A stretch of DNA of 64,000 nt from Haloprofundus halobius (lineage in GTDB: Archaea > Halobacteriota > Halobacteria > Halobacteriales > Haloferacaceae). The notes beneath the pieces are model-generated. The model did no database searches, had not been told where the DNA came from, and saw only the letters and a list, made by a program, of their open reading frames with translations. The stretch lies in NCBI RefSeq assembly GCF_020097835.1, contig NZ_CP083666.1, positions 1,302,001 to 1,366,000 of the forward strand. Direction: 5' to 3'. The position numbers and the translations under genes are program-made. Positions 1-64,000 of this stretch are shown in pieces (the stretch's first letter is position 1; every line of letters starts with the position of its first letter).

Positions 1-97
1 TCGGAAGGTGGTAAATTGCCGGTTTCAGGACGATTTTCTGTAAATTTGGGCACCAGAGACTAACAAGCGAGATATTCTCCGAGGAAATATGTTCATG

Positions 98-565
98 TCA
101 TCTGACTAGCGTCTCACCGAAGTGGTTGAAGGGTTGCTCGTGCTGGTCGGTGATGATCTTGATCTTCGATATCTCGAATCCAACAGACTTCAGCGTATCT
201 GTTGTCTCTCTGAAAGAGTCTCGGCATCGGGCGACGACTTCTATCGAGATGTTCTCGTCGTTGGTCATGAACTCTCGAACCGTCACGACGCCGTCGACCT
301 CCATCGCCTCGTCGACGAACGACTCCTGGTCCTCGAAGTCGACGGACCCGACGAGGATGAAGTGGTTGTCGAACCCCGTCGCCTCGTAATCCACAGTCGG
401 TTGATACCCCTTGATGATACCTCGGTCTTCGAGCTGGTGAATCCGGTTCGCGACCGTGCTCCCGGAGACGTCCACTCGCTCTGCGATCTGTGCGGTCGTC
501 GCGTTTCGGGCATCCTCCTGTAAGAGATACAAAATACCCAAATCGGTTTGGTCGAGATTAGGCAT
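98..565 (-). CDS. Lrp/AsnC family transcriptional regulator
   Basis: The 155-residue protein has the family's usual length and two-domain build. An N-terminal winged helix-turn-helix covers about residues 3-60 (LDQTDLGILYLLQEDAR, then DVSGSTVANRIHQLEDRGII). A ligand-binding RAM domain follows at about 65-140. It should bind DNA as a dimer or octamer and respond to a small molecule, often an amino acid; the ligand cannot be read from the sequence. On the minus strand an A/T-rich box (reading CTATTTTTG) lies about 33 bases before the ATG. No metabolic gene is co-directional next to it, so its target is unknown. The family call is secure. Confidence 0.93.
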   Translation of the reverse strand: MPNLDQTDLGILYLLQEDARNATTAQIAERVDVSGSTVANRIHQLEDRGIIKGYQPTVDYEATGFDNHFILVGSVDFEDQESFVDEAMEVDGVVTVREFMTNDENISIEVVARCRDSFRETTDTLKSVGFEISKIKIITDQHEQPFNHFGETLVR

Positions 566-768
566 CGCTCCGAGAGGGAGTACTACGAAAGCACAAAAAT
601 AGCCTCGGGACGAGATGAACCACCGCTACCAACAGTACGGAGTTCGACAGAAACCGGACGAGACGCCGAAAGACCGCATTTCGGCGAACACTACCCTCTG
701 CTGTTCCGTCGCCGTCCACAAACGGGCCGTAACCCGGCCGAGCAGCGTTTCCGAGGTAGCGGAGGTAT

Positions 769-1002
769 TCAGTACCGTGATCGCAGGCGGTACTGCCCGA
801 GAACGACGACCGAGAACACCAGCAACACGGTAGAGACTCCCCACAGCGTCGGATACCGCAACTGGTGGACGAGTAGTTCGTATCCGGCGAATCCCGCGAG
901 AAGCGTTCCGAGAAACCAGAGCGTTGCGCCGACGTACGGCGCGTCGACGGGACGAAAACCGGACGTCGCGGCGAGCGTTTCGGTGGGGTCGGAACTGGCC
1001 AT
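769..1002 (-). CDS. small two-helix membrane protein
   Basis: This is a 77-residue hypothetical protein. A short polar N-terminus is followed by two predicted membrane segments, about residues 24-44 (GATLWFLGTLLAGFAGYELL) and 52-70 (PTLWGVSTVLLVFSVVVLG), and it ends in a positive tail (RLRSRY), which suggests the C-terminus is cytoplasmic. No catalytic motif is visible and I do not recognise the family. The 200 bases between it and the Lrp gene contain no convincing gene on either strand. Confidence 0.7.
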   Translation of the reverse strand: MASSDPTETLAATSGFRPVDAPYVGATLWFLGTLLAGFAGYELLVHQLRYPTLWGVSTVLLVFSVVVLGQYRLRSRY

Positions 1003-1148
1003 CTCTCGCTGTCAACTCCGAGAGCGCCCGTGTAGCTCTTTCGGTGTCTCCGCCTCCAAACGTGGTTGATAGTATCCCTCCCTTGACCCTCCGTTAAGTT
1101 GCACATACTATTGCCCGTCGGGCGTCTTCCCCGACCGGGGAACACAAC

Positions 1149-1514
1149 ATGCCCCAAGCACGAAATAGCGGAGACGGACGAAACGACGCCCGTCAGTCCG
1201 GCACCGCCGACAACCAAGCAAACGCCGACGAACCGGCCGATGCTCACGCGTCAGCGACTGCAGAACGACGGACGGAGCGTCCGGGTGCGCTCGAACGCAT
1301 GTCTTCGTGGTTCGCGGAGGCGGCGCTTCGGAGCGGCCTCGCGATCATCGGCTTCGTGCTGCTGCTGTTCGCACTCGGACAGGCGGTCGGCTTCGACCTC
1401 TTGGGGGTCGTCGCCGACGCCTTGACTTCGCAGACCGGCCAGTGGCTCGTCGTTGCCCTGTTCGCGGTGTTCATCATCGCGGCTTCGGCGCAGCGCGGTC
1501 TGCCGAGCCGGTAA
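1149..1514 (+). CDS. small membrane protein with acidic N-terminal tail
   Basis: The 121-residue protein has an N-terminal half (1-50) that is polar, disordered and rich in Ala, Asp and Asn. Two hydrophobic segments follow at about 62-82 (GLAIIGFVLLLFALGQAVGF) and 98-114 (WLVVALFAVFIIAASA). A perfect hairpin, TTCCCC-GAC-CGGGGAA (1127-1142), sits just before the ATG and may affect translation. The gene is followed by a T-run at 1531. The function is unknown; the segment pattern resembles small haloarchaeal envelope proteins. Confidence 0.75.
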   Translation: MPQARNSGDGRNDARQSGTADNQANADEPADAHASATAERRTERPGALERMSSWFAEAALRSGLAIIGFVLLLFALGQAVGFDLLGVVADALTSQTGQWLVVALFAVFIIAASAQRGLPSR

Positions 1515-1530
1515 CGCTCCCTATTTCGGC

Positions 1531-1535
1531 TTTTT
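1531..1535 (+). terminator. oligo-T terminator after the 121-aa membrane protein
   Basis: A TTTTT run begins 17 bases after the stop codon. Haloarchaeal termination commonly uses short T-runs without a strong hairpin. There is no start codon 26-30 bases downstream that would make it a promoter box. Confidence 0.45.
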
Positions 1536-1604
1536 CGCGACGGTACCCTGACGACTAAGCGCGCCGCCCGTGCGCGCGAGATATGGGAGAACGGCGCGAC
1601 GTGC

Positions 1605-1770
1605 GAGAGGTCCGACGCCGAGCGACTCTCGGCGGCCGGTGTCGCCGTCGAACACCGCCACTATCCGAGGCATGGTCCACGGCTTTCTCAGCCTGAGCGA
1701 CGACGTCGACGTCGTCGAGGGGGCGATGGATGCAGTAGCAGAGGACGTTCGGCAGGCGCTCGGTCAGTAG
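1605..1770 (+). pseudogene. C-terminal remnant of an alpha/beta hydrolase (acetyl esterase type), frameshifted
   Basis: Reading from 1605 gives ERSDAERLSAAGVAVEHRHYP. After one extra base near 1668 the next frame gives GMVHGFLSLSDDVDVVEGAM and ends at the TAG at 1768. Joined, this matches the conserved C-terminal block of hormone-sensitive-lipase-like alpha/beta hydrolases (AGVxVEHRHYPGMVHGF), which carries the catalytic His. The nucleophile domain is absent upstream. A decayed gene is therefore more likely than a sequencing slip. Confidence 0.65.
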
Positions 1771-1827
1771 CCCCGGAATCGTCTCGGTAGCGACAACGTT
1801 TATGCGAGGAACCCGAACCGGAACTCC

Positions 1828-2211
1828 GTGACGAACGACGTGATTCACACGGCGCTCTGGGTATCGGATATCGAATCGACGCTCGACTTCTACGTCGACG
1901 GTCTCGGCCTCGAACACAACTGGGAGTTCACGAGCGACGGCGTTCGGAACGTCTACGTCGGCGGCGACCACGGTGAGTTCCAGTTCAAGTCCGACGTTGA
2001 CGGCGGCGGCGACGCGGCGGTTGGTCCCTGCGGGGGGTTCGACCACCTCGCCGTCGGCGTCGACAGCACCGATGAGACGTTCGAGCGCCTCGTCGACCAC
2101 AGCGACCCACCGGTCGCGACCGAACCGACGACGATGGCCGAAATCGACCGCCGCGTCGCGTTCGTCGAAGACCCCGACGGCTACGTCGTCGAACTCGTCG
2201 AACGGCTCTGA
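1828..2211 (+). CDS. VOC (glyoxalase/bleomycin resistance/dioxygenase) superfamily protein
   Basis: This is a 127-residue single-chain VOC fold with two beta-alpha-beta-beta-beta modules. Likely metal ligands are His7 (VIHTALWVSD), a Glu in GEFQF, the His of FDHLAVGV and the Glu of YVVELVE near the C-terminus. The ending FVEDPDGYVVELVERL is typical of glyoxalase I-like proteins (lactoylglutathione lyase group). Haloarchaea generally lack glutathione, so the true substrate is open. The start is GTG. It stands alone, downstream of the hydrolase remnant and convergent with the next gene. Confidence 0.85.
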   Translation: MTNDVIHTALWVSDIESTLDFYVDGLGLEHNWEFTSDGVRNVYVGGDHGEFQFKSDVDGGGDAAVGPCGGFDHLAVGVDSTDETFERLVDHSDPPVATEPTTMAEIDRRVAFVEDPDGYVVELVERL

Positions 2212-2294
2212 CCGCCGCGGTGGCGACTCCGACTGGCCGCCGACGGAGTCCTTGACTCGGCCAACGGAGCCTCCGAGGCCGACACAGCCCCGAC

Positions 2295-3305
2295 TCAGTC
2301 TTCGGTTGCGAACGCCTCGTACACCGCCCACGAGGGGTCGACGCGCGGATGTTCGACGCGCTCGCCGTCGAGGTACACCCCTTCACCCGCCGACACCGTC
2401 CCGGCGACACCGACGGGCGTTCCCCGCCCTTCGAGCGCCGAAACCACGTCGTCGACGGCGGACTCCGCGACGGTCAGGACGAGCGTCCCCGAACTCGTCG
2501 CGTGCCACGGGTCGATGTCGAGGGACTCGCAGGTCTCGGCGACGCCCGGCCGCAGCGGAACTGCGTTGCGCTCGGCGTCGATACGGACACCCGCGCTCTC
2601 GGCGACTTCGCACAGCGCGCCCTGCAAGCCACCCTCCGTCGCGTCGTGCATCGCGGTTACGCCGCCCGCGTCGGCGGCCGCTCGGGCATCGCGTACCGTC
2701 CGCGTCTCGTCGAGTCGCGCCCGAGCCTCGTCGAGCGTCGTCTCTGCAAGTTCCATCCGGTCGCCGAACAGGGTCGTGAGCAATCCCGTCGCCTCCACCG
2801 CCGGTCCCTTCGTGACGAGCACGCTATCACCGGGTCGCGCGCCGTCGGGGCGAACCACGTCGTCGTGGTCACCGACCGCCAGCGCTGTCGCCGCACCGAC
2901 CCACGGGAACGAACAGCCGGCGTAGCGGGCGGTGTGACCCGTGACGATAGAGATTCCCAACTCCGCTGCTTCCTCGTCCATCGCAGCCCAGAGGTCGGCG
3001 AACTGCTCGTCCGTCATCTCGGGCGGCAGCGAGAAACTGATGGCGAGATGCGACGGTGCGAGTCCCGAGACGGCGACATCAGCGAGGACGATGTGCAGCG
3101 CGAACCGCCCGGCCCGGTCGAAGCCGAGGTCAGGAAGGACGGAAACCGGATCGGTGGCGAGGACGACGGCGGTGCCGTCGACGTCGAGCAGTCCGAAGTC
3201 GACGCCGTGTTTCGGGCCGAGTGCGACGTCGTCTCGGGACGCGCCGAGGCGCGGATACAGATACTCGTCGAAGAACTCCGGGGCTACCTTCCCGAGGTCG
3301 GACAT
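2295..3305 (-). CDS. AIR synthase-related protein (PurM/HypE/SelD-like ATP-binding fold)
   Basis: The 336-residue protein has the two-domain layout of the PurM superfamily. An N-terminal AIRS domain (about 40-155) contains VLATDPVSVLPDLGFDRAGRF and the HIVLADVAVSGLAP segment. A C-terminal AIRS_C domain (about 170-315) contains MHDATEGGLQGALCEVAESA, which closely resembles HypE. No hydrogenase genes are nearby, and HypE's C-terminal cysteine motif is missing (the protein ends AVYEAFATED). A hydrogenase-maturation role is therefore unlikely. It probably phosphorylates or dehydrates an unknown substrate with ATP. It is divergent from kynU. Confidence 0.82.
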   Translation of the reverse strand: MSDLGKVAPEFFDEYLYPRLGASRDDVALGPKHGVDFGLLDVDGTAVVLATDPVSVLPDLGFDRAGRFALHIVLADVAVSGLAPSHLAISFSLPPEMTDEQFADLWAAMDEEAAELGISIVTGHTARYAGCSFPWVGAATALAVGDHDDVVRPDGARPGDSVLVTKGPAVEATGLLTTLFGDRMELAETTLDEARARLDETRTVRDARAAADAGGVTAMHDATEGGLQGALCEVAESAGVRIDAERNAVPLRPGVAETCESLDIDPWHATSSGTLVLTVAESAVDDVVSALEGRGTPVGVAGTVSAGEGVYLDGERVEHPRVDPSWAVYEAFATED

Positions 3306-3376
3306 ACCGGGCGTGCGGACGCGGCGAGTAAAACGGTGCCGTCATTCCCATCGCCCGACGTTCCGCTTCGACCACA

Positions 3377-3384
3377 TCTATATC
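3377..3384 (+). promoter_or_regulatory. TATA box of kynU
   Basis: TCTATATC lies about 26 bases before the ATG at 3406, the spacing expected for a leaderless haloarchaeal transcript. It supports the chosen kynU start over the longer open frame that runs back to 2941. Confidence 0.6.
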
Positions 3385-3405
3385 GGCCGCCGCGCAGTCT
3401 CGGGT

Positions 3406-4683
3406 ATGAGCGACTTCCCGTCCCGCGAGACCGCCCGGGAGTTGGACCGCGACGACCCCCTCTCAGAGTTCGCCGACCGATTCGACGTTCCCGACGGCCA
3501 GTACATGGACGGCAACTCGCTCGGTCCCATCTCCGAGGACGCCGAGCGGACCCTCGACCGCGTCGTCGACGAGTGGCGCGAACTCGGGATTCGCGGCTGG
3601 ACCGACGCCGACGAACCGTGGTTCACCTACGCCGAGCGACTCGGATCGATGACCGCGCCGCTCGTCGGGGCCGAGGAGGACGAAGTCGTCGTCGCCAACT
3701 CGACGACGGTGAACATCCACACGCTCGTCGGCACCTTCCTCGATGTCATCGACTCGCCGACGGTCGTGGTCGACGATCTCGACTTCCCGACCGACCACTA
3801 CGCGATTCGCGCCCAACTGCGCCAGCGCGGTCACGACCCCGACGAGCACCTCGTCGCCGTCGAGAGTCGGGACAGTCGAACCATCGACGAAGACGACGTC
3901 GTCGCCGCGATGGCCGCCCACGACCCAGGCATCGTCTTTCTGCCGTCGGTGCTCTACCGCAGCGGCCAACTGCTCGATATCGAACGACTCACCGAGGAAG
4001 CCCACGAGCGCGGCATCCTCGCCGGGTTCGACCTCGCGCACTCGGTCGGCGCAATCGACCACGATCTCTCGGGCGTCGGTGTCGACTTCGCCGTCTGGTG
4101 CAACTACAAGTACCTGAGTGCAGGTCCCGGCGCAATCGCGGGACTGTACGTCAACCGCGAGCACTTCGGAACGACGCCGGCGCTGGCTGGCTGGTGGGGC
4201 CACGACAAGGCGACGCAGTTCGACATGGAACTCACGTTTACCCCCGCAGACGACGCGGGCGCGTGGCAGATTGGAACGGTGCCGATGCTCAGCGCCGCGC
4301 CGCTGGAGGGTTCGCTTCGGATGTTCGAGGAGGCGGGCATCGAGACCGTCCGCGAGAAATCCGTCTCGCTCACCGACTACCTCGTCGAACTCGTCGACAC
4401 GCTCTCGGAGTCGGACTACGATTGCGAGGTCGGGACACCCCGAGACCCCGACCGCCGCGGCGGCCACGTCGCCGTCGAACACCCCGAGGCGTATCGGGTG
4501 AGCCTCGCGCTCAAAGAGCGAGACATCGTCGTCGACTACCGTCCGCCGAACGTCGTCCGCATCTGCCCCGCGCCGCTGTACAACAGTCACGAGGACGTGT
4601 GGGACGTCGTCGACGAACTTCGACGAATTCTGTCTGACGGGGCGTACGGGCAGTTCGACCGCCAAGACGGCGGCGTGACGTAG
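3406..4683 (+). CDS. kynU: kynureninase
   Basis: The product is a 425-residue fold-type I PLP enzyme. Kynureninase cleaves L-kynurenine to anthranilate and alanine (or 3-hydroxykynurenine to 3-hydroxyanthranilate). Visible marks are YMDGNSLGP at 33-41, WFTYAERLG at 72-80 (substrate contact), GFDLAHSVGA at 207-216 (Asp209 and His212 contact PLP), and the Schiff-base Lys235 in WCNYKYLSAGPG. The length matches bacterial KynU. The reading frame is open far upstream, but the ATG at 3406 has a TATA box at the right distance and starts the family alignment. No tryptophan dioxygenase or formamidase is nearby. Confidence 0.93.
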   Translation: MSDFPSRETARELDRDDPLSEFADRFDVPDGQYMDGNSLGPISEDAERTLDRVVDEWRELGIRGWTDADEPWFTYAERLGSMTAPLVGAEEDEVVVANSTTVNIHTLVGTFLDVIDSPTVVVDDLDFPTDHYAIRAQLRQRGHDPDEHLVAVESRDSRTIDEDDVVAAMAAHDPGIVFLPSVLYRSGQLLDIERLTEEAHERGILAGFDLAHSVGAIDHDLSGVGVDFAVWCNYKYLSAGPGAIAGLYVNREHFGTTPALAGWWGHDKATQFDMELTFTPADDAGAWQIGTVPMLSAAPLEGSLRMFEEAGIETVREKSVSLTDYLVELVDTLSESDYDCEVGTPRDPDRRGGHVAVEHPEAYRVSLALKERDIVVDYRPPNVVRICPAPLYNSHEDVWDVVDELRRILSDGAYGQFDRQDGGVT

Positions 4684-4707
4684 TTCGACGACTACCCGGC
4701 ATCGACC

Positions 4708-5322
4708 TCAGAACGTGGCTTCCGGAATCGACGGGTAGAGCGACCGGATCCTCTCGTGCGGTTGGTAGACGCCGACTGTCGCGTTCTTCGTCGACGCAGT
4801 CATGTCCGCGAGGTGGACGAGTTGCTGGAGCGGCGTCTCCGGTTCGGGACCCTCGTACCACGGCCCCATGTGGCGTTCGACGGCGTCGGCGACGGGTGAG
4901 TCGAGAGTCGCTTCCGCGCGAATCCAGTCGGCGGCCTGCACGTCGTGGTCGCGGTCGGCGTGGTCGCCGTCCACGTACTCGTCGCCGTACTTCTTCACGT
5001 CGTGGAGCAGACACGCAGCGCGGCCGAGATTCGCCTCGGAGTCGCCGAGGAGCCCCTGTTCGAGATACGAGTCGACGAGTCGCTCGTACGCGGCGAACAC
5101 CATCTTCGTGTGTATCCAGAGGCCGCGTTCGCCGCAGCAGTAGAGGTTGTGGTGGGCGTAACTCGACGCGGCGGGCGCGGTCCAGAAGTAGTCTTCGTGC
5201 CCCTCGAAGAACGCGGCGGCGGTCGCGCACATCAGCGCCTGGTCGTTGATGCGCGCGATCTCCGGCAGTCGTTCGCACACCGCGGTGAACGCGTTCTCCT
5301 CGTGTCGAATCGTCTCGGCCAT
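4708..5322 (-). CDS. HD-domain protein (putative phosphohydrolase)
   Basis: The 204-residue protein carries the metal-binding HD signature: a His-rich start (YAHHNLY at about 55-61), His107-Asp108 in ACLLHDVKKYG, His125-Asp129-type residues in HADRDHDVQ, and a final Asp in LVHLADM. Such proteins hydrolyse phosphate esters or nucleotides; the substrate is not evident. The frame is open to 5358, but a minus-strand TATAAT at 5348-5353 lies 28 bases before the ATG at 5322, so I place the start there. It is divergent from the BtpA-family gene and convergent with kynU. Confidence 0.85.
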   Translation of the reverse strand: MAETIRHEENAFTAVCERLPEIARINDQALMCATAAAFFEGHEDYFWTAPAASSYAHHNLYCCGERGLWIHTKMVFAAYERLVDSYLEQGLLGDSEANLGRAACLLHDVKKYGDEYVDGDHADRDHDVQAADWIRAEATLDSPVADAVERHMGPWYEGPEPETPLQQLVHLADMTASTKNATVGVYQPHERIRSLYPSIPEATF

Positions 5323-5347
5323 AACACGGTCGTCTCTCGAACTGCCG

Positions 5348-5353
5348 ATTATA
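5348..5353 (-). promoter_or_regulatory. TATA box of the HD-domain gene
   Basis: It reads TATAAT on the minus strand and is centred about 28 bases before the ATG at 5322. This excludes an upstream start at 5358, which would lie before the transcription start. Confidence 0.55.
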
Positions 5354-5394
5354 CGCATCGGTTCGTCTCGAACGGCGAGTTCGAACTCGCCGCC

Positions 5395-5403
5395 TCTTTT
5401 AGG
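5395..5403 (+). promoter_or_regulatory. TATA-like box of the BtpA-family gene
   Basis: TCTTTTAGG is about 26 bases before the ATG at 5424, matching leaderless promoter spacing. Confidence 0.5.
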
Positions 5404-5423
5404 TTCCTCCGCGAGAAGCGCCT

Positions 5424-6224
5424 ATGAACGACTTCCTCTCGCTCGACGAACCGGTAATCGGGATGGTCCACCTCCCGCCGCTACCGGGAGCACCCGAGTT
5501 CGGTGGCGATCGTGCCGAACTCGTCGACCGAGCGATAGCCGACGCTACCGCGCTCGAATCCGGCGGTGTCGATGCCGTGATGGTCGAGAACTTCGGGGAC
5601 GCGCCGTTTTATCCCGACGATGTCCCCACGCACACCGTCGCATCGATGACCGCGCTCGTCGGCGCGGTTCGCGAGGCGGTGTCGGTCCCCGTCGGCGTCA
5701 ACGTCCTCCGAAACGACGCGGAAGCGGCGCTCTCGGTGGCGGCAGCGACCGGCGCGTCGTTCCTCCGCGTGAACGTCCACACCGGTGCGCGGGTGACCGA
5801 CCAGGGAATCGTCGCCGGACGCGCCCACGAGACGATGCGTCTCCGGGAGCGACTCGACGCCGACGTGGCCGTTCTCGCCGACGTCGACGTGAAGCACTCA
5901 GCGCCGGTGACGCCCCGTGAGACGGCTGAAATCGTCGCCGAGACACTCGAACGCGGGTTGGCCGACGGTGTCGTCGTCTCCGGCGTCGGCACCGGCGAGG
6001 CGGTCGACCGCGAACGACTCCGCGAAGTCGTCACTCGTCGCGACGATCTCGCCGTCGACGCGCCCGTCGTCGTCGGCAGCGGGACGACCGTCGAGAGCGT
6101 CTCCGAACTGCTGGGCGTCGCCGACGGAGTCATCGTGGGGACGGCGCTCAAACGGAACGGGGAGACGACGAACCCCGTGGACGAGCCGCGGGTTAGAGAA
6201 CTGGTCACGGCGGCGCAGTCGTAG
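5424..6224 (+). CDS. BtpA/SgcQ family TIM-barrel protein
   Basis: The 266-residue protein has the BtpA signature at the N-terminus (PVIGMVHLPPLPGAPEF, 11-27), followed by ADATALESGGVDAVMVENFGDAPF and a C-terminal phosphate-binding end (VVGSGTTVESVSELL, then DGVIVGTALKRNG). In cyanobacteria BtpA (Ycf-like) stabilises photosystem I; in archaea and heterotrophs the function is unknown, and the fold suggests a phospho-sugar or nucleoside-linked aldolase/isomerase. It is a single gene with its own promoter and is followed by a T-run at 6233. Confidence 0.9.
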   Translation: MNDFLSLDEPVIGMVHLPPLPGAPEFGGDRAELVDRAIADATALESGGVDAVMVENFGDAPFYPDDVPTHTVASMTALVGAVREAVSVPVGVNVLRNDAEAALSVAAATGASFLRVNVHTGARVTDQGIVAGRAHETMRLRERLDADVAVLADVDVKHSAPVTPRETAEIVAETLERGLADGVVVSGVGTGEAVDRERLREVVTRRDDLAVDAPVVVGSGTTVESVSELLGVADGVIVGTALKRNGETTNPVDEPRVRELVTAAQS

Positions 6225-6232
6225 AGTACCGG

Positions 6233-6237
6233 TTTTT
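6233..6237 (+). terminator. oligo-T terminator after the BtpA-family gene
   Basis: GG-TTTTT lies 8 bases after the stop at 6224. The next plus-strand gene is more than 1 kb away, so a promoter role is unlikely. Confidence 0.5.
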
Positions 6238-6413
6238 CCACCCGTACTACTGGCTAACAGGCGGCCGGTTCGAAGGTCGGCGTCCGCGAGCGGTCGGCCG
6301 CACACCCGCTGTGCGCTCGCGGTCGGTCGTCAGGACACGTCTGGAGGTGGTCCCGTCTCCGCACTTGAACCTTCGTCGCCGCGTACCCTGGGTCGACGGC
6401 CGAGACCCGAGAA

Positions 6414-7553
6414 CTACGCATCCAGTTCCGCTTCGACCAGTTCCGCCACCTTCTCCACCGCCCGTACCGACCCAAGGTAGCCCGCGCCGACGGTCGTCTT
6501 CATCGCCTTCGCCGCCGGACCGGTGACCACCTTCGGACCGACCTGCGCCACCGCCCCGTCGCCGACCGAGACGATCCAACCCGGAATCTCGAACCGGTAC
6601 GGCTTCATCCGGACCTCGAAGCCGGTTCCCCTGCCGTCGAGTTCGGCGTTCACGACCCGTTCGAGGTTCTGCGCCACCGTTCCCGCCTCGCGAATCGCCG
6701 CGGAGGCGCTTGCGGGGACCGCCTGACCGTCGGCGTCGAGGGCGCGGGCGGCGTCGCCGACGACGAACGTCCGGTCGGTGAGTCGGAGGTCGTTGCGGAC
6801 GACCGGTCGCTCACCGTCCATCGCGTCCGTGCCGCGGATACCGCCCGTCCAGACGAACAGGTCGTACGGGAGGGTTCCGTCGGTCAGTTCGATGCGTTCT
6901 GCATCGGCGCGCTGGACCGGCGTGTTCGTCCGAATCTCCACGTTGCGGGCTTCGAGTTCGTCGTGGACGGCCCGTTGGAAGTGCTCCGGAAAAGAGGGCG
7001 CGACGCTGTCGAACTGTTCGAGGAGGACGATGTCGACGCGCTCGGACGCGGCGCGCTCCTGTGCGAGCGTAGCGAGTTCACCCGCCGTCTGCACGCCCGA
7101 GAGCCCCGCGCCGCCGACGACGGCGGTGCCGCCGGAGGCGCAGACGTCGAGGAATCGTTCGCGAATCGCTTCCGCGTGGTGAACACGCTTCAGCGGCAGC
7201 GCGTGTTCCTCGACGCCCGAGAGGTCGTAAAAGTTCGTCTCCGCGCCGAGACAGACTGCACCGTAGTCGTACTCTAGCTCCGTCCCGTCGGCGAGTTCCG
7301 CGAAACCCGCCTCGGTGTCGACCCGCTCGACGCGCTCGGTGACGATTTCGGCGCGGTCCAGTACGTCACGCAACGGAAGCGTGATCGCCTCGGCGACGCC
7401 GGGGCGACGGATGACGCGGTGGACTTCGTGTTGGACGAGGTGTGTCGGCGACTCGTCGACGACGACGATATCGACGGGCGCAGGGAGGCGACGTTCGAGA
7501 CGTTGCGCGAGGGCCAAACCGGCGTAACCGGCACCGAGTACGGCGACTCTCAT
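6414..7553 (-). CDS. NAD(P)/FAD-dependent oxidoreductase, type II NADH dehydrogenase-like
   Basis: The 379-residue flavoprotein has a first Rossmann GxGxxG at residues 7-12 (VLGAGYAGLA, FAD), a second in GGTAVVGGAGLSGVQTAGEL (about 140-160, NADH) and the FAD-closing motif TFVVGDAARALDADG (about 265-280). This is the arrangement of monotopic NDH-2 enzymes, which pass electrons from NADH to menaquinone without pumping protons. The C-terminus contains PGWIVSVGDGAVAQVGP and a short amphipathic end consistent with membrane association. It could instead be a sulfide:quinone-oxidoreductase relative, but the conserved SQR cysteines are not seen. Confidence 0.87.
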   Translation of the reverse strand: MRVAVLGAGYAGLALAQRLERRLPAPVDIVVVDESPTHLVQHEVHRVIRRPGVAEAITLPLRDVLDRAEIVTERVERVDTEAGFAELADGTELEYDYGAVCLGAETNFYDLSGVEEHALPLKRVHHAEAIRERFLDVCASGGTAVVGGAGLSGVQTAGELATLAQERAASERVDIVLLEQFDSVAPSFPEHFQRAVHDELEARNVEIRTNTPVQRADAERIELTDGTLPYDLFVWTGGIRGTDAMDGERPVVRNDLRLTDRTFVVGDAARALDADGQAVPASASAAIREAGTVAQNLERVVNAELDGRGTGFEVRMKPYRFEIPGWIVSVGDGAVAQVGPKVVTGPAAKAMKTTVGAGYLGSVRAVEKVAELVEAELDA

Positions 7554-7699
7554 GGCCGGAGGTTAGGACCACTGTGCAAAGAGGGTGTGGGCCGTCCGTG
7601 ACGTTTCTCGCGGCTGGTTCGTCCGAAGAAACTCGTGTGTCGTTGCAATCTGTCCGTCTTATCCCCTCGGGCGACGTTACCAAACTCGGGTCGACAACC

Positions 7700-7834
7700 A
7701 TGGCCGACCGACAGTTTACACACGCTTGCAGACACTGTGGAGTGGTGATGGCGACTGCGTCACGGACCGCTCCACGACGCTGCGCCGTCTGCGGGGACTC
7801 GAACTTCTCGACACTCGCGGCGCCGACGACATAG
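7700..7834 (+). CDS. 44-aa zinc-ribbon protein (two CxxC)
   Basis: This is a very short protein with paired knuckles CRHC (Cys10, Cys13) and CAVC (Cys28, Cys31), enough to bind one zinc. An AT-richer stretch (GTCTTATCCCC, about 7655-7675) lies roughly 30 bases upstream. Haloarchaea encode many such small CPxCG-related zinc finger proteins, several linked to motility, biofilm or stress in Haloferax. The target is unknown. The frame is open upstream, but no homologous sequence precedes the ATG. Confidence 0.65.
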   Translation: MADRQFTHACRHCGVVMATASRTAPRRCAVCGDSNFSTLAAPTT

Positions 7835-7970
7835 TGGCGGTATCGACCGACCCGCTCAAACTTCTCCCTTCGCTTTCCTCGACACTCTCTGTCTTCGTAC
7901 CAAGCATCGAACGGTTCCGAGAGACACCATTATCTCCTGAGACGACGTACTCCCCGGTTCTACGGAATCG

Positions 7971-8627
7971 GTGAGATACGTGAGTGTACGCAGTAAGACA
8001 GTCGAAGCGAAACGAACGGAGAGATGGGTCAGAACCGCCGGTATCGGGGCGATGGTCGGCGGCGGCGCGGTGTTGGCGGGGACGATACTCGACAACGTCA
8101 CCGCGTTCACCGAGACGCCCGCCACGGCCGAATACGTGGCTACGTGGTCGATGCTCACCATCGGCGCGCTGTTGCTCCTCGTCGGAGCCGCAGCACTCTA
8201 CACGCGCTACGGTGACATCTACGGCCGCCTCGGCCTCGCGGGAACGGTCATCGCCGGTCTCGGGTTCCTCTCGATGACCGTCGGTGGGCTCTGGAGCACT
8301 CTCTACACCGGCCCGGCCGGTGAAGCGACGCAGAGCGGTGGACTTGTGTTCTTCGGCCTCTTGGTGGCCGTACTCGGGTCGCTCGTGTTCGCGATTGCTC
8401 TGCGACGAGCCGGTCTCGCGGGGCGCGCCGCCGCGCTCCTGATAGTCGCTCCGGTCGTCCTCGTCGCGACGTTCGTCGTCGGTGAGACGCTCACCGCGCT
8501 CTCGGGGTTCGACGTGATGTGGCTGCTGTTCCTCGTCACGTTCTGTACGGGGTGGGTAGCGCTCGGCGACGCGATTCGGTACACCTCCGACTCGGCCCTC
8601 GAGGAGACTGCGACGCCCGCCGCCTGA
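7971..8627 (+). CDS. six-helix integral membrane protein
   Basis: The 218-residue protein has a short positive N-terminus and about six hydrophobic segments (near 25-45, 58-78, 87-107, 122-142, 150-170 and 178-198). Small loops contain LYTRYGDIYGRLGLAG and a C-terminal cytoplasmic tail (DSALEETATPAA). No transporter or enzyme motif is visible. GTG at 7971 is taken as start; a second GTG nine bases on is possible. The arrangement is reminiscent of DUF998-type or other small haloarchaeal membrane families, but I do not assign it. Confidence 0.75.
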   Translation: MRYVSVRSKTVEAKRTERWVRTAGIGAMVGGGAVLAGTILDNVTAFTETPATAEYVATWSMLTIGALLLLVGAAALYTRYGDIYGRLGLAGTVIAGLGFLSMTVGGLWSTLYTGPAGEATQSGGLVFFGLLVAVLGSLVFAIALRRAGLAGRAAALLIVAPVVLVATFVVGETLTALSGFDVMWLLFLVTFCTGWVALGDAIRYTSDSALEETATPAA

Positions 8628-8730
8628 CGCCGCGAGCGTCTCCGGATTCGGCCACGTTTGTACAGCAGTACCGGACTGTCGTGTTTCCAGACCAACTGTT
8701 ATTTCCCATTCCTCACGGTAGCAACTGGCA

Positions 8731-8865
8731 ATGATCGTTCGATGTTCCGACTGCAAGAACCGCTTCGAGGTACCCGAGTACGTTAGCGCGGACGTTCGAT
8801 GCCCGAAATGTAACCACCACTTCCGACCCGGTCGGTTGACCGGACGACCCGAACGGTTCGTCTGA
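8731..8865 (+). CDS. 44-aa zinc-ribbon protein
   Basis: The gene encodes MIVRCSDCKNRFEVPEY followed by a second knuckle CPKC. Cysteines at 5, 8, 24 and 27 form a classic rubredoxin/MJ0042-like zinc ribbon, with a short basic tail. A TATA-like ACTGTTATTTC (about 8695-8706) lies 30 bases before the ATG, consistent with a leaderless mRNA. It is likely a regulatory or chaperone-type zinc finger; the partner is unknown. It is only 100 bases after the six-helix protein and just under 900 bases from the stop of the other 44-aa zinc protein. Confidence 0.75.
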   Translation: MIVRCSDCKNRFEVPEYVSADVRCPKCNHHFRPGRLTGRPERFV

Positions 8866-8967
8866 CCGACGACGTATCTCGCACACGGCAACAGTCTCGC
8901 CCCCGCTCGTCGGGAGTTCGCTCTCGAACAGTTTCGCTTCACCGCTCCGCTTCCCACTCGGTTCGTG

Positions 8968-8973
8968 AAAAAA
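8968..8973 (-). terminator. oligo-T terminator of the AhpD-like gene
   Basis: On the minus strand a T6 run lies about 18 bases beyond the stop codon at 8992-8994, with no minus-strand gene close beyond it. Confidence 0.5.
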
Positions 8974-8991
8974 GACCGTGGTGAAGCCGAC

Positions 8992-9396
8992 TCAGTCGGC
9001 GCCGGCCGCTTCCGCCCCCTGTTCTTCGATGTAGTCGACGATTTCGCTCGTCTCCGCTCTGAACTCGTCGAGGTCGACCTCCGCACCGTGAAGGATCGTC
9101 GAGAAGTATCGAACGTTGGCGGCGACGTTGACGGCCTCGCTGCGACCCGTCTCGTCGACTCCCTCCAATCGCGCCTCCTCCCCGTGGAAGTGGATGCAGT
9201 ACGGACAGTTCATCGCCGCCGCGGCCCCGAGTGCGACGAGCGCCTTCTCCCGGTTCGGTAGTTCCGTCTCGCCGAGTTCGAGGTCACGGACGACTCCCCA
9301 ACTGTGGTCGGCAGCAGGCTCTGAGAGCGCGTCGAGCCAACTGGGTACCTGCCCGAGATACGCTTCTATCTCCGCTCGCGTCTGGTCTGATACCAT
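8992..9396 (-). CDS. carboxymuconolactone decarboxylase/AhpD-like protein
   Basis: This 134-residue all-helical AhpD-like protein has the redox motif NCPYCIHFH (Cys64, Cys67, His71), as in alkylhydroperoxidase D. Such proteins reduce peroxides using the CxxC pair, often fed by lipoyl or thiol donors. The longer frame starts at 9489, but the ATG at 9396 has a strong Shine-Dalgarno sequence (GGAGGAGACA-ATG), unusual in this largely leaderless organism, which fixes the start. It stands alone with a T6 terminator. A second, larger AhpD-like gene is at 58411. Confidence 0.88.
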   Translation of the reverse strand: MVSDQTRAEIEAYLGQVPSWLDALSEPAADHSWGVVRDLELGETELPNREKALVALGAAAAMNCPYCIHFHGEEARLEGVDETGRSEAVNVAANVRYFSTILHGAEVDLDEFRAETSEIVDYIEEQGAEAAGAD

Positions 9397-9674
9397 TGTC
9401 TCCTCCGGATTTCGTGAACGCCATCGTGGACCCGCCGAGTCGGTTCCGTCGAACGCGTCGAAATCCAGACGGATGTCGGGTGGTAACACCCTTCACACTT
9501 TCCGATACTGTCGGAGACGAGGTTCAGTAGCGTTAGCAGATCGACCGTCGGATGTAACGAGAGTCTGTCACGTCACTCGATCGTCACCGGAGGGACGCCT
9601 CGTTCGACGACAACTCCGGTAATGCGGACGTGATCGGACGACCCAGCGTGGTCGAACGGTCCGGCGTGTCCGCC

Positions 9675-10646
9675 TCAGAACAGCGCGTCCGATTCAGGGA
9701 GAATCTTGGCGGGGCCGCCGACCTCCCACACCATCGTCTCGACGCCGCAGTCCGAAATCGCCCGCTCGACTTCGTCGGCGTAGTCGGCTTTCGTGTTCAC
9801 GTAGACGCTCGCGCCGGTGTCCGTCGAGAAGTACACCGGCACGCCCTCGTCGCGGAGTTCGCGGACGGCGTTGAAGATGGCGATGGTCTCCGGTTGCCAG
9901 TACACCCACCCCGAGGGACCGGTCATCGTCGTCGCCGTCAGCGACAGCGAGTCGTGCTCGGCCAACTCGAACGTTCGGTCGAAGTCGGCAGCGCGGAGCG
10001 CGTCGCGCATCTCGGCGATTTGGCCGTGGATGTGCGCCATCCGTGCCTGGAACATGTGGCTCTCGGCGGCCTCCTCGTGGGCCTGCTCGGTCTCTTTGTA
10101 CGCGGGCACCAGTCCCGCGACGATGCGGAGGTCGTCTTCCAACTCGGTTTCGATGCGCTCGGAGCGGCAGTCGTCGTCGTTCAGTCCGGTGTAGAGCTGT
10201 GAGAACGCGCCCGTGACGGCGCGAGCAGCCGAAGAGGAGCCGCGGCGGGCGATAGTCGAGATTTCCGGGCGCGTCAGGTCGAGACCCGCGGCCTCCGAGA
10301 GCGCCATCGCGGCGGCGGCGAAACCAGAGGAAGAGGAACCGAACCCGACGTTCGAGGGGAAGTTGTTCTCGCTCTCGAAGCGCACGGCGTAGTCGATGCC
10401 TGCCAACTCGCGGGTGTGGTCGACGACGGCCTGAATTCGCTCTGCGCCGCGGCCCTCGACCGCCTCGCCGTCGATGAGAAAGATGTCCTCGTCGGCGTCG
10501 GGGTCGAACTCGACGGTCGTGGTCGTGGACGAGGGCGCGGTGCAGACGCTGATACTGTCGTGGTACGGCAGTCGGAGTTTCGGGTCGCGCATCCCGTGGT
10601 ACTTCACGAGACCTTGAATCGGGTGTGCTCGCGCGGTGGCTTTCAT
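9675..10646 (-). CDS. mvaD: phosphomevalonate decarboxylase (mevalonate pathway)
   Basis: This 323-residue GHMP-kinase-fold decarboxylase makes isopentenyl phosphate from mevalonate 5-phosphate. The Haloferax volcanii homologue was shown to act on the monophosphate, which is then phosphorylated by isopentenyl phosphate kinase; I assign the same role here by family. Motifs are ALIQGLVKYHG-type N-terminus (HPIQGLVKYHGMRD, 8-21), the glycine/serine ATP loop FPSNVGFGSSSSG (about 97-109) and a catalytic Asp in YFSTDTGAS. It supplies C5 units for archaeal lipids and for the squalene/phytoene synthase encoded just upstream. Confidence 0.92.
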   Translation of the reverse strand: MKATARAHPIQGLVKYHGMRDPKLRLPYHDSISVCTAPSSTTTTVEFDPDADEDIFLIDGEAVEGRGAERIQAVVDHTRELAGIDYAVRFESENNFPSNVGFGSSSSGFAAAAMALSEAAGLDLTRPEISTIARRGSSSAARAVTGAFSQLYTGLNDDDCRSERIETELEDDLRIVAGLVPAYKETEQAHEEAAESHMFQARMAHIHGQIAEMRDALRAADFDRTFELAEHDSLSLTATTMTGPSGWVYWQPETIAIFNAVRELRDEGVPVYFSTDTGASVYVNTKADYADEVERAISDCGVETMVWEVGGPAKILPESDALF

Positions 10647-10748
10647 GCCAGAAGGCGTGCGCGACTGCAGGTTAAACGTCCCGGAAGTCGCCCGCGTCGA
10701 AGCGTGCGTTCGGCGTACCAGCGGTCGGTCCGTCTGCGAGGCGACGCG

Positions 10749-11825
10749 TCAGTCCGCTTGCTGGGCGACCCGGTGGTACGGCGCTCGCGAGATGGCCTCG
10801 CGGAGTTCGGCCAGCGAGTGCCGCCCCTCGTTCGTCATCGCGCCGACGACGGCGAACACCTCCTGTCGAGAGACTTTCACGCCGTGGCTGGTGAGCGCGT
10901 CCTCGGGGTTCGCCGAGAGTTCGCGGAGCGTCCCGACGGCGAGGAGGAACGGAATCGCCCACGCGGCGAGGGTGTTGCCGTCGGTGGTCGGCACCGTTTC
11001 GAGGTACGTCTGCGCGTCGTCGAGGAACGTCCGAGCGTGCGAGGCCGTCCGGCGGACGACGTTCGTCGCGCCCGCCTTGTTCGCGGGGTCGACGACCTCG
11101 TCTTGGGGGACACCTTCGTCTTCGAGCCACTCGGCCGGGAGGTAGACGTTGTTCTCCTCGGTGTAGTCGTCGTAGACGTCCTTGGAGATGTTGACCAGTT
11201 GGAGGAGGAGGCCGAACTCCTCGGCGGTGTTGTAGAGGCGCTTGCGGCGCTCGGAGTCGATGTCGCCGCGAGTGACGAGGTTGGTGATGAGATTTCCGAC
11301 GGTTCCGGCGGCGTAGTAGCAGTACTCTTCGAGTTCCTCGCGCGACTGGATGCGGAGGCCGTCCGTATCGGCGTAGCGCTCGACGAACATCGCCATCCCC
11401 TGGACGAGTTCGCGGGCCGGCGGCGTCACGGCGTTCCGAACGTCGTCGGGAAGCGACTCGAACGTCGCGAATACGCGCGGCGACTCGGCGACGACCTCCC
11501 AATCGTCGTTTCGAGCCTCGGGCGCGGGTACCCACGAAGCGACTGCCTCGGCGAACTGTTCGATACTCGTCTCGTCTGCAGGGTCGAGCACCGCGTCGTA
11601 CAGGCGGAGCAAGCGTGCTTGCTCGTCGGCAGGGATGTGCTCGGCGTCTTCGACGGTATCGGCGATACGGCAGACGAGGTAGCCGAGACAGATGTACGAT
11701 GACATCGGCTCGTCGAGGACGCGCACGGTGAGTGCGAACGTCCTCGAAACGCCTTGGACGGCGTCGTGACACCACTGCAAGTCTGCGTCGTTCCCGGGCG
11801 GTCGGGCATCTGCGTCTTCAGGCAT
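10749..11825 (-). CDS. squalene/phytoene synthase family protein (probable farnesyl-diphosphate farnesyltransferase)
   Basis: The 358-residue trans-isoprenyl synthase has the two Mg-diphosphate motifs DTVED (in CRIADTVEDAEH, about 52-64) and DVYDDYTEEN (about 215-224), plus the active-site segment SRTFALTV near 27-34. The DVYDDY and YCYYAAGTVGNLI blocks fit squalene synthase better than CrtB phytoene synthase, but both give head-to-head condensation products. Squalene feeds menaquinone-rich haloarchaeal membranes; phytoene feeds bacterioruberin. It is co-directional with mvaD, with a gap of about 100 bases. Confidence 0.88.
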   Translation of the reverse strand: MPEDADARPPGNDADLQWCHDAVQGVSRTFALTVRVLDEPMSSYICLGYLVCRIADTVEDAEHIPADEQARLLRLYDAVLDPADETSIEQFAEAVASWVPAPEARNDDWEVVAESPRVFATFESLPDDVRNAVTPPARELVQGMAMFVERYADTDGLRIQSREELEEYCYYAAGTVGNLITNLVTRGDIDSERRKRLYNTAEEFGLLLQLVNISKDVYDDYTEENNVYLPAEWLEDEGVPQDEVVDPANKAGATNVVRRTASHARTFLDDAQTYLETVPTTDGNTLAAWAIPFLLAVGTLRELSANPEDALTSHGVKVSRQEVFAVVGAMTNEGRHSLAELREAISRAPYHRVAQQAD

Positions 11826-11854
11826 CCGAAGTATCCCTGCTTACGGAAGGAGAC

Positions 11855-11862
11855 ATAAAAAG
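11855..11862 (-). promoter_or_regulatory. TATA box of the squalene/phytoene synthase gene
   Basis: It reads CTTTTTAT on the minus strand, about 31-33 bases before the ATG at 11825. It lies in the divergent region shared with the acyl-CoA dehydrogenase gene. Confidence 0.5.
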
Positions 11863-11944
11863 CCTCGTGGCAACTCCCCGCGTTTCGTCGTCCTCGCGTC
11901 CTGCACCCGGAAAACCTAAACGGAAGACGGTGAAAGACCGGAGT

Positions 11945-13087
11945 ATGGACTTCCAGCTCTCCGCGGAGCAGAAGCAGATTCGCGACATGGTCGCGGAGTT
12001 CGTCGACGAGGAGATTCGGCCCGTCGCCGCCGACATCGACGAGAGCGACGAGTTCCCCGCCGACCTCGTCTCCGAGATGGCCGAACTCGGGTTGATGGGG
12101 ATGCCGTTCCCCGAGGAGTACGGCGGTGCGGGTCTCGATTACCACTCCTACGCCATCGGCCTCGAAGAGATCTCGCGCGGCAGCGGCGGCCTGGGAACCG
12201 TCGTCGCCGCCCACACCAGCCTCGCGGGCAACATGGTGTACGCCTTCGGCGACGAGGACCAGAAGCAGGAGTACCTCACGCCGCTGAACACCGGCGAGGA
12301 CATCGGCGCGTTCGCGCTCTCGGAGGCGGGCGCGGGCAGCGACGTCCCCTCGATGACGACGACGGCCGAAAAGGACGGCGACGAGTACGTCGTCGACGGC
12401 GGCAAACTGTGGATCTCGAACGGCTCGGTCGCCGACACGGTCACCCTCTTCGCGAAGACCGACCCCGACGCCGGAAACAAGGGTATTAGCTCCTTCATCG
12501 TCCGCCCCGAGGAGGACGACGGTTTCGTCGTCGAAGGCACCGAGCACAAACTCGGCGACAAGGGCTGTCCGACCGCCGAACTCCGCTTCGACGGGATGCG
12601 CATCCCCGAGGACCGCCTGCTCGGCGAGGAGGGCGACGGCTTCGTTCACGCGCTGAAGACGCTCAACGGCGGGCGCATCACCATCGCCGCGCGCTCCGTC
12701 GGCATCGCCCGCGCCGCACTGGACGACGCGCTCCAGTACTCGCAGGAGCGCGAGCAGTTCGACCAGCCCATCTCCGGCTTCCAGTCCATCCAGCACAAAC
12801 TGGCCGACATGGACACGAAGGTGCAGGCCGCCAAGCTCCTCATGCACCGAGCGGCGGACAAGAAGATTCGCGGCGAGGACTTCATCAAGGAGGCCGCGCA
12901 GGCGAAACTGTACGCCAGCGAGATCAGCCGCGAGGTGGCAAACGAGGGAATCCAGATTCACGGCGGCTACGGCTACACGACGGATTTCGCCGTTGAGCGC
13001 TACTACCGGGACGCGAAACTCAACGAGATTTACGAGGGCACGAGCGAGATTCTGCGCAACACCATCGCCGCGCAGTTGCTCGACTGA
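11945..13087 (+). CDS. acyl-CoA dehydrogenase
   Basis: The 380-residue FAD enzyme of fatty-acid or branched-acyl-CoA oxidation has the standard three-part build: N-terminal helices, a middle beta domain (FALSEAGAGSDVPSM, then DGGKLWISNG) and C-terminal helices. The predicted catalytic base is Glu364 in IYEGTSEI, the position used by short-chain and glutaryl-type enzymes. GGYGYTTDFAVERYYRDAK is the family C-terminal signature. The start at ATG 11945 aligns with the family, although the frame is open to 11732. A second enzyme of equal length is at 47417. Confidence 0.93.
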   Translation: MDFQLSAEQKQIRDMVAEFVDEEIRPVAADIDESDEFPADLVSEMAELGLMGMPFPEEYGGAGLDYHSYAIGLEEISRGSGGLGTVVAAHTSLAGNMVYAFGDEDQKQEYLTPLNTGEDIGAFALSEAGAGSDVPSMTTTAEKDGDEYVVDGGKLWISNGSVADTVTLFAKTDPDAGNKGISSFIVRPEEDDGFVVEGTEHKLGDKGCPTAELRFDGMRIPEDRLLGEEGDGFVHALKTLNGGRITIAARSVGIARAALDDALQYSQEREQFDQPISGFQSIQHKLADMDTKVQAAKLLMHRAADKKIRGEDFIKEAAQAKLYASEISREVANEGIQIHGGYGYTTDFAVERYYRDAKLNEIYEGTSEILRNTIAAQLLD

Positions 13088-13171
13088 CGTTCGACGTCCG
13101 AGACACTCGTTTCTCCTTCTCTTACCGTCGTCCGTGACGCTACCTGTCGGTTGACTTTCTACCAATTAGCT

Positions 13172-13183
13172 GATAATATTTTT
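13172..13183 (+). promoter_or_regulatory. probable promoter box upstream of the coxA transcription unit
   Basis: GATAATATTTTT is the most AT-rich stretch of the intergenic region and lies about 90 bases before the mini-ORF that precedes coxA. The transcript would thus carry a 5' leader, unlike most genes in the window. Confidence 0.4.
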
Positions 13184-13267
13184 CGCAACCCGTTCTGAAA
13201 CCACCCTGAAGAGCCCGACACCGACCCGTGCGACCGAACACGCGGCGAGGGGGACGTGGAGCCGACA

Positions 13268-13396
13268 ATGGATGTAGAAACCAGACCAACTGACACCGGA
13301 GACGGCCGAGCGAGGACGCACAGCTACGCGGTCGACCGCGGACACGGCCGTGTCGATGACTTCGTCGTGCGCTACAACTGGGCTGGTCCGCCGTGA
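13268..13396 (+). CDS. 42-aa mini-ORF translationally coupled to coxA
   Basis: The short acidic/basic peptide (begins MDVETRPTDTG, ends VVRYNWAGPP) starts at an ATG with GGAG six bases upstream. Its TGA overlaps the GTG start of coxA in GTGA. It has no membrane segment or cysteine. It could be a coupling leader peptide or a small oxidase-associated subunit. I do not recognise the family. An equivalent arrangement precedes nuoCD at 15474. Confidence 0.5.
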   Translation: MDVETRPTDTGDGRARTHSYAVDRGHGRVDDFVVRYNWAGPP

Positions 13397-15198
13397 ACGT
13401 CGTCGCAGACCGACTCGTCCTCCAGCTCGGGTTCAACGCCCAACTGCTGTTGACAGTTTTGATGGGGCTGTTCCTCGTCGGCGTCGCGCTCTGGTTGACG
13501 CGCGTCGGGAGTTGGCGACAGACGACGCCGCTCGGTGTCGGAAGCGGAGAGACTGCGGAGCGACGCGAACGCGTCCACGCGGAGAAGCCGGGCGGACTCC
13601 TCCGGTGGCTGACAACCGTCGACCACAAGGACATCGGTATCCTCTACGGCGTCTTCTCGACAGTAGCGCTGTTCTGGGCTGGGACAGCTATCATGCTGAT
13701 GCGCGCGGAGCTGTTCACGCCCGAGACCGTGCTCCTCGAACCGGCGCTGTACAACGGGTTTTTGACGACGCACGGCATCACGATGCTGTTTCTGGTCGCG
13801 ACGCCGGGTATCGCGGCCTTCGCGAACTACTTCATCCCGCTTCTCATCGAGGCCAACGACATGGCGTTCCCGCGCATCAACGCCATCGCCTTCTGGTTGT
13901 TGCCGCCCGCCGCGCTGCTCATCTGGAGCGGGGTGTTGCTCGTCCCCTTCGGATTCGACCCGGCGCAGACGGGGTGGACGCTGTACCCGCCGCTGTCGGT
14001 GACCGAGTCGGCAATCAGTATCAACCTCATCCTGCTCGGTCTGCACCTCTCGGGCGTCTCCACGACGATGGGGGCGATAAACTTCATCGTGACCATCATC
14101 GCCGAGCGCGGCGAGGGCGTGACGTGGGCGAACCTCGACATCATCTCGTGGACCGTCCTCACGCAGTCGGGGCTCATTCTCTTCGCCTTCCCGACGCTCG
14201 GGAGCGCGCTGCTCATGTTGCTCTTCGACCGGAACTTCGGCACGACGTTCTTCGCCGCGGGCGAGGGCGGCGGCCCCATCCTCTGGCAGCACCTGTTCTG
14301 GTTCTTCGGTCACCCCGAAGTGTACATCATCGTCCTGCCGCCGATGGGGATCATCAGCTACGTCCTCCCGCGCTTCGCGGGCCGGCGGCTGTTCGGCTTC
14401 AAGTTCGTCGTCTACTCGACGCTCGCCATCGGCGTGCTCTCGTTCGGCGTCTGGGCGCACCACATGTTCTCGACCGGGATGGACCCGCGTCTCCGCGCCT
14501 CGTTCATGTCCGTCTCGCTCGCTATCGCCATTCCGAGCGCCGTCAAGACGTTCAACTGGATGGCGACGATGTGGAACGGTAGTCTCCGACTGACGACGCC
14601 GATGCTGTTCTGTGTCGGGTTCGTCTCGAACTTCATCATCGGGGGCGTCACCGGCGTCTTTCTCGCCTCTATCCCCGTCGACCTCGTGCTGCACGACACC
14701 CACTACGTCGTCGGTCACTTCCACTACATCGTCGCGGGCGCGATTCTGTTCGCGCTCATGGCGCGAACGTACTACTGGTTCCCGCTCGTCACCGGGCGGA
14801 TGTACCAACGCAAACTCGGCAAGTGGCACTTCTGGCTGTCGATGGTCGGCGTCAACGTGACGTTCCTGTCGCTCATTCTGCTCGGCTACGGCGGTATGCC
14901 GCGCCGCTACGCGACGTACCTGCCGCAGTTCGCCACGCTCAATCAGGTCGCGACGCTCGGCGCGTTCCTGCTCGGACTCGGTCAGGTCATCTGGCTCGTG
15001 AACATGATTCAGTCGCGGTACGAAGGACCCATCGTCGGCGACGACCCGTGGGACATCGAACCGCAGGGGCTCCTGTCGCGCGAGTGGGTCTGGCGACGCG
15101 AGCGACGCGGACCGATAACCGCCGACGGCGGCGACCCGGAAGGCAAGAATTCGACGCCTGTAGAGGGGACTGACATCGACCAACCGGAGGACTCGTAG
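13393..15198 (+). CDS. coxA: heme-copper oxidase subunit I (cytochrome c oxidase-type, A1-like)
   Basis: The 601-residue terminal oxidase core has about 13 membrane segments. Heme and copper ligands are visible: His127 in LTTHGITM (low-spin heme), His307 with Tyr311 in FGHPEVYI (CuB and its cross-linked Tyr, the A1-type Glu309 included), His356-His357 in WAHHMFS (CuB), and HDTHYVVGHFHYIVAG (434-449; heme a3 and low-spin heme histidines). An extra N-terminal helix (12-35) precedes the conserved TTVDHKDIGILY. GTG start overlaps the mini-ORF stop. No subunit II, III or heme-A synthesis gene is nearby, which is odd. Confidence 0.93.
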   Translation: MNVVADRLVLQLGFNAQLLLTVLMGLFLVGVALWLTRVGSWRQTTPLGVGSGETAERRERVHAEKPGGLLRWLTTVDHKDIGILYGVFSTVALFWAGTAIMLMRAELFTPETVLLEPALYNGFLTTHGITMLFLVATPGIAAFANYFIPLLIEANDMAFPRINAIAFWLLPPAALLIWSGVLLVPFGFDPAQTGWTLYPPLSVTESAISINLILLGLHLSGVSTTMGAINFIVTIIAERGEGVTWANLDIISWTVLTQSGLILFAFPTLGSALLMLLFDRNFGTTFFAAGEGGGPILWQHLFWFFGHPEVYIIVLPPMGIISYVLPRFAGRRLFGFKFVVYSTLAIGVLSFGVWAHHMFSTGMDPRLRASFMSVSLAIAIPSAVKTFNWMATMWNGSLRLTTPMLFCVGFVSNFIIGGVTGVFLASIPVDLVLHDTHYVVGHFHYIVAGAILFALMARTYYWFPLVTGRMYQRKLGKWHFWLSMVGVNVTFLSLILLGYGGMPRRYATYLPQFATLNQVATLGAFLLGLGQVIWLVNMIQSRYEGPIVGDDPWDIEPQGLLSREWVWRRERRGPITADGGDPEGKNSTPVEGTDIDQPEDS

Positions 15199-15473
15199 AC
15201 GAGTGACGAAAGACGACAGTTGCCTGAGACGGTGGTTACCAGAGCGGACGACCACGGAGTAAGGCACGCTCGACGAATAACGCCTCCGTCTCCTTCTCTC
15301 GGACGAGACACTCAGACCCGTCCGTCTGTTCGCTGCTGTGGAGTTTCTCATTATTTTCTGACAATTCTTTTCAGCGGTCGCAGCGGACCCTCAGTAAGGA
15401 AACCGACGGCCCGTCAGGCGGCCCCCCGCGCTCCGGACCACCGCGACAGTCCGTCGCTACCGGGAGCTCACCG
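15199..15473 (+). other. intergenic region between coxA and the nuoCD unit
   Basis: This stretch of 275 bases holds no gene I can support. An AT-rich segment near 15348-15372 (CTCATTATTTTCTGACAATTC) is the best candidate promoter for the nuoCD unit and would leave a leader of about 100 bases before the mini-ORF at 15474, as for coxA. Confidence 0.4.
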
Positions 15474-15587
15474 ATGCTACGAGACGATCACCCCCCGACG
15501 CCGACGCGTTCGACCCCACACACCGAGAGACGAACCGCGCGAGAGAGCGGCGACGTTCCCGCGGTGAGCGGCGGTGCGTCGGCGTGA
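15474..15587 (+). CDS. 37-aa mini-ORF translationally coupled to nuoCD
   Basis: This is a Thr/Arg/Pro-rich peptide (begins [14 protein letters not shown]). The ATG has GGAG seven bases upstream. Its TGA overlaps the GTG start of nuoCD in GTGA, the same design as the mini-ORF before coxA, but the two peptides are not similar in sequence. This suggests that coupling, rather than the peptide itself, is what is conserved. The peptide may not be functional. Confidence 0.4.
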
Positions 15588-17266
15588 GCCTCGAAGAGTC
15601 GGAGTCACAGGGGACGACGCCCGCCGTCGAACAGACGTCCGAGGAGGAACTCGCCGACCTGCTCGGCGACCTCGTCGTCGACCGCGACGATCACAAGAAC
15701 GCCCCGGCGTTCGTCGTCCGCCCCGACACCGTCCGAGACGTCCTCTCGACACTAAAGGAGGAGGCCGGGTTCGACCACCTCTCCTGTCTCTCCGCGCAGG
15801 AGTACGACGACCGCTACGAGAGCATCTATCACCTGAAGAAGTACGCCGACCCGACCGACGAGGTGAGCGTCGTCGTGCCGACGCCGACGGAGCGGCCGGT
15901 GAGTCAGTCGGCCGAACCCGTGTTCCGGACCGCCGACTGGCACGAGCGAGAAGCGTACGACCTGGTGGGTATCGAGTACGAGGGCCACCCCGACCTCCGG
16001 CGCATCCTCCTCCCTGAGACGTGGCAAGGGCACCCCCTCTCGCTCGACTACGACCAGGACCGACCGCAGATCGTCACGCTCCGGGAGAACACGAATCCGC
16101 TTCAGGAGGACCGTCGAATCCCCGGCGAGGACGACCAGGACACCGACACGATGCTCCTGAACATCGGGCCGCACCACCCGGCGACCCACGGCGTGCTACA
16201 CCTCAACTGCATCCTCGACGGCGAGCAGGTCGCCCACGTAGACCCCGACATCGGCTACCTCCATCGCTGCGAGGAGCAGATGTGCCAGCAGGGTACCTAC
16301 CGCTACCAGATAATCCCGTACTCGGACCGCTGGGACTACACCGCGAACATCCCCAACGAGTGGGCCGTCGCGCGGGCTATCGAGGATCTGGCCGACCTCG
16401 ACGTGCCCGAGTATGCGGACGTGCTCCGGACGATGTCGGTCGAACTCGGACGGATGCTCGGTCACTTCCTCGCCGTCGGCACGTTCGCGCTCGACGTGTA
16501 CGGCGATTTTACTGCTATTTTCATGTACGCCGTCCGCGACCGCGAGAAGGTTCAGAACATCATGGAGGACCTGACGGGTCAGCGGATGATGTTCTACTAC
16601 TTCCGCTTGGGTGGTGTGGTCTGGGACCTCCCCGAACCCCGCGAGGAGTTCTTCGAGAAAGTCAGAGATTTCCTCGAAGAGTTGCCGCCGACGCTCGAAG
16701 AGTACCACGACCTCATCACCGGCAACGAGATTCTGCAGTCGCGCACCGTCGGCACCGGCGTGTTGCCCCCCGAGGTCGCCAAGAGCTACGGCGTCACCGG
16801 TCCCGTCGCCCGCGCCTCGGGCATCGACTACGACCTGCGCCGCGACGACCCCTACGGCTACTACCCGGAACTCGACTGGAACGTCTGCGTCGAGGACGGC
16901 TGCGACAACTACTCGCGGTTGCTCGTCCGCCTCCGCGAGGTCGAGGAGTCGGCGAAGATCGTCGGTCAGTGCATCGACATCCTCGAAGACTGGCCCGAGG
17001 ACGAGCGAGACATCCAGTCGAACGTGCCGCGGACGCTCCGCCCCGACGACGACACGGAGACGTACAAGGCAGTCGAAGCGGCCAAAGGCGAGATGGGTAT
17101 CTACATCCGCGCCGACGGGACGGACTCGCCCGCGCGCTTCAAGATTCGGAGTCCGTGTTTCAACAACCTCCACTCGCTGCCGGAGATGTCGAACGGCGAG
17201 TACGTCCCCGACCTCATCGCGTCGCTCGGTAGTCTCGACATCGTGCTCGGGTCGGTGGACCGCTAA
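15584..17266 (+). CDS. nuoCD: NADH:quinone oxidoreductase-like fused subunits C/D (NuoCD)
   Basis: This 560-residue fusion has a NuoC (30 kDa) domain at about 30-165, with the signature [20 protein letters not shown], and a NuoD (49 kDa) domain from about 185 to the end. NuoD quinone-site residues are present: [10 protein letters not shown], and [10 protein letters not shown] with the Tyr near the quinone head group. YFRLGG and IGYLHR are also conserved. In haloarchaeal complex I, nuoCD normally sits inside a nuo gene run; here no other nuo gene is present, so it is likely a second copy working with another module or alone with coxA. Confidence 0.9.
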
Positions 17267-17293
17267 CGAAGGAAACGGGACGTTCGACGCCGT

Positions 17294-18226
17294 TCAGTCG
17301 TCGGCGCGTGACATCACGCGGTCCAGCCCCTCGATGTCGAGCGACCCCGTGAGGGTGCGGTTCGGGAACGGGATGTTGATTCCCTCGGCGTCGAACCGCT
17401 GTTTCACGGCCGTCACGTACTCGCCGCGGGTCTTCACGAAGTCCGAGCGACTCGGTTGCGAAATCCAGATGCGCGACTTGAGGACGACCGCCGAGTCGCC
17501 GAGTTCCGTCAGGCGGACCGACGGCTCGGGGTCGGCGAGGATGTCGTCGCGCGTCTCGGCTTCTTCGAGGATGATAGTCGTCGCTTTCTCGATGTCGTCG
17601 CCGTAACCGATGCCGAACGGCACCTGCAGGCGGAGTTTCCCCTTCGCGACGGGGTTCTTGATGACGCCGTCGGTGAGGTGGGAGTTCGGCACCGTCAGCA
17701 GTTCGTTGTCGAACGTCCGGACGCGGGTGACGCGGAAGCTGATGTCCTCGACGATGCCGGAGTTACCCTCCCACTCGATCCAGTCGCCGATGCGGAACGG
17801 TTTGTCGGTGAAGATGAACACGCCCGCGACGAAGTTGGCGATGACGTCCTGCATCGCGAAACCGATAGCGAGCGTCGCCGCCGCACCGATGGTCGCCAGC
17901 GCGGTGAGAATGTTCCCGAACCCGGCGGCGGCGAAGGCGACGCCGACGGCGACGAAGACGATAACGACGCCGAGCAGTTTGCGGAGCGGCTTCTGGGCGT
18001 GCGCCTCCAGCCCTCGGTTGTCGAGCAGGCGACCGGCTACCGGCAGGACGAGGAGTCGTCCCGCGAGGTACACCGCGACGAAGACGACCAGAAACGTGAC
18101 CGCCGAGTCGACGGTGTTGGCGTACGTGAGGGTGTCCTGTCCCAGATCGAACGCGTTGGTCAGAAACCGAGCGATGGGTCCCCGTGGGTCGACGCCGCCG
18201 GTCTGCGCCTGCAGCAGCAGTCCCAT
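17294..18226 (-). CDS. mechanosensitive channel of the MscS family
   Basis: The 310-residue protein has about three to four N-terminal membrane segments (near 30-50, 75-100 and 108-130). The pore-lining helix is GFGNILTALATIGAAATLAIGFAMQ and the beta domain that follows contains PFRIGDWIEW and VPNSHLTDGVIKN. MscS channels open under membrane tension to release solutes, which matters to a cell facing salinity shifts. Its ATG overlaps the TAA of the upstream CRM-domain gene (TAATG), so the two are co-translated. Confidence 0.93.
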   Translation of the reverse strand: MGLLLQAQTGGVDPRGPIARFLTNAFDLGQDTLTYANTVDSAVTFLVVFVAVYLAGRLLVLPVAGRLLDNRGLEAHAQKPLRKLLGVVIVFVAVGVAFAAAGFGNILTALATIGAAATLAIGFAMQDVIANFVAGVFIFTDKPFRIGDWIEWEGNSGIVEDISFRVTRVRTFDNELLTVPNSHLTDGVIKNPVAKGKLRLQVPFGIGYGDDIEKATTIILEEAETRDDILADPEPSVRLTELGDSAVVLKSRIWISQPSRSDFVKTRGEYVTAVKQRFDAEGINIPFPNRTLTGSLDIEGLDRVMSRADD

Positions 18227-18471
18227 TAGTGGTACACCGCTGTGTTCCCGCGCGTCTCGACGAGTTCCGCGTTCACCGACTCGGCGAGTTCGCCGGCGAG
18301 TTCCTCGGTCGAGGTGCCGCCGCGGGCCGCGCGCAGGAACTTCACCTTCACCAGTTTTCGGTCCTCCAGTTGGTCGCGCAGTTCCTCGGTCACCGCTTCG
18401 ATGCCGCTCTTGCCGACCCAGACGGTCACGTCGAGGTCGTGGGCCTGTTTGCGTAACTCGTTGTCTACCAT
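18226..18471 (-). CDS. YhbY/CRM-domain RNA-binding protein
   Basis: The 81-residue protein is a single CRM domain with an alpha-beta IF3-C-like fold. The conserved VWVGKSGIEAVTEELRDQLE and the GxxG-type RNA loop RAARGGTS are visible. Bacterial YhbY binds pre-50S ribosomal particles; archaeal homologues are thought to act in rRNA maturation. It is first in a two-gene unit with the MscS gene (TAATG overlap) and close to RNase P component 4 (100 bases), consistent with an RNA-processing neighbourhood. The TAAAGC-type box about 25-30 bases upstream fits a leaderless start. Confidence 0.92.
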   Translation of the reverse strand: MVDNELRKQAHDLDVTVWVGKSGIEAVTEELRDQLEDRKLVKVKFLRAARGGTSTEELAGELAESVNAELVETRGNTAVYH

Positions 18472-18570
18472 CTGTCCCGTCGTAGCGACGCGGGAGGTTT
18501 GAAGCTTTAGTTACCGACCGGCGTCATCGACCAGTAGCGTCGGTTGACGAGAAACGCGGAGAGCGAACGC

Positions 18571-18852
18571 TCAGTCGCGGTACGGGTAGCGGTCGATGTG
18601 TCCGCAGTCGCAGCGAATCACGACGTGGCCCGGTTGCAGGCGGACGCGGGCGTTGACGCCCGGAACGAGGTAGACATCGCAGGCGTCACAGGAGAAGCGT
18701 TTGAACTCGCGGGGGAGGCCGCAGCGGTGCCGCTCGTCGAGACGGCGGGCGAGGCGGACGTACTCGCGGGAGCGGTCGAACTTGCGCTCCTTAGTCGCCT
18801 CGCGGGCGAGTTCGTGGAGTCGGGCGATGCGCTCCTCGGCGATTGTCGGCAT
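18571..18852 (-). CDS. rnp4: ribonuclease P protein component 4 (Rpp21/Rpr2)
   Basis: The 93-residue protein is a subunit of archaeal RNase P, which trims tRNA 5' leaders; Rnp4 pairs with Rnp1 on the specificity domain. Two N-terminal helices (IAEERIARLHELAREATKER) are followed by a zinc ribbon with four cysteines: HRCGLP, FSCDACD and RCDCG. The frame is open upstream to 19158 but the family begins at the ATG at 18852. It is followed by the CRM-domain protein and MscS in the same direction. Confidence 0.94.
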   Translation of the reverse strand: MPTIAEERIARLHELAREATKERKFDRSREYVRLARRLDERHRCGLPREFKRFSCDACDVYLVPGVNARVRLQPGHVVIRCDCGHIDRYPYRD

Positions 18853-18984
18853 CCGTGCTGTACTGGGTCGGGGTTTTCTGATAGGTGTTCCGAAGCGTTT
18901 GTGGAGTGGTGGAGTTGCGGGAGAATGGTCTACTTCGCTACTGTCAAGTTCTGGTTCGGAGATGAGCAGCGGGAACAGCCGTAG

Positions 18985-19152
18985 ACACCTCGAAATCCCA
19001 CCCACGGTTGGCGGACGAACCACCGTCGGGTGGGATTGAAAGGGGCGAGCCGCTGGACGAAGGCGGACGAAGCAAGCACGTGAGGGAGCGTCAGCGACCG
19101 AACGCGCGCAGCGAGTTCCCCCGAGTCCAGCGGCTCGGGGCTTTCGAGGTGT
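18985..19152. repeat. folded inverted-repeat element (candidate ncRNA or dispersed palindromic element)
   Basis: In 168 bases there are three nested perfect or near-perfect stems. The outer pair ACACCTCGAAA (18985-18995) and TTTCGAGGTGT (19142-19152) is 11/11. Inner stem 1 is AATCCCACCC (18994-19003) with GGGTGGGATT (19028-19037), 10/10. Inner stem 2, between 19038-19058 and 19125-19145, pairs 18 of 21 positions around the core GAGCCGCTGGAC/GTCCAGCGGCTC. The decamer GGCGGACGAA occurs twice inside. It fills the 398-base gap between rnp4 and a glycosyltransferase and contains no credible ORF. The outer arm and stem 2 share bases, so alternative folds are possible. Confidence 0.7.
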
Positions 19153-19216
19153 TCTCAAGTGCGAAGCAGGACGACGCTCTTCCCCTTCCCTTTCCCTGAA
19201 CGATGAAAAGCCGCCA

Positions 19217-19226
19217 CACTAAAAGT
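19217..19226 (+). promoter_or_regulatory. TATA-like box of the first glycosyltransferase gene
   Basis: CACTAAAAGT is centred about 30 bases before the GTG at 19251, which supports that start. Confidence 0.45.
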
Positions 19227-19250
19227 CGCCTCCTGTGAACAAACAGAGCA

Positions 19251-20309
19251 GTGCGCGTCCTCAACTACCTCGAACTCGCCTCGCAACTCCATCGAAGCGG
19301 TATCGGGACCTCGACGGACCACCAGCGGGCAGCTCTCGAAGAGACCGACGTGGAGGTGGTCACTTCGCCGTGGCGCGGCGGGTCGCCGACTCGCATCCCG
19401 TTGAGCGCGCTCCGCGGCCGCAACCCCGTCGTCGAGTTCGACGTCGCCCACTGCAACCTCATCGGGCCGGGGAGCCTCGCCGTCGCCCGCCACGCCAAGC
19501 ACTACGGCAAGCCGCTCGTCCTCCACAGCCACGTCACGAGCGAGGACTTCGCCGAGAGTTTCCGGGGGTCGACCCTCGCCGCGAAACCCCTTCGACGATA
19601 TCTCCGGTGGTTCTACTCGCAGGCGGACCTCGTGCTCTGTCCCAGCGAATATACGAAAGGTCTCCTCGAATCGTACCCCGTCGACGCGCCCATCCGACCG
19701 ATATCGAACGGCGTCGACGTCGAATCGCTCGACGGGTTCGAGACGTTCCGCGAGGAGTACCGCGAGCGGTTCGGCCTCGACGGACTCGTCGTCTTCACCG
19801 TCGGCAACGTCTTCGAGCGCAAGGGGTTGACGACGTTCTGCGAGCTCGCCGAGGAGACGGAGTACGAGTTCGCGTGGTTCGGCCCGTACGACGAGGGACC
19901 GCAGGCGTCGAAGGCGGTGCGGTACTGGACCGAAAATCCCCCTGAAAACGTCACCTTCACCGGCTGGGTCGACGACAAGCGCGGCGCGTTCGGCGCGGGC
20001 GACATCTACCTCTTCCCGACGAAAAACGAGAATCAGGGCATCGCCGTCCTCGAAGCGATGGCCTGCGGGAAAGCGGTCGTCCTCCGCGACATACCGGTGT
20101 TCGAGGAGTTCTACACCCACGGCCACGACTGTCTGAAGTGTTCGACACGCGCGGAGTTCCGCCGCGCGCTCGACCTGTTGGCGCGCGACCCCGACCTCCG
20201 GGCGCGACTCGGCGAGAACGCGAGAGAGACGGCCGCCGAACACAGTCTGAAGCGCGTCGGCGAGGAACTCGTCGACGCCTACGAGGACGTGTTGGCCCGG
20301 CGAGTGTAG
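19251..20309 (+). CDS. glycosyltransferase family 4 protein
   Basis: The 352-residue GT-B enzyme starts at GTG. The N-terminal acceptor domain runs to about 160 (HSHVTSEDF, LVLCPSEYTKGLLE). The C-terminal GT1 domain has the retaining-enzyme EX7E motif in ENQGIAVLEAMACGKAVVL. The overall pattern resembles archaeal lipid glucosyltransferases and glycosyltransferases of polar-lipid or S-layer glycan synthesis. The acceptor is not evident. It is separated from another GT4 gene (21894) by a small regulator cluster that may be inserted between them. Confidence 0.9.
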   Translation: MRVLNYLELASQLHRSGIGTSTDHQRAALEETDVEVVTSPWRGGSPTRIPLSALRGRNPVVEFDVAHCNLIGPGSLAVARHAKHYGKPLVLHSHVTSEDFAESFRGSTLAAKPLRRYLRWFYSQADLVLCPSEYTKGLLESYPVDAPIRPISNGVDVESLDGFETFREEYRERFGLDGLVVFTVGNVFERKGLTTFCELAEETEYEFAWFGPYDEGPQASKAVRYWTENPPENVTFTGWVDDKRGAFGAGDIYLFPTKNENQGIAVLEAMACGKAVVLRDIPVFEEFYTHGHDCLKCSTRAEFRRALDLLARDPDLRARLGENARETAAEHSLKRVGEELVDAYEDVLARRV

Positions 20310-20404
20310 TCGTCGCCGGAGTCTCGGTATGAGAGCGAGAACGCCGACCGAGATCGAGAGTCACACGGCCGTGTTGAGTCGGTTGCTGTCTGGTAGAATC
20401 TGTG

Positions 20405-20431
20405 TGCTGAGTACAGAGGATCTATTCAGCA
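20405..20431. repeat. 27-bp motif copy 1: TGCTGAGTAC-N10-TTCAGCA
   Basis: This imperfect dyad (TGCTGA ... TCAGCA) recurs with the same 27-bp length and 17 identical fixed bases at 21744-21770, in the same orientation. The two copies bracket three small regulator genes. Confidence 0.7.
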
Positions 20432-20452
20432 TGGAACCGGGCCTCTTTCGGG

Positions 20453-20902
20453 GTGACCCTCGCTGAATTATCTGTAACGTACATATGCTACCCCAAGCTG
20501 GTTGCGGACTACGCGGGAGTACTCGGTACGCTGACCGAGACGGGGGTCCCATTGATCGAAGCGAGAGGGACGGACACGGAGTGGACGTTCGAAGGCCGTG
20601 GTGACGAACGAAGCGATATTGCCGAGTTCCAACGCTGTTGTCGTGAACGGGGCATTCCGATCACGCTCACGGCGCTCCACGCCCTGACGTCGGTCGAGAC
20701 TGCGACCGAGGCGGCACTCACCGACGAGCAACTGGAAGCGTTGGTTCTCGCGTACGAACGCGGGTACTTCAACTCGCCACGCGAGGTGAAAATGAAAGAA
20801 CTCTGCAGTAAACTCGGCATCTCCCAGCAGGCAGTTGCCTCTTGGCTCCGGCGAGGGACGCGTAGAATCCTCGGCAATACCCTGACTGCGCTGGAGGCCT
20901 GA
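20453..20902 (+). CDS. HTH_10 (bacterio-opsin activator-like) protein, N-terminally short
   Basis: The 149-residue protein ends in a bacterio-opsin-activator-type HTH: LTDEQLEALVLAYERGYFNSPREV, then KLGISQQAVASWLRRGTRRIL. Typical members are about 210 residues with a longer N-terminal sensor region; here only part of it remains (VTYICYPKLVADYAG onward) and the only start in frame is GTG 20453. The frame continues back to a stop at 20408 inside the flanking 27-bp motif, which suggests truncation at that boundary. It may still bind DNA. It is the first of three regulator-like genes. Confidence 0.75.
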   Translation: MTLAELSVTYICYPKLVADYAGVLGTLTETGVPLIEARGTDTEWTFEGRGDERSDIAEFQRCCRERGIPITLTALHALTSVETATEAALTDEQLEALVLAYERGYFNSPREVKMKELCSKLGISQQAVASWLRRGTRRILGNTLTALEA

Positions 20903-20910
20903 ACCCGGGG

Positions 20911-20919
20911 CTATATAAG
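20911..20919 (+). promoter_or_regulatory. TATA box of the DUF7344-HalOD1 unit
   Basis: CTATATAAG, preceded by a GC-rich CCGGGG stretch, is the strongest TATA match in the window. A second AT-rich box lies at 20925-20937. Transcription from near 20940 would give a leader of about 65 bases containing the hairpin at 20964-21002. Confidence 0.55.
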
Positions 20920-20963
20920 ATGGCTGTATATACAAAAGTAATTCTCACTTGGCGCAGTCCCTT

Positions 20964-21002
20964 GAGAGTTGAGTATACCGGTGTTCCCGAAAATCAACTC
21001 TC
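20964..21002 (+). promoter_or_regulatory. hairpin in the leader of the DUF7344 gene
   Basis: GAGAGTTGA (20964-20972) and TCAACTCTC (20994-21002) form a perfect 9-bp stem with a 21-base loop, ending five bases before the ATG at 21008. It could control translation or be a protein-binding dyad. Confidence 0.5.
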
Positions 21003-21007
21003 TGAAC

Positions 21008-21328
21008 ATGAACCAAGGAAAAGACGCTCTCCTGTCCGCACTCGCCAATCATCGCTGTCGCTCCGTCATCACATACTTCAGAAACGCGTCCGAAGACCAC
21101 GTCACAGTTGGTGACGTTGCGGCTGCGCTCGCCCGACGTGACCACACAGACGAGACGCAGATTGCGACTCGACTCCACCACGTTGCACTCCCCAAACTAG
21201 ACACCGTTGGACTCGTCGACTACGACGCGCGAACCAAAACGGTCCGGTATCACGGTGATTCGCAACTTGAACACGTAGAGGAGTCGCTCTCCGAGTTCGA
21301 TTCCGGAATGTCGCCGAGGAGCGAGTAG
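21008..21328 (+). CDS. DUF7344 winged-helix protein
   Basis: The 106-residue haloarchaeal winged-helix-type domain has SALANHRCRSVITYFRNASED (helix 1), VTVGDVAAALARR (recognition region) and the family's RLHHVALPKLDTVGLVDYD wing segment. It probably binds DNA; no ligand domain is present. The frame extends upstream to 20969, but the ATG at 21008 follows the hairpin and begins the domain. The next gene starts after three bases, so the two form an operon. Confidence 0.8.
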   Translation: MNQGKDALLSALANHRCRSVITYFRNASEDHVTVGDVAAALARRDHTDETQIATRLHHVALPKLDTVGLVDYDARTKTVRYHGDSQLEHVEESLSEFDSGMSPRSE

Positions 21329-21331
21329 CAC

Positions 21332-21625
21332 GTGAAACAAGACAGGCCCGAACAAACAACCACGGTGCGGGAATCGTACACCCCCCATCAAGACCGCTCG
21401 TTAACCGAAGCGGTGCTCGATGCCATCGAGGAGTGTAAGGGTGAAGACCTCCTGCGGACGGATTTCGTCCTCTACGAGGATATTAATCCCGACGCCCTCG
21501 AATCTCTCTTTCGCCACGACGCACAGCCGCGAACGACCGTGACGTTCGATACCGATGGTGTCAAGGTCGAACTCTGGGGAGATGACGGAGTGAAGATACG
21601 CGTCACGGACCGATCAGACGAGTGA
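21332..21625 (+). CDS. HalOD1 output-domain protein
   Basis: The 97-residue protein contains a haloarchaeal HalOD1 domain (LTEAVLDAIEECKGEDLLRTDFVLYEDINPDALESLF, with the strand VTFDTDGVKVELWGDDGVKI after it). HalOD1 is found as a stand-alone small protein or as an output of histidine kinases and response regulators; its molecular action is not established. GTG start three bases after the DUF7344 stop. Another HalOD1-like gene is at 35615. Confidence 0.82.
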   Translation: MKQDRPEQTTTVRESYTPHQDRSLTEAVLDAIEECKGEDLLRTDFVLYEDINPDALESLFRHDAQPRTTVTFDTDGVKVELWGDDGVKIRVTDRSDE

Positions 21626-21743
21626 TCGGCCGAGACTGGAGCAGAACACGCTCTGGATACTAGTATTGGGAAGACGACTACTGGCGTGATGCGTTCTTAA
21701 CCTAAACCAATCGGTCCAACCATGTTTTCCCGCTTAGTTACGC

Positions 21744-21770
21744 TGCTGAGTACGCGCCTTCCATTCAGCA
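21744..21770. repeat. 27-bp motif copy 2: TGCTGAGTAC-N10-TTCAGCA
   Basis: It has the same fixed bases and spacing as 20405-20431, in direct orientation. The ten central bases differ between copies. The 268-base gap that contains it (21626-21893) also has a perfect palindrome ATACTAGTAT at 21657-21666 and no gene. Confidence 0.7.
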
Positions 21771-21893
21771 CGACCGCCGCAACCGATCTCTATTTGAGGG
21801 TTTCCGACAGGGACGGTTCGAGGCGGAAGCTCACAGCTCGAGCCGTAGCCGAGATGGCAACGACTTAACCCCGAGTCTTCGAATCCCGTGACA

Positions 21894-23006
21894 ATGCACT
21901 CGGTCGTCGCGTTCACCGACACCTACCTGCCCACGGTCAACGGCGTCACCTACACCGTCGAGTCGTGGCGGGACCGCTGGCGGGCCCGCGGCGGGCGGAT
22001 GGACGTGGTCTACCCCAATGCCGGCGGCTACGAGCCGAGAGACGGTGAGTATCCCATCCGGAGCCTCCCGTTTCCGTTCTACGAGGGGTTTCGGTTCGGC
22101 CTCCCGCGCATCCCCCGTGCGGTGCGGAACGTCGACATCGTCCACGCGCATACGCCGTTCGCGCTCGGGCTCGGCGGTCTCCGTCTCGCGCGCCGAGAGG
22201 AGGTGCCGTTCGTCGCCTCATACCACACGCCGAGCAGCGAGTACGCCTCGTATCTCACCTCGCGAGACCGTCTCGAAGACGGCATCGAACGCCTCTCGGA
22301 GTCGTACGAGCGGTGGTTTCTCGGCCAGACGGCGGCCGTCGTCGTCCCGAGCGAGGCGACCAAACGCGACCTGCGGAGCCGGGTCGGCGACGACGTGGCG
22401 TTTCGCGTCATTCCCAACGGCGTCGACATCGATCGGTTCCGCCCCGTCGACGCGACGGCGTTCCGCGAGCGCCACGATCTCACGGATGCGGACACGCTCG
22501 TCGGATACACGGGCCGGCACGGCTACGAGAAGTGTCTCGGCGACATCGTCGACGCCGTCGCCGGACTCGACGCGACCGTCGTCTTCGGCGGCGACGGCCC
22601 CGCGCGCGATCACATCGAAGCCAGAGCCCGAACGCGCGGCGTCGACGCCCGATTTCTGGGCTTTCTCGACCGCGACGAACTCCCGGCGTTCTACAGTTCG
22701 CTCGACGCGTTCCTCTTTCCGAGTCCGGTCGAGACGCAGGGGCTCGTGGCGCTCGAAGCCAACGCCTGCGGGACGCCGGTCGTCGGCGTCGACTGCGGCG
22801 CGCTCTCGGATACGATCGAGGAGGGCGTCACCGGGTACCACTACGACCTCGGCGACATCGAGGGCTTCCGGACGGCCATCGGGCGGACGCTCGACGAGGT
22901 GGAGACGCTCGAACGTCGCTGTACCGACCGGCGCGAGGCGATGAGTGTCGAACACGCCGTCGACCGTCTCGCCGAGGTGTACGATGCCGTTACTGGGACC
23001 GGATGA
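21894..23006 (+). CDS. glycosyltransferase family 4 protein
   Basis: The 370-residue GT-B enzyme has an N-terminal acceptor domain with FTDTYLPTVNGVTYTVESW (8-26), which resembles diacylglycerol and phosphatidylinositol mannosyl/glucosyltransferases. The C-terminal GT1 domain contains ETQGLVALEANACGTPVVGV (EX7E). A GTG six bases upstream is an alternative start. It likely transfers a hexose to a lipid or dolichol-type carrier at the membrane. TTAACC about 28 bases upstream may be its promoter box. Confidence 0.9.
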   Translation: MHSVVAFTDTYLPTVNGVTYTVESWRDRWRARGGRMDVVYPNAGGYEPRDGEYPIRSLPFPFYEGFRFGLPRIPRAVRNVDIVHAHTPFALGLGGLRLARREEVPFVASYHTPSSEYASYLTSRDRLEDGIERLSESYERWFLGQTAAVVVPSEATKRDLRSRVGDDVAFRVIPNGVDIDRFRPVDATAFRERHDLTDADTLVGYTGRHGYEKCLGDIVDAVAGLDATVVFGGDGPARDHIEARARTRGVDARFLGFLDRDELPAFYSSLDAFLFPSPVETQGLVALEANACGTPVVGVDCGALSDTIEEGVTGYHYDLGDIEGFRTAIGRTLDEVETLERRCTDRREAMSVEHAVDRLAEVYDAVTGTG

Positions 23007-23139
23007 CGGCGAACTTCCTGGACGGTTTTCGGCGGTTGGTGGGAGAGCGTTAAGCGCCTCACTCACCTACCGTTGGTATGCGGAAGCACACAACAAATCG
23101 TCGCGGCGTCGCACCCGATACCACGGTCGAGGTGCGTCG

Positions 23140-23850
23140 ATGAGCCGCGTCGCACTCGTCACGGGCGCGAGTCGCGGACTTGGGTCGGTTCTCGCCTCGT
23201 TTCTCGCTGCCGACGGCTACGACCTCGTGTTGACCGCGCGTGACCCCGACCCGCTGAACGTCGTCGCCACGTCGCTGGCGGATCTCGACGTGGACGTGAC
23301 GCCGCTCCCGGGCGACGTCGTCGACGCCGACCACCGCCGGAGCCTTCGGGAAGCGGCCGAGGATCTCGGTGGTCTCTCGCTTCTCGTCAACAACGCCTCC
23401 GCGCTTGGACCGTCGCCGCTTCCGCCGCTCGCGGAGCTCTCGACCGCCGAGTTCGAGCGCGTGCTCTCGGTCAACACCGTCGCGCCGCTGGCGCTGATTC
23501 GGGAGACACTCCCGCTGCTTCGCGAGTCCGGGGGGCTGGTCGTCAACGTGTCGAGCGACGCAGCCGTCGGCGGCTACCCGCGGTGGGGCGGCTACGGCGC
23601 GAGCAAGGCGGCGCTCGACCTCCTGACGAAGACGCTCGCGGCCGAGGAACCGGACGTAGGATTCGTCAGCGTCGACCCCGGCGACATGCGGACGGCGATG
23701 CACCGACGGGCGTTCCCCGACGAAGACATCTCCGACAGACCGCTCCCGGAGGTGACCCTACCCTTCTGGGCGTGGCTGTTCGGCCGCGACCCGCAGTCGG
23801 TGAGCGGGCGGCGGTTCGAGGCACAGTCGGAACTCTGGGAGTCGGCGTGA
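23140..23850 (+). CDS. short-chain dehydrogenase/reductase (SDR)
   Basis: The 236-residue classical SDR has TGASRGLG (8-15, cofactor binding), the NNAS motif (LLVNNASALG, about 87), the catalytic Ser in VVNVSSDAAVGG and YGASK (Tyr and Lys, about 152-156). The cofactor is probably NADP, given the Arg after TGAS. The frame is open to 22945, but the ATG at 23140 starts the Rossmann strand. Its TGA overlaps the GTG of the QueA-like gene (GTGA), so both are translated together and probably share a pathway. Confidence 0.92.
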   Translation: MSRVALVTGASRGLGSVLASFLAADGYDLVLTARDPDPLNVVATSLADLDVDVTPLPGDVVDADHRRSLREAAEDLGGLSLLVNNASALGPSPLPPLAELSTAEFERVLSVNTVAPLALIRETLPLLRESGGLVVNVSSDAAVGGYPRWGGYGASKAALDLLTKTLAAEEPDVGFVSVDPGDMRTAMHRRAFPDEDISDRPLPEVTLPFWAWLFGRDPQSVSGRRFEAQSELWESA

Positions 23851-24899
23851 AGCTCTCGGAGTTCCGGTTCGAACGCCCCGAGGTGTTGCAGGCGGCCGAA
23901 CCGCCGGAGGAACGCGGGCTGGACCGCGACGACGTCCGGTTGCTCGTGAGTCGCCGCGGAGCGCACCGCCACACGCGCTTTTCGAATCTCGCGGAGTATC
24001 TCGACCCCGGCGACGTGCTCGTGGTCAACCAGAGCGCGACGCTCCCGGCGAGTCTCCCGGCGACGTGGACCGACGGCGAATTTCTCCTGAACTGCTGTAC
24101 GGAGTACGGCGACGGCGTGTGGCTGGTCGAACCGCGGTGGGGACCGGGCGACCCCGGCCCCCTTCCGCTCTCGACCGGCGATGAGTTCGTCGCTGGGGGC
24201 GAAACCGGGCACGTAATCGGCGAGTTTCCCGGTATCGACCGCCTTCTGTTCGTCCGGTTCGAAGGCGACGCCGGAGTGGCGATGGCGCGCGCGGGCGAGC
24301 CGATTCGATACGGTTACCTGGAGGGCGAGTATCCGCTCTCGGCGTACCAGACGACGTTCGCGACGACGCCCGGCAGCGCGGAGATGCCCTCGGCGGCCCG
24401 CCCGTTCACCGAGCGGGTCGTCGAGATGCTGCGCCGCCGCGGCGTCGGTATCGCCACGCTCACGCTCCACACCGGCGTGTCGAGTCTCGAAGTCGAGTGC
24501 GACCAACTGGAGTGCGGTTGTCGCGACGTCTGGAACCCGCTGTATCCCGAACCGTTCGTCGTTCCCGCAGCGACGGCGCGGGCGGTGACCGCCGCGCGCG
24601 AGCGAGGCAGTCGCGTCGTCGCCGTCGGCACGACCGTCGTGAGAGCGCTCGAAACGGCGTGGGACGGCACGCGCGTCGCACCGACGGAGGGGTTCACCCG
24701 GACGTTCGTCACACCCGAGCGCGGCGTCGCCACCGTCGATGCGCTACTCACCGGACTTCACGACCCGGAGACGACGCATCTCGCGATGCTGTACGCGGTC
24801 GCGGGCAGAGAGCGCGTGCTCGACGCCTACGAGTCGGCCGTCGACGAACGGTATCTCTGGCACGAGTTCGGCGACTCGCACCTGCTGTTCGCCGAGTGA
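23847..24899 (+). CDS. QueA-like protein (S-adenosylmethionine:tRNA ribosyltransferase-isomerase family), divergent subgroup
   Basis: The 350-residue protein shows the QueA fold: HTRFSNLAEYLDPGDVLVVNQSATLPASLP near the start and YQTTFATTPGSAEMPSAARPFTERVVEML in the middle. Canonical QueA has GSVAAPTAGLHFT where this protein has GSAEMPSAARPFT. It also ends WHEFGDSHLLF, as in actinobacterial QueA-like paralogues that are coupled to an SDR. Queuosine is not an archaeal tRNA base, so the reaction is probably different. A cysteine-bearing insert (ECDQLECGCRD) may bind metal. GTG start overlaps the SDR stop. Confidence 0.85.
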   Translation: MKLSEFRFERPEVLQAAEPPEERGLDRDDVRLLVSRRGAHRHTRFSNLAEYLDPGDVLVVNQSATLPASLPATWTDGEFLLNCCTEYGDGVWLVEPRWGPGDPGPLPLSTGDEFVAGGETGHVIGEFPGIDRLLFVRFEGDAGVAMARAGEPIRYGYLEGEYPLSAYQTTFATTPGSAEMPSAARPFTERVVEMLRRRGVGIATLTLHTGVSSLEVECDQLECGCRDVWNPLYPEPFVVPAATARAVTAARERGSRVVAVGTTVVRALETAWDGTRVAPTEGFTRTFVTPERGVATVDALLTGLHDPETTHLAMLYAVAGRERVLDAYESAVDERYLWHEFGDSHLLFAE

Positions 24900-24929
24900 A
24901 CGCGAAGAAAACGAGATCGGGCGACGTCG

Positions 24930-25394
24930 TCAGTTGTCTTCGAGCGCGTCGGCGATGCGCTGGAGCTGTCGGGTCTGGTCGCGGACCTCGTCGCGGAGCT
25001 GTCGGACCTCTCGGACGAGTGCCTCGTTGTCGCTTTTCTCCTCGCCGCGACTGCCCGGGCCGCCGCCCATGCCGCCGGGGCCGCCCGGACCGCCGCCCAT
25101 CATGCCGCTCATCATCTGCGCGAACGGGTTACCGCCGCCACCGCCCATGCCGCCAGGGCCGCCGCCGCCCATACCGCCAGGTCCGCCACCGCCCATCATC
25201 TCGGCCATCGGGTCCTCACCCTCTTCTCCGCGCTCCTCTCGCTCCTTCGCGCGCCGCTCTCGAATCTCCTCGACGCGCTCGCGGAACGATTTCTCCTCCT
25301 CCTCGCCGTCGCCGGAGTCGGCGTCGACGTTCTCCTCGGCTTCGACGTTCACGTCCTCGGACTCCGTCGGCTCGTCGGATTCGTCTTCTGGCAT
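24930..25394 (-). CDS. acidic Gly/Met-rich low-complexity protein with C-terminal coiled coil
   Basis: The 154-residue protein has four parts: an acidic disordered N-terminus (about 1-33), a charged helix (FRERVEEIRERRAKEREERG), a central Gly-Met-Pro repeat tract (about 63-115, repeats of GGPGGMGGG) and a C-terminal coiled coil (VREVRQLRDEVRDQTRQLQRI). No enzyme motif is visible. The layout suggests a self-associating or condensate-forming protein. It runs convergent with the QueA-like gene. The frame is open to 25511; the ATG at 25394 is chosen because the acidic start follows it directly. Confidence 0.75.
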   Translation of the reverse strand: MPEDESDEPTESEDVNVEAEENVDADSGDGEEEEKSFRERVEEIRERRAKEREERGEEGEDPMAEMMGGGGPGGMGGGGPGGMGGGGGNPFAQMMSGMMGGGPGGPGGMGGGPGSRGEEKSDNEALVREVRQLRDEVRDQTRQLQRIADALEDN

Positions 25395-25483
25395 GGGTCG
25401 CCGTTCGTGCGCCACGCCGAAAAGCGTTGGCACTCGGACGACGGAGTGGTGGCGTCTGGCGATTTCGTGCTGTCGCGTCAGGA

Positions 25484-26185
25484 CTACTCGACGGAAAACG
25501 TGGCGACGCACTCGACTCTCGTTCGAGGCGCCGCGTCGGCGTCGACTTCCGTCGCAGTGCCGTTCGACGGTCCGCCACGGTCGAACGGTGACGGACCGAG
25601 GCTACCCGAAAACGAGAACGCGTACGTCCCGGGTTCGAGATCGGCTGTCGCCGTGTACGCTCTCTCCTCGTCCGCTTCGTCTCGTCGCTCGTCGCTGTCG
25701 GCTGTTTCGTCGCTCGATACGGTTTCGTTGCTGCTGTCCCCGTCCGAGACCGTCCTGTCGGCGTCGTCGCCGGAGTCGCTCTCGTCACTCGCGTCGCGCA
25801 GTCGCCAGCGCAGCGAGTCGCCGGGAGCCAAATGCAGGAGCGGCTCCGGAACTGCATCAGGAGCAACACGTCTCCAGACCGGCCCATTCCTTCTGTAGAC
25901 CGCCCAGTCGTAGGGGTTACACGAGAACGATTGCTCGGAGCGGTTCGTCAGCTCGAACACGAGTCCCGCGTCGTCCTCGCCGAGCGAGAGAGTGTCGTCG
26001 CTTGCGGCGAACTGAATACCCTCTGCCTTCGTTCCGGCGCAGACGAGTTCGTCTGCGCGGTCGTCGAACCCGGGACAGCCGTCTTCGGCGCTGTCGCGGG
26101 TCACGTCGCTGCCGAACTCCGTCCCGCGAACGGTACAGCCTGCGAGGACCGCGGAGAGGACCGAGAGGAGGGAACGACGGTGCAT
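25484..26185 (-). CDS. lipoprotein of unknown function
   Basis: The 233-residue exported protein has a short signal with arginines MHRRSLLSVLSAVLAGC; the lipobox LAGC marks Cys17 for lipidation. A beta-rich globular part follows, with VFELTNRSEQSFSCNPYDWAVYRRNG (an Ig-like or CARDB-type look), then a Ser/Asp/Glu-rich linker (about 133-175) and a final strand block (YTATADLEPGTYAFSF). Several cysteines could form disulfides outside the cell. Function is unknown. Confidence 0.8.
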   Translation of the reverse strand: MHRRSLLSVLSAVLAGCTVRGTEFGSDVTRDSAEDGCPGFDDRADELVCAGTKAEGIQFAASDDTLSLGEDDAGLVFELTNRSEQSFSCNPYDWAVYRRNGPVWRRVAPDAVPEPLLHLAPGDSLRWRLRDASDESDSGDDADRTVSDGDSSNETVSSDETADSDERRDEADEERAYTATADLEPGTYAFSFSGSLGPSPFDRGGPSNGTATEVDADAAPRTRVECVATFSVE

Positions 26186-26231
26186 ACCCGAGGCTCACGA
26201 GGTGTCGTCAAAAGGATAGCGGAGGCACAAG

Positions 26232-26700
26232 TCACCGTTTGAGATACGGCATCTCTCGGATGCGCGGCATCTCCGGACGGTAGTTCGGGATGGCGTCGAG
26301 AGCGGCGACGCGCCGCCGGAGTAACCGTTCGTACAACGACCGCGTCGCGCCGTACTGGGGGGAGACGCCACGGACCGTCGGCGAGGTAGTCGCCTTCGGC
26401 GTAGAAGGAGACGTCCCGCGACCCATCGAACACCACCCCACCCGCCGAGAGCAGCTCCTCGCCGTAGCCCGGAAAGAGGTCTTCTATCGTCGACTCGCCA
26501 CCTTTCAGAAGCACGTGGATGTGGCGTGCGACCGACTCGTCCGTCAACGGGTCTCGGTCGAGCACCGTCACCTCGTCGAACCCGCCAGCGAGGACGCGTG
26601 CGGCGAGCAAGCCGGCTATCCCGGCACCGACTACGACTGCCTGTTCTCCCCACTCGGACGCCTGCTCGCCGTCGTACCGCGGGACTGTTGCCAAGGTCAT
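26232..26700 (-). pseudogene. broken FAD-dependent oxidoreductase
   Basis: From the ATG at 26700 the frame reads an FAD-binding start (QAVVVGAGIAGLLAARVLAGG, then HIHVLLKGGESTIEDLFPG) and on through YLADGPWRLPP. The homologous continuation (QYGATRSLYERLLRRRVAAL) then lies in another frame and ends at a stop at 26232. Relatives are roughly 450 residues, so the gene has both a frameshift near 26375 and a loss of about two thirds of its length. The TATA-like box ACATATAAC upstream is still present. Inference: non-functional. Confidence 0.8.
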
Positions 26701-26821
26701 CGTCGTCGCTCCCTCTGTGAGTGGATTGATACAGCCCAACGTTATATGTTACCACACAACAACGGATCGGGACATCTCCGCAGGCGATACGATTACGTCT
26801 CTCGGAACGCTGGTGCGCCTC

Positions 26822-27607
26822 TCACCCGAACGCGCCGAGGCTCGACTGCAGATTTCGGTCGCTCTCGCCCTCGCGGAGTTCGTAGCCGAGGAGGTCACGC
26901 ATGTCGACGGCGTACGTCGTACCCGCGTTGTCGAGGACGAGCAGACGGCCTTTCGTGCCGACGACGCGCCCGGCAGCGATGGTCTCGCCCATCGGTCGAC
27001 TGTCGAGGCTGAACCCGTAGTCGAACTCGTACGTCTCGACGGGGTCGAACTGGGCGAGCAGCGACTCCCACCGTTCCGAGTCGACCCGCCGGTGGAGACC
27101 CGCCCGTTTCGTCGGGACGCGCACGCGGTCGGTCAACTCTCGGGCGAGTTCGGATTCGATTTCGCGGGCGATGCGGCCGTTATCGACGGTACGGAGATGG
27201 GCAGCCCTGTCGGCTCCCTGCTCCCTGAGGCGAGTGTCGAGTCGCCACTCCTTCGTGACGCCGACTTTGAACACGTCGGGCGCGAACGCCGCGAGGTAGA
27301 TGGCATGGTCGTCGAAACAGTCCATCTCGTCTTTGAGACACGTCCCTCGGCAGCGAGCGCAGACCCATGTGCTCCGGTGGTACTCGCAGTACGGCGCGTT
27401 GTCGTTCTCGCAGGCGTAGTGACCCTCGTCGGCGACGGTTCCGGCGCAGTAGCGGCCGCCGAGTCGGTACGCGAGTTCGTCGTCGGCGTCGAGAGGGAGA
27501 AACTCGATGTCCGCGGGTTCCGACGTCGCGCCGTCGTCGAGTGCCGTCCCGTCGCTCGGCGCGAGATAGAGACCCCCGTCGAGAGAATCGTAGCCGACGA
27601 CTTGCAC
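26822..27607 (-). CDS. DUF2797 family protein
   Basis: The 261-residue protein has a zinc-knuckle region in the N-terminal half (RYCAGTV, YACENDNAPYCEYH, WVCARCRGTC) and a GIY-YIG-like core (HAIYLAAFAPDVFKVGVTKEWRLDTRLREQGAD), as in DUF2797. The Arg and Glu of that core resemble the nuclease superfamily, but catalytic activity is unproven. A C-terminal beta domain follows (YGFSLDSRPMGETIAAGRVVGTKGRLLVL). No neighbours suggest a process. Confidence 0.88.
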   Translation of the reverse strand: MQVVGYDSLDGGLYLAPSDGTALDDGATSEPADIEFLPLDADDELAYRLGGRYCAGTVADEGHYACENDNAPYCEYHRSTWVCARCRGTCLKDEMDCFDDHAIYLAAFAPDVFKVGVTKEWRLDTRLREQGADRAAHLRTVDNGRIAREIESELARELTDRVRVPTKRAGLHRRVDSERWESLLAQFDPVETYEFDYGFSLDSRPMGETIAAGRVVGTKGRLLVLDNAGTTYAVDMRDLLGYELREGESDRNLQSSLGAFG

Positions 27608-27796
27608 GGTTCACGGTATCAGTTCCGACGGTAAAAGCGTCTCCTTCGACGACGTGAGCACGCGTCGTCGCGGATACACGTCGCCGTGGGTCGTTCTGCC
27701 GAACACGACCGTCAGCGGGCGCTGAGAGACCACCGCGACCGACCATCGTGTCAGCCGAAATCACAGATAAGAGGCACTAGGCCGAATCACCGCCGA

Positions 27797-28993
27797 ATGA
27801 CCAGACAGTCAACGACGACCCGTCGCGGGATGCTTCGAGCGGTCGGGAGTGGAGCGGCGACGTCGGGGTTCGCGACGGGGGGCGTCAGAGACCGAGCGCC
27901 TGCGGAGACCGACCTCGTCGAGGTGAACGTGGGCGTCGAGGGCTCCGACGACGCCGTCCGACGCGTCGCGGACCGAGTGGTTCGGCGATTCGCGTTCGAC
28001 GCCATGACGGTGAGACTGCCACGTACTGCGGTGGAGCGGCTTCGACGGCGTCCCCAAATCCGGTACGTCGAGACAAACGCGACGATGCGGACGTGTCAAC
28101 AGTCTCCGCCTCAGTCGGTTCCGTACGGTGTCTCCCGAATCGGAGCGGAACTCGCCCGCGAGGCCGGAGTCACGGGCGACGGCGTCGACGTGGCCGTCGT
28201 CGACACCGGCGTCGACTCCGACCACCCGGATCTCCGCGAGAACCTCGGTGCGGGCCGGGCGTCGGTCAACTGCCGGGGACGGCCGCGGCTCTGCCGGTTA
28301 GCCGGTAACGGGAACCGCTGCAAGACGAACTGGGACGACGACGACGACCACGGCACCCATTGCGCGGGCGTCGTCGGTGCCGCTGATAACGACGTGGGCG
28401 TCGTCGGCGTCGCTCCCGATGCGACGATTCACGCAGTAAAAGTACTGTACTGCGCCGGCGTCGGTCTCGTCTCGGACATCGCCGCCGGTATCGAACACGT
28501 CGCCGACCGGGGTTGGGAGGTCGCGACACTCAGTTTCGGCTCCCAGCGGCCGACGAACCTCCTCCGCGACGCCTGCCGGTACGCAGCGGACGCCGGTGTG
28601 GTACTCGTCGCCGCCGCGGGCAACGGCCGGATGCGTCCGAACACGGTCGGCTTCCCGGCGACGCTGCCGACGGTACTGTCGGTGAGCGCCGTCGACCGGA
28701 GCGGCAAACTCGCTCCGTTCTCCTCGACGGGACCGCGGGTCGACATCGCCGCGCCCGGTACGAACGTCCGCTCGACGGTTCCCGGTGGGTACCGGGCGTA
28801 CTCGGGGACGTCGATGGCCTGTCCGCACGTCGCCGGGGCGGCGGCCCTGCTCGTTTCGACGGGTCTCTCGGCGTCGGAGACACGGGAGCGACTGGTCGAG
28901 ACCGCCGACGATCTCGGTCTCGGCCGGACCGAACAGGGTTCCGGTCTGCTGAACGTCGCCGCCGCCCTGGGTCTCGACGACGGAGACGACTGA
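27797..28993 (+). CDS. Tat-exported subtilisin-like serine protease (S8, halolysin-type), paralogue 1
   Basis: The 398-residue secreted protease has a twin-arginine signal (TTTRRGMLRAVGSG), an inhibitor I9-type propeptide (about 40-98) and a catalytic domain with Asp136 (VVDTGVDSDHPDL), His185 (DDHGTHCAG), oxyanion Asn276 (AAAGN) and Ser339 (SGTSMACPHVAG). An insert between Asp and His carries three cysteines (NCRGRPRLCRLAGNGNRC), which paralogue 2 lacks. There is no C-terminal extension as seen in some 520-residue halolysins. The frame is open from 27686; the ATG at 27797 gives the clean Tat signal. Confidence 0.93.
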   Translation: MTRQSTTTRRGMLRAVGSGAATSGFATGGVRDRAPAETDLVEVNVGVEGSDDAVRRVADRVVRRFAFDAMTVRLPRTAVERLRRRPQIRYVETNATMRTCQQSPPQSVPYGVSRIGAELAREAGVTGDGVDVAVVDTGVDSDHPDLRENLGAGRASVNCRGRPRLCRLAGNGNRCKTNWDDDDDHGTHCAGVVGAADNDVGVVGVAPDATIHAVKVLYCAGVGLVSDIAAGIEHVADRGWEVATLSFGSQRPTNLLRDACRYAADAGVVLVAAAGNGRMRPNTVGFPATLPTVLSVSAVDRSGKLAPFSSTGPRVDIAAPGTNVRSTVPGGYRAYSGTSMACPHVAGAAALLVSTGLSASETRERLVETADDLGLGRTEQGSGLLNVAAALGLDDGDD

Positions 28994-29065
28994 AATCCTC
29001 CGTATACCTATTTGTAGATTGTAACAATATCGTAGAAATTTAGCGGCAAGATAGTTCAATTCGTG

Positions 29066-29080
29066 AATATTTAATATACA
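29066..29080 (+). promoter_or_regulatory. TATA box of subtilase paralogue 2
   Basis: AATATTTAATATACA lies in a 109-base AT-rich intergenic stretch (28994-29102). Its core is about 28 bases before the ATG at 29103. Confidence 0.6.
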
Positions 29081-29102
29081 TTAATCCATCTGGGCGCTCG
29101 TA

Positions 29103-30257
29103 ATGTCAGATGATACCACGGGTGTCACACGACGTACTGTACTGAAGACGACAGGTGTAGCGGTCAGCGTCGGCGGCCTGGGCGGACTCGCGACGGCGAA
29201 GGGCAACGACAACCTCGTCGAAGTGAACGTCGGGTATCGCGGTCGGAGCGGGAGACGGGCGGCCGAGAACGCCGCGTCCAGCGTCGTCCGACAGTTCAAC
29301 TTCGACGCGATGACCATCGAAGTCGACGAGAACGCGGTGAAGGGTCTCGAACAGCGCGGCGACGTTCGCTACGTCGAAGCGAACGGCCAGATGTACGCCT
29401 TCGCGCAGTCGCTGCCGTACGGCATCGACCGTGTCGACGCGGAGGTCGCACACGGCGAGGGCGAAACGGGTTCGGGCGCGGACGTCGCCATCCTCGACAC
29501 GGGTATCGACTCGGACCACCCCGACCTGCAGGCGAACCTCGGCGAGGGGAAGGCGTTCGTCTCGGCGAGAGGTCCGTACGCCGAACCTTGGGACGACGAT
29601 AACGACCACGGCACCCACTGCGCTGGCACCGCCGACGCCGTCGACAACGACGAGGGCGTCGTTGGCGTCAGCACGGAGGCGACGCTCCACGCGGTGAAGG
29701 TGCTCGACAAGCGCGGTAGCGGGTCGTTCTCCGACATCGCCGCGGGTATCGAGTACACGGCCGACCAGGACTGGGACGTCGCCAGCATGAGCCTCGGCGC
29801 GAGCAGCGGTTCCGACGCCGTCAAGGATGCCTGTGCGTACGCTTACGACCGCGGTGTGTTCCTCGTCGCCGCTGCGGGTAACTCCGGTCCGTGCAGCGAC
29901 TGCGTCGGCTACCCGGCGGCCTACGAGGAAGTCGTCGCCGTCAGCGCGACCGGCGAGAACGACGACCTCGCCTCGTTCTCCTCGACCGGTCCGGAAGTCG
30001 AAATCGCCGCGCCCGGTGTCGACATCGAGTCGACGGTCCCCGGCGGCGACTACGACGTGTTCTCCGGTACGTCGATGGCCTGTCCGCACGTCGCCGGTGC
30101 CGGTGCGCAGCTGATGGCCAATGGCTACACGAACACGGAGACGCGCGAGCAACTGCTCTCGACGGCCGAGGATATCGGCCTCGCGTCGAACGAACAGGGT
30201 GCCGGACTGCTCGACACCGCGGCGGCGCTCGGTCTCGACTCCTCCGACGACCTGTAA
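29103..30257 (+). CDS. Tat-exported subtilisin-like serine protease (S8, halolysin-type), paralogue 2
   Basis: The 384-residue protease has a Tat signal (GVTRRTVLKTTGVA), an I9-like propeptide (about 38-100) and a catalytic triad of Asp132 (ILDTGIDSDHPDL), His169 (DNDHGTHCAG) and Ser324 (SGTSMACPHVAG), with oxyanion Asn260. The pair CSDC in GPCSDCVGYP may form a local disulfide. Tat export means it folds in the cytoplasm before secretion, which makes the BsuPI-type gene 38 bases downstream notable. Strong similarity to paralogue 1 indicates tandem duplication. Confidence 0.94.
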   Translation: MSDDTTGVTRRTVLKTTGVAVSVGGLGGLATAKGNDNLVEVNVGYRGRSGRRAAENAASSVVRQFNFDAMTIEVDENAVKGLEQRGDVRYVEANGQMYAFAQSLPYGIDRVDAEVAHGEGETGSGADVAILDTGIDSDHPDLQANLGEGKAFVSARGPYAEPWDDDNDHGTHCAGTADAVDNDEGVVGVSTEATLHAVKVLDKRGSGSFSDIAAGIEYTADQDWDVASMSLGASSGSDAVKDACAYAYDRGVFLVAAAGNSGPCSDCVGYPAAYEEVVAVSATGENDDLASFSSTGPEVEIAAPGVDIESTVPGGDYDVFSGTSMACPHVAGAGAQLMANGYTNTETREQLLSTAEDIGLASNEQGAGLLDTAAALGLDSSDDL

Positions 30258-30295
30258 ATCCGGAACGTTATTCCCCGCTTTCTCGTATCCCACGT

Positions 30296-30640
30296 ATGCT
30301 TACTGCGACACTCACGGCGACACCGCAGTCGGACCGCGTCGAATTCGAACTGACCGTCGAGAACCGCGGAGACGAGCGCGTCACGCTCTCGTTCCGTGAC
30401 GCGCGACGCGCGGAGTTCGTCGTCACGGACACCGGCGGTGGCGGCGAAGTGTGGCGCTGGAGCGACGGCCGCATGTTCGCGCAGATGCTCGGCAGCGAGA
30501 CGCTCGACCCCGGTGAGGCGACGACGTTCGAGAGCGTCTGGGACGACTCCGAACCGGGCGAGTACGTCGCTGTCGGCGAACTCGCGGCCGTCGACGCGGA
30601 CGCGGAGGCCCAGACGCAGTTTTCGGTGGAACCGGTGTAG
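30296..30640 (+). CDS. BsuPI-type intracellular proteinase inhibitor domain protein
   Basis: The 114-residue all-beta protein matches the BsuPI family: FELTVENRGDERVTLSFRD, then VVTDTGGGGEVWRWSDGRMFAQML, then LDPGEATTFESVW. The founding member inhibits intracellular serine proteases in Bacillus. There is no signal peptide, so it should stay in the cytoplasm. Position directly after two Tat-exported subtilases suggests that it restrains protease folded before export. The frame is open to 29891 inside the subtilase gene; the ATG at 30296 starts the domain. It could also belong to a structural Ig-like group with no inhibitory role. Confidence 0.85.
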   Translation: MLTATLTATPQSDRVEFELTVENRGDERVTLSFRDARRAEFVVTDTGGGGEVWRWSDGRMFAQMLGSETLDPGEATTFESVWDDSEPGEYVAVGELAAVDADAEAQTQFSVEPV

Positions 30641-30670
30641 ACGGTGTAGCCGACGTAGCCGACCGCCCGA

Positions 30671-31615
30671 CTACGGCTCGCGCTCGGCGCGAAGTTCCTC
30701 GTACAGTTCACTCGCGGCACGCTCGACCGCCTCGTCGCTGGCTGTCGACGGCTCCCACCCGAGCGCCGACAGTTTCTCGATTGAGAGCCGCATCTTCGGT
30801 ACGTCGCCTTTCCAGCCGCGCTCGCCGCCGGTGTACTCGTACTCGGGGTCGAGACCCATCACCTCGGCGACGATGTCGGCGATGCGGTTCACGGAGGTGG
30901 TCGTCCGCGTCCCCAGATTGTAGGTGTTCATCGACTTGTCGGCGTTTTCGACGACGTGACGGATGGCGTCGACGCAGTCTTCGACGTACAGATACGACTT
31001 CTCCTGTCTGCCGTCGCCGAGGATGGTGAGGGTCTCGGGGTCGTCGAGCAGTTTCTCGATGAAATCCGGGATGACGTTGCCGCGCTGTTTCGGTCCGACG
31101 ATGTTGGCGAAGCGGAACACCCACGCGGTGAAGCCGTGCGAGTGCGCGTACGTCGACATCAGCGCCTCGTCGGCGAGTTTGCTCGCACCGTAGGCGCTGA
31201 TGGGTTCGATGGGTGCGTAGTCCTCGGGCGTCGGCCGCGGGGCCTCGCCGTAGATGGTGGAGGAGGAGGTGAACGCGACGCTGTCGACGCCGACTTCGTC
31301 CATCCGTTCGAGGACGTTGTACGTCATCTCGGTGTTCTCCTCGAACAGTTTCCGGGGGTCCTCGTAGTTCGTGTCGGTGTACGCCGCGAGGTGGAAGACG
31401 ACGTCGACGTCTTCGGTGATAACCTCGGCGACGTCCGCCGGGTCGCGCATGTCCGCGCGGACGAACTCGACGCCGTCGGGGACGCGCGACTCGGTTCCCT
31501 TCGAGAGATCGTCGGCGACGACAACGTCGTTCTCCGCCGATAGCTTCGCGGCGAGGTGCGACCCGACGAGGCCCGCCCCGCCGGTGACGACGACTCGCTT
31601 GTCTACGAGGTGCAT
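30671..31615 (-). CDS. NAD-dependent sugar-nucleotide epimerase/dehydratase (UDP-glucose 4-epimerase type)
   Basis: The 314-residue extended SDR has GGAGLVGSHLA (NAD binding, about 12-22), VVADDLSKG, the catalytic TSSSTIYGEA and YGASKLADE (Tyr and Lys), and the substrate loop GPKQRGNVIPDFIEKLL. The likely reaction is C4 epimerisation or 4,6-dehydration of a UDP- or dTDP-sugar for surface glycans or glycolipids, which fits the two glycosyltransferases about 10 kb away. The ATG at 31615 is the family start; the frame is open to 31831. It is divergent from the aTrm56 gene. Confidence 0.92.
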   Translation of the reverse strand: MHLVDKRVVVTGGAGLVGSHLAAKLSAENDVVVADDLSKGTESRVPDGVEFVRADMRDPADVAEVITEDVDVVFHLAAYTDTNYEDPRKLFEENTEMTYNVLERMDEVGVDSVAFTSSSTIYGEAPRPTPEDYAPIEPISAYGASKLADEALMSTYAHSHGFTAWVFRFANIVGPKQRGNVIPDFIEKLLDDPETLTILGDGRQEKSYLYVEDCVDAIRHVVENADKSMNTYNLGTRTTTSVNRIADIVAEVMGLDPEYEYTGGERGWKGDVPKMRLSIEKLSALGWEPSTASDEAVERAASELYEELRAEREP

Positions 31616-31756
31616 GTCTGTATCTCCGTAGACCGGAGTAAGTCGATTGTGATTACTCGCGCGATACGAGAGGTGCGGCGTCGCCGCCCTCGTCGGAGGT
31701 CGTTCGGGCCGACGGCTTCCGAAACCCCCTAACCGTGGCCTCGCCTCGGACAGCAC

Positions 31757-32293
31757 ATGCAAGGCGAATCCGAGGTCGTCGTCCTGCGTCTCGGCCACCG
31801 ACCGGGCCGGGACGACCGGATGACGACGCACATCGGGCTGACGGCGCGGGCGCTCGGTGCGGACCGCGCGCTCCTCGTCGGCGACGCGAGCCAGTCAGAG
31901 ACGACGGTGAGAGACATCACGGCGAGGTTCGGCGGCCCCTTCGAGGTCGAAGTTGTCGACTCCTACCGCGATATCATCCGTGACTGGAAAGGCACCGTCG
32001 CACACCTGACGATGTACGGCGAACGCGTCCAAGACGTAAAAGAGGACGTCAGAGACGCACACGCCGAGGGCCCACTCCTCGTCGTCGTCGGCGCGGAGAA
32101 GGTACCGTTCGAGGTGTACGACTACGCCGACTACAACGTCGGCGTGACGAACCAACCGCACTCGGAGGTGGCGGCGCTCGCAGTATTTCTCGACCGCCTG
32201 TTCGAGGGCCGCGAACTCGACCGGGAGTGGGAGGACGCAGAGCGCGAGGTCATACCGATGGAGACGGGCAAGCGCGTCGAAGAGGTGGAGTAG
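31757..32293 (+). CDS. tRNA (cytidine(56)-2'-O)-methyltransferase
   Basis: The 178-residue SPOUT-class methyltransferase (aTrm56) methylates the ribose of C56 in the T-loop of archaeal tRNAs. The start VVVLRLGHRPGRDDRMTTHIGLTARAL is diagnostic, and the C-terminal knot has LLVVVGAEKVPFEVYDYADYNVGVTNQPHSEVAALAVFLDRL. The length equals that of other haloarchaeal members. It lies upstream of the TFE gene after a 269-base gap. An alternative assignment is unlikely. Confidence 0.95.
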   Translation: MQGESEVVVLRLGHRPGRDDRMTTHIGLTARALGADRALLVGDASQSETTVRDITARFGGPFEVEVVDSYRDIIRDWKGTVAHLTMYGERVQDVKEDVRDAHAEGPLLVVVGAEKVPFEVYDYADYNVGVTNQPHSEVAALAVFLDRLFEGRELDREWEDAEREVIPMETGKRVEEVE

Positions 32294-32529
32294 TCACTAC
32301 GCCAGCTATCGGCGTCGCTCGAAGCGACGAATGCGCATCGGATGGCGAACAGCCGGCGCTACGAGGCTCCACGGCGGTGCGCCGGACACCCGCCTCGTCC
32401 GACCGCGGACCCGGTTCAACTCACGACGCGAACTGGCCCCGTCACCGTACAAAAACCTCCGTGCAGCCGCTTCGAAGCGTTGGGCAGGCGTCCGTCGACG
32501 GAGCGCCCGCTCGACGCCGCTATCCGGTG

Positions 32530-32539
32530 CTTTTAAACG
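32530..32539 (+). promoter_or_regulatory. TATA box of the tfe operon
   Basis: CTTTTAAACG is centred about 28 bases before the ATG at 32563. The rest of the gap 32294-32529 shows no gene I can support. Confidence 0.55.
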
Positions 32540-32562
32540 ATTCTGTGACAGAGGATAGGGTA

Positions 32563-33087
32563 ATGGCTTTTGAGGACCTGCTGGGAGACCCTGTCATTCA
32601 GAAGTACCTCCACGAGTTGGTCGGACCGACGGGAATGCCCGTCGCCGCCGCGCCGCCGGACGGCGAGGTGACCGACGAGGAACTCGCCGAGGAACTCGGA
32701 CTGGAACTCAACGACGTGCGTCGGGCGCTGTTCATCCTCTACGAGAACGACCTCGCGACGTACCGCCGCGTCCGCGACGAGGACTCGGGGTGGCTCACCT
32801 ACCTGTGGACGTTCGAGTACGACAACATCCCCGAGAACCTCGAAGAGGAGATGCACCGCCTGCTCGACGCGCTCGAGGAACGTCAGGACTACGAACAGAA
32901 CCACGAGTTCTACCTCTGTGAGGTGTGTTCGATTCGCTTCGAGTTCGGCGAGGCGATGGACTTCGGCTTCGAGTGCCCCGAGTGCGGGTCGCCGCTCGAA
33001 TCGATGGAGAACAACCGCCTCGTCGACGCGATGAACCAGCGAATCGACGAACTCCGCGAGGAGTTGAACGCCGACGTGACCGGCTGA
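32563..33087 (+). CDS. tfe: transcription initiation factor TFE (TFIIE-alpha homologue)
   Basis: The 174-residue basal transcription factor stabilises the open complex of archaeal RNA polymerase. An N-terminal winged helix (about 20-90) contains EELAEELGLELNDVRRALFILYENDLATYRR. The C-terminal zinc ribbon has CEVC and CPEC (about 120-147). The ATG at 32563 starts both the fold and, by the TATA box, the transcript. Its TGA overlaps the ATG of the DUF2110 gene (TGATG), and DUF5803 follows with an ATGA overlap: a tight three-gene operon. Confidence 0.96.
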   Translation: MAFEDLLGDPVIQKYLHELVGPTGMPVAAAPPDGEVTDEELAEELGLELNDVRRALFILYENDLATYRRVRDEDSGWLTYLWTFEYDNIPENLEEEMHRLLDALEERQDYEQNHEFYLCEVCSIRFEFGEAMDFGFECPECGSPLESMENNRLVDAMNQRIDELREELNADVTG

Positions 33088-33761
33088 TGGTCGTTCTCGC
33101 AACCAAGTGCTACGTCGAGGGTGACGCCCGCGAACGAACGCTCGACAGCCTCCGGTCGCTCGTCGCCAACGACGTCGGCTCGCTCGACGTGGAGTTCACC
33201 GTCGGCGTCCGCCACGACGAGTTCGTCGCCGTCACGGTCGAGGGCGACGACGAGACGGTCGCCCGCAACGCCCTGCGTGAGGAGTGGGGCGAGATTCCGA
33301 CGCATCTCGACGCCGGCGAGACGTACACCGGCACACTCGAATCGTGGGACGACGAGGGGTTCGTCCTCGACGTCGGCGAGGAGATTCGCATCCCGGCCGC
33401 CGAACTCGGCCTCGGGCAGGGCCGTCCGTCCCAGATACGCGAGCGGTTCGGACTCGTCCAACACCAGCGCCTCAAATTCGTCTACGGCGGCGACGACGAA
33501 CCGTCACGGCTCGCCGACGAGACGCGCGACCAGTTGTACGACTGGCGGCGCGGGGCGGGCCGCGTCAACGTCAACAGCGCCACCCGCGGTGAGGTCCGCG
33601 CGACAGTGAACCGCGCCGGCCACGCCAACGACATCGTCACCGTCGAACGACTCGGTCTTCTCGAACAGAGCATCATCTGCGCCGAGGGGACCGACCCACC
33701 GGGACTGTTGGCCAGTATCGGGTCGTACCTCCCGTCGGAGCTGCGCTGCGTCATCCCATGA
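33087..33761 (+). CDS. DUF2110 family protein
   Basis: The 224-residue archaeal protein of unknown function has an N-terminal alpha/beta half (about 1-80), then an S1-like beta part (YTGTLESWDDEGFVLDVGEEIRIPAAELGLGQG) and a C-terminal helical/ACT-like end (VNSATRGEVRATVNRAGHANDIV). The middle part looks like nucleic-acid-binding OB/S1 strands. Co-translation with TFE (one-base overlap) suggests a link to transcription or RNA handling; this is inference from context. Confidence 0.88.
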   Translation: MVVLATKCYVEGDARERTLDSLRSLVANDVGSLDVEFTVGVRHDEFVAVTVEGDDETVARNALREEWGEIPTHLDAGETYTGTLESWDDEGFVLDVGEEIRIPAAELGLGQGRPSQIRERFGLVQHQRLKFVYGGDDEPSRLADETRDQLYDWRRGAGRVNVNSATRGEVRATVNRAGHANDIVTVERLGLLEQSIICAEGTDPPGLLASIGSYLPSELRCVIP

Positions 33762-34555
33762 ACCGTCGACTCCTCTTGGCGACCGCCGCCGTCGTCCTCC
33801 TGCTCGCTACCTCGGGGTGTCTCGGGTTCTTCGGCGACAACGAGATACCCGCCGACCGCCTCGACGGCAACGTCTCCGGCGAGTACGCGTGGGACGCCGA
33901 CGCTGACGTCCACATCAACGTCTCCGAACGGGCGACGTACCAGGCGGTGTATCGTTTCGAGGGCGACGAACTGCGGCTGTACCGTGACAGCGGTCTCGGG
34001 AGCGAGAACCCCCTCTACGTCGAAGCGGTCAGATACCGCTACCCCAACGGGAGCGTCATCAACGGCACGACGCTCACCGAGCGCGGCGGCACCATAGAGG
34101 AGCGTCGGGACGCGGTCGTCGTCACACCCCCCTCGGACGCCCCGAGCGGCGAGGCCGGACAGGTGGCGTTCACCGGCCAGAGCACCCCCAAACACTTCTC
34201 GCTGCCGACGTTCGTCGAGGGGTCGTACGAGATCGTCCTCCCGGAGGACCGCCGCCTCGACGTGCCCATCTTGAGCGGAGCGAAGCCGAGCCCGGACGAA
34301 CAGCGCGTCGAAAACGGCCGCGTCCACCTCTACTGGGACGAGGTGGAGCGCGATGTGATTTCGGTGCAGTTCTACCTCCAGCGCGACCTCTACATCTTCG
34401 GCGGCATCCTCGGCGTCTCCACCGTCGTCGCACTCGTCGGTGGCCTCTACTACCGCCGCCAGATCGAGCGACTCCGCGAGCAGCGACAGGAACTCGGTCT
34501 CGACGTCGACACCTCTGACGACTCCGACCGCGGACCGCCACCGGGAATGCGGTAG
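33758..34555 (+). CDS. DUF5803 family membrane-anchored lipoprotein
   Basis: The 265-residue protein has a signal with the lipobox ATSGC (Cys21), an extracytoplasmic beta-rich domain (about 35-205) and a C-terminal membrane helix (YIFGGILGVSTVVALVGGLYY, about 211-231) followed by a charged cytoplasmic tail (RRQIERLREQRQELGLD). It may thus be held in the membrane at both ends. It overlaps DUF2110 by ATGA. Function unknown; the link to the tfe operon is translational, not obviously functional. Confidence 0.88.
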   Translation: MNRRLLLATAAVVLLLATSGCLGFFGDNEIPADRLDGNVSGEYAWDADADVHINVSERATYQAVYRFEGDELRLYRDSGLGSENPLYVEAVRYRYPNGSVINGTTLTERGGTIEERRDAVVVTPPSDAPSGEAGQVAFTGQSTPKHFSLPTFVEGSYEIVLPEDRRLDVPILSGAKPSPDEQRVENGRVHLYWDEVERDVISVQFYLQRDLYIFGGILGVSTVVALVGGLYYRRQIERLREQRQELGLDVDTSDDSDRGPPPGMR

Positions 34556-34633
34556 CGGGGTCGAGCCGCGAGGTTGCGGTAATCCGGACCGGACAGCGCG
34601 GGATTTTTCGACGCGCCGCCCCTCTCTCGGGCG

Positions 34634-35326
34634 ATGCGAACCGCAATCGTCAGCGTCGGCGACGAACTGCTCGTCGGCGACACGGTGAACACCAACGCGG
34701 CGTGGCTCGGCGAACGACTCACCGCGCGGGGCGCGACGGTCGAACGAGTGACGACGGTACCGGACCGTCTCGCCGACATCGCACAGGTGGTCAACGAGTC
34801 CTTAGCCGCCTCCGACGCGGTGCTCGTCACCGGCGGCCTCGGGCCGACGCACGACGACGTGACCATGGAGGGCGTCGCGGCGGCGGTCGGCAAGTCACTA
34901 GAGCCGCACGCGGAGGCGTCGGCGTGGCTGGCCGAGCGCGGCGGCTACGCGGCCGACGAGGGCGAGCCGAGAACGGTCGAACTCCCGGCGGGCGCGCGGT
35001 TCCTTCCGAACGATGTGGGCGTCGCGCCGGGGGCCGTCGTCGAGTCGGTGTACGTGCTCCCCGGCGTACCGAGGGAGATGAAGGCGATGTTCGCGCGCGT
35101 CGAGAGCGAGTTCACGGGAACCGAGACGCACGTCGAACGCGTGCTCGTCGACGAACCCGAGAGCGCGCTCGCCGACAGATTGGCCGACCTCCAGCGCCGC
35201 TTCGGCGTCACCGTCGGCAGCCATCCGGGCGACGGCGTTCGGGTGAAGATCAGCGCAGCCGACCCGCAGACGGCGGTCGAAGCGGCCGAGTGGCTCCGAG
35301 AACACACCGAAGCCGTCGATCCCTGA
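34634..35326 (+). CDS. MoaB/CinA-type molybdopterin-binding domain protein
   Basis: The 230-residue protein has a MoaB/Mog domain with VSVGDELLVGDTVNTNAAWLGERL and VLVTGGLGPTHDDVTMEG, the pattern of the CinA N-terminal half (competence/damage-inducible protein A). The C-terminal NMN-deamidase half of bacterial CinA is absent, which is usual in archaea. It may be an ADP-ribose or nicotinamide nucleotide pyrophosphatase, or bind a molybdopterin-like ligand. GGATTTTTCG at 34601-34610 sits about 28 bases before the ATG and is its likely promoter box. Confidence 0.88.
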   Translation: MRTAIVSVGDELLVGDTVNTNAAWLGERLTARGATVERVTTVPDRLADIAQVVNESLAASDAVLVTGGLGPTHDDVTMEGVAAAVGKSLEPHAEASAWLAERGGYAADEGEPRTVELPAGARFLPNDVGVAPGAVVESVYVLPGVPREMKAMFARVESEFTGTETHVERVLVDEPESALADRLADLQRRFGVTVGSHPGDGVRVKISAADPQTAVEAAEWLREHTEAVDP

Positions 35327-35342
35327 GTCGGTCCGAGCGGGC

Positions 35343-35453
35343 TCAGCGGTAGAGGTAGAGCAACCAGCCGACGGTGACGAGCAGGCTCAACAGGAGAACG
35401 ACACCGGCGGTTTCGGCGGCCGGGAGCGACTGTTCCGATGCGAGTACGAACAT
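35343..35453 (-). CDS. 36-aa single-helix membrane microprotein
   Basis: The short ORF encodes MFVLASEQSLPAAE followed by one membrane helix (AGVVLLLSLLVTVGWLLYLY) and a final Arg. The hydrophobic core of about 20 residues, aromatic belt at the end and positive tail make a coherent one-pass peptide. It ends 16 bases from the convergent CinA-like gene. Role unknown; such peptides often tune larger membrane complexes. Confidence 0.55.
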   Translation of the reverse strand: MFVLASEQSLPAAETAGVVLLLSLLVTVGWLLYLYR

Positions 35454-35614
35454 GAGGTGACGTTATCAGGCACGTCGTTTAACTGTTGACGGTTCGCAGT
35501 TACCCGTGTCGTTCGCACCGCCAAGTACCGCCGAGCATCACCGAGACGAGAGCCGATACGACCTGCTAGACGACATGGGAACGTTGAACTACGCCGCTGT
35601 GGTGGACTACGCCG

Positions 35615-35899
35615 ATGGATGACGAAGCGGCGTCGCCGGACGACGCGGTGAACGTCGCGTCGTGGGACGAGTCGCTTCCGCCGAGCACCGCCGCCGCGAT
35701 GGCCGTCGCGGAGGTGAAGAACGTCGACCCGTGCGAGATGCAGCAGCTGTATCGGTTCGTCGACCCCGACGCGCTCGACGCGCTGTTCGTCGAACAGTCG
35801 GCGGCGTCGACCGCGTTCGGACTCTGCGGGTACGAGGTGCTCGTCACGAGCGGCGGCGACGTGTTCGTCTTCGACCACGCGCCGAAATCGACACCCTGA
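35615..35899 (+). CDS. HalOD1 domain-containing protein
   Basis: The 94-residue protein shows the HalOD1 pattern: MAVAEVKNVDPCEMQQLYRFVDPDALDALFVEQ, then the strands FGLCGYEVLVTSGGDVFVFD. It is a single-domain protein like the one at 21332 and probably takes part in haloarchaeal signalling; no DNA-binding domain is attached. It precedes the NAD-kinase-like gene by about 70 bases but that gene has its own promoter box. Confidence 0.8.
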   Translation: MDDEAASPDDAVNVASWDESLPPSTAAAMAVAEVKNVDPCEMQQLYRFVDPDALDALFVEQSAASTAFGLCGYEVLVTSGGDVFVFDHAPKSTP

Positions 35900-35971
35900 G
35901 CTCGACGGACGCGCTCCCGTCTCTCCCGCCGAGTCGGCGGCTTTTTGCCGCTCCCGCGGCTGTGTTCGCTC

Positions 35972-37036
35972 ATGCGAATCGGCGTCGTCGTCAATCCGAT
36001 CGCCGGAATGGGCGGCCGTGTCGGCCTGAAGGGAACGGATGGCAAAGTCGCCGAGGCGCGCGCTCGGGGTGCGGAGCCGCGAGCGCCCGCCCGCGCACGT
36101 CGCGCCCTGACCGAACTCCGCGAGCGCGTCCCCGACACGGAACTCGTCGTCTACGGCGGCGAGATGGGCGAAGACGCCGCCCGAGACGCCGGGTTCGACC
36201 CCGATGTCGTCGGCGCGCCGAGCGAAACGGAGACCACGGCTGACGATACGCGTCACGCCATCGAGGGGTTCGTCGCCGCCGGCGTCGACCTCGTGCTGTT
36301 CGTCGGCGGCGACGGCACCGCGGCGGACGTCGCCGAAGCGCTCTCGGAGCAGGGGAGCGAGACGCCGATGCTCGGCGTCCCCGCGGGCGTCAAAGTGTAC
36401 TCGTCGGTGTTCGCCGTCTCCCCCGAGGACGCCGCCGGCGTCGTCGCCTCCTTCGAGCGCACCGAACGCCGCGAGGTGATGGACATCGACGAGGACGAGT
36501 ACCGCGAGGGCGAGGTCCACCCGGAACTCCGCGCCGTAGCCACCGTCCCCGTCGCCGACGACCTACAGTCCTCGAAGCAGTTGGGCGGCGGCACGGTCGA
36601 AGCACTCGCCGAAGGCGTCGCCACCGACGTCGAACCCGGCGTCACCTACGTGCTCGGCCCCGGGTCGACCGTCGGCGCGGTGAAGGAGGCGCTGGGCTTC
36701 GAGGGGTCGCCCATCGGCGTCGACGTGTGGAGAGACGGCGAGATACTCGTCCGCGACGGCAGCGAGTCGGAGATTCTCGACGCCCTCGGCGAGGAGAACG
36801 TCGTCGTCGTCTCGCCCATCGGTGGACAGGGGTTCGTGTTCGGCCGCGGTAACCCGCAATTGTCGCCCGCGGTCATCCGCCGATGTTCGGTCGAAGTCGT
36901 CGCCTCACGCTCGAAACTCGACGACATCTCGGTGCTGCGCGTCGACACCGACGACCCCGAACTCGACGAAGCGCTTCGAGGATGGACGAAAGTCCGCGTC
37001 GGTCGCTTCGAGCGGCGGATGATGAGGGTCGTCTGA
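35972..37036 (+). CDS. ATP-NAD kinase family protein
   Basis: The 354-residue protein starts with a kinase-like MRIGVVVNPIAGMGGRVGLKGTDG and contains the GGDGT nucleotide-binding motif (LVLFVGGDGTAADVAEAL). Relatives are longer than the classical NAD kinase (about 270) and belong to a PpnK-like group with a C-terminal extension (KLDDISVLRVDTDDPELDEALRGW). It may phosphorylate NAD or another polyol. The box CTTTTTGCC (35941-35949) lies 28 bases before the ATG; the frame's earlier start at 35945 would fall on that box. Confidence 0.88.
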   Translation: MRIGVVVNPIAGMGGRVGLKGTDGKVAEARARGAEPRAPARARRALTELRERVPDTELVVYGGEMGEDAARDAGFDPDVVGAPSETETTADDTRHAIEGFVAAGVDLVLFVGGDGTAADVAEALSEQGSETPMLGVPAGVKVYSSVFAVSPEDAAGVVASFERTERREVMDIDEDEYREGEVHPELRAVATVPVADDLQSSKQLGGGTVEALAEGVATDVEPGVTYVLGPGSTVGAVKEALGFEGSPIGVDVWRDGEILVRDGSESEILDALGEENVVVVSPIGGQGFVFGRGNPQLSPAVIRRCSVEVVASRSKLDDISVLRVDTDDPELDEALRGWTKVRVGRFERRMMRVV

Positions 37037-37219
37037 ACCGCTTCTTGTACTGTCGCCGGAAGGCACGATGCGCCTTTCGTGGTCGAGCGTACGCGTCGCG
37101 TTCGCAGCCCTGGTGAGTCTTCGACGCGTCCGTACGGACTCGGGAGCGAACCCTCCCGGTTTATGATGTATTATCTCCCTATAGTGAAGATTAAGGTCAT
37201 AGAAGGGATACGGCTTGCC

Positions 37220-38251
37220 ATGGAGACGCGGAAAGTCCAGCGACTCGGTCCCTCGACGCTGGCGATGACGCTCCCGGCGGAGTGGGCGAAAGAACACGGT
37301 GTGAACAAAGGCGACGAGGTGTCGATTCGGATGGGCGGCAAGGGGACGCTCACCGTGTTACCGGAGTCGGCGTCGACCGAGGACTCGGAGGCGGTCATCC
37401 ACGCCGACAACCTCGACGCCGACGGCCTCGAACGCGCTATCGTCGCGCAGTACGTGCTCGGGCGGCGCGTAATCCACGTCGAGAAGGAAGAGGGTGCCCT
37501 CGACAGCGAACACATCAACGCCGTTTACAAGGCCGAGACGCAGTTGATGGGCCTCGGGGTCATCGAGGAGACGCCCGAGCGAATCGCCATCCGCTGTTCG
37601 GTCGACCCCGAGGACTTCACGCTGGACAATCTGCTCGAACGCCTCGAGAACACCGGGAGCACGATGCGCGGCGAGGCTGTGAAGGCGCTGGCGCACGGCA
37701 ACCCCGACCTCGCGGAACGAGCGCTCAACCGCGAGCGACAGGCGAACAAGATCTTCGTCCTCCTGCTACGTCTCATCTTCACCGCCTACCAGAACCCGAA
37801 CCTCTGTCGGGCGGTCGGCCTCGAATCGGGCTTCCCGCTCATCGGCTACCGCTCGGTGGCCAAGAACCTCGAACTCACCGCCGACAACGCCGAGGACATC
37901 GCCGAGATCGTCCTCAACACCGAGGGTCACACAATCGACGTCGACTCGGCGACGATGCGCCGTATCCGCGAGTTCACCGACCAGATAGACGTCATCACGG
38001 TGAAGGCGGTTCAGTCGGTGGTCGACCGCGACTACGACCTCACCATCGAGGTCAGAGAGCAGTTCCGCGAACTCACCGACCGCGAGCAGGACATCCTCTC
38101 GGAGATTCCGGAGGTGTCCAACGAGGAACTGCTGCGCATCCGCGAGGTGCTCGTCAGCCTCCAGCAGACTGCGCAGTACGCGATGCGGAACGCCGAAATC
38201 GCGGCGAACCTCGCGTTGAACGAAGAGTCCGACCACGTCACCATCTCCTGA
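37220..38251 (+). CDS. AbrB-PhoU domain phosphate-uptake regulator
   Basis: The 343-residue fusion combines an N-terminal SpoVT/AbrB-type swapped-hairpin domain (METRKVQRLGPSTLAMTLPAEWAKEHGVNKGDEVSI, 1-37) with two PhoU three-helix repeats (about 115-330). In archaea such proteins are thought to regulate phosphate transport genes directly through the AbrB part. No pst transport genes are adjacent. The frame is open to 37079, but the AbrB motif begins at the ATG at 37220. An AT-rich region (37158-37180) upstream is the likely promoter, giving a short leader. Confidence 0.92.
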   Translation: METRKVQRLGPSTLAMTLPAEWAKEHGVNKGDEVSIRMGGKGTLTVLPESASTEDSEAVIHADNLDADGLERAIVAQYVLGRRVIHVEKEEGALDSEHINAVYKAETQLMGLGVIEETPERIAIRCSVDPEDFTLDNLLERLENTGSTMRGEAVKALAHGNPDLAERALNRERQANKIFVLLLRLIFTAYQNPNLCRAVGLESGFPLIGYRSVAKNLELTADNAEDIAEIVLNTEGHTIDVDSATMRRIREFTDQIDVITVKAVQSVVDRDYDLTIEVREQFRELTDREQDILSEIPEVSNEELLRIREVLVSLQQTAQYAMRNAEIAANLALNEESDHVTIS

Positions 38252-38350
38252 ACGTCGCACCTTCGGCGGTGTGCGGTCTCGCTTCGATTCTCTCGGTCTC
38301 TCGCCGCTGTTCGTCTCCCGTCAGGCGCGAAAAGTCGGAGTCTCGAACAC

Positions 38351-38824
38351 TCAGTCGGCTGTCGCGTCCACCTCGGTCGGTACGTCGTCGAGGGGGGCGT
38401 CGGCGGGTTCGGTGTCGCCGTCGGCGTCGCTGTCGACCCGCTCGGCGGTCAACGGATTCCGCCGGGTGATACGGCAGTCGAACGCCGGATGCTCGCCGAA
38501 GTGTCGAATCAGCATGTGGCGGCGCGACCCGGTGATGCCGGTCCGCCCAACGTCCTCGGCGGTGAACTCGTGGGGCAGGCGGTCGTACAGTCGGTGCAGC
38601 GCCTCGAAGCTCTCGAACACCTTCGCGTTGCCCGCGGAGTCCGCGCCGCGCCGCGAGACGACGTAGCTGCCGTCGTCGCGATACTCGCCCGCGGTGCGGA
38701 AGAACTCGCGTTTCTCGGTCAGCGCCGAGCCGATGGAGTCTCTCAGTTTCGCGGCGTCGGCTCTCGACAGTTCACACGTGCGGTCGTCGATGCGCAGCAG
38801 AATCGATTCGTCGTCGCTCGTCAC
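38351..38824 (-). CDS. hypothetical haloarchaeal protein coupled to the WHy/LEA-like gene
   Basis: The 157-residue protein has a helix-rich core: CELSRADAAKLRDSIGSALTEKREFFRTAGEYRDDGSYVVSRRGADSAGNAKVFESFEALHRLYDRLP. An acidic C-terminal tail follows. The start is set by a GTG whose last three bases form the TGA of the upstream gene (GTGA overlap); no ATG or GTG exists earlier in frame. I do not assign a function. The FFRTAG and RLYDRLP segments look like a small conserved domain of unknown role. Confidence 0.75.
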   Translation of the reverse strand: MTSDDESILLRIDDRTCELSRADAAKLRDSIGSALTEKREFFRTAGEYRDDGSYVVSRRGADSAGNAKVFESFEALHRLYDRLPHEFTAEDVGRTGITGSRRHMLIRHFGEHPAFDCRITRRNPLTAERVDSDADGDTEPADAPLDDVPTEVDATAD

Positions 38825-40092
38825 CGTGACGGCGTTCTCATCGCGGGAGAAGAACTCGACCAGGAGAGTGGGTACTCCGTTGCATGTACAGGGTACACGA
38901 ACGGACGGGGTAAAAACGTTGTCGGCAGGTGCAGGTTTGGCGAGTCGGCGCCGAACAGTCCGCCGTCGACCTCCTCGACCGGGGTCGATTCGTCTCCTGC
39001 GACGAGAGCGCCGTCGGTCGTCTCGCCGTCGGTCGTCTCGCCATCGGTCGTCGGTTCGCCCTCTGTCGCGGTTCCGTTTCCGGCTGTCTCGGTTCCACTC
39101 GACTCGTTCGCGTCCGCGCTCTCGACGGTCGTCTCGGTGCCGAAGATGTCGGTTCGAATCTCCTGAGAGTACTGCACGTCGTGCAGCGGTAGGTCGACTT
39201 GCACTCCGCCGGGGAGGCGGACGACGGCGGCGAAGTCGATGGTGAGCGTCGTCACCTCGCCGCGGCGGACGTGGGTGACCCACCACTCGTCGAGACGGTC
39301 GTTCTCGATGACCGCCGTCGTCCGTATCCGCTGGGTCTCCCCGGGGCCGACGACGTACTCGCGGTTCGTCGAGCCCTGACCGACGCGGACGTCGTTCATC
39401 CGAATCTCGTAGCTGAGTTCGCTCAGCGTCACCGGCACCGGGTTGGGGTTGTAGACGACGAACGCGGTGTCGATGGGCGTCGCCGACTCGTTGACCGTGC
39501 CCCACTCGCCGCTCGTCTCGTTGACGTAGAGCACGGGATCGGCGACGAACGGTTGACTCGCGTTGACCCGTCGCGTCTCCGTCGAGTTGAACGCCGAGAC
39601 GACGTCCGTCCGAATCTCGCGCTCTACGGTCGGCCCTTCGAAGGTGGCGTTGACGCCGCGATAGCCGGCGTCGGCGTCGACGCGGAGCGTCGTTCGCTCG
39701 TCGTTTCGGACGTGGGTGACCCACCACTCCGAGATTCGCTCGTTTCGCATCTCCGTCCGGAACGTGAGCGTCGAGTTGCCGCGGCCGACGTGAACTCCTT
39801 CCCTGCGGTTCGAGGCCATCGACACGTCGTTCATGCGAACGCCGTAGTCGATTATCGCGCCGTCGACGCTGACGCCGAGAGGGTTCGGGTTTCGAACGGT
39901 GATGTTCGTCTCGATGGTCGTCGTCTCGTCGTCGACGTCGACGATTCGGTTACTGACCTCCGTCACCTCCGGCGCACCGGCGAATCCGAGCACGGAGGCG
40001 GCCGCGAGGAGGACGACGAGGAAGACGAGACCGGCGGCGACAACCCCCGACCGACTCCCCAGCGCGCGGCGGACGACACCGCTCGGGTCCAT
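38821..40092 (-). CDS. membrane-anchored protein with two WHy/LEA14-like domains
   Basis: The 423-residue protein has an N-terminal membrane anchor (VVAAGLVFLVVLLAAASVLGF, about 17-37) followed by two related beta domains (about 45-165 and 180-310). Each contains the phrase NPNP plus EWWVTHVR, as in water-stress/hypersensitive (WHy, LEA14-like) domains. A Thr/Glu/Asp-rich linker with repeats of GETTD follows. The last 40 residues (PTTFLPRPFVYPVH...) have a different composition and may be the result of stop-codon loss. It may protect or organise the envelope under osmotic stress; this is inference. Confidence 0.85.
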   Translation of the reverse strand: MDPSGVVRRALGSRSGVVAAGLVFLVVLLAAASVLGFAGAPEVTEVSNRIVDVDDETTTIETNITVRNPNPLGVSVDGAIIDYGVRMNDVSMASNRREGVHVGRGNSTLTFRTEMRNERISEWWVTHVRNDERTTLRVDADAGYRGVNATFEGPTVEREIRTDVVSAFNSTETRRVNASQPFVADPVLYVNETSGEWGTVNESATPIDTAFVVYNPNPVPVTLSELSYEIRMNDVRVGQGSTNREYVVGPGETQRIRTTAVIENDRLDEWWVTHVRRGEVTTLTIDFAAVVRLPGGVQVDLPLHDVQYSQEIRTDIFGTETTVESADANESSGTETAGNGTATEGEPTTDGETTDGETTDGALVAGDESTPVEEVDGGLFGADSPNLHLPTTFLPRPFVYPVHATEYPLSWSSSSPAMRTPSR

Positions 40093-40268
40093 ACGGGAGC
40101 AGTGTGCGCGGGGTACTTAGCAGATGGGGGTCGGCGACGTCGACAGACGGCGTCGCGGGTGACACGTGGCGACCCGGATCGGACCACGGACCGCGTCGAG
40201 TCGAGAACCGACATCTCCACCGGGAGACTGTCGAATAAACTAAGTAGACACCGGCGAACCGGACTGAC

Positions 40269-40454
40269 ATGGCAACGCAGACGTCTCAGACGGACATGGG
40301 CATCGGTGTCGCGATGGTGTTCGCGATGCTCACACTCGTCGGTGCGGCGGTGATGCTCGCCGGACCCGGACAGTTGACGAAGGCGTGGGGCTTCGCCGGC
40401 GCGATGGTCGCCGCGTCGCTGGCTATCGTCGCCGTGCACGTGTACGCCGACTGA
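40269..40454 (+). CDS. small two-helix membrane protein (DUF7525-like)
   Basis: The 61-residue protein has two membrane segments, about 11-31 (IGVAMVFAMLTLVGAAVMLAG) and 40-58 (WGFAGAMVAASLAIVAVHV), connected by a short polar loop (PGQLTKA). It matches a widespread family of small haloarchaeal membrane proteins of unknown role. AATAAACTAAG about 30-35 bases upstream is its probable promoter box. Confidence 0.75.
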   Translation: MATQTSQTDMGIGVAMVFAMLTLVGAAVMLAGPGQLTKAWGFAGAMVAASLAIVAVHVYAD

Positions 40455-40521
40455 GCGGTGTCGCGACCGCTCGACCGACCAAGTAACCGTTAATATCGTC
40501 AGACACGTAGTTAGAACGCAG

Positions 40522-40746
40522 ATGACCGAGTACACCGACGAGGAACAGCGGATTATCGCCTACCTCCGGGAGAGCGTCACTCGCGGTGAGCGGTACTTCC
40601 GGGCGAAGAACATCGCCGAAGCCATCGGTCTCTCGGCGAAACAGGTCGGCTCCCGTCTCCCGCGACTCGCCGAGAAATCCGAGGACGTCGAGATCGAAAA
40701 GTGGGGCCGCGCGCGCTCGACGACGTGGCGAGTCACCCGCAGTTAA
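40522..40746 (+). CDS. DUF7123 winged-helix-like protein
   Basis: The 74-residue conserved haloarchaeal protein carries an HTH: EEQRIIAYLRESVTRGERYFRAKNIAEAIGLSAKQVGSRLPRLAEKS, ending KWGRARSTTWRVTRS as a beta wing. It is likely a stand-alone DNA-binding regulator. The box GTTAATATCG (about 40486-40495) is 28 bases before the ATG. The stop is embedded in a perfect 12-bp palindrome AATCCGCGGATT (40745-40756). Confidence 0.88.
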   Translation: MTEYTDEEQRIIAYLRESVTRGERYFRAKNIAEAIGLSAKQVGSRLPRLAEKSEDVEIEKWGRARSTTWRVTRS

Positions 40747-40759
40747 TCCGCGGATTTTT
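40745..40759 (+). promoter_or_regulatory. palindrome plus T5: terminator of DUF7123 and/or promoter box of the SRPBCC gene
   Basis: AATCCGCGGATT is a perfect 12-bp palindrome and its end runs into TTTTT (40755-40759). It overlaps the DUF7123 stop and the T-run is about 27 bases before the ATG at 40784, so one sequence may serve as both terminator and TATA-like element. Confidence 0.45.
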
Positions 40760-40783
40760 GCCCTCTCCTCCTGATATAAACAC

Positions 40784-41221
40784 ATGACTGTTCGGGTTAC
40801 GCGGACCTTCGAGTTCGACCGACCTCCCGAAGACGTGTGGGCGTTCATCGCCGACCCCGAGAAGCGGGCGGCCGCGATAAGCGTCGTCGAGGACTACGAC
40901 GTCGACCCCGACGACGACCGGAAGGCGACGTGGCATGTCGCGCTCCCCATCCCCGTCATCAGGTCGACCGTGCCCGTCGAGACCGAAGACGTCGCGCGCG
41001 ACGCTCCCCGATACGTGAAGTTCGTCGGCCGCTCGCGGGCGCTGCGCGTCACCGGCGAGCACACCGTAGAGGAGACCGAAGGCGGTTCGCGTCTCGTCAA
41101 CGAGTTCGTCGTCGACGGGAGCCTACCGGGCGTCGAACGCTTCTTCAAACGGAACTTCGATCGCGAACTCGACAACTTGGAACGCGCGCTGCGCCGCGAG
41201 ATGGCCGAGGCGGAGAACTGA
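40784..41221 (+). CDS. SRPBCC/START-like (CoxG-type) protein
   Basis: The 145-residue helix-grip protein follows the polyketide-cyclase/CoxG layout: TRTFEFDRPPEDVWAFIADPEKRAAAI at the start, a curved sheet, then a long C-terminal helix (VERFFKRNFDRELDNLERALRREM) that covers a hydrophobic ligand pocket. The ligand is unknown. The following nitrilase gene starts after three bases, so the two are co-transcribed and may act on one compound. Confidence 0.88.
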   Translation: MTVRVTRTFEFDRPPEDVWAFIADPEKRAAAISVVEDYDVDPDDDRKATWHVALPIPVIRSTVPVETEDVARDAPRYVKFVGRSRALRVTGEHTVEETEGGSRLVNEFVVDGSLPGVERFFKRNFDRELDNLERALRREMAEAEN

Positions 41222-41224
41222 TCG

Positions 41225-42031
41225 ATGCGCCTCTCACTCGCCCAACTGGAACAGGACGCCGGAAGCGTCGACGCCGCGCTCGACGCCGCCGAGGCGGCCG
41301 TCGAAGCGGCGGCCGCCGACGGCGCGGACCTCGTTGCGCTCCCGGAACTGTTCGCGGTCGGCTACTTCGCGTTCGAGTCGTACGCACGGGTGGCCGAGGG
41401 ACTGGACGGCCCGACGTTCGGCCGCCTCCGCGATATGGCGGCCGACCACGACGTCGGTCTGTTGGCCGGGAGCCACGTCGAGGACCTCGAAGCGAGCGTC
41501 GACGCGGGCTACGACGTCCCCGGCGACACCGGACTGGCGAACACGACGACCTTCTTCGACCGCGACGGTTCGCTGCGGACGACGTACCGGAAACACCACC
41601 TGTTCGGCTACGAGTCCGCCGAGGCGCGCCTGCTGACGCCCGGAGAACGGCTCGAACCGTTCGAGTTCGACGGCTTCACCGTCGGCACCTGTACCTGTTA
41701 CGACCTGCGGTTCCCGGAACTGACGCGCGAACTCGTCGACAGAGGGGTCACGCTGTTGCTGGTACCGAGCGCGTGGCCGTACCCCCGCGTCGAACACTGG
41801 CAGACGCTGACGCGGGCGCGAGCCATCGAGAACCTCTGGTATCTCGGCGCGATAAACGGCGTCGGGGCGTTCGAGTCGGCGACGCTGCTCGGCCGCTCGA
41901 CCGTCTACGACCCGTGGGGAACGCCGCTTTCGAGCGCCGGCGACCGACCTGCGCACGTCACGGCCGACCTCGACCCCGAGGAGGTGACGCGGGTTCGCGA
42001 GGAGTTCCCCGCGCTCGCCGACCGGCGCTGA
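41225..42031 (+). CDS. carbon-nitrogen hydrolase (nitrilase superfamily)
   Basis: The 268-residue hydrolase cleaves a C-N bond of an amide or nitrile. The Glu-Lys-Cys triad is visible: Glu in ALPELFAVGY (about 41), Lys in TYRKHHLFGYE (about 121) and Cys in GTCTCYDLRFPEL (about 158). The pattern is closest to omega-amidase/Nit2-like enzymes. It is the second gene of a pair with the SRPBCC protein. The stop is followed nine bases later by a perfect 20-bp palindrome that may end the transcript. Confidence 0.92.
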   Translation: MRLSLAQLEQDAGSVDAALDAAEAAVEAAAADGADLVALPELFAVGYFAFESYARVAEGLDGPTFGRLRDMAADHDVGLLAGSHVEDLEASVDAGYDVPGDTGLANTTTFFDRDGSLRTTYRKHHLFGYESAEARLLTPGERLEPFEFDGFTVGTCTCYDLRFPELTRELVDRGVTLLLVPSAWPYPRVEHWQTLTRARAIENLWYLGAINGVGAFESATLLGRSTVYDPWGTPLSSAGDRPAHVTADLDPEEVTRVREEFPALADRR

Positions 42032-42040
42032 CCGTGTCAC

Positions 42041-42060
42041 GGTCCACGGTACCGTGGACC
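42041..42060. repeat. perfect 20-bp palindrome
   Basis: GGTCCACGGTACCGTGGACC is its own reverse complement across all 20 bases. It starts 9 bases after the nitrilase stop. It is not followed by a T-run. It may be a terminator, a protein-binding site or the trace of a mobile element. Confidence 0.75.
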
Positions 42061-42064
42061 CCCG

Positions 42065-42193
42065 ATAGCGGCATCAGTTCACCGTGTCGATGCCTTTATT
42101 GAGACGTACTTCTTAGCCGAATTCGCCGACGATATCGACGCTTTTCTCGTCGACGACTCGGCACAAATCAACCGCCGCAACACGCTGCAGTGA
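42065..42193 (+). pseudogene. unidentified coding fragment
   Basis: One plus-strand frame reads VHRVDAFIETYFLAEFADD and on to a TGA at 42191-42193, with no start codon. Its composition (acidic, protein-like, AT-richer than its surroundings) differs from the intergenic background. It looks like the end of a lost gene, possibly part of an insertion sequence or replication-type gene; I could not identify it. Confidence 0.35.
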
Positions 42194-42220
42194 GGGGTCC
42201 ACTGTGGCCATCGCCGCACC

Positions 42221-42244
42221 GCTCCCCCGGCCCGGTGGGGGAGC
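42221..42244. terminator. GC-rich hairpin between convergent units
   Basis: GCTCCCCC and GGGGGAGC form an 8-bp stem around an 8-base loop. It lies 40 bases past the stop of the minus-strand oxidoreductase gene and may end both converging transcripts. Confidence 0.45.
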
Positions 42245-42283
42245 GCTCCCACCTCGCCTTCCGCAGTTCCTTCGACTACCGAC

Positions 42284-43360
42284 TCACGAGTATCGTATCT
42301 CGACGCGTTCACTGGTTTCTGCGGCCTCGTACGTCGCGGCCGTCACCTGCACGTCTCGCAACCCCTCCTCGCCGTCCGGGCCGATGTCGTCGCCGGTGAG
42401 CACCGCGTGCGCGAAGTAGTCGAACTCCTCGCGTATCTCGCTCGTCTCGGGGCCGTCGACCACCGCGCGAACGTCGCCCCGAGAGACGGCTACCCGGCGA
42501 GGGTCCTCGGTCCCGAACGCGGAGTCGGGCAGTTCGACGTGGCCGTCGGTCCCCCGAACCGAGAGGTGGCTCTTGGGGTACCCTGAGAACCCGGCGGTAA
42601 AGGAGGCCGTGACGCCGTCGGGGAACTCCAGTTGGAACGCGATCCGCTCGTCCACATCGGCGAAGACGCCCTCGCCGCGCGCCGTCGCGGTGACTGCCAC
42701 CGGGTCGGCGTCGAGGAGGTAGCGCGCCGTGTTCAGCGGGTAGACACCGACGTCCATCAGCGCGCCGCCGCCCGCGAGGTCGGCGTCGAGTCGCCACTGG
42801 TCGGGTCCCCGACTCCCGCCAAGCACGTCGAAAGCGAACCCGCCGTGCAGTTGAAGCGGGTCGCCGATACCACCCTCGCCGACGAACTCGCGGAGGCGAC
42901 GCACGACGGGGTCGAACTGCATCCGGTAGGCGGTCATCAGCGGTACGTCGGCGTCCTCGCACACCGAAACGGCGCGTTTCGCACCCTCGACCGTCGCCGC
43001 CAGCGGCTTCTCGGAGATGACCGCCTTCCCGTTCACGGCGGCCGTCTCGATGGCCTCGGGGTGGAGTGCGTTCGGCGTGGCGACGTAAACCGCGTCGTAC
43101 GTGTCGGTCGCCGCCCCGTCGTGGTACTCCTCGTAGGTGAGGACGTGCTCGACACCGCGTTCCTCGGCCGCGGGGCCGACGCGCTCCGGCGACCCCGTGA
43201 CGAGCACCGTCGCCTCGGCGTAGTCGGCGTCCGCGATGGCGGGGAGGGCGGCTTTGCGGGCGAAGCCGCCGACGCCGACGACGGCGAACCGGATGGTGCC
43301 GTCGGCACCGGTGTCCCAGTCGCGCCGCGTCAACTCGTCGAAGTAGTCGTGGACGTGCAT
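42284..43360 (-). CDS. gfo6: Gfo/Idh/MocA oxidoreductase, D-xylose 1-dehydrogenase-like
   Basis: The 358-residue NADP-dependent sugar dehydrogenase resembles the Haloferax D-xylose 1-dehydrogenase (Gfo6), first step of the oxidative pentose-degradation route to 2-oxoglutarate. The N-terminus is distinctive (HVHDYFDELTRRDW); the Rossmann loop is VVGVGGFARKAALPAI, and EKPLAAT carries the catalytic Lys. The C-terminal domain has GGGALMDVGVYPLNTARYLL. Other pathway steps (xylonate dehydratase, KDX dehydratase) are not in the window. The nearest possible partner is the aldehyde dehydrogenase at 44306, which is only a weak inference. Confidence 0.88.
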   Translation of the reverse strand: MHVHDYFDELTRRDWDTGADGTIRFAVVGVGGFARKAALPAIADADYAEATVLVTGSPERVGPAAEERGVEHVLTYEEYHDGAATDTYDAVYVATPNALHPEAIETAAVNGKAVISEKPLAATVEGAKRAVSVCEDADVPLMTAYRMQFDPVVRRLREFVGEGGIGDPLQLHGGFAFDVLGGSRGPDQWRLDADLAGGGALMDVGVYPLNTARYLLDADPVAVTATARGEGVFADVDERIAFQLEFPDGVTASFTAGFSGYPKSHLSVRGTDGHVELPDSAFGTEDPRRVAVSRGDVRAVVDGPETSEIREEFDYFAHAVLTGDDIGPDGEEGLRDVQVTAATYEAAETSERVEIRYS

Positions 43361-43495
43361 GCGCCGACTACGGCGGCCAGCACAAAAGTGATGCTACGGA
43401 AATCGGTCGTCGCGACCCGACCGCCGGGGTCACTATGGGACGGATGTCGGTCGACGGCAGTCGACGGCGGCCGAAGGGGCCGTCGACCGGGGTGC

Positions 43496-44140
43496 TCAGA
43501 AGTCGTCGCGAAGCAGGTTGTACGCGACGAGCAGCCACGCCGTCGCGTACGCGCCGACGAACAGCAGTCCGCCGAAGAGACCGTTGAGACCGAAGAAGAT
43601 CGCTCCCTGCGAGATGGAGGGGCCGGTTCCGGCGAAGGCGACGCCGGCGAGGCGGAGTTCGGGCGCTTTCGCCCACCCGCTCACCAACAGCGCGACGCCC
43701 AGCGGGAGCGACGCTCCGATGAACCCGACGTTACCGGCGAGGAAGCCGTAGGCGGCGTACTGCGAGAGCGTCGCCATCCCGGCCAGGTCGAAGGCGAACT
43801 GCGCGCCGGCGCTGACGAGACTCAGGACCATGCCGCCGCCGGTGCCGAGCACGCCGAGCCACCAGTAGACGCCCTCCGCCTCCCGGTGGTACAGCACGAA
43901 CCCGACGAGCGCGACGAGGAGCAGAAAGATACCCGCGACGAGCGCTCCCTGTTCGACGAGGAAGACGGTGTTCTGGACGTCGAACACGACGTCGCCGCCT
44001 GCGGTCACGTCGGTGAGCGCCTGTCGAAGCAGACCCGCGGTGACGAGCAGCGTTCCGAGGAGCGCAGCGACGCCCGCGGCGCGCCGCGACGTGCTGTTCA
44101 AGCGGCGATTCTCTCGGTCTGAGATGGTAGTACTGGCCAC
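43496..44140 (-). CDS. multi-pass membrane protein (DUF4386-like pattern)
   Basis: The 214-residue protein has about six membrane segments (near 20-40, 62-84, 94-116, 122-142, 146-164 and 184-206). Loops contain YHREAEGVYWWLG and GWAKAPELRLAGVAF. The N-terminus is basic and cytoplasmic. No active-site motif is visible. The arrangement resembles DUF4386 proteins, but I give that only as a possibility. Confidence 0.75.
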   Translation of the reverse strand: MASTTISDRENRRLNSTSRRAAGVAALLGTLLVTAGLLRQALTDVTAGGDVVFDVQNTVFLVEQGALVAGIFLLLVALVGFVLYHREAEGVYWWLGVLGTGGGMVLSLVSAGAQFAFDLAGMATLSQYAAYGFLAGNVGFIGASLPLGVALLVSGWAKAPELRLAGVAFAGTGPSISQGAIFFGLNGLFGGLLFVGAYATAWLLVAYNLLRDDF

Positions 44141-44305
44141 GGTGTATCAACCGAATCACTCGGTAGGTGCTGGTCGGTCGTTCGGTCGGCGGAACCATAA
44201 ATCCGCGACCAGGTCGAGTGTCCGGTACCGACGTAACTGCGTGAAAAACGCGACTGCGTGAAAAATTCGTTCGTGTTCGACGACCACCCGACGTCGCTCG
44301 TCGCT

Positions 44306-45838
44306 TCAGTCGTCTTTCGTCTTGATGTCCGCCGACAGTCCCTGCGCCATCTGGATGTCGTCGGAGTTGTTCAGCGTCCACGCGGTGCGCTCGGTGACCG
44401 CTTCGATGACCTCGCGCGCGCTCGGGTACCCGTTGCCGGATTTCTTGACGCCGCCGAACGGCAGGTGGACCTCCGCGCCGATGCACGGCAGGTTGCCGTA
44501 GGCGAGGCCGACCTCCGCGTGGTCGCGGAAGTAGTTTATCTGGCGGTAGTTCTCGGAGATGATGGCCCCCGCGAGGCCGTACTCGGTGTCGTTCTGAATC
44601 TCGACGGCCTCCTCGATGTCGCCGTCGTACTTCAGGAGCGCGACGTGCGGGCCGAACACTTCCTCGTGCGTGCAGCGCAGGTCGTCGTAGGGGTCAGCCT
44701 CGTAGACGAACGGACCGACCCAGTTGCCGTCCTCGTGGCCGTCGGGAATCTCCGATTCATCGAGTTCGGTGCGGTCGACGAGGACGTTGACGCCCTCCTC
44801 TTCGGCCAACTCGTTGTACTTCGAGACCTTCTCTTTGTGTTCCGGCTCGATGAGCGGCCCCATGAACGTGTTCTCGCTCAGCGGGTCGCCGACGGCGACG
44901 TCCTCGGCGATGTCGACGAAGCGCTCTTTGAACTCGTCGTAGACGTCGGCGTGGACGACGAGCCGCTCGGAGGAGACGCAGCGCTGACCGGTCGTCTTGA
45001 ACGACGACATCACGGCGGAGTGGACGGCGGTGTCGAGGTCCGCCTCTTCAGTGATGACGATGTTGTTCTTGCCGCCCATCTCGGCGGCGACGAGTTTGCC
45101 GGGTTCGCCGCCGACCTTCGAGGCGATTTCGTGGCCGACCTCGGCGCTCCCCGTGAAGAGGACGGTGTCGACGCGCGGGTCTTCGACGATGGCCGCACCG
45201 GCGTCGCCGAAGCCCTGTACCATGTTGAACACGCCGTCGGGGATGCCGGCGTCCTCGAACATCTCGGCGATGGTCTGGCCGCACCACGGCGTCTGCTCGG
45301 CGGGTTTCCAGACGACCGTGTTCCCCTCGACGAGCGCGACGGCCATGTGCCAGAAGGGGATGGCGACGGGGAAGTTCCACGGGGTAATACAGCCGACGAC
45401 GCCGCGGGGCTTGCGACGCATGTAGGCGTCCTTACTCGGGATCTCAGAGGGAACCACGTCGCCCTTCGGGTGGCGGGCGTCGCCGGCGGCCCACTCGACC
45501 ATGTGGTACGCCTCGATGACGTCGGCTTTGCCCTCAGAAATCTCCTTGCCGCACTCTTTGGTGACGATTTCGCCGAGTTCGTCCGTTCGCTCGCGGAGTT
45601 CGTGGTAGATGTCCCAGAGGTACTCCGCGCGTTTGATATACGAGAGGCCGCGCCACTCCTCGAACGCGTCTTCCGCCTCGGTGAGCGCGCGGTCGACGTC
45701 CGCTTCGGTGCCGCGCTGGAACTCGCCGAGCGTCTCGCCCGTCGCTGGATTCGTGCTCTCGAACGTCTCCTCTCCCTCGCCGGAAGTCCACTCTCCGGCG
45801 ATGTAGTGCTGGTAGATACCGCCCGTCTGTTGACTCAT
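44306..45838 (-). CDS. NAD(P)-dependent aldehyde dehydrogenase
   Basis: The 510-residue ALDH has the oxyanion Asn in TPWNFPVAIP (about 160), the general base Glu in AAEMGGKNNIV (about 260) and nucleophilic Cys in TGQRCVSSERL (about 294). The N-terminal and central sequence (KECGKEISEGKADVIEAYHMVEWAAGDARH) resembles the semialdehyde/ALDH7-type and pyrroline-carboxylate-type branches. A substrate such as 2,5-dioxopentanoate, an aminoadipate semialdehyde or P5C is possible. The ATG at 45838 has no competing start. It is divergent from the DUF4112 gene. Confidence 0.92.
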   Translation of the reverse strand: MSQQTGGIYQHYIAGEWTSGEGEETFESTNPATGETLGEFQRGTEADVDRALTEAEDAFEEWRGLSYIKRAEYLWDIYHELRERTDELGEIVTKECGKEISEGKADVIEAYHMVEWAAGDARHPKGDVVPSEIPSKDAYMRRKPRGVVGCITPWNFPVAIPFWHMAVALVEGNTVVWKPAEQTPWCGQTIAEMFEDAGIPDGVFNMVQGFGDAGAAIVEDPRVDTVLFTGSAEVGHEIASKVGGEPGKLVAAEMGGKNNIVITEEADLDTAVHSAVMSSFKTTGQRCVSSERLVVHADVYDEFKERFVDIAEDVAVGDPLSENTFMGPLIEPEHKEKVSKYNELAEEEGVNVLVDRTELDESEIPDGHEDGNWVGPFVYEADPYDDLRCTHEEVFGPHVALLKYDGDIEEAVEIQNDTEYGLAGAIISENYRQINYFRDHAEVGLAYGNLPCIGAEVHLPFGGVKKSGNGYPSAREVIEAVTERTAWTLNNSDDIQMAQGLSADIKTKDD

Positions 45839-45987
45839 ACGGTGACAAAATTTGCGACGGGATCACTTAAAAGACACCCGGTCACGCGAGTCGTCGCCGA
45901 GCCACGCGTCGAGCTCTCAAGTCGGCGGACGAATCTGTGAACAGAACAGGCAGAGCCGTCATACGTCTGGGCGTCCACTATCGAGAC

Positions 45988-46419
45988 ATGGACGAACACT
46001 CCCTCGAAGACGCGCCCGACACGCTCGACGAACCCGCGCTGAAACGGATTCGTGCCGTGGCCACGTTCCTCGACGAGTCCGTGAGGATTCCGGGTATCGG
46101 TTACCGAATCGGAGCGGACCCGATTCTGGGCGCGCTCCCGGTCGCCGGTGACCTCGTCTCGGCGGCGATATCGATGTACATCGTCGCGGAGGCGGCGAAC
46201 CTCGGGGTTCCGTTGAACAAACTCATCCGGATGATCGCCAACGTCGCCATCGATACCGTCGTCGGCGCGGTTCCGGTCGTCGGGACGCTGTTCGACGCGG
46301 TGTGGAAGGCGAACGTGAAGAACGTCGAGTTGGTCGAAGACCACCTCGAATCGGTCGCAGCATCCGCCGCCGACGACTTCGACCGAGATCCCGTCAAAAT
46401 CGAAATCGACGAAGAGTAA
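45988..46419 (+). CDS. DUF4112 family membrane protein
   Basis: The 143-residue protein has the DUF4112 core: IRAVATFLDESVRIPGIGYRIGADPILGALPVAGDLVSAAISMYIV, then RMIANVAIDTVVGAVPVVGTLFDAVWKAN. The two hydrophobic halves, each with PV-GD/GT turns, dip into or cross the membrane. The C-terminal tail is acidic. Function unknown. The frame extends back to 45937; the ATG at 45988 is preferred as it begins the conserved region. Confidence 0.88.
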   Translation: MDEHSLEDAPDTLDEPALKRIRAVATFLDESVRIPGIGYRIGADPILGALPVAGDLVSAAISMYIVAEAANLGVPLNKLIRMIANVAIDTVVGAVPVVGTLFDAVWKANVKNVELVEDHLESVAASAADDFDRDPVKIEIDEE

Positions 46420-46475
46420 TCGAGGATACGTCGTCGCCAGCACGGAACGTCGCCGGTAGCGCCGGTCGTAAGCGA

Positions 46476-47273
46476 TTACGACGCGCGTTTTTCGATCTCG
46501 CCTTTGACCGCCGCGGCGTCGAAGTCGTGGTCCGGACGGATGTTGACGAAGTCCAGAAACTCCAGCGCCGCGAGCACGTCCTCCGTCGAGTACGCCGAGA
46601 GCGCGGCGTCGACGGTCTCCTGTGCGCCGATGAGCGGTTCCAGCGCCGCCAATCCGCAGGCGATGTCGTACGATCGGGCGTCGTCGCGGCCGTCCTCGCG
46701 GACGCTCGTCGCGTCGATGAAGTAGAGTTCGCCGTCGAGGATGAGCACGTTTTCCCCCCGTAAATCGCCGTGAGCGAGACCGTTGTCGTGCAGCGTCTTC
46801 AGCGCCGCGAACAGATCCGGCGCGAGTTCGGTCTCCCGCTCGCGGTCTAGTTCGTCGAGCGGGCGGAACTCGGGGAGGTACTCGAGGACGACGACGCCGA
46901 AGCCGTCGATTTCGAGCGCCTCCACGGGTTCGGGTGCGTTGATGCCGATCTCGCGCATCCGCTTCGTCGCCTCCAGTTCGTGTTCGGCCATCTGGTAGGG
47001 GGTGCCGAAGTGCTCGAAGAAGCCCTCGGTGCCGCTGGAGAACGCCCCGAGATTTCGGCCCGTCGTGAAGATGGCGTGGACCAGCGAGTTCTGTCGACTG
47101 ATTATCTTGACGAACCACTCGTCGTCGAGGACGAACGGCGTCGACAGCCAGTTGTCCGCGTCGAGAAACCGGACGTGGACCTCCTCTCGGTCGAGTCGCT
47201 CCGCGAGCGCGTAGACGACTCCTTCGAGGCGGTCCCAGTCGATTCGGCCGCGGACCAGACGGCGGAGTTCCAT
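46476..47273 (-). CDS. RIO-type serine/threonine kinase or ATPase
   Basis: The 265-residue RIO/ABC1-like kinase has the catalytic loop LAHGDLRGENVLI (about 182-194) and a metal-binding FIDATSV in place of DFG. Ser/Asn-rich FVKIISRQNSLVHAIFTTGRN resembles the flexible loop region of RIO kinases and contains the ATP-binding Lys (about 58). RIO proteins act in small-subunit ribosome maturation. This one lacks the RIO2 winged helix and is shorter than RIO1, so it belongs to a third archaeal group. The ATG at 47273 is chosen over 47300. Confidence 0.87.
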   Translation of the reverse strand: MELRRLVRGRIDWDRLEGVVYALAERLDREEVHVRFLDADNWLSTPFVLDDEWFVKIISRQNSLVHAIFTTGRNLGAFSSGTEGFFEHFGTPYQMAEHELEATKRMREIGINAPEPVEALEIDGFGVVVLEYLPEFRPLDELDRERETELAPDLFAALKTLHDNGLAHGDLRGENVLILDGELYFIDATSVREDGRDDARSYDIACGLAALEPLIGAQETVDAALSAYSTEDVLAALEFLDFVNIRPDHDFDAAAVKGEIEKRAS

Positions 47274-47416
47274 CGGCCTGTGAGACGGGGGCAACCGCAA
47301 TAAGTGGCCCCCCGCAGATCCGCTGACACGACAGCAATCGTGACAGTCACGACGGCACCCTCGAATCTTTCACGGTCGTTCGCTGACTTTATCACTCGTC
47401 TCCTCGCACCCTGGGT

Positions 47417-48559
47417 ATGGACTTCGAACTCTCTGCGGAGCACCGGATGATTCGCGACAGCGTCCGGGAGTTCTGCGAGGAGGAGATCGCCCCCATCGCC
47501 CAGGAGGTCGAGAACGAACACCGCTTCCCCGCGGAGGTGTTCGAGGAACTCGGCGCACTCGACATGATGGGCGTCCCCATCTCCGAGGAGTACGGCGGCC
47601 TCGGCGGCGACCAGTTGATGTACGCGCTCGTCACCGAGGAACTCGGCCGCGTCTCCGGCGGCATCGGCCTCTCCTACGCCGCGCACGTCTCGCTCGGGTC
47701 GAAACCCATCGAGATGTTCGGCACCGAAGAGCAGAAAGAGCGGTGGCTGACGCCGCTGGCGTCAGGCAAGGCGATGGCCGCGTGGGCGCTCACCGAACCC
47801 GGCAGCGGCAGCGACGCCAGCGACATGGACACGATGGCCGTAAAGGAGGGCGACGAGTACGTCCTCAACGGGACGAAGCAGTTCATCACGAACGCCTCCG
47901 TCGCCGGCAGCGTGCTCGTGAAAGCCGTCACCGACCCCGGCGAGGGCTACGACGGCATCTCGACGTTCATCGTCGACCCCGAGGCCGACGACGGTTTCGA
48001 GGTGACGACCGTCTGGGACAAGATGGGGCTGAACTGCTCGCCGACCTGCGAGATCTCGCTGGACGACGTGCGCATCCCCGAAGACCGCCTGCTCGGCGAG
48101 GAAGGCGAGGGCTGGACGCAGACCATGAAGACGCTCGACGGCGGCCGCATCTCCATCGCCGCGCTCTCGACGGGGCTCGCGCAGGGCGCGTACGAGGCGG
48201 CGAAACAGTACTCGGGCGAGCGCGAGCAGTTCGGCCAACCCATCGCGAAGTTCGACGCCATCCGCGACAAGGTCGTCGACATGTACCGCAAGACCGAGCG
48301 CGCGCGCCTCCTGACGCACAAGGCGGCCGTCCGCTACGATGCGGGCGAGTCGGTGACGACGGAGTCGGCGCTGGCGAAACTCGACGCCAGCGAGGCCGCG
48401 CGAGAAGTCGCCGAGGACGCCGTGCAGGTGCTCGGCGGCTACGGCTACACCGAGGACTTCGCCCCGCAGCGCTTCTACCGCGACGCGAAACTGATGGAGA
48501 TCGGCGAGGGGACCAGCGAGATTCAGCATCTCGTGCTCGGTCGGCAGCTCGGCCTCTGA
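47417..48559 (+). CDS. acyl-CoA dehydrogenase
   Basis: The 380-residue paralogue of the enzyme at 11945 has the same domain order and length. FAD and substrate motifs are WALTEPGSGSDASDMD and NGTKQFITNASVAGS; the C-terminal GGYGYTEDFAPQRFYRDAK is intact. The predicted base is Glu364 in EIGEGTSEIQ. It likely acts on a different chain length or branched-chain acyl-CoA. It is divergent from the RIO kinase gene, with a 143-base shared control region. Confidence 0.93.
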   Translation: MDFELSAEHRMIRDSVREFCEEEIAPIAQEVENEHRFPAEVFEELGALDMMGVPISEEYGGLGGDQLMYALVTEELGRVSGGIGLSYAAHVSLGSKPIEMFGTEEQKERWLTPLASGKAMAAWALTEPGSGSDASDMDTMAVKEGDEYVLNGTKQFITNASVAGSVLVKAVTDPGEGYDGISTFIVDPEADDGFEVTTVWDKMGLNCSPTCEISLDDVRIPEDRLLGEEGEGWTQTMKTLDGGRISIAALSTGLAQGAYEAAKQYSGEREQFGQPIAKFDAIRDKVVDMYRKTERARLLTHKAAVRYDAGESVTTESALAKLDASEAAREVAEDAVQVLGGYGYTEDFAPQRFYRDAKLMEIGEGTSEIQHLVLGRQLGL

Positions 48560-48599
48560 GTGGGGCGACACCGCGCGTTTTCCGTCGTCGTATCAGCAT

Positions 48600-48612
48600 C
48601 TTTTATATTATA
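48600..48612 (+). promoter_or_regulatory. TATA box of the histidine kinase gene
   Basis: TTTTTATATTATA lies about 55-60 bases before the ATG at 48665. The transcript should have a leader of about 30 bases, which contains two small stem candidates (CGGGT...ACCCG and CCG..CGG). Confidence 0.55.
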
Positions 48613-48664
48613 GTTCTCCGTCGGGTAGCTGAACCCGAAATTCCGCCCTTCGGATAGAACGTAG

Positions 48665-50779
48665 ATGGTCACTCTCACCGCCCCCATCGCGCTCCTGCTG
48701 CTCTCAGGAGCCGTGTGTTCGCTCGTCGCCGCCGTGGTCCTCAGCGGAGCGGACGACTTCTCGCCGTTGATTCGGTACCCGTTCGCGGCGCTGTCGGCGA
48801 CGGGGGCCGTCTGGGCCGTCTCGTACGCGGCGCTGCTATCGACGCCGACGCGGGCCGGGATGCTGCCGTGGTTCCGCCTCGTCCTCGTCTGTGCGGCGCT
48901 CGTCTCGACGCTCTGGTTCGTTTTCGTTCTCGCCTACGCGGGGTACGACCGGCTCCTAACGCGCGAACTCTCCGCTGCGCTCGCGGTCGAACCGCTCGTC
49001 GTCGTCGGCTTCACGGCGACCGGACACGGCCTCGTCGGCGACACCGTCGTCGAATCGGCCGTCGGGTACACCACGCTCACGCTGGTCCCCGGTCCGCTGT
49101 ACGCCGTGCACGTACTCTACTCGTTCGTACTGAACGCAGCGGCGCTCGCGTTGCTCGCCCGACTCTTCGTCCGGTCGGAGGGCAAGTACCGCAAGCAGAT
49201 CGTCGTGCTCGTGCTAGCGGGCCTCATCCCGCTCGCGAGCGCGCTTCCGGCGGTTCTCGGCTCCGGTTCCCCGCTCGACTTCACGCCGATGACGTTCTGG
49301 CTCAACAACGGCCTCATCCTCCTCGCGCTGCTGCGGTACCGCCTCCTGGACGCGGTCCCCGACGCACACACGCACCTGTTCGAACGACTCGACGACGGCA
49401 TCGTCATCCTCGGCCCCGAGAGCCGCGTCGTCGAGATGAACCGCACGGCCTGCAGCGCCCTCGGATTCGAGCACGCTCCCGTCGGCGTGTCGGTCTCGGA
49501 CGCACTCCCGCGAGCGCCGGCGGTGTGCGCGCTCCTCGACGGCGACGAGGACCACGTCGAACTCGTCGTCGACGAGGGGACCGACCGCCGAATCCTCGAC
49601 ACGACGGCGGCCGACGGCCCGAACGGAAGCACCATCGTGGTCCTCCGGGACATCACCGAACGCCGTCACGCCGAGCGGCAGTTCCGCGCGCTCATCGAGA
49701 ACTCCCACGACATCGTCGTCGTACTCGACGCGGCGGCGGAGTTCGAGTACGTCAGTCCCTCGATGGAGACGGTGATGGGCTACGATCCCGACGAACACGT
49801 CGGTGAGAGTCCGTTCGACTATATCCATCCCGACGACCGCGAGCAGGCAATGTCGATTCTGCAGAGTGCGATGGTCTCCGGCACGCCCGAACGCGCGGAG
49901 TACCGGTACCGCCACGCCGACGGCTCCTGGCGGACGTTCGAGGCCGTCGGCGTCAGCCTGCTCGACGACCCGGCGGTGGAGGGAATCGTGATTAGCGCGC
50001 GTGACGTGACCGACCGTCACCAGTACGAGCAACGACTCCGCGTGCTGAATCGCGTTCTCCGACACGACCTGCGCAACGATATGAACGTCGTGCTCGGGTA
50101 CGCGGACCTGCTCCACGAGGACCCGAGTACCCCGGAGGTGCGCAAGTACGCACAGAAGATTCACGACCGCGCCGCGTCGCTCGCTGACCTCGCCGACCGA
50201 ACGCGGTTCGTCGACCGGACGCTCAACCGCGCGCGCGAGGAGTTCGGCGCAGTCGACGTCGCGAGACTGGTCGACGAGGAGCTCGCCGCCGCGCGCCGAA
50301 CCCACCCCGATTCGACGTTCTCCGCCAGCGCCCCCGGCGAGCGCTGGATCCGCGGCGACGACCGGATCCGCGTCGCCGTCGGAAACCTCCTCGAGAACGC
50401 AGTCGAACACAGCGACCGGCAGTCACCCACCGTCGACGTCAGCGTCGACACCGTCGTCGACGACGGCGGGACGGTCGTCGAGATCTCCGTCGCCGACGAC
50501 GGTCCCGGCATCCCGGACGAAGAGCGGAGCGTGCTCGAATCGGGCGTCGAGACGCCGCTCGAACACGGCAGCGGCGTCGGTCTCTGGCTCGCGAGTTGGA
50601 TCGCCACCGAGGTCGACGGCGAACTCAGATTCGCCGAAAACGATCCGCGTGGAACCGTTGCCACGCTTTGCCTCCGCGGGGCGACGCCGGAGAGCGAGGA
50701 ACACGAGGAGAGCGAGGGAGACGATGAAAACGAGGAGAGCGAAGAAACCGTCGGCAGCGCGTCTCAATCCGGAAACTAA
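48665..50779 (+). CDS. membrane sensor histidine kinase with 7-helix input and PAS domains
   Basis: The 704-residue kinase starts with seven membrane helices (about 5-225; the histidine-kinase N-terminal 7TM sensor type). A PAS-like part follows (HLFERLDDGIVILGPESRVVEMNRTACSALG, about 238-335), then a second, clearer PAS (FRALIENSHDIVVVLDAAAEFEYVSPSMETVMGY, about 340-455). The HisKA box is NRVLRHDLRND and the HATPase has NLLENAVEH (N box), VADDGPGIP (G1) and HGSGVGLWL (G2). An acidic tail ends the protein. No response regulator is adjacent, so its partner is elsewhere. Confidence 0.93.
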   Translation: MVTLTAPIALLLLSGAVCSLVAAVVLSGADDFSPLIRYPFAALSATGAVWAVSYAALLSTPTRAGMLPWFRLVLVCAALVSTLWFVFVLAYAGYDRLLTRELSAALAVEPLVVVGFTATGHGLVGDTVVESAVGYTTLTLVPGPLYAVHVLYSFVLNAAALALLARLFVRSEGKYRKQIVVLVLAGLIPLASALPAVLGSGSPLDFTPMTFWLNNGLILLALLRYRLLDAVPDAHTHLFERLDDGIVILGPESRVVEMNRTACSALGFEHAPVGVSVSDALPRAPAVCALLDGDEDHVELVVDEGTDRRILDTTAADGPNGSTIVVLRDITERRHAERQFRALIENSHDIVVVLDAAAEFEYVSPSMETVMGYDPDEHVGESPFDYIHPDDREQAMSILQSAMVSGTPERAEYRYRHADGSWRTFEAVGVSLLDDPAVEGIVISARDVTDRHQYEQRLRVLNRVLRHDLRNDMNVVLGYADLLHEDPSTPEVRKYAQKIHDRAASLADLADRTRFVDRTLNRAREEFGAVDVARLVDEELAAARRTHPDSTFSASAPGERWIRGDDRIRVAVGNLLENAVEHSDRQSPTVDVSVDTVVDDGGTVVEISVADDGPGIPDEERSVLESGVETPLEHGSGVGLWLASWIATEVDGELRFAENDPRGTVATLCLRGATPESEEHEESEGDDENEESEETVGSASQSGN

Positions 50780-50830
50780 CCGCAGCGGCCGACCCGGGGC
50801 GTCGGGCCGGCGTTCTAACGCCCGCCGCCC

Positions 50831-51355
50831 TCACGACTCGAACTCGTCTTCGAGCAGTCCGTAGTGCAGCAAATCCCGATACTCGCCGCCGACGTACGCC
50901 TCTTCGCGGTGGGTTCCTTCGAGTGTGAACCCCGCCTTCTCTAACACGCGCTGTGAGCCGACGTTGTGGTCGTAGGCCTCAGCGACGACCTTGTGCATGC
51001 GGCGTTCCTCGAACGCGTACCGCGAGACGGTTCGGACGGCGTCGGTACAGTAGCCGTTGCCCCATGCCTCCGGCGAAATCATGTAGCCGAGCTCCGCTTT
51101 CCCCCACGTCTCGTTCGGGTGCATCCCGACGAGTCCGACGGGGTCGCCGTCGTCGCAGACGAGAAACTGGTCGTCGCCGTCGTCGCCGACGGATTCGAGC
51201 CACTCCAATTCCTGTTGGCGATTTTTCGGTCGCGAGGCTCCGAGCGTCGACCACACCTCAGGGTCGTTGACGAGTCGCTGGACGAATTCGAGGTCCCGTT
51301 TCTCGACGGTCCGGAGTTCGACGCGTTCACCTCGCAGAAAGACCGGTCCGGGCAT
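50831..51355 (-). CDS. GNAT family N-acetyltransferase (RimJ/RimL type)
   Basis: The 174-residue acetyltransferase begins LRGERVELRTVEKRDLEFVQRLVNDPEVW, the RimJ/RimL start. The acetyl-CoA pyrophosphate loop is in GYMISPEAWGNGYCTDAVR, and HNVGSQRVLEKAGFTLEGTHREEAYV is the typical C-terminal block. It may modify protein N-termini or a small amine. It is convergent with the histidine kinase, with a gap of about 50 bases. Confidence 0.92.
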   Translation of the reverse strand: MPGPVFLRGERVELRTVEKRDLEFVQRLVNDPEVWSTLGASRPKNRQQELEWLESVGDDGDDQFLVCDDGDPVGLVGMHPNETWGKAELGYMISPEAWGNGYCTDAVRTVSRYAFEERRMHKVVAEAYDHNVGSQRVLEKAGFTLEGTHREEAYVGGEYRDLLHYGLLEDEFES

Positions 51356-51416
51356 AGCTGACGCTCTCGGCGCGTGGTACTGAATCGTTCGATGGTGTGA
51401 GAGAACTTCGCAGTCG

Positions 51417-51815
51417 TCAGGGGCGGACGAGTATCATCGGGTCGTCGTCTTCGGTGCCGTCGTCTCCGAGCGCATCCATATCTGCATCTTCGCTCACGTC
51501 GGCGCGCATCTGTTGGGCGTGGACCGCGCGCAACGCCGCCAACTCGTCGTCGGAGAGCGACAGCGCCGACGCGAACTCCGGCCAGACGTGCGACGGCACC
51601 GAGAGCAGGAATCGGTCGTCTCTCCGCTCGACGACCGGATTCTCCGCTAACGCTTTGCGCCACTCGTAGACGATGTCGTCGACGCCGGGGAGGTCGCGGA
51701 CCGACTGCTGGTGGCGGACGAGCAGCTCCGACAGTACATCCGGGGTCGTCTCGGAGTCGGCGGCGACGCTCGACACGAGGTCGGGGTCGAACCCGTCGAG
51801 GGGGTCGCGCGTCAT
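51417..51815 (-). CDS. conserved hypothetical haloarchaeal protein
   Basis: The 132-residue protein has FDPDLVSSVAADSETTPDVLSELLVRHQQSVRDLPGVDDIVYEWRKAL as a helical N-terminal part, then VERRDDRFLLSVPSHVWPEFASALSLSDDELAALRAVHAQQM, then an acidic end. Helical, soluble and without cysteines. The family and role are not known to me. The ATG at 51815 is preferred over 51866, since the preceding residues do not look coding. It is divergent from the sugar isomerase gene. Confidence 0.75.
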   Translation of the reverse strand: MTRDPLDGFDPDLVSSVAADSETTPDVLSELLVRHQQSVRDLPGVDDIVYEWRKALAENPVVERRDDRFLLSVPSHVWPEFASALSLSDDELAALRAVHAQQMRADVSEDADMDALGDDGTEDDDPMILVRP

Positions 51816-51895
51816 CGTTCGAAGAAGGGGCGAAGCGGGCGAAAAGCTTCGGGTTCGGGGAATCACCTAACTCGCTCGCGTGCAGAGGGTACGCT

Positions 51896-52684
51896 ATGGA
51901 CGCCCGGACCGGGTACGTCACCCAGATGAACATGGACCTTGACGCGGCAATCGGGGCAGCCGCCGAGTACGAGTTCGACTACCTGGAGGTGATGATGGAC
52001 GGCGACACCGAGCGCCGCCGACTCGACGACCAGTCCGACGAGATTCGGGAGGCGCTCGCCGACCACGAACTCGATCTGATGGTCCACCTGCCGTTCGGCG
52101 GTATCGACGTGGGGTCGCCGTTCGAGCACGTTCGGGCGGGCGCGGTTGCCGAGCAGAAAGCCGCCATCGACACAGCCGCCGCCCTCGGTGCGGAGAAAGG
52201 CGTCCTCCACCCGACGACCGACGCGTGGTCTCCCGCCTGGGACGCCTCGACGCTACGGAACAACGCGCTCGACTCGATACGCGAACTCGTCGCGCACGCT
52301 GACGAACGCGGGTTCGAGGTCTGCGCCGAGAACATCCCGCGAAGCATCTTCCGAACCCACGAGTTTCCCCAACTGCTCGCCGAGACGGAGGCCTCGATGA
52401 CGCTCGACACCGGGCACGCGCGGATGGACGGCCGCGACTCCGGCGGCATCGCAGCGTTCACCGAAGAACACGCCGACCGAATCAGCCACGTCCACCTCAA
52501 CGATACCCGCCACGCCTCGGACGAACATCTGCCGTTCGGCGCGGGCAACCTCGACTTCGAGCGCATCCTGGGGGCGTTTCCCGACGACTGGCGAGGGACG
52601 CTCTCGCTCGAAGTGTTCACGTTCGGTTTCGACTACATCGAGGCGAGCAAGGAACATCTCGACGACCTCCTCACCGAGCGCTGA
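51896..52684 (+). CDS. sugar phosphate isomerase/epimerase family protein (AP endonuclease 2-like TIM barrel)
   Basis: The 262-residue TIM barrel starts with a GYVTQMNMDLDAAIGAAAEYEFDYLEV strand-helix pair. Metal ligand candidates are Glu in CAENIPR, Asp and His in LDTGHARMDG, His in SHVHLNDTRH and Glu in LSLEVF: the usual set in xylose-isomerase-like barrels. It likely isomerises a sugar or cyclitol, though some relatives are endonuclease IV. It precedes a PfkB-type kinase gene in the same direction by about 90 bases. Confidence 0.88.
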   Translation: MDARTGYVTQMNMDLDAAIGAAAEYEFDYLEVMMDGDTERRRLDDQSDEIREALADHELDLMVHLPFGGIDVGSPFEHVRAGAVAEQKAAIDTAAALGAEKGVLHPTTDAWSPAWDASTLRNNALDSIRELVAHADERGFEVCAENIPRSIFRTHEFPQLLAETEASMTLDTGHARMDGRDSGGIAAFTEEHADRISHVHLNDTRHASDEHLPFGAGNLDFERILGAFPDDWRGTLSLEVFTFGFDYIEASKEHLDDLLTER

Positions 52685-52773
52685 GTACCGCCCTGTCGGC
52701 GACGCAGCCAGGTTATAGCTGAATCCCGACGAAATCGCCCGGATTGATGGTAGCCGCTCGCATAGCGTGGCGT

Positions 52774-53730
52774 ATGACACGGATTCTCGTCACCGGCGAG
52801 ACGCTCATCGACTTCATCCCCGATTCGGCGGGCGACCTCGCGTCGGTCGAGTCGTTCTCCCGACGACCCGGCGGCGCACCCGCGAACGTCGCCGTCGCGC
52901 TCTCGAACCTCGACGCGCCCGTCTCCTTCTGGACGCGCCTCGGCACCGACCCGTTCGGCGACTACCTCGCCGCGTTCCTCGACGAGCAGGGGATCTCCGG
53001 CGAGTACGTCGAACGCGACCCGAACGGGAAGACGACGCTCGCGTTCGTCAGCCTCGGCGAGGACGCCGACCGGGAGTTCAGTTTCTACCGCGACGCGGCC
53101 GCCGACGCCCGACTCGAACCGGGAACTGTCGACGACGACGCCCTCGCGGCGTTCGGGTGGCTCCACGCCGACGTGCTGTCGCTCGACACCGACCCCTCTC
53201 GGACGGCCGTCTTGGATCTCCTCGAACGCGCCAGCGAAACCGACGTGACCGTCTCGTTCGACCCGAACGCCCGTCTCGAACGCTGGACGGAGTTCTCCTA
53301 CCGCGAGTCGGTCCGGGAGGGGTTCGCGCTCGCCGACGTGGTGAAAGCCACGCCTGAGGACCTGAGGGAGGCCGGACTCACGGGTGACGCGGCCGAGTTA
53401 GCCCGCGAAATCTGCACGTTCGGGCCGCACACGGCGGTCATCACGCTGGGTGACGCCGGGGCGTACGCCTACGCGACGCCAGAGGCGCCGTGGAGCGACG
53501 GCGAGGAACTGGAGGCGACTCACGGCGGCTACCGCGTCGAACCGGTCGACACGACCGGCGCGGGAGACGCGTTCACCGCGGGCGTCATCGCAGCACTCTC
53601 CGAAGGTGAGTCGCTCGCCGAAGCGCTCGCGTTCGCCAACGCCGTCGCCGCGGTGACGACGACGGAACCGGGGGCGATGACGGCGCTTCCCGACCGGAAC
53701 TCCGTCGAGACGTTCAGAACCGACGGGTAG
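52774..53730 (+). CDS. PfkB family carbohydrate kinase
   Basis: The 318-residue ribokinase-like kinase has the N-terminal RRPGGAPANVAVALSNLDAPVSFWTRLGTD (PfkB signature 1) and the catalytic end VDTTGAGDAFTAGVIAAL (signature 2; Asp is the base). Fructokinase or 2-keto-3-deoxygluconate kinase are the most likely activities. Two in-frame starts exist: ATG 52774, used here because the fold starts there, and ATG 52747, which is better placed (about 32 bases) from a GGTTATAGC box at 52711-52719. It follows the sugar isomerase, suggesting a common sugar pathway. Confidence 0.9.
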   Translation: MTRILVTGETLIDFIPDSAGDLASVESFSRRPGGAPANVAVALSNLDAPVSFWTRLGTDPFGDYLAAFLDEQGISGEYVERDPNGKTTLAFVSLGEDADREFSFYRDAAADARLEPGTVDDDALAAFGWLHADVLSLDTDPSRTAVLDLLERASETDVTVSFDPNARLERWTEFSYRESVREGFALADVVKATPEDLREAGLTGDAAELAREICTFGPHTAVITLGDAGAYAYATPEAPWSDGEELEATHGGYRVEPVDTTGAGDAFTAGVIAALSEGESLAEALAFANAVAAVTTTEPGAMTALPDRNSVETFRTDG

Positions 53731-53771
53731 CCGCCACGTTTCCGTCGTCACGGGCGCGACGAAAGCGGACC

Positions 53772-53779
53772 GCATAAGT
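53772..53779 (+). promoter_or_regulatory. TATA-like box of the NCS2 permease gene
   Basis: GCATAAGT is about 29 bases before an ATG at 53805 that opens a five-codon reading frame (MVGAP), whose TGA overlaps the permease start at 53819. Confidence 0.45.
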
Positions 53780-53818
53780 ACCGTACGACGGTTTGTTTGC
53801 GCCAATGGTCGGGGCACC

Positions 53819-55432
53819 ATGACGGGCAAACGGACGGAATCGGAGTTCGTAGAGTACGGTATCGAAGACAAGCCGCCGCTGGGCGAGTCGCTGCTGCTCG
53901 GCTTGCAGCACTACTTGACGATGGTCGGCGCGAACATCGCCGTGCCGCTCATCCTCGCGGCCGCACTCGGGATTCCGGATTCACTCGTTCCGCGCTTCGT
54001 CGGAACGTTCTTCGTCGTCTCCGGCGTCGCCACGCTGGCGCAGACGACGTTCGGTAACCGCTACCCTATCGTCCAGGGTGCACCCTTCTCGATGCTCGCG
54101 CCCGCGCTAGCGGTCATCGCCGTCGCACAGACGGGGAACCCGCCCGGCGCGGACTGGCAGTACGCGCTGCTGCAGTTGCAGGGCGCCATCATCGCCGCCT
54201 CGCTGGCCGAGATCGTCGTCGGCTATCTCGGCTTGTTCGGCCGTCTTCGAAGATTTGTCTCGCCGGTGGTCATCGCACCCACCATCGCACTCATCGGCCT
54301 CTCGCTGTTCGACACCCCGCAGATCACCGCCGTCACGAACGACTGGTGGTTGTTGGGACTGACGCTCGGTCTCATCGTCCTCTTCTCGCAGTATCTCGAT
54401 TCCTCCGCTCGCATCTTCAAGCTCTTTCCCGTCCTCCTCGGCGTCGTCACGGCGTACGCGCTCGCCGCCGTCCTGAGCGTCGTCGGCGTCTATCAGACCG
54501 GAATGCCCGGCTACGTGCCGCTCGGTGACGTTCTCGCCGCGCCCGCCTTCATGCCGATTCACCCCTTCCAGTGGGGGATGGCCGGCGGCGCGAACACGGT
54601 GGCGGTGACGATTCCGGTCGTCGGATGGCCGCTCGCGTTCGGCATTCCGCAGCTGACGCTCTCGTTCGTCGTCGGGATGCTCGCAGGTGTCGCCGCGTCG
54701 ATGGTCGAGAGCTTCGGCGACTACCACGCCGTCGCCCGTCTCTCGGGTCTCGGCGCGCCGAGCGAGAAGCGCATCAACCACGGTATCGGGATGGAGGGTA
54801 TCATGAACGTGTTCGCGGGCGTGATGGGCGCGGGCGGGTCGACCTCCTACTCGGAGAACATCGGCGCCATCGGCATCACGGGCGTCGCCTCCCGCTACGT
54901 CGTCCAGGTCGGTGCGGCGCTGATGCTCGTCGTGGGCTTCGTCGGCTACTTCGGCCAACTCGTCGCGACGATTCCGGACCCCATCGTCGGCGGCCTCTTT
55001 CTGGCGATGTTCGGCCAAATAGTCGCCGTCGGCCTCTCGAACCTCGAATACGTCGACCTCGACTCCTCGCGCAACGTCTTCATCGTCGGCTTCGCGCTCT
55101 TCGCCGGACTGGCGATTCCGGCGTACATGGGCAACGTCGCGGCCGCGAACCCGGACCTCAGCGGGGCGGCGGCGTTCCGGCAGGGACTGCAGAACGTCGC
55201 GCTCGTCGGCCCCGTTCTCGGGACGAAACTCGTCGGCGACGTGCTCTACGTCGTCGGCAGCACCGGGATGGCCGTCGGCGGCCTCGTCGCGTTCGTTCTC
55301 GACAACACCATCGAGGGGACACGCGCCGAGCGCGGTCTGGAGACGTGGGAGGAGGCCGCCGAATCAGACGAGGAGTTCGCTTCCGCCTACGACCGCTTCG
55401 TCCGCGGCGACGAAACGCCGAGAGCTGACTGA
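53819..55432 (+). CDS. NCS2 family nucleobase:cation symporter (purine/uracil permease)
   Basis: The 537-residue permease has about 14 membrane segments. The start YGIEDKPPLGESLLLGLQHYLTMVGANIAVPLIL is characteristic, with the QH motif in helix 1. The NCS2 signature in helices 8-10 is visible as GDYHAVARLSGLGAPSEKRINHGIGMEG, then AGVMGAGGSTSYSENIGAIGITGVASR. NCS2 transporters move xanthine, uric acid or uracil with protons or sodium. The substrate cannot be fixed by eye. The gene has a possible five-codon upstream ORF overlapping its ATG. Confidence 0.93.
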   Translation: MTGKRTESEFVEYGIEDKPPLGESLLLGLQHYLTMVGANIAVPLILAAALGIPDSLVPRFVGTFFVVSGVATLAQTTFGNRYPIVQGAPFSMLAPALAVIAVAQTGNPPGADWQYALLQLQGAIIAASLAEIVVGYLGLFGRLRRFVSPVVIAPTIALIGLSLFDTPQITAVTNDWWLLGLTLGLIVLFSQYLDSSARIFKLFPVLLGVVTAYALAAVLSVVGVYQTGMPGYVPLGDVLAAPAFMPIHPFQWGMAGGANTVAVTIPVVGWPLAFGIPQLTLSFVVGMLAGVAASMVESFGDYHAVARLSGLGAPSEKRINHGIGMEGIMNVFAGVMGAGGSTSYSENIGAIGITGVASRYVVQVGAALMLVVGFVGYFGQLVATIPDPIVGGLFLAMFGQIVAVGLSNLEYVDLDSSRNVFIVGFALFAGLAIPAYMGNVAAANPDLSGAAAFRQGLQNVALVGPVLGTKLVGDVLYVVGSTGMAVGGLVAFVLDNTIEGTRAERGLETWEEAAESDEEFASAYDRFVRGDETPRAD

Positions 55433-55490
55433 GCGGCGCGCGTCCCGAATCGATGCGTCTCGAACGCCCCGCCTGCCGCCTTCCGCACCT

Positions 55491-55497
55491 CTTTTTG
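55491..55497 (+). promoter_or_regulatory. TATA-like box of the aldo/keto reductase gene
   Basis: CTTTTTG is about 26 bases before the ATG at 55520. Confidence 0.4.
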
Positions 55498-55519
55498 CAC
55501 CGAACCCCTCGACCCGAGT

Positions 55520-56317
55520 ATGACGCTCGACCTGCCGCCGATGGGACTCGGCACGTCCGGTAACGACGACCCCGAGGGGTGCGCGAACACCGTCGCTGCG
55601 GCGCTCGACATCGGCTACCGACACGTCGACACCGCGCAGATGTACGACAACGAGGAAGCTGTCGGGGCCGGCATTCGACAGAGCGACGTAGCACGGGAGG
55701 ACGTGGTTCTGGCGACGAAGATTCACCCGACAAATCTCGCGCCCAACGACGTACGCAGCACGGCCCGGGAGAGTCTCGACCGACTCGGCGTCGACTCCGT
55801 CGACGTGCTCTACGTCCACTGGCCGACCCACGCCTACGACGCGGAGGCGACGCTCCCCGTCTTCGACGAACTGCGCGAGGAGGGTCTGATCGACCACGTC
55901 GGCGTCAGCAACTTCACGCCGGAACTGCTGGACGAGGCGCGCGACGTCCTCGACTCGCCCATCGTGGCCCACCAGGTCGAGTGTCACCCCTTGCTTCCGC
56001 AGGCGGAACTTCGCGCCGACGCCCGCGAGCACGGGTACTCGCTCGTCGCGTACACCCCGCTCGGCCGAGGCGAGATATTCGACGAGCCCGAACTCGTCGA
56101 GGTAGCCGAGAAGCACGACGCGAGCGTCCCGCAGGTGTCTCTCGCGTGGTCGATGGCTCAAGACGTCATCGTCCCCATTCCGAAGTCGACCGGCGAACAC
56201 GTCGCCGAGAACTTCGCCGCGCAGAAACTGGAACTGGACGAGGACGACCTGGCGAAAATAGACGGCATCGACCGACAGAAGCGCGTCATCGACCCGGACC
56301 ACGGGCCGTGGAACTGA
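55520..56317 (+). CDS. aldo/keto reductase
   Basis: The 265-residue NADPH-dependent oxidoreductase has a (beta/alpha)8 barrel. The tetrad is Asp (YRHVDTAQMYDNE, catalytic Asp and Tyr), Lys (LATKIHP) and His (YVHWP). Signature 2 is GLIDHVGVSNFTPELL and the cofactor end is IPKSTGEHVAENF. It is of the 2,5-diketo-gluconate-reductase type. A DKGR-like or general carbonyl-detoxifying function is likely. Confidence 0.94.
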   Translation: MTLDLPPMGLGTSGNDDPEGCANTVAAALDIGYRHVDTAQMYDNEEAVGAGIRQSDVAREDVVLATKIHPTNLAPNDVRSTARESLDRLGVDSVDVLYVHWPTHAYDAEATLPVFDELREEGLIDHVGVSNFTPELLDEARDVLDSPIVAHQVECHPLLPQAELRADAREHGYSLVAYTPLGRGEIFDEPELVEVAEKHDASVPQVSLAWSMAQDVIVPIPKSTGEHVAENFAAQKLELDEDDLAKIDGIDRQKRVIDPDHGPWN

Positions 56318-56327
56318 ACCGAGCCGT

Positions 56328-57395
56328 TTATCGAAGCTCCCAGAACGCCTTCATCTCGTCAGAGAGATTCAGGAAGTTGAACGCCCAGTAGAGCGGACTC
56401 GTCCCCTGCTCGAGCTGGTATGCAAGTTCTCCTCGGCGAGATTCTCCGGGTGCAATTTCCGACCCTTCGGAGTATCCTTGGCTCAGCTGTGACGAGCCAC
56501 CGATATCGGCCATAAAGGCGAGCCCCGAGCCATCTTTGATGCGCATCTGGAGGGCGGTGGAGACGCTGAGGGGTTCTTCGGAGTTGTTCGTAATCTCGAT
56601 ATCTGGGATGACGTACTCGTTTCCGTCTTCCGCCTGCGTGAACGAACCGAGTTCGGTCTCGGTGCGTACTCCGTGAAGGGTTACCGAAACGTCCTCGTGG
56701 TCGACAGCGTCACCGGGAGACTGGACATCTACCTGAAGCGATTGCTCGAGGTCCTGAATCGAGTCGGCTTTCGACTCCAAATCGACCGTCACCCGCTCGA
56801 ACTCGAAGAAGTCGAATGCGCTGAAATCGAACTGCATGGTTAACCCTCCAGTATCCTTCGGAACTTCGAACACCACGTCCCCTCGTGCGACCTCTCCTGC
56901 CGCTAGAATTCCGCTTTCTATGGGGTGGTCGGTGCTCCCAAAGGAAGCGTCGTAGACGTGATTCGAGTCGTCTTTGAGGCGTGCTTGGAGAATACTGTTG
57001 AAATTGACGAACTCCGTGCCGGTGTTTTTCACCGCCATCCGAACGACTGCAAACGTGTTTCCGTTCTCAGCTTCGGTGAATTCGCCGAGCTTCTCGGTCT
57101 TCGTCACTTCGCGGGCAACCATCGAGAGGCTCTCTCCTTCGACGGTCTCGCCGAGAGCGACGTTAGCCTCCTGTTGTTGGTTGCGCTCTTCCGACGTAGA
57201 CTCGGCATCAGATTCAGTACCGGCGTCAGTTTCTGCGGACGTCGTCGACTGAGCGTCCGCTCCGTCTTCGCCTCCGCCAACCGACTCCTCTGCAGCGGTA
57301 TCGTCTGTATCGCTACATCCTGCGAGCGCAGCAAGGACTCCCACACCGGCCACGAGAGTTCTCCTACGTGTCGATGAAATATGGTTGCGTGCCAT
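56328..57395 (-). CDS. Tat lipoprotein with tandem DUF4352-like domains
   Basis: The 355-residue exported protein has a twin-arginine signal and lipobox (STRRRTLVAGVGVLAALAGC; Cys at about 27). A Thr/Glu/Ser/Asp-rich linker follows (about 30-70). Two Ig-like DUF4352 domains are at about 75-200 and 210-340, each with GEFTEAENGN or GSFTQAEDGN and a strand of AVKNTG/ITNNSEE. It would be anchored outside the cell; such domains often bind ligands or metals. ATG 57395 is preferred to 57404. The upstream 57396-57510 region is AT-rich and is likely its promoter. Confidence 0.87.
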   Translation of the reverse strand: MARNHISSTRRRTLVAGVGVLAALAGCSDTDDTAAEESVGGGEDGADAQSTTSAETDAGTESDAESTSEERNQQQEANVALGETVEGESLSMVAREVTKTEKLGEFTEAENGNTFAVVRMAVKNTGTEFVNFNSILQARLKDDSNHVYDASFGSTDHPIESGILAAGEVARGDVVFEVPKDTGGLTMQFDFSAFDFFEFERVTVDLESKADSIQDLEQSLQVDVQSPGDAVDHEDVSVTLHGVRTETELGSFTQAEDGNEYVIPDIEITNNSEEPLSVSTALQMRIKDGSGLAFMADIGGSSQLSQGYSEGSEIAPGESRRGELAYQLEQGTSPLYWAFNFLNLSDEMKAFWELR

Positions 57396-57510
57396 ACAAG
57401 TCATACAAACGAAGTCTATTCCAAAGTTATGACTACAATACTATAATTAGGGATAGTTGAAGACTCTTCGAGATAAAGAAATCCGTCTCTGTATTCGGTA
57501 AATCAACCTT

Positions 57511-57699
57511 TTAACGTTCGTTCACCACTCCCGCCCGCCCGAGTGCGACAAGAATCAGGTAGCCGACGATACCGACGACGAAGATCAGAACCGGAATGAC
57601 GAACGGGCCGAACGTCGAAATCAGCGCTTCTACCGGACCGAGTTGGACTGCGAACTCGGCGGACGTTCGCACCTCGATGGACGCGACGACGGGAACCAC
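57511..57699 (-). CDS. 62-aa single-pass membrane protein
   Basis: The small protein has a polar N-terminal half (EVRTSAEFAVQLGPVEALI) and one strong membrane helix (FGPFVIPVLIFVVGIVGYLILVALG, about 30-54), ending in GRAGVVNER. Composition and length fit small haloarchaeal one-helix proteins. Role unknown. The overlapping plus-strand frame that runs into the DUF457-type gene is not used by that gene's start at 57841. Confidence 0.6.
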   Translation of the reverse strand: MVPVVASIEVRTSAEFAVQLGPVEALISTFGPFVIPVLIFVVGIVGYLILVALGRAGVVNER

Positions 57700-57840
57700 G
57701 GTACTCGCGATACGTCGGCCGCCGGGTTAACTCTCCGGTCAGTCGTCGAATCGCCGGAACCGCTGAACCGACAGGACCGCCGAAACCGCTTCGTCGACCG
57801 AAAACGGACCGATTTTACGTCCACGGTGAAATGCCGCGAT

Positions 57841-58350
57841 ATGTTCCGTACGGGCCACTACGGCGTCTCGCTGCTCGTCTTCGCGCCCATCGGCTACACG
57901 CTCGTCAGTACGGGGGCTGTCGCGCCCGCGTTCGTCCTCGGCGCGACGATGCTGTGGCTGTCGATGCTCCCCGACGTGGACCACAAGTTGCCAGCAGTCT
58001 CACACCGCGGGCCGACGCACACGCTGTTGTTCGCGGGACTCGTCGGTGGCCTGTTCTGGGGCGTCGCCACCCTCGCTATCGACACGCTCGGCACGCTCAC
58101 CGTTTCACTCGGCGAGACGAGCGTCGGCCTCGCGACCTTCGCCTTCGCTGTCGGCTTTCTGACCGTCGTCGGCCACCTCGTCGGCGACGCGCTCACGCCG
58201 ATGGGTGTCAACTTCCTCTGGCCGCTGTCGGGGAGCGGCTACTCGCTCTCGTTGACGACAGCCGATAGTGCAGTTTGGAACTACGGCCTGTTCGTCCTCG
58301 GCGTGTTCGCCACCGCGGCGTGGGTCAGCGCCGCGCTCGGCGTCGTTTGA
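57841..58350 (+). CDS. DUF457/YdjM-type membrane-bound metal-dependent hydrolase
   Basis: The 169-residue integral membrane protein has four to five helices. The conserved HYG (7), LPDVDHKLPAVSHRGPTHTLLF and VGHLVGDALTPMGVNFLWPL carry His and Asp residues at the membrane face, as in the LexA-binding, inner-membrane-associated putative hydrolase family (YdjM). Its substrate is unknown; lipid or phosphate ester hydrolysis has been suggested for the family. The frame is open to 57643, but the ATG at 57841 begins the family. Confidence 0.9.
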   Translation: MFRTGHYGVSLLVFAPIGYTLVSTGAVAPAFVLGATMLWLSMLPDVDHKLPAVSHRGPTHTLLFAGLVGGLFWGVATLAIDTLGTLTVSLGETSVGLATFAFAVGFLTVVGHLVGDALTPMGVNFLWPLSGSGYSLSLTTADSAVWNYGLFVLGVFATAAWVSAALGVV

Positions 58351-58410
58351 GTCCGTCTCCAGCCCGACTCCGAACACACGATTAAGTAGAGCCTCGCCGA
58401 ATCCGCGGGT

Positions 58411-59016
58411 ATGACCGACGGATCGACCCCGACGCTGGACGACGACGCGATGCGCCGATTTCCGGTTCCTGAGTTCGAGAAGTTACCCGACGACCTACAG
58501 AGACGAATCTCCGAGGAGACCGAGCGCGCCGGCTTCACCCCGAACGTCTTCTCCGCGTTCGCGTACAAACCCTCGCACTTCCGGGCGTTCTTCGAGTACC
58601 ACGACGCGCTCGTCGACGACACGGCGCTGGAGCGCGAGGAGATAGAGATGATAATCGTCGCCGTCTCCGGCGTCAACCACTGCTACTACTGCAACGTCGC
58701 CCACGGCGCGCTGGTCCGTATCTACGCCAGAGACCCCTTGCTCGCGGATCAACTCGTCGCCAACTATCGAACGGCGGACGTGAGTGACGAGCGGATGGCG
58801 ATGCTCGACGTGGCGGTGAAGCTCACCGAAGAGCCCGCGAAAGTCGGTGAGGGCGACTTCGAGAAACTCCGCGACGTGGGCTACTCCGAGGAGGCCATCT
58901 GGGACATCGGCGCGGTCACGTCGATGTTCAACCTCTCGAATCGGATGGCGATGTTCGCCGACATGCGCCCGAACGAGGAGTTCCACACGCTCGGACGGGA
59001 GCCGCGAGAGGAGTGA
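58411..59016 (+). CDS. peroxidase-related AhpD-like protein
   Basis: The 201-residue protein has the double-helical AhpD-like domain with redox cysteines in VNHCYYCNVAHGALV (about 90-104), as in the uncharacterized peroxidase-related family. An N-terminal extension (FPVPEFEKLPDDLQRRISEETERAGF) is typical of this subgroup. It likely reduces organic peroxides or alkyl hydroperoxides. It is larger than the homologue at 8992. Its stop is followed by a 111-base gap with no gene. Confidence 0.92.
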   Translation: MTDGSTPTLDDDAMRRFPVPEFEKLPDDLQRRISEETERAGFTPNVFSAFAYKPSHFRAFFEYHDALVDDTALEREEIEMIIVAVSGVNHCYYCNVAHGALVRIYARDPLLADQLVANYRTADVSDERMAMLDVAVKLTEEPAKVGEGDFEKLRDVGYSEEAIWDIGAVTSMFNLSNRMAMFADMRPNEEFHTLGREPREE

Positions 59017-59127
59017 CAGAAGTCGGTAGTGCAGGGTTCTGTTCGGGTTCGCTGCGAAACTGACGTGCCTCGTTCGGATAGTACCGATTGGAACTACGCG
59101 ACGGGGACCGGGCCTGCTCCGACTTCG

Positions 59128-59286
59128 TTACGACTCGTCAGCATCTAGTTGGAAGGAGTTGAAGCATCGGTAGCACCGATAGACGGGCTGATAATCGGTC
59201 GCCTGCGGTGCGAACGTACCTTCGGTCCGCAACTTCAAAACCAGTCTACTTTGGTACTCGGTGCAGACCGGGCGATTCAACCACAT
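59128..59286 (-). CDS. 52-aa CxxC protein with leaderless promoter
   Basis: The ORF encodes MWLNRPVCTEYQSRLVLKLR and ends with VYRCYRCFNSFQLDADES. One CxxC pair (Cys-Tyr-Arg-Cys) is present near the C-terminus and a lone Cys8 near the start. The key evidence is a minus-strand TATATAT (59311-59317) exactly 28 bases before this ATG. The frame is open further upstream to 59361, but that would include the promoter. Function unknown, possibly metal-binding; note the copper genes next door. Confidence 0.55.
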   Translation of the reverse strand: MWLNRPVCTEYQSRLVLKLRTEGTFAPQATDYQPVYRCYRCFNSFQLDADES

Positions 59287-59310
59287 TATGTTTCTAAGTG
59301 CGACATTCCC

Positions 59311-59317
59311 ATATATA
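59311..59317 (-). promoter_or_regulatory. TATA box of the 52-aa CxxC gene
   Basis: It reads TATATAT on the minus strand, with its centre 28 bases before the ATG at 59286. Confidence 0.55.
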
Positions 59318-59408
59318 CTCACAGGGGCCACTAGTCGCACTAAGACGAGAGATGCGCGCACCTCTCGGCTTGAGTAGAGAAATCGTGCGACGAGTAGCCC
59401 GGCTGGAA

Positions 59409-59606
59409 TTACGCCTGCGCCTCGTACCCGGCGTCGTTGACGGCGACGACGAGGTCCAGCGGGTCGGCGTCGCCGTCGACGCTCGCCGTGTTCGACTCGT
59501 GGTCTGCGCTCGCGCTCTCGACGCCCTCGACGCCTTCGAGCGCCTCTACGACCGTTCGTTCGCAGCCGTCACAGCTCATCCCTTCGACGGTCAGTATCGT
59601 CGTCAT
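59409..59606 (-). CDS. copZ: heavy-metal-associated (HMA) domain copper chaperone
   Basis: The 65-residue protein is one ferredoxin-like HMA domain with the metal-binding loop GMSCDGCERTV (Cys12, Cys15). Such proteins carry Cu(I) to the CopA ATPase. It is divergent from the HTH-TRASH regulator, with 126 bases between the starts that contain two TTCGAA motifs. In Halobacterium a similar trio (chaperone, Lrp-TRASH regulator, P1B ATPase) is part of the copper response; by homology this module should be copper-induced. Confidence 0.93.
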   Translation of the reverse strand: MTTILTVEGMSCDGCERTVVEALEGVEGVESASADHESNTASVDGDADPLDLVVAVNDAGYEAQA

Positions 59607-59645
59607 GTCTCACCGTACTCGCTGTCGACTCTTTCACCTTTCCCT

Positions 59646-59682
59646 TTCGAACATAGCGCACCTTGCGCAGTTTGGCTTCGAA
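59646..59682. promoter_or_regulatory. pair of TTCGAA sites between copZ and the regulator gene
   Basis: TTCGAA occurs at 59646-59651 and 59677-59682 (31 bp apart, close to three helical turns). Two further copies lie before copA. Spacing and shared context suggest operators for the HTH-TRASH regulator. Confidence 0.5.
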
Positions 59683-59732
59683 TCCAAACCACGGGCGGAA
59701 TTCACTTCTGTCTCCACACCGAACACGTATCC

Positions 59733-60323
59733 ATGCGCACCCTCGACGACACCGACCGGCAGATTCTACGTCTCCTGTTGGAGGACGCCCGTCGACCGTA
59801 CAGCGACATCGCCGATCACGTCGGCCTCTCCGCGCCCGCCGTCTCCGACCGGGTGGACCGACTGCGAGAGATCGGCGTCGTCCGCCGGTTCACGCTCGAC
59901 GTTGACCGCTCGCTCCTGCGCGAAGGAACGCCGATGCTCGTCGAACTCGGCGTTCGTCCCGCCGCCGCCGAGTCGGTCGCTGAGGCGCTGACGGCGCTCG
60001 ACAGGACCGACCACGTCTTCCGAACCGCCGACGCCCGCGTCGTCTTCCGCGCGCCGATTCGCGACGGCGACGTGACGGCGCTTCTCGACGGCGTCGTCGA
60101 CCTCGACGATATCCGCGACATCGACGCGAACCTCGTCGTCGACGACGAGTGGACGCCCGGACTCGGCGACGCCGACCTGGCGCTCTCCTGCGTCGAGTGC
60201 GGCAACACCGTCACGAGCGAGGGCGAGTCCGCCCGCTTCGACGACGAACTGTACCACTTCTGCTGCGACTCCTGTCTGTCGAACTTCGAGGCACGGTACG
60301 AACGACTCCAAAGTGGTGCCTAA
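59733..60323 (+). CDS. Lrp-type HTH regulator with C-terminal TRASH metal-binding domain
   Basis: The 196-residue regulator has an AsnC-type HTH (LDDTDRQILRLLLEDARRPYSDIADHVGLSAPAVSDRVDRL, 4-43), a middle alpha/beta part (about 60-145) and a C-terminal TRASH zinc-finger-like domain with four cysteines (CVECGN, then HFCCDSCLSNF). TRASH domains sense or bind metals. The homologue VNG1179C in Halobacterium activates the copper ATPase gene. The frame is open upstream to 59298; the ATG at 59733 starts the HTH. It is followed by copA after an 88-base promoter region. Confidence 0.92.
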   Translation: MRTLDDTDRQILRLLLEDARRPYSDIADHVGLSAPAVSDRVDRLREIGVVRRFTLDVDRSLLREGTPMLVELGVRPAAAESVAEALTALDRTDHVFRTADARVVFRAPIRDGDVTALLDGVVDLDDIRDIDANLVVDDEWTPGLGDADLALSCVECGNTVTSEGESARFDDELYHFCCDSCLSNFEARYERLQSGA

Positions 60324-60347
60324 TTTTGCTTTCGTTCCGAAGTTGAG

Positions 60348-60366
60348 TTCGAAATTTACCTTCGAA
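60348..60366 (+). promoter_or_regulatory. two TTCGAA sites in the copA promoter
   Basis: TTCGAA at 60348-60353 and 60361-60366, with a near match TTCCGAA at 60335-60341. They precede the copA start by 45-65 bases. A further dyad, ATACG-N5-CGTAT, lies at 60388-60402, only ten bases before the ATG. Confidence 0.5.
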
Positions 60367-60411
60367 TAGAAGGCAGAAGTTGCATGAATACGTAGTTCGT
60401 ATACACAGACA

Positions 60412-63075
60412 ATGAGTGAAATGCAACGCGTCCGAATCGAAGTGCGGGGGATGAGCTGTTCGAACTGCTCGTCGACCGTCACGTCGGCCGTCGAGGAACT
60501 CGACGGCGTCGGGGAGGTGAACGTCAACTACGCCACCGACGAGGGGACCGTCGAGTACGACCCCGACCGCGTGAGTCTCGCCGAGGTGTACGACGCCATC
60601 GAGCGGTCGGGCTACGACCCGGTCGCCGAGGAGGTCAACGTCGGCATCACCGACATGACGTGCTCGAACTGCGTCCAAACAGTAGAGAACGCCGTCGGCG
60701 ACCTGCCGGGCGTCCTCTCGGTCGACGCCAACTACGCCACCGACGAGGCGACGGTTCGCTACAACCCGGAAGCGGTGTCTCGCTCGGATATCTACGACGC
60801 TATCGAGGACGCGGGTTACTCGCCGGTACGCGGGGACACCGACGAGACGGGCGACGGCGAGGGAGGCGAGAGCGAGGGCGACCGCCGGGAGAACGCCCGG
60901 AAGGCCGAACTTCGCCACCAGCGCAACCTGACGCTGTTCGGCGCGGCGCTGGCGATACCCCTCTCGGTGTTGATGATGGGTCATCTCGTCGGCCTCCCGG
61001 TGCCCGAGTCGATTCTCGGCGTCGAGATGGGCTGGATCGCGCTCGTGTTGGCGACGCCCGTCCAGTACTTCCTCGGCAAGGAGTTCTACGTCAACTCCTA
61101 CAAGGCGCTCGTGAAGAACCGCACGGCGAACATGGACGTGCTCATCGCGCTCGGGTCGACGACGGCCTACCTGTACAGCGTCGTCGTCCTCCTCGGCTTG
61201 CTGGACGTGGGCCAACTCTACTTCGAGAGCGCGGCGCTCATCCTCGTGTTCATCACGCTCGGCAACTATCTCGAAGCCCGCTCGAAGGGTCGAGCAGGCG
61301 AGGCGATTCGGCAACTGCTCGAACTCGAAGCCGACGACGCCACCGTCGTCGACGAGGTGGAGGCAGAGGGCGGAGCCGACGCCGAGTTCGAGAACGAGCG
61401 CGAGGTCCCTCTCGACGAAGTCGAAGAGGGCGACGTGATGAAGGTCCGACCGGGCGAGAAGATACCCACCGACGGCGTCGTCGTCGAGGGCGAAAGCGCC
61501 GTCGACGAGTCGAACGTCACCGGTGAATCGGTGCCGGTCGAGAAGTCGCCGGGCGACGAGGTCGTCGGCTCCACGATAAACGAGAACGGCCTGCTGTACG
61601 TCCGGGCGACGCAAGTCGGCTCCGAGACGGCGTTGCAGCAGATCGTCCGGATGGTACGCGACGCCCAGAGCCGTCAACCCGAGATTCAGAACCTCGCCGA
61701 CCGCATCAGCGCCTACTTCGTTCCGGCGGTCATCGTCAACGCCGTCTTCTGGTCGGTCGTCTGGTACCTGTTCCCCGAGGCGCTGTCGGGGTTCGTCGCG
61801 TCGCTGCCGTTGTGGGGGCTCGTCGGCGGCGGCCCGGCCGCGCTCTCCACCTTCGAGTTCGCCGTGGTCGTCTTCGCCTCGGCGGTGCTCATCGCCTGTC
61901 CCTGCGCGCTCGGCCTCGCGACGCCCGCGGCGACGATGGTGGGGACGACCATCGGCGCGAAGCACGGCATCCTGTTCAAAGGCGGCGACGTGCTCGAACG
62001 CGTCCGCGACGTCGACACCGTCGTCTTCGACAAGACGGGCACGCTCACGGAGGGTGAGATGCATCTGACCGACGCCGTCGTCGTCTCGCCGACGGCCGAC
62101 GGGGGCGGCGATGCGGATAGTCTCGGCGGCGATGACGTACGCGCCGACGGTGCAGGCACGAGTGCCGCCGCCGAATCCGAGGTCGACGAGCGACTGCTGC
62201 TCGAAGTCGCCGCATCGGCCGAGGCGGGAAGCGAACACCCCATCGCCGAGGCCATCGTCGAGGGTGCGGCCGAGCGCGGCGTCGACGTCGACGGGCCGCA
62301 GGCGTTCCAGAACGTCGCCGGGCGGGGCGTCCGCGCCCGCGTCGACCGCGGCACCGCCGTCGTCGGCAAACCGGACCTGCTGGGGGAGGAAGGCGTCGAC
62401 ACCGCCCCGGCTACGGAGACGCTCGAAACGCTGGAGAACGACGGGAAGACGGCCATCCTCGTCGCCCTCGATGGTCGGTTGTTGGGCGTACTCGCCGTCG
62501 CCGACGAGGTGAAGGAGTCTGCAACTGAAGCGGTCTCGACGCTCCGCGAGCGCGGCGTCTCGGTGTTCATGCTCACCGGCGACAACGAGCGGACCGCCCG
62601 CGCCGTCGCCGAGCGTGTCGGTATCGACGCCGGAAACGTCCGCGCGGAGGTGCTGCCCGACGAGAAGGCCGACGAGGTCGAGTCGATACAGGCCGACGGT
62701 CGGCGTGCGATGATGGTCGGCGACGGCGTCAACGACGCCCCCGCACTCGCGGCGGCGTTCGTCGGCATCGCGCTCGGTAGCGGCACCGACGTGGCCATCG
62801 AAGCCGCCGACGTGACGCTGATGCGCGACGACCCGGTGGACGTGGTCCGGGCGATGCGCGTCTCCGAGGGGACGCTCTCGAAGATAAAACAGAACCTCTT
62901 CTGGGCGCTGGGCTACAACACGGCGATGATTCCGCTGGCGTCGCTCGGCCTGCTGCAACCCGTCCTCGCGGCGGCGGCGATGGCCGTCTCGAGCGTCTCC
63001 GTGCTGACGAACAGCCTCCTGTTCCGCCGTTACGACCCCGACGAGGAGTACCGTCTGCTCGGGTTCCTGCGGTAG
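60412..63075 (+). CDS. copA: copper-translocating P1B-type ATPase
   Basis: The 887-residue Cu(I) efflux pump has two N-terminal HMA domains (GMSCSNC near 15-20; DMTCSNC near 82-88) and an acidic linker (about 140-165). Eight membrane helices carry the ion motif CPC in [14 protein letters not shown] (about 495). The actuator has [10 protein letters not shown] (about 368), the phosphorylation site is [10 protein letters not shown] (about 538), the nucleotide site is [10 protein letters not shown] and the hinge is [11 protein letters not shown] (about 767). The start [16 protein letters not shown] places the first HMA near the N-terminus. It exports copper from the cytoplasm. Confidence 0.96.
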
Positions 63076-63184
63076 TTGACGCCGGGGGCCGGCTTCGCCC
63101 CATCGGTTTCGGCGCGCACCCGACTCGCGTTTCGGTACTCCTCTCACTCGTCGTGACGGACTCCGGCGAGTGAAGCACACAACC

Positions 63185-63191
63185 CTTATTG
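63185..63191 (+). promoter_or_regulatory. TATA-like box of cspA
   Basis: CTTATTG is about 30 bases before the ATG at 63218. Confidence 0.45.
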
Positions 63192-63217
63192 AGACTGTCC
63201 GCGTCCGTTTATCTACG

Positions 63218-63412
63218 ATGGCGACTGGAACGGTTGTGTTCTTCAACGACACTGGCGGCTACGGTTTTATCGAGACTGACGACTCCGACGAGGACGTGTT
63301 CTTCCACATGGAGGATGTCGGCGGCCCGGACCTCGAAGAGGGACAGGAAGTAGAGTTCGACATCGAGGCGGCGGACAAGGGGCCGCGTGCGGTGAACCTC
63401 GAACGACTGTAG
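63218..63412 (+). CDS. cspA: cold-shock domain protein
   Basis: The 64-residue OB-fold protein has the RNP motifs of CspA: GGYGFIET (RNP1 region, 13-20) and DVFFHMEDV (RNP2 region). It binds single-stranded RNA or DNA and acts as an RNA chaperone. Its acidic surface, with DDSDEDVFF, is typical of halophiles. The frame is open to 63170; the ATG at 63218 starts the fold and fits the promoter box. It stands alone. Confidence 0.95.
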   Translation: MATGTVVFFNDTGGYGFIETDDSDEDVFFHMEDVGGPDLEEGQEVEFDIEAADKGPRAVNLERL

Positions 63413-63828
63413 GGAGTCAGTACGCCTCCATCGATTCCTTCGGCAGCTATCAGACAGTCGCGACTGTCGAAGGAGTACCGTTTTGTATCCTCGTACCGTG
63501 TTACCATCTGCCGCGCCTGTCTGCGGCACATCGCTCGACGAAACGCAGTCGACGCCGACCGGCGTCTAGCACGCTGTCACGAACTCGACTACTGACGGTC
63601 GCGCCGCTTCGCGAAGGTCGCGGCGCGCCCCGTCCCCGCGTTCGACGAGTCACCGCGAGTTCTCCGATTCGGATCCGGCCGTCAGTACTGTTCGTTCAGT
63701 CTCGTTCCGATACTCGTCCCGTTGTTGCTGTTCGGCGGCCTCGCCGTCGGACTGTCCTACGACGGCGGTCAGCCGACGCCGAGAACTGCCCGCTGAGTAC
63801 GAACGGGGAGAGTAGCGGACGAACGCGG
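63413..63828. other. intergenic region without a supported gene
   Basis: The 416 bases between cspA and the synthetase gene hold two GC-rich hairpins: GACGCC-GACC-GGCGTC (63551-63566) and CGCGCCGC with GCGGCGCG (63600-63627, 8-bp stem, 12-base loop TTCGCGAAGGTC). A plus-strand frame near 63700-63799 encodes one membrane-like segment (VPILVPLLLFGGLAVGLSY) but has no start codon, so I do not call it. Confidence 0.5.
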
Positions 63829-64000
63829 TCACTCCCCGAACAACTGCTCTTCGCGCTCTCTGAGTTCGATACGGCGAATCTTCCCGCTCGACGTTTTGGG
63901 CAACTCGTCGACGAACTCGACGCGACGCGGATACTTGTACGGGGCCGTCTCCTCCTTCATGAACTCCTGTATCTCGTCGACGAGTTCGTCGTCGCCCTCG
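63829..64000 (-). CDS. AMP-binding acyl-CoA synthetase, C-terminal end (partial)
   Basis: The last 56 residues of an ANL-superfamily enzyme are visible, running off the window's right edge. It reads [44 protein letters not shown]. The catalytic Lys of the adenylation half-reaction is in SGKIRR (motif A10). Such enzymes make acyl-CoA from fatty or aromatic acids via acyl-AMP, and would feed the two acyl-CoA dehydrogenases of the window. The N-terminal part lies outside. Confidence 0.92.

Follow-up and report, generated by a model that had tools for sequence, protein, structure and literature searches.

A hairpin element between rnp4 and a glycosyltransferase gene of Haloprofundus halobius is probably a decayed copy of a mobile haloarchaeal repeat

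We analysed a stretch of 64,000 nucleotides from the genome of Haloprofundus halobius (the window), in which rnp4 and a group-1 glycosyltransferase gene are divergent and a folded element lies between their starts (18985-19152; Table 1). Only the usual mechanical open reading frames of GC-rich DNA cross this element and the genes merely flank it, so that no gene accounts for it, as the original prediction from the bare sequence had held. That prediction had also described an 11-bp outer stem, a 10-bp inner stem, a long stem and a repeated decamer, and by inspection of the sequence we find every one of the stems where it had been placed and the decamer twice. The long stem consists of a 13-bp base with a second, inner helix above it. 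Positions 18975-19162 have a minimum free energy of -100.1 kcal/mol, whereas dinucleotide shuffles give -73.1 +/- 4.9 (z = -5.5; 0 of 200 shuffles fold as well), and the minus strand folds to the same degree (z = -5.7). Rfam gave no match at the gathering score for the window or for 16 related loci, and none at E up to 1 for positions 18900-19240. Part of the central hairpin (GACGAACCACCGTCGGGTGGGATTGAA, positions 19015-19041) may resemble Haloferax type I-B CRISPR repeats, probably by chance.

Table 1. Features of the element and its flanking genes, in window positions
Feature	Positions	Strand	Basis
rnp4 (Rpr2 domain), start facing the element, outside it	18571-18855	-	Pfam PF04032, E 7.5e-15
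Left outer arm ACACCTCGAAA of the host palindrome	18985-18995	+	sequence; complete doubles L011, L012, L013, L026 and L036; collapsed left sides L022 and L023
Central hairpin of the host element, AATCCCACCC ... GGGTGGGATT	18994-19037	+	fold; counterpart between the two units of complete relatives
10-bp inner stem, AATCCCACCC / GGGTGGGATT	18994-19003 / 19028-19037		
Decamer GGCGGACGAA	19010 and about 19063		
Complete 108-base hairpin unit, GAAAGGGGC-arm-...-arm'-GGGGCTTTC	19038-19145	+	covariance model R1, 100.7 bits; covariation
13-bp base of the long stem, CGAGCCGCTGGAC / GTCCAGCGGCTCG	19046-19058 / 19125-19137		
Right outer arm TTTCGAGGTGT, pairing with 18985-18995 (11-bp outer stem)	19142-19152	+	sequence, fold
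Outer-end remnant CGAGGTGTTCTCAA	19145-19158	+	comparison with the right ends of G063 copies
Group-1 glycosyltransferase gene, start facing the element, outside it	19251-20309	+	Pfam PF00534, E 5.4e-21

The 108-base unit belongs to a family of non-coding hairpins of about 90-130 bases (mostly 87-115 bp) with the layout GAAAG-GGGC-arm-(inner helix)-CGACGCAAGCAC...GCGCAGCGAG-(inner helix)-arm'-GGGG-CTTTC. In the window the interior likewise holds an inner helix and the conserved CGAAGCAAGCAC ... GCGCAGCGAG. The arms, of 10-14 bp, are entirely different from copy to copy and are complementary nonetheless. In an alignment of 33 sequences 98.1% of the cells are paired, 22 of 30 pairs have changed on both sides, and covariation is 0.534, versus 0.133 for shuffled and at most 0.07 for slid controls. 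The original prediction had suggested a covariance model and a search for compensatory changes; a larger alignment of 94 sequences, which was fitted to a covariance model of the unit (R1) built after the 33-unit alignment, gives 97.9% of cells paired, 25 of 30 pairs changed on both sides and a covariation of 0.616, versus 0.148 shuffled and at most 0.08 slid. Certain mismatches, GGG opposite GGG and C.C in helix 3, are kept across units. Once register duplicates are removed, the distinct arms hold 43 G.T and 13 A.C on the GAAAGGGGC..GGGGCTTTC strand (p = 7e-5); the ratio is 27:5 in single-unit copies (p = 1e-4) and 16:8, not significant, in two-unit copies (p = 0.15), all of these p-values being indicative only because the cells come from related sequences. 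Strand-symmetric mutation does not predict such an excess of G.T over A.C. Together with helices that are kept despite sequence change, this suggests that a single-stranded fold of the GAAAGGGGC..GGGGCTTTC strand, RNA or DNA, is maintained and is probably under selection. Folds of single-stranded DNA and of RNA predict these compensatory changes and this strand preference equally well, and much of the turnover of the arms could be explained by recombination between copies.

The original prediction had further proposed searching haloarchaeal genomes, and this one, for relatives. A DNA search found them in 109 of 170 genomes of the family, and R1 matched 317 of the 392 genomes that we sampled from the order, in 78 of 95 genera. 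Instead of a single copy without covariation, the window element is therefore one of many strongly covarying copies. Six copies lie in its own genome, against which the window unit scores E = 1.7e-18 (a rough value, as the calibration of R1 was short), and five genomes have at least 91, 89, 95, 33 and 39 copies, lower bounds from the scoring of 150 candidates in each genome. An exact-pattern scan of GTDB genomes returned 104 stretches, from Halobacteria throughout among the matches listed, and plasmid matches of the family are haloarchaeal. The exact pattern has 0 matches among viral contigs, and we reject carriage by viruses. A literature search for the motif strings returned nothing relevant, which, given its incomplete coverage, is weak evidence that the family had not been reported.

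Comparison of loci explains the shape of the window copy. In complete composites, seen at many loci, two outward-pointing units flank a central hairpin CCCCTTTCAGTCCCACCC...GGGTGGGACTGAAAGGGGC, and one side may be collapsed to GAAAGCCCCTTTC (L022, L023). The left outer arm of complete relatives continues CACCTCGAAAGCCCC and then enters a second hairpin unit in inverted orientation, which the window copy lacks. This copy retains the central hairpin with the unit to its right, and its left side is collapsed; hence the three-way junction that had been seen. A complete composite (L137) folds more strongly still (z = -12). Copies of the Halorubrum type and of the Haloferax/Halorarius type have a single unit and longer conserved left flanks. 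In a Halorubrum-like genome (G104) copies lie within elements of about 450 bp (L107, L109, L110, L106) that hold further variable hairpins joined by the conserved linkers GCGAGGGACGC and GAGGCTGGGGAGGCGTGAGG. A third architecture, in Halobaculum, Halorarius, Halogeometricum and Haloferax (L208, L212, L237, L248, L252, L253), combines a single unit with conserved sequence on both flanks, extending up to about 200 bp on the left (CCCGGAATGGTCGGTCGCGAGCGACGCGGAGGGCGGAA...), and its copies lie at different places in the genomes. Haloarcula-like loci (L292, L293, L140) have up to five tandem copies of the composite's right end, each about 43 bp long and beginning GGGGCTTTCTGGC. Two or more ends of the GGGGCTTT type occur within 300 bp at 30 of 272 units.

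Units occupy the dyad of a short palindrome, GAAAGCCCCTTTC, with a direct repeat GCCCC on either side (GGGGC on the other strand). Bare half-sites (GAAAGCCCCTTTCARTCCCRCCC) occur in 40 of the 392 genomes, and a reversed control gave 0. The clearest pair of states is L420 (filled) and L421 (empty), from two species with nearly identical flanks, which differ by one unit at the palindrome dyad, with GCCCC left on both sides of it. This difference is not polarised, as the empty state would also result from exact deletion between the GCCCC repeats. The flanking GCCCC could represent a 5-bp duplication or belong to the unit itself; apparent target duplications of 7, 9 and 13 bp where units are inserted in other families were re-read as the constant GCCCC followed by arms starting with T or TT. 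At one orthologous site of a Haloarcula-like genus the element is found in five species and not in others. The five filled sites differ in their arms, in the deletion of a unit or in the inversion of a unit's interior, and the arms turn over faster than the flanks. In L293 (genome G471), compared with the orthologous L137, the left unit has its interior flipped between its two arms, with the orientation of the flanking GCCCC unchanged. At L295 (G473) the place that the composite takes in relatives is occupied by another short element, whose ends are AGAGCCTGTCCGAAAA. In the window's own genus, the orthologous place in genome G001 has only a unit-free, inverted half-hairpin.

Evidence of transposition comes from Halonotius roseus (G063) and a sister genus. 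Their composites (225-441 bp between the inner motifs of the ends) have inverted repeats like GGTNNTGTTCAGATWAG at the ends, and the flanking 8-mers match at 7 of 8 positions or better in 15 of 21 cases, 10 of them exactly, where swapped flanks give an expectation of 0.55. The same genomes hold IS6-family elements of about 700 bp that share the end motif GGTNNTGTTCAGATWAG and have exact 8-bp duplications (L368, L369, L375, L381). The IS6-type ends and 8-bp duplications, which we find in these two genera only, argue strongly that their composite has moved as a transposon. Elements of the IS1595 (ISH4) type were considered as carriers of the Halonotius copies and rejected, as their ends are CGCTCTTGTGAAG and the high-copy G063 has none. 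A Haloarcula-like genome (G407) has no IS6 match and its composites have different ends, which suggests that the hairpin cargo is common to carriers with different ends. The transposon end GAACAGTACC of the Halonotius copies is no longer recognisable in the window copy on comparison with the right ends in G063, and no duplication is seen there.

The genes around the units do not point to a shared regulatory role. Using a simple codon-score gene caller of our own, not a standard tool, we find 0 groups of units inside a predicted gene, and the possible arrangements of the neighbours are about equally common. Among 148 flanking genes assigned by Pfam, housekeeping functions are among the commonest families, and no TnpB motif occurs in 1.06 Mb around 215 unit loci. 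Even neighbour orientations, housekeeping neighbours and the lack of TnpB do not fit a terminator, a leader or a regulator of particular genes, and a role tied to rnp4, to the CRM gene or to terminators was rejected on the even arrangements. The place of the element beside rnp4 looks like chance, as had been suggested. An origin from TnpB and its omega RNA was rejected as well, there being no TnpB motif near the units and nothing of that kind in the listed families of neighbouring genes. The window element is best read as a regulator of neither rnp4 nor the glycosyltransferase gene.

Based on these data, we propose that this element represents a haloarchaeal mobile repeat, composite and non-autonomous, in a decayed state, a reading to which we give a probability of about 0.77. 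A small palindromic host element, made of the outer arms and the central hairpin, would carry hairpin units at the dyads of its GAAAGCCCCTTTC palindromes. The composite of Halonotius and its sister genus would have moved by a transposase presumably supplied in trans, and elsewhere it may have spread in the same manner. The single-stranded fold of the unit, as DNA or RNA, would be recognised by a mobilising or processing factor. From the window copy the left unit and the transposon ends have gone; it is a relic and probably immobile. The original prediction had named a dispersed structured RNA or palindromic element: the dispersed palindrome, in many haloarchaeal genomes and with strong covariation, holds good, and the evidence favours a mobile element. 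It had also considered the ends of a degraded insertion sequence, which is close to the mark for a decayed composite, but the conserved cargo is the hairpin and not insertion-sequence ends. More tentatively, and with less chance of being right than of being wrong, the unit itself could be a class-wide mobile cassette, recognised by its folded shape and not by its end sequence, that enters and leaves palindromes through a single-stranded intermediate (DNA or RNA) and hitch-hikes on transposons whose ends differ between genera.

The strongest competitor, which we regard as rather unlikely, is a family of structured non-coding RNAs: the plus strand would be transcribed and fold into a small RNA or an RNA-protein scaffold, and the multi-copy state would be secondary. 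The covariation of the helices, the excess of G.T over A.C, greatest in single-unit copies, and the long conserved flanks of the Halorubrum-type and Haloferax/Halorarius-type copies all agree with it, as does a passage in PMC10544981, citing work on Halobacterium, where palindrome-associated elements of haloarchaea are reported to be transcribed. Such an RNA is hard to square with an inconsistent gene context, with units whose presence varies at orthologous sites, with arms that change faster than the flanks and with the lack of an Rfam match; by inspection, the central region of two-unit copies is also GC-rich and has no obvious TATA box. The numerous, exclusively intergenic copies, in inverted pairs as in BIMEs, could instead be functional sites in DNA (protein-binding, replication or transcription-insulating palindromes like REP/BIME) that are kept for the host and do not spread selfishly. 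We consider this improbable, since there is no bias toward convergent gene ends or operon ends, presence differs between close relatives, and two genera have transposon ends and duplications. It is more improbable still that the structure is unselected, with template switching or recombination between arms making and "correcting" the hairpins: units do undergo interior inversion and are deleted precisely between GCCCC repeats (L293, L291), and identical arms are found at several loci of one genome, but the conserved mismatches are retained, not corrected, and a strand-symmetric process would not yield the G.T asymmetry.

Among known systems, the closest counterparts of the units, going by published descriptions of size, repeats, copy number and insertion into palindromes, are the SMR-A repeats of Haloquadratum walsbyi (HqIRS42, HqIRS43, HqIRS55), although we do not file the units as SMR-A. 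SMR-A are non-coding, about 110 bp long and have prominent inverted terminal repeats, and a genome holds tens of them, inserted in the palindromes of other non-coding elements; their mobilisation is unexplained, they reportedly make no target duplication, and their hosts are reported to be IS605-type elements and PATEs (Dyall-Smith et al. 2011, PMC3119063). The units are likewise non-coding, of about 110 bp, with inverted terminal repeats and many copies per genome, and lie inside palindromes of which empty GAAAGCCCCTTTC and filled forms are both found. The GCCCC on both sides may set them apart from SMR-A, their family spans the class, and their hosts are non-coding palindromic elements with no TnpB motif near the units. 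The stretches of Haloquadratum plasmids that we searched have no match to the family. A second comparison is with MITEs that have IS6 ends, which the composites of Halonotius and its sister genus resemble in the GGTNNTGTTCAGATWAG ends of co-resident IS6-family elements, in the 8-bp duplications and in having no transposase. The interiors of MITEs are normally not conserved; the composite interior, in contrast, is a conserved, covarying structure common to copies with other ends in other genera. Like PATEs, the composites are short, non-coding, palindromic and haloarchaeal and undergo deletion between short repeats. PATEs derive from IS605-type elements and are without terminal inverted repeats or target duplications (PMC3119063), both of which the Halonotius composites have. 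Finally, the units share with bacterial REP/BIME sequences a high copy number, an intergenic place, palindromic form and frequent inverted pairing. REPs, as described in PMC3733652 and PMC2817692, are 20-40 bp long with tag sequences and a RAYT transposase, whereas the units are about 100 bp.

Mobile repeats of about 110 bp, their mobilisation unexplained, were already known in 2011 from one species, Haloquadratum walsbyi. We find a similar hairpin cassette over nearly the whole class, with covariation, a strand preference and natural empty and filled pairs, and a named transposase family for its carrier in two genera. Conserved, covarying hairpins in the intergenic DNA of haloarchaea should accordingly not be read as regulatory RNAs of the adjacent genes. 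If units are indeed recognised by shape, such recombination would in principle parallel, in archaea, that of integron attC sites. How such repeats move, and whether they fold as RNA or as single-stranded DNA, are now directly testable questions.
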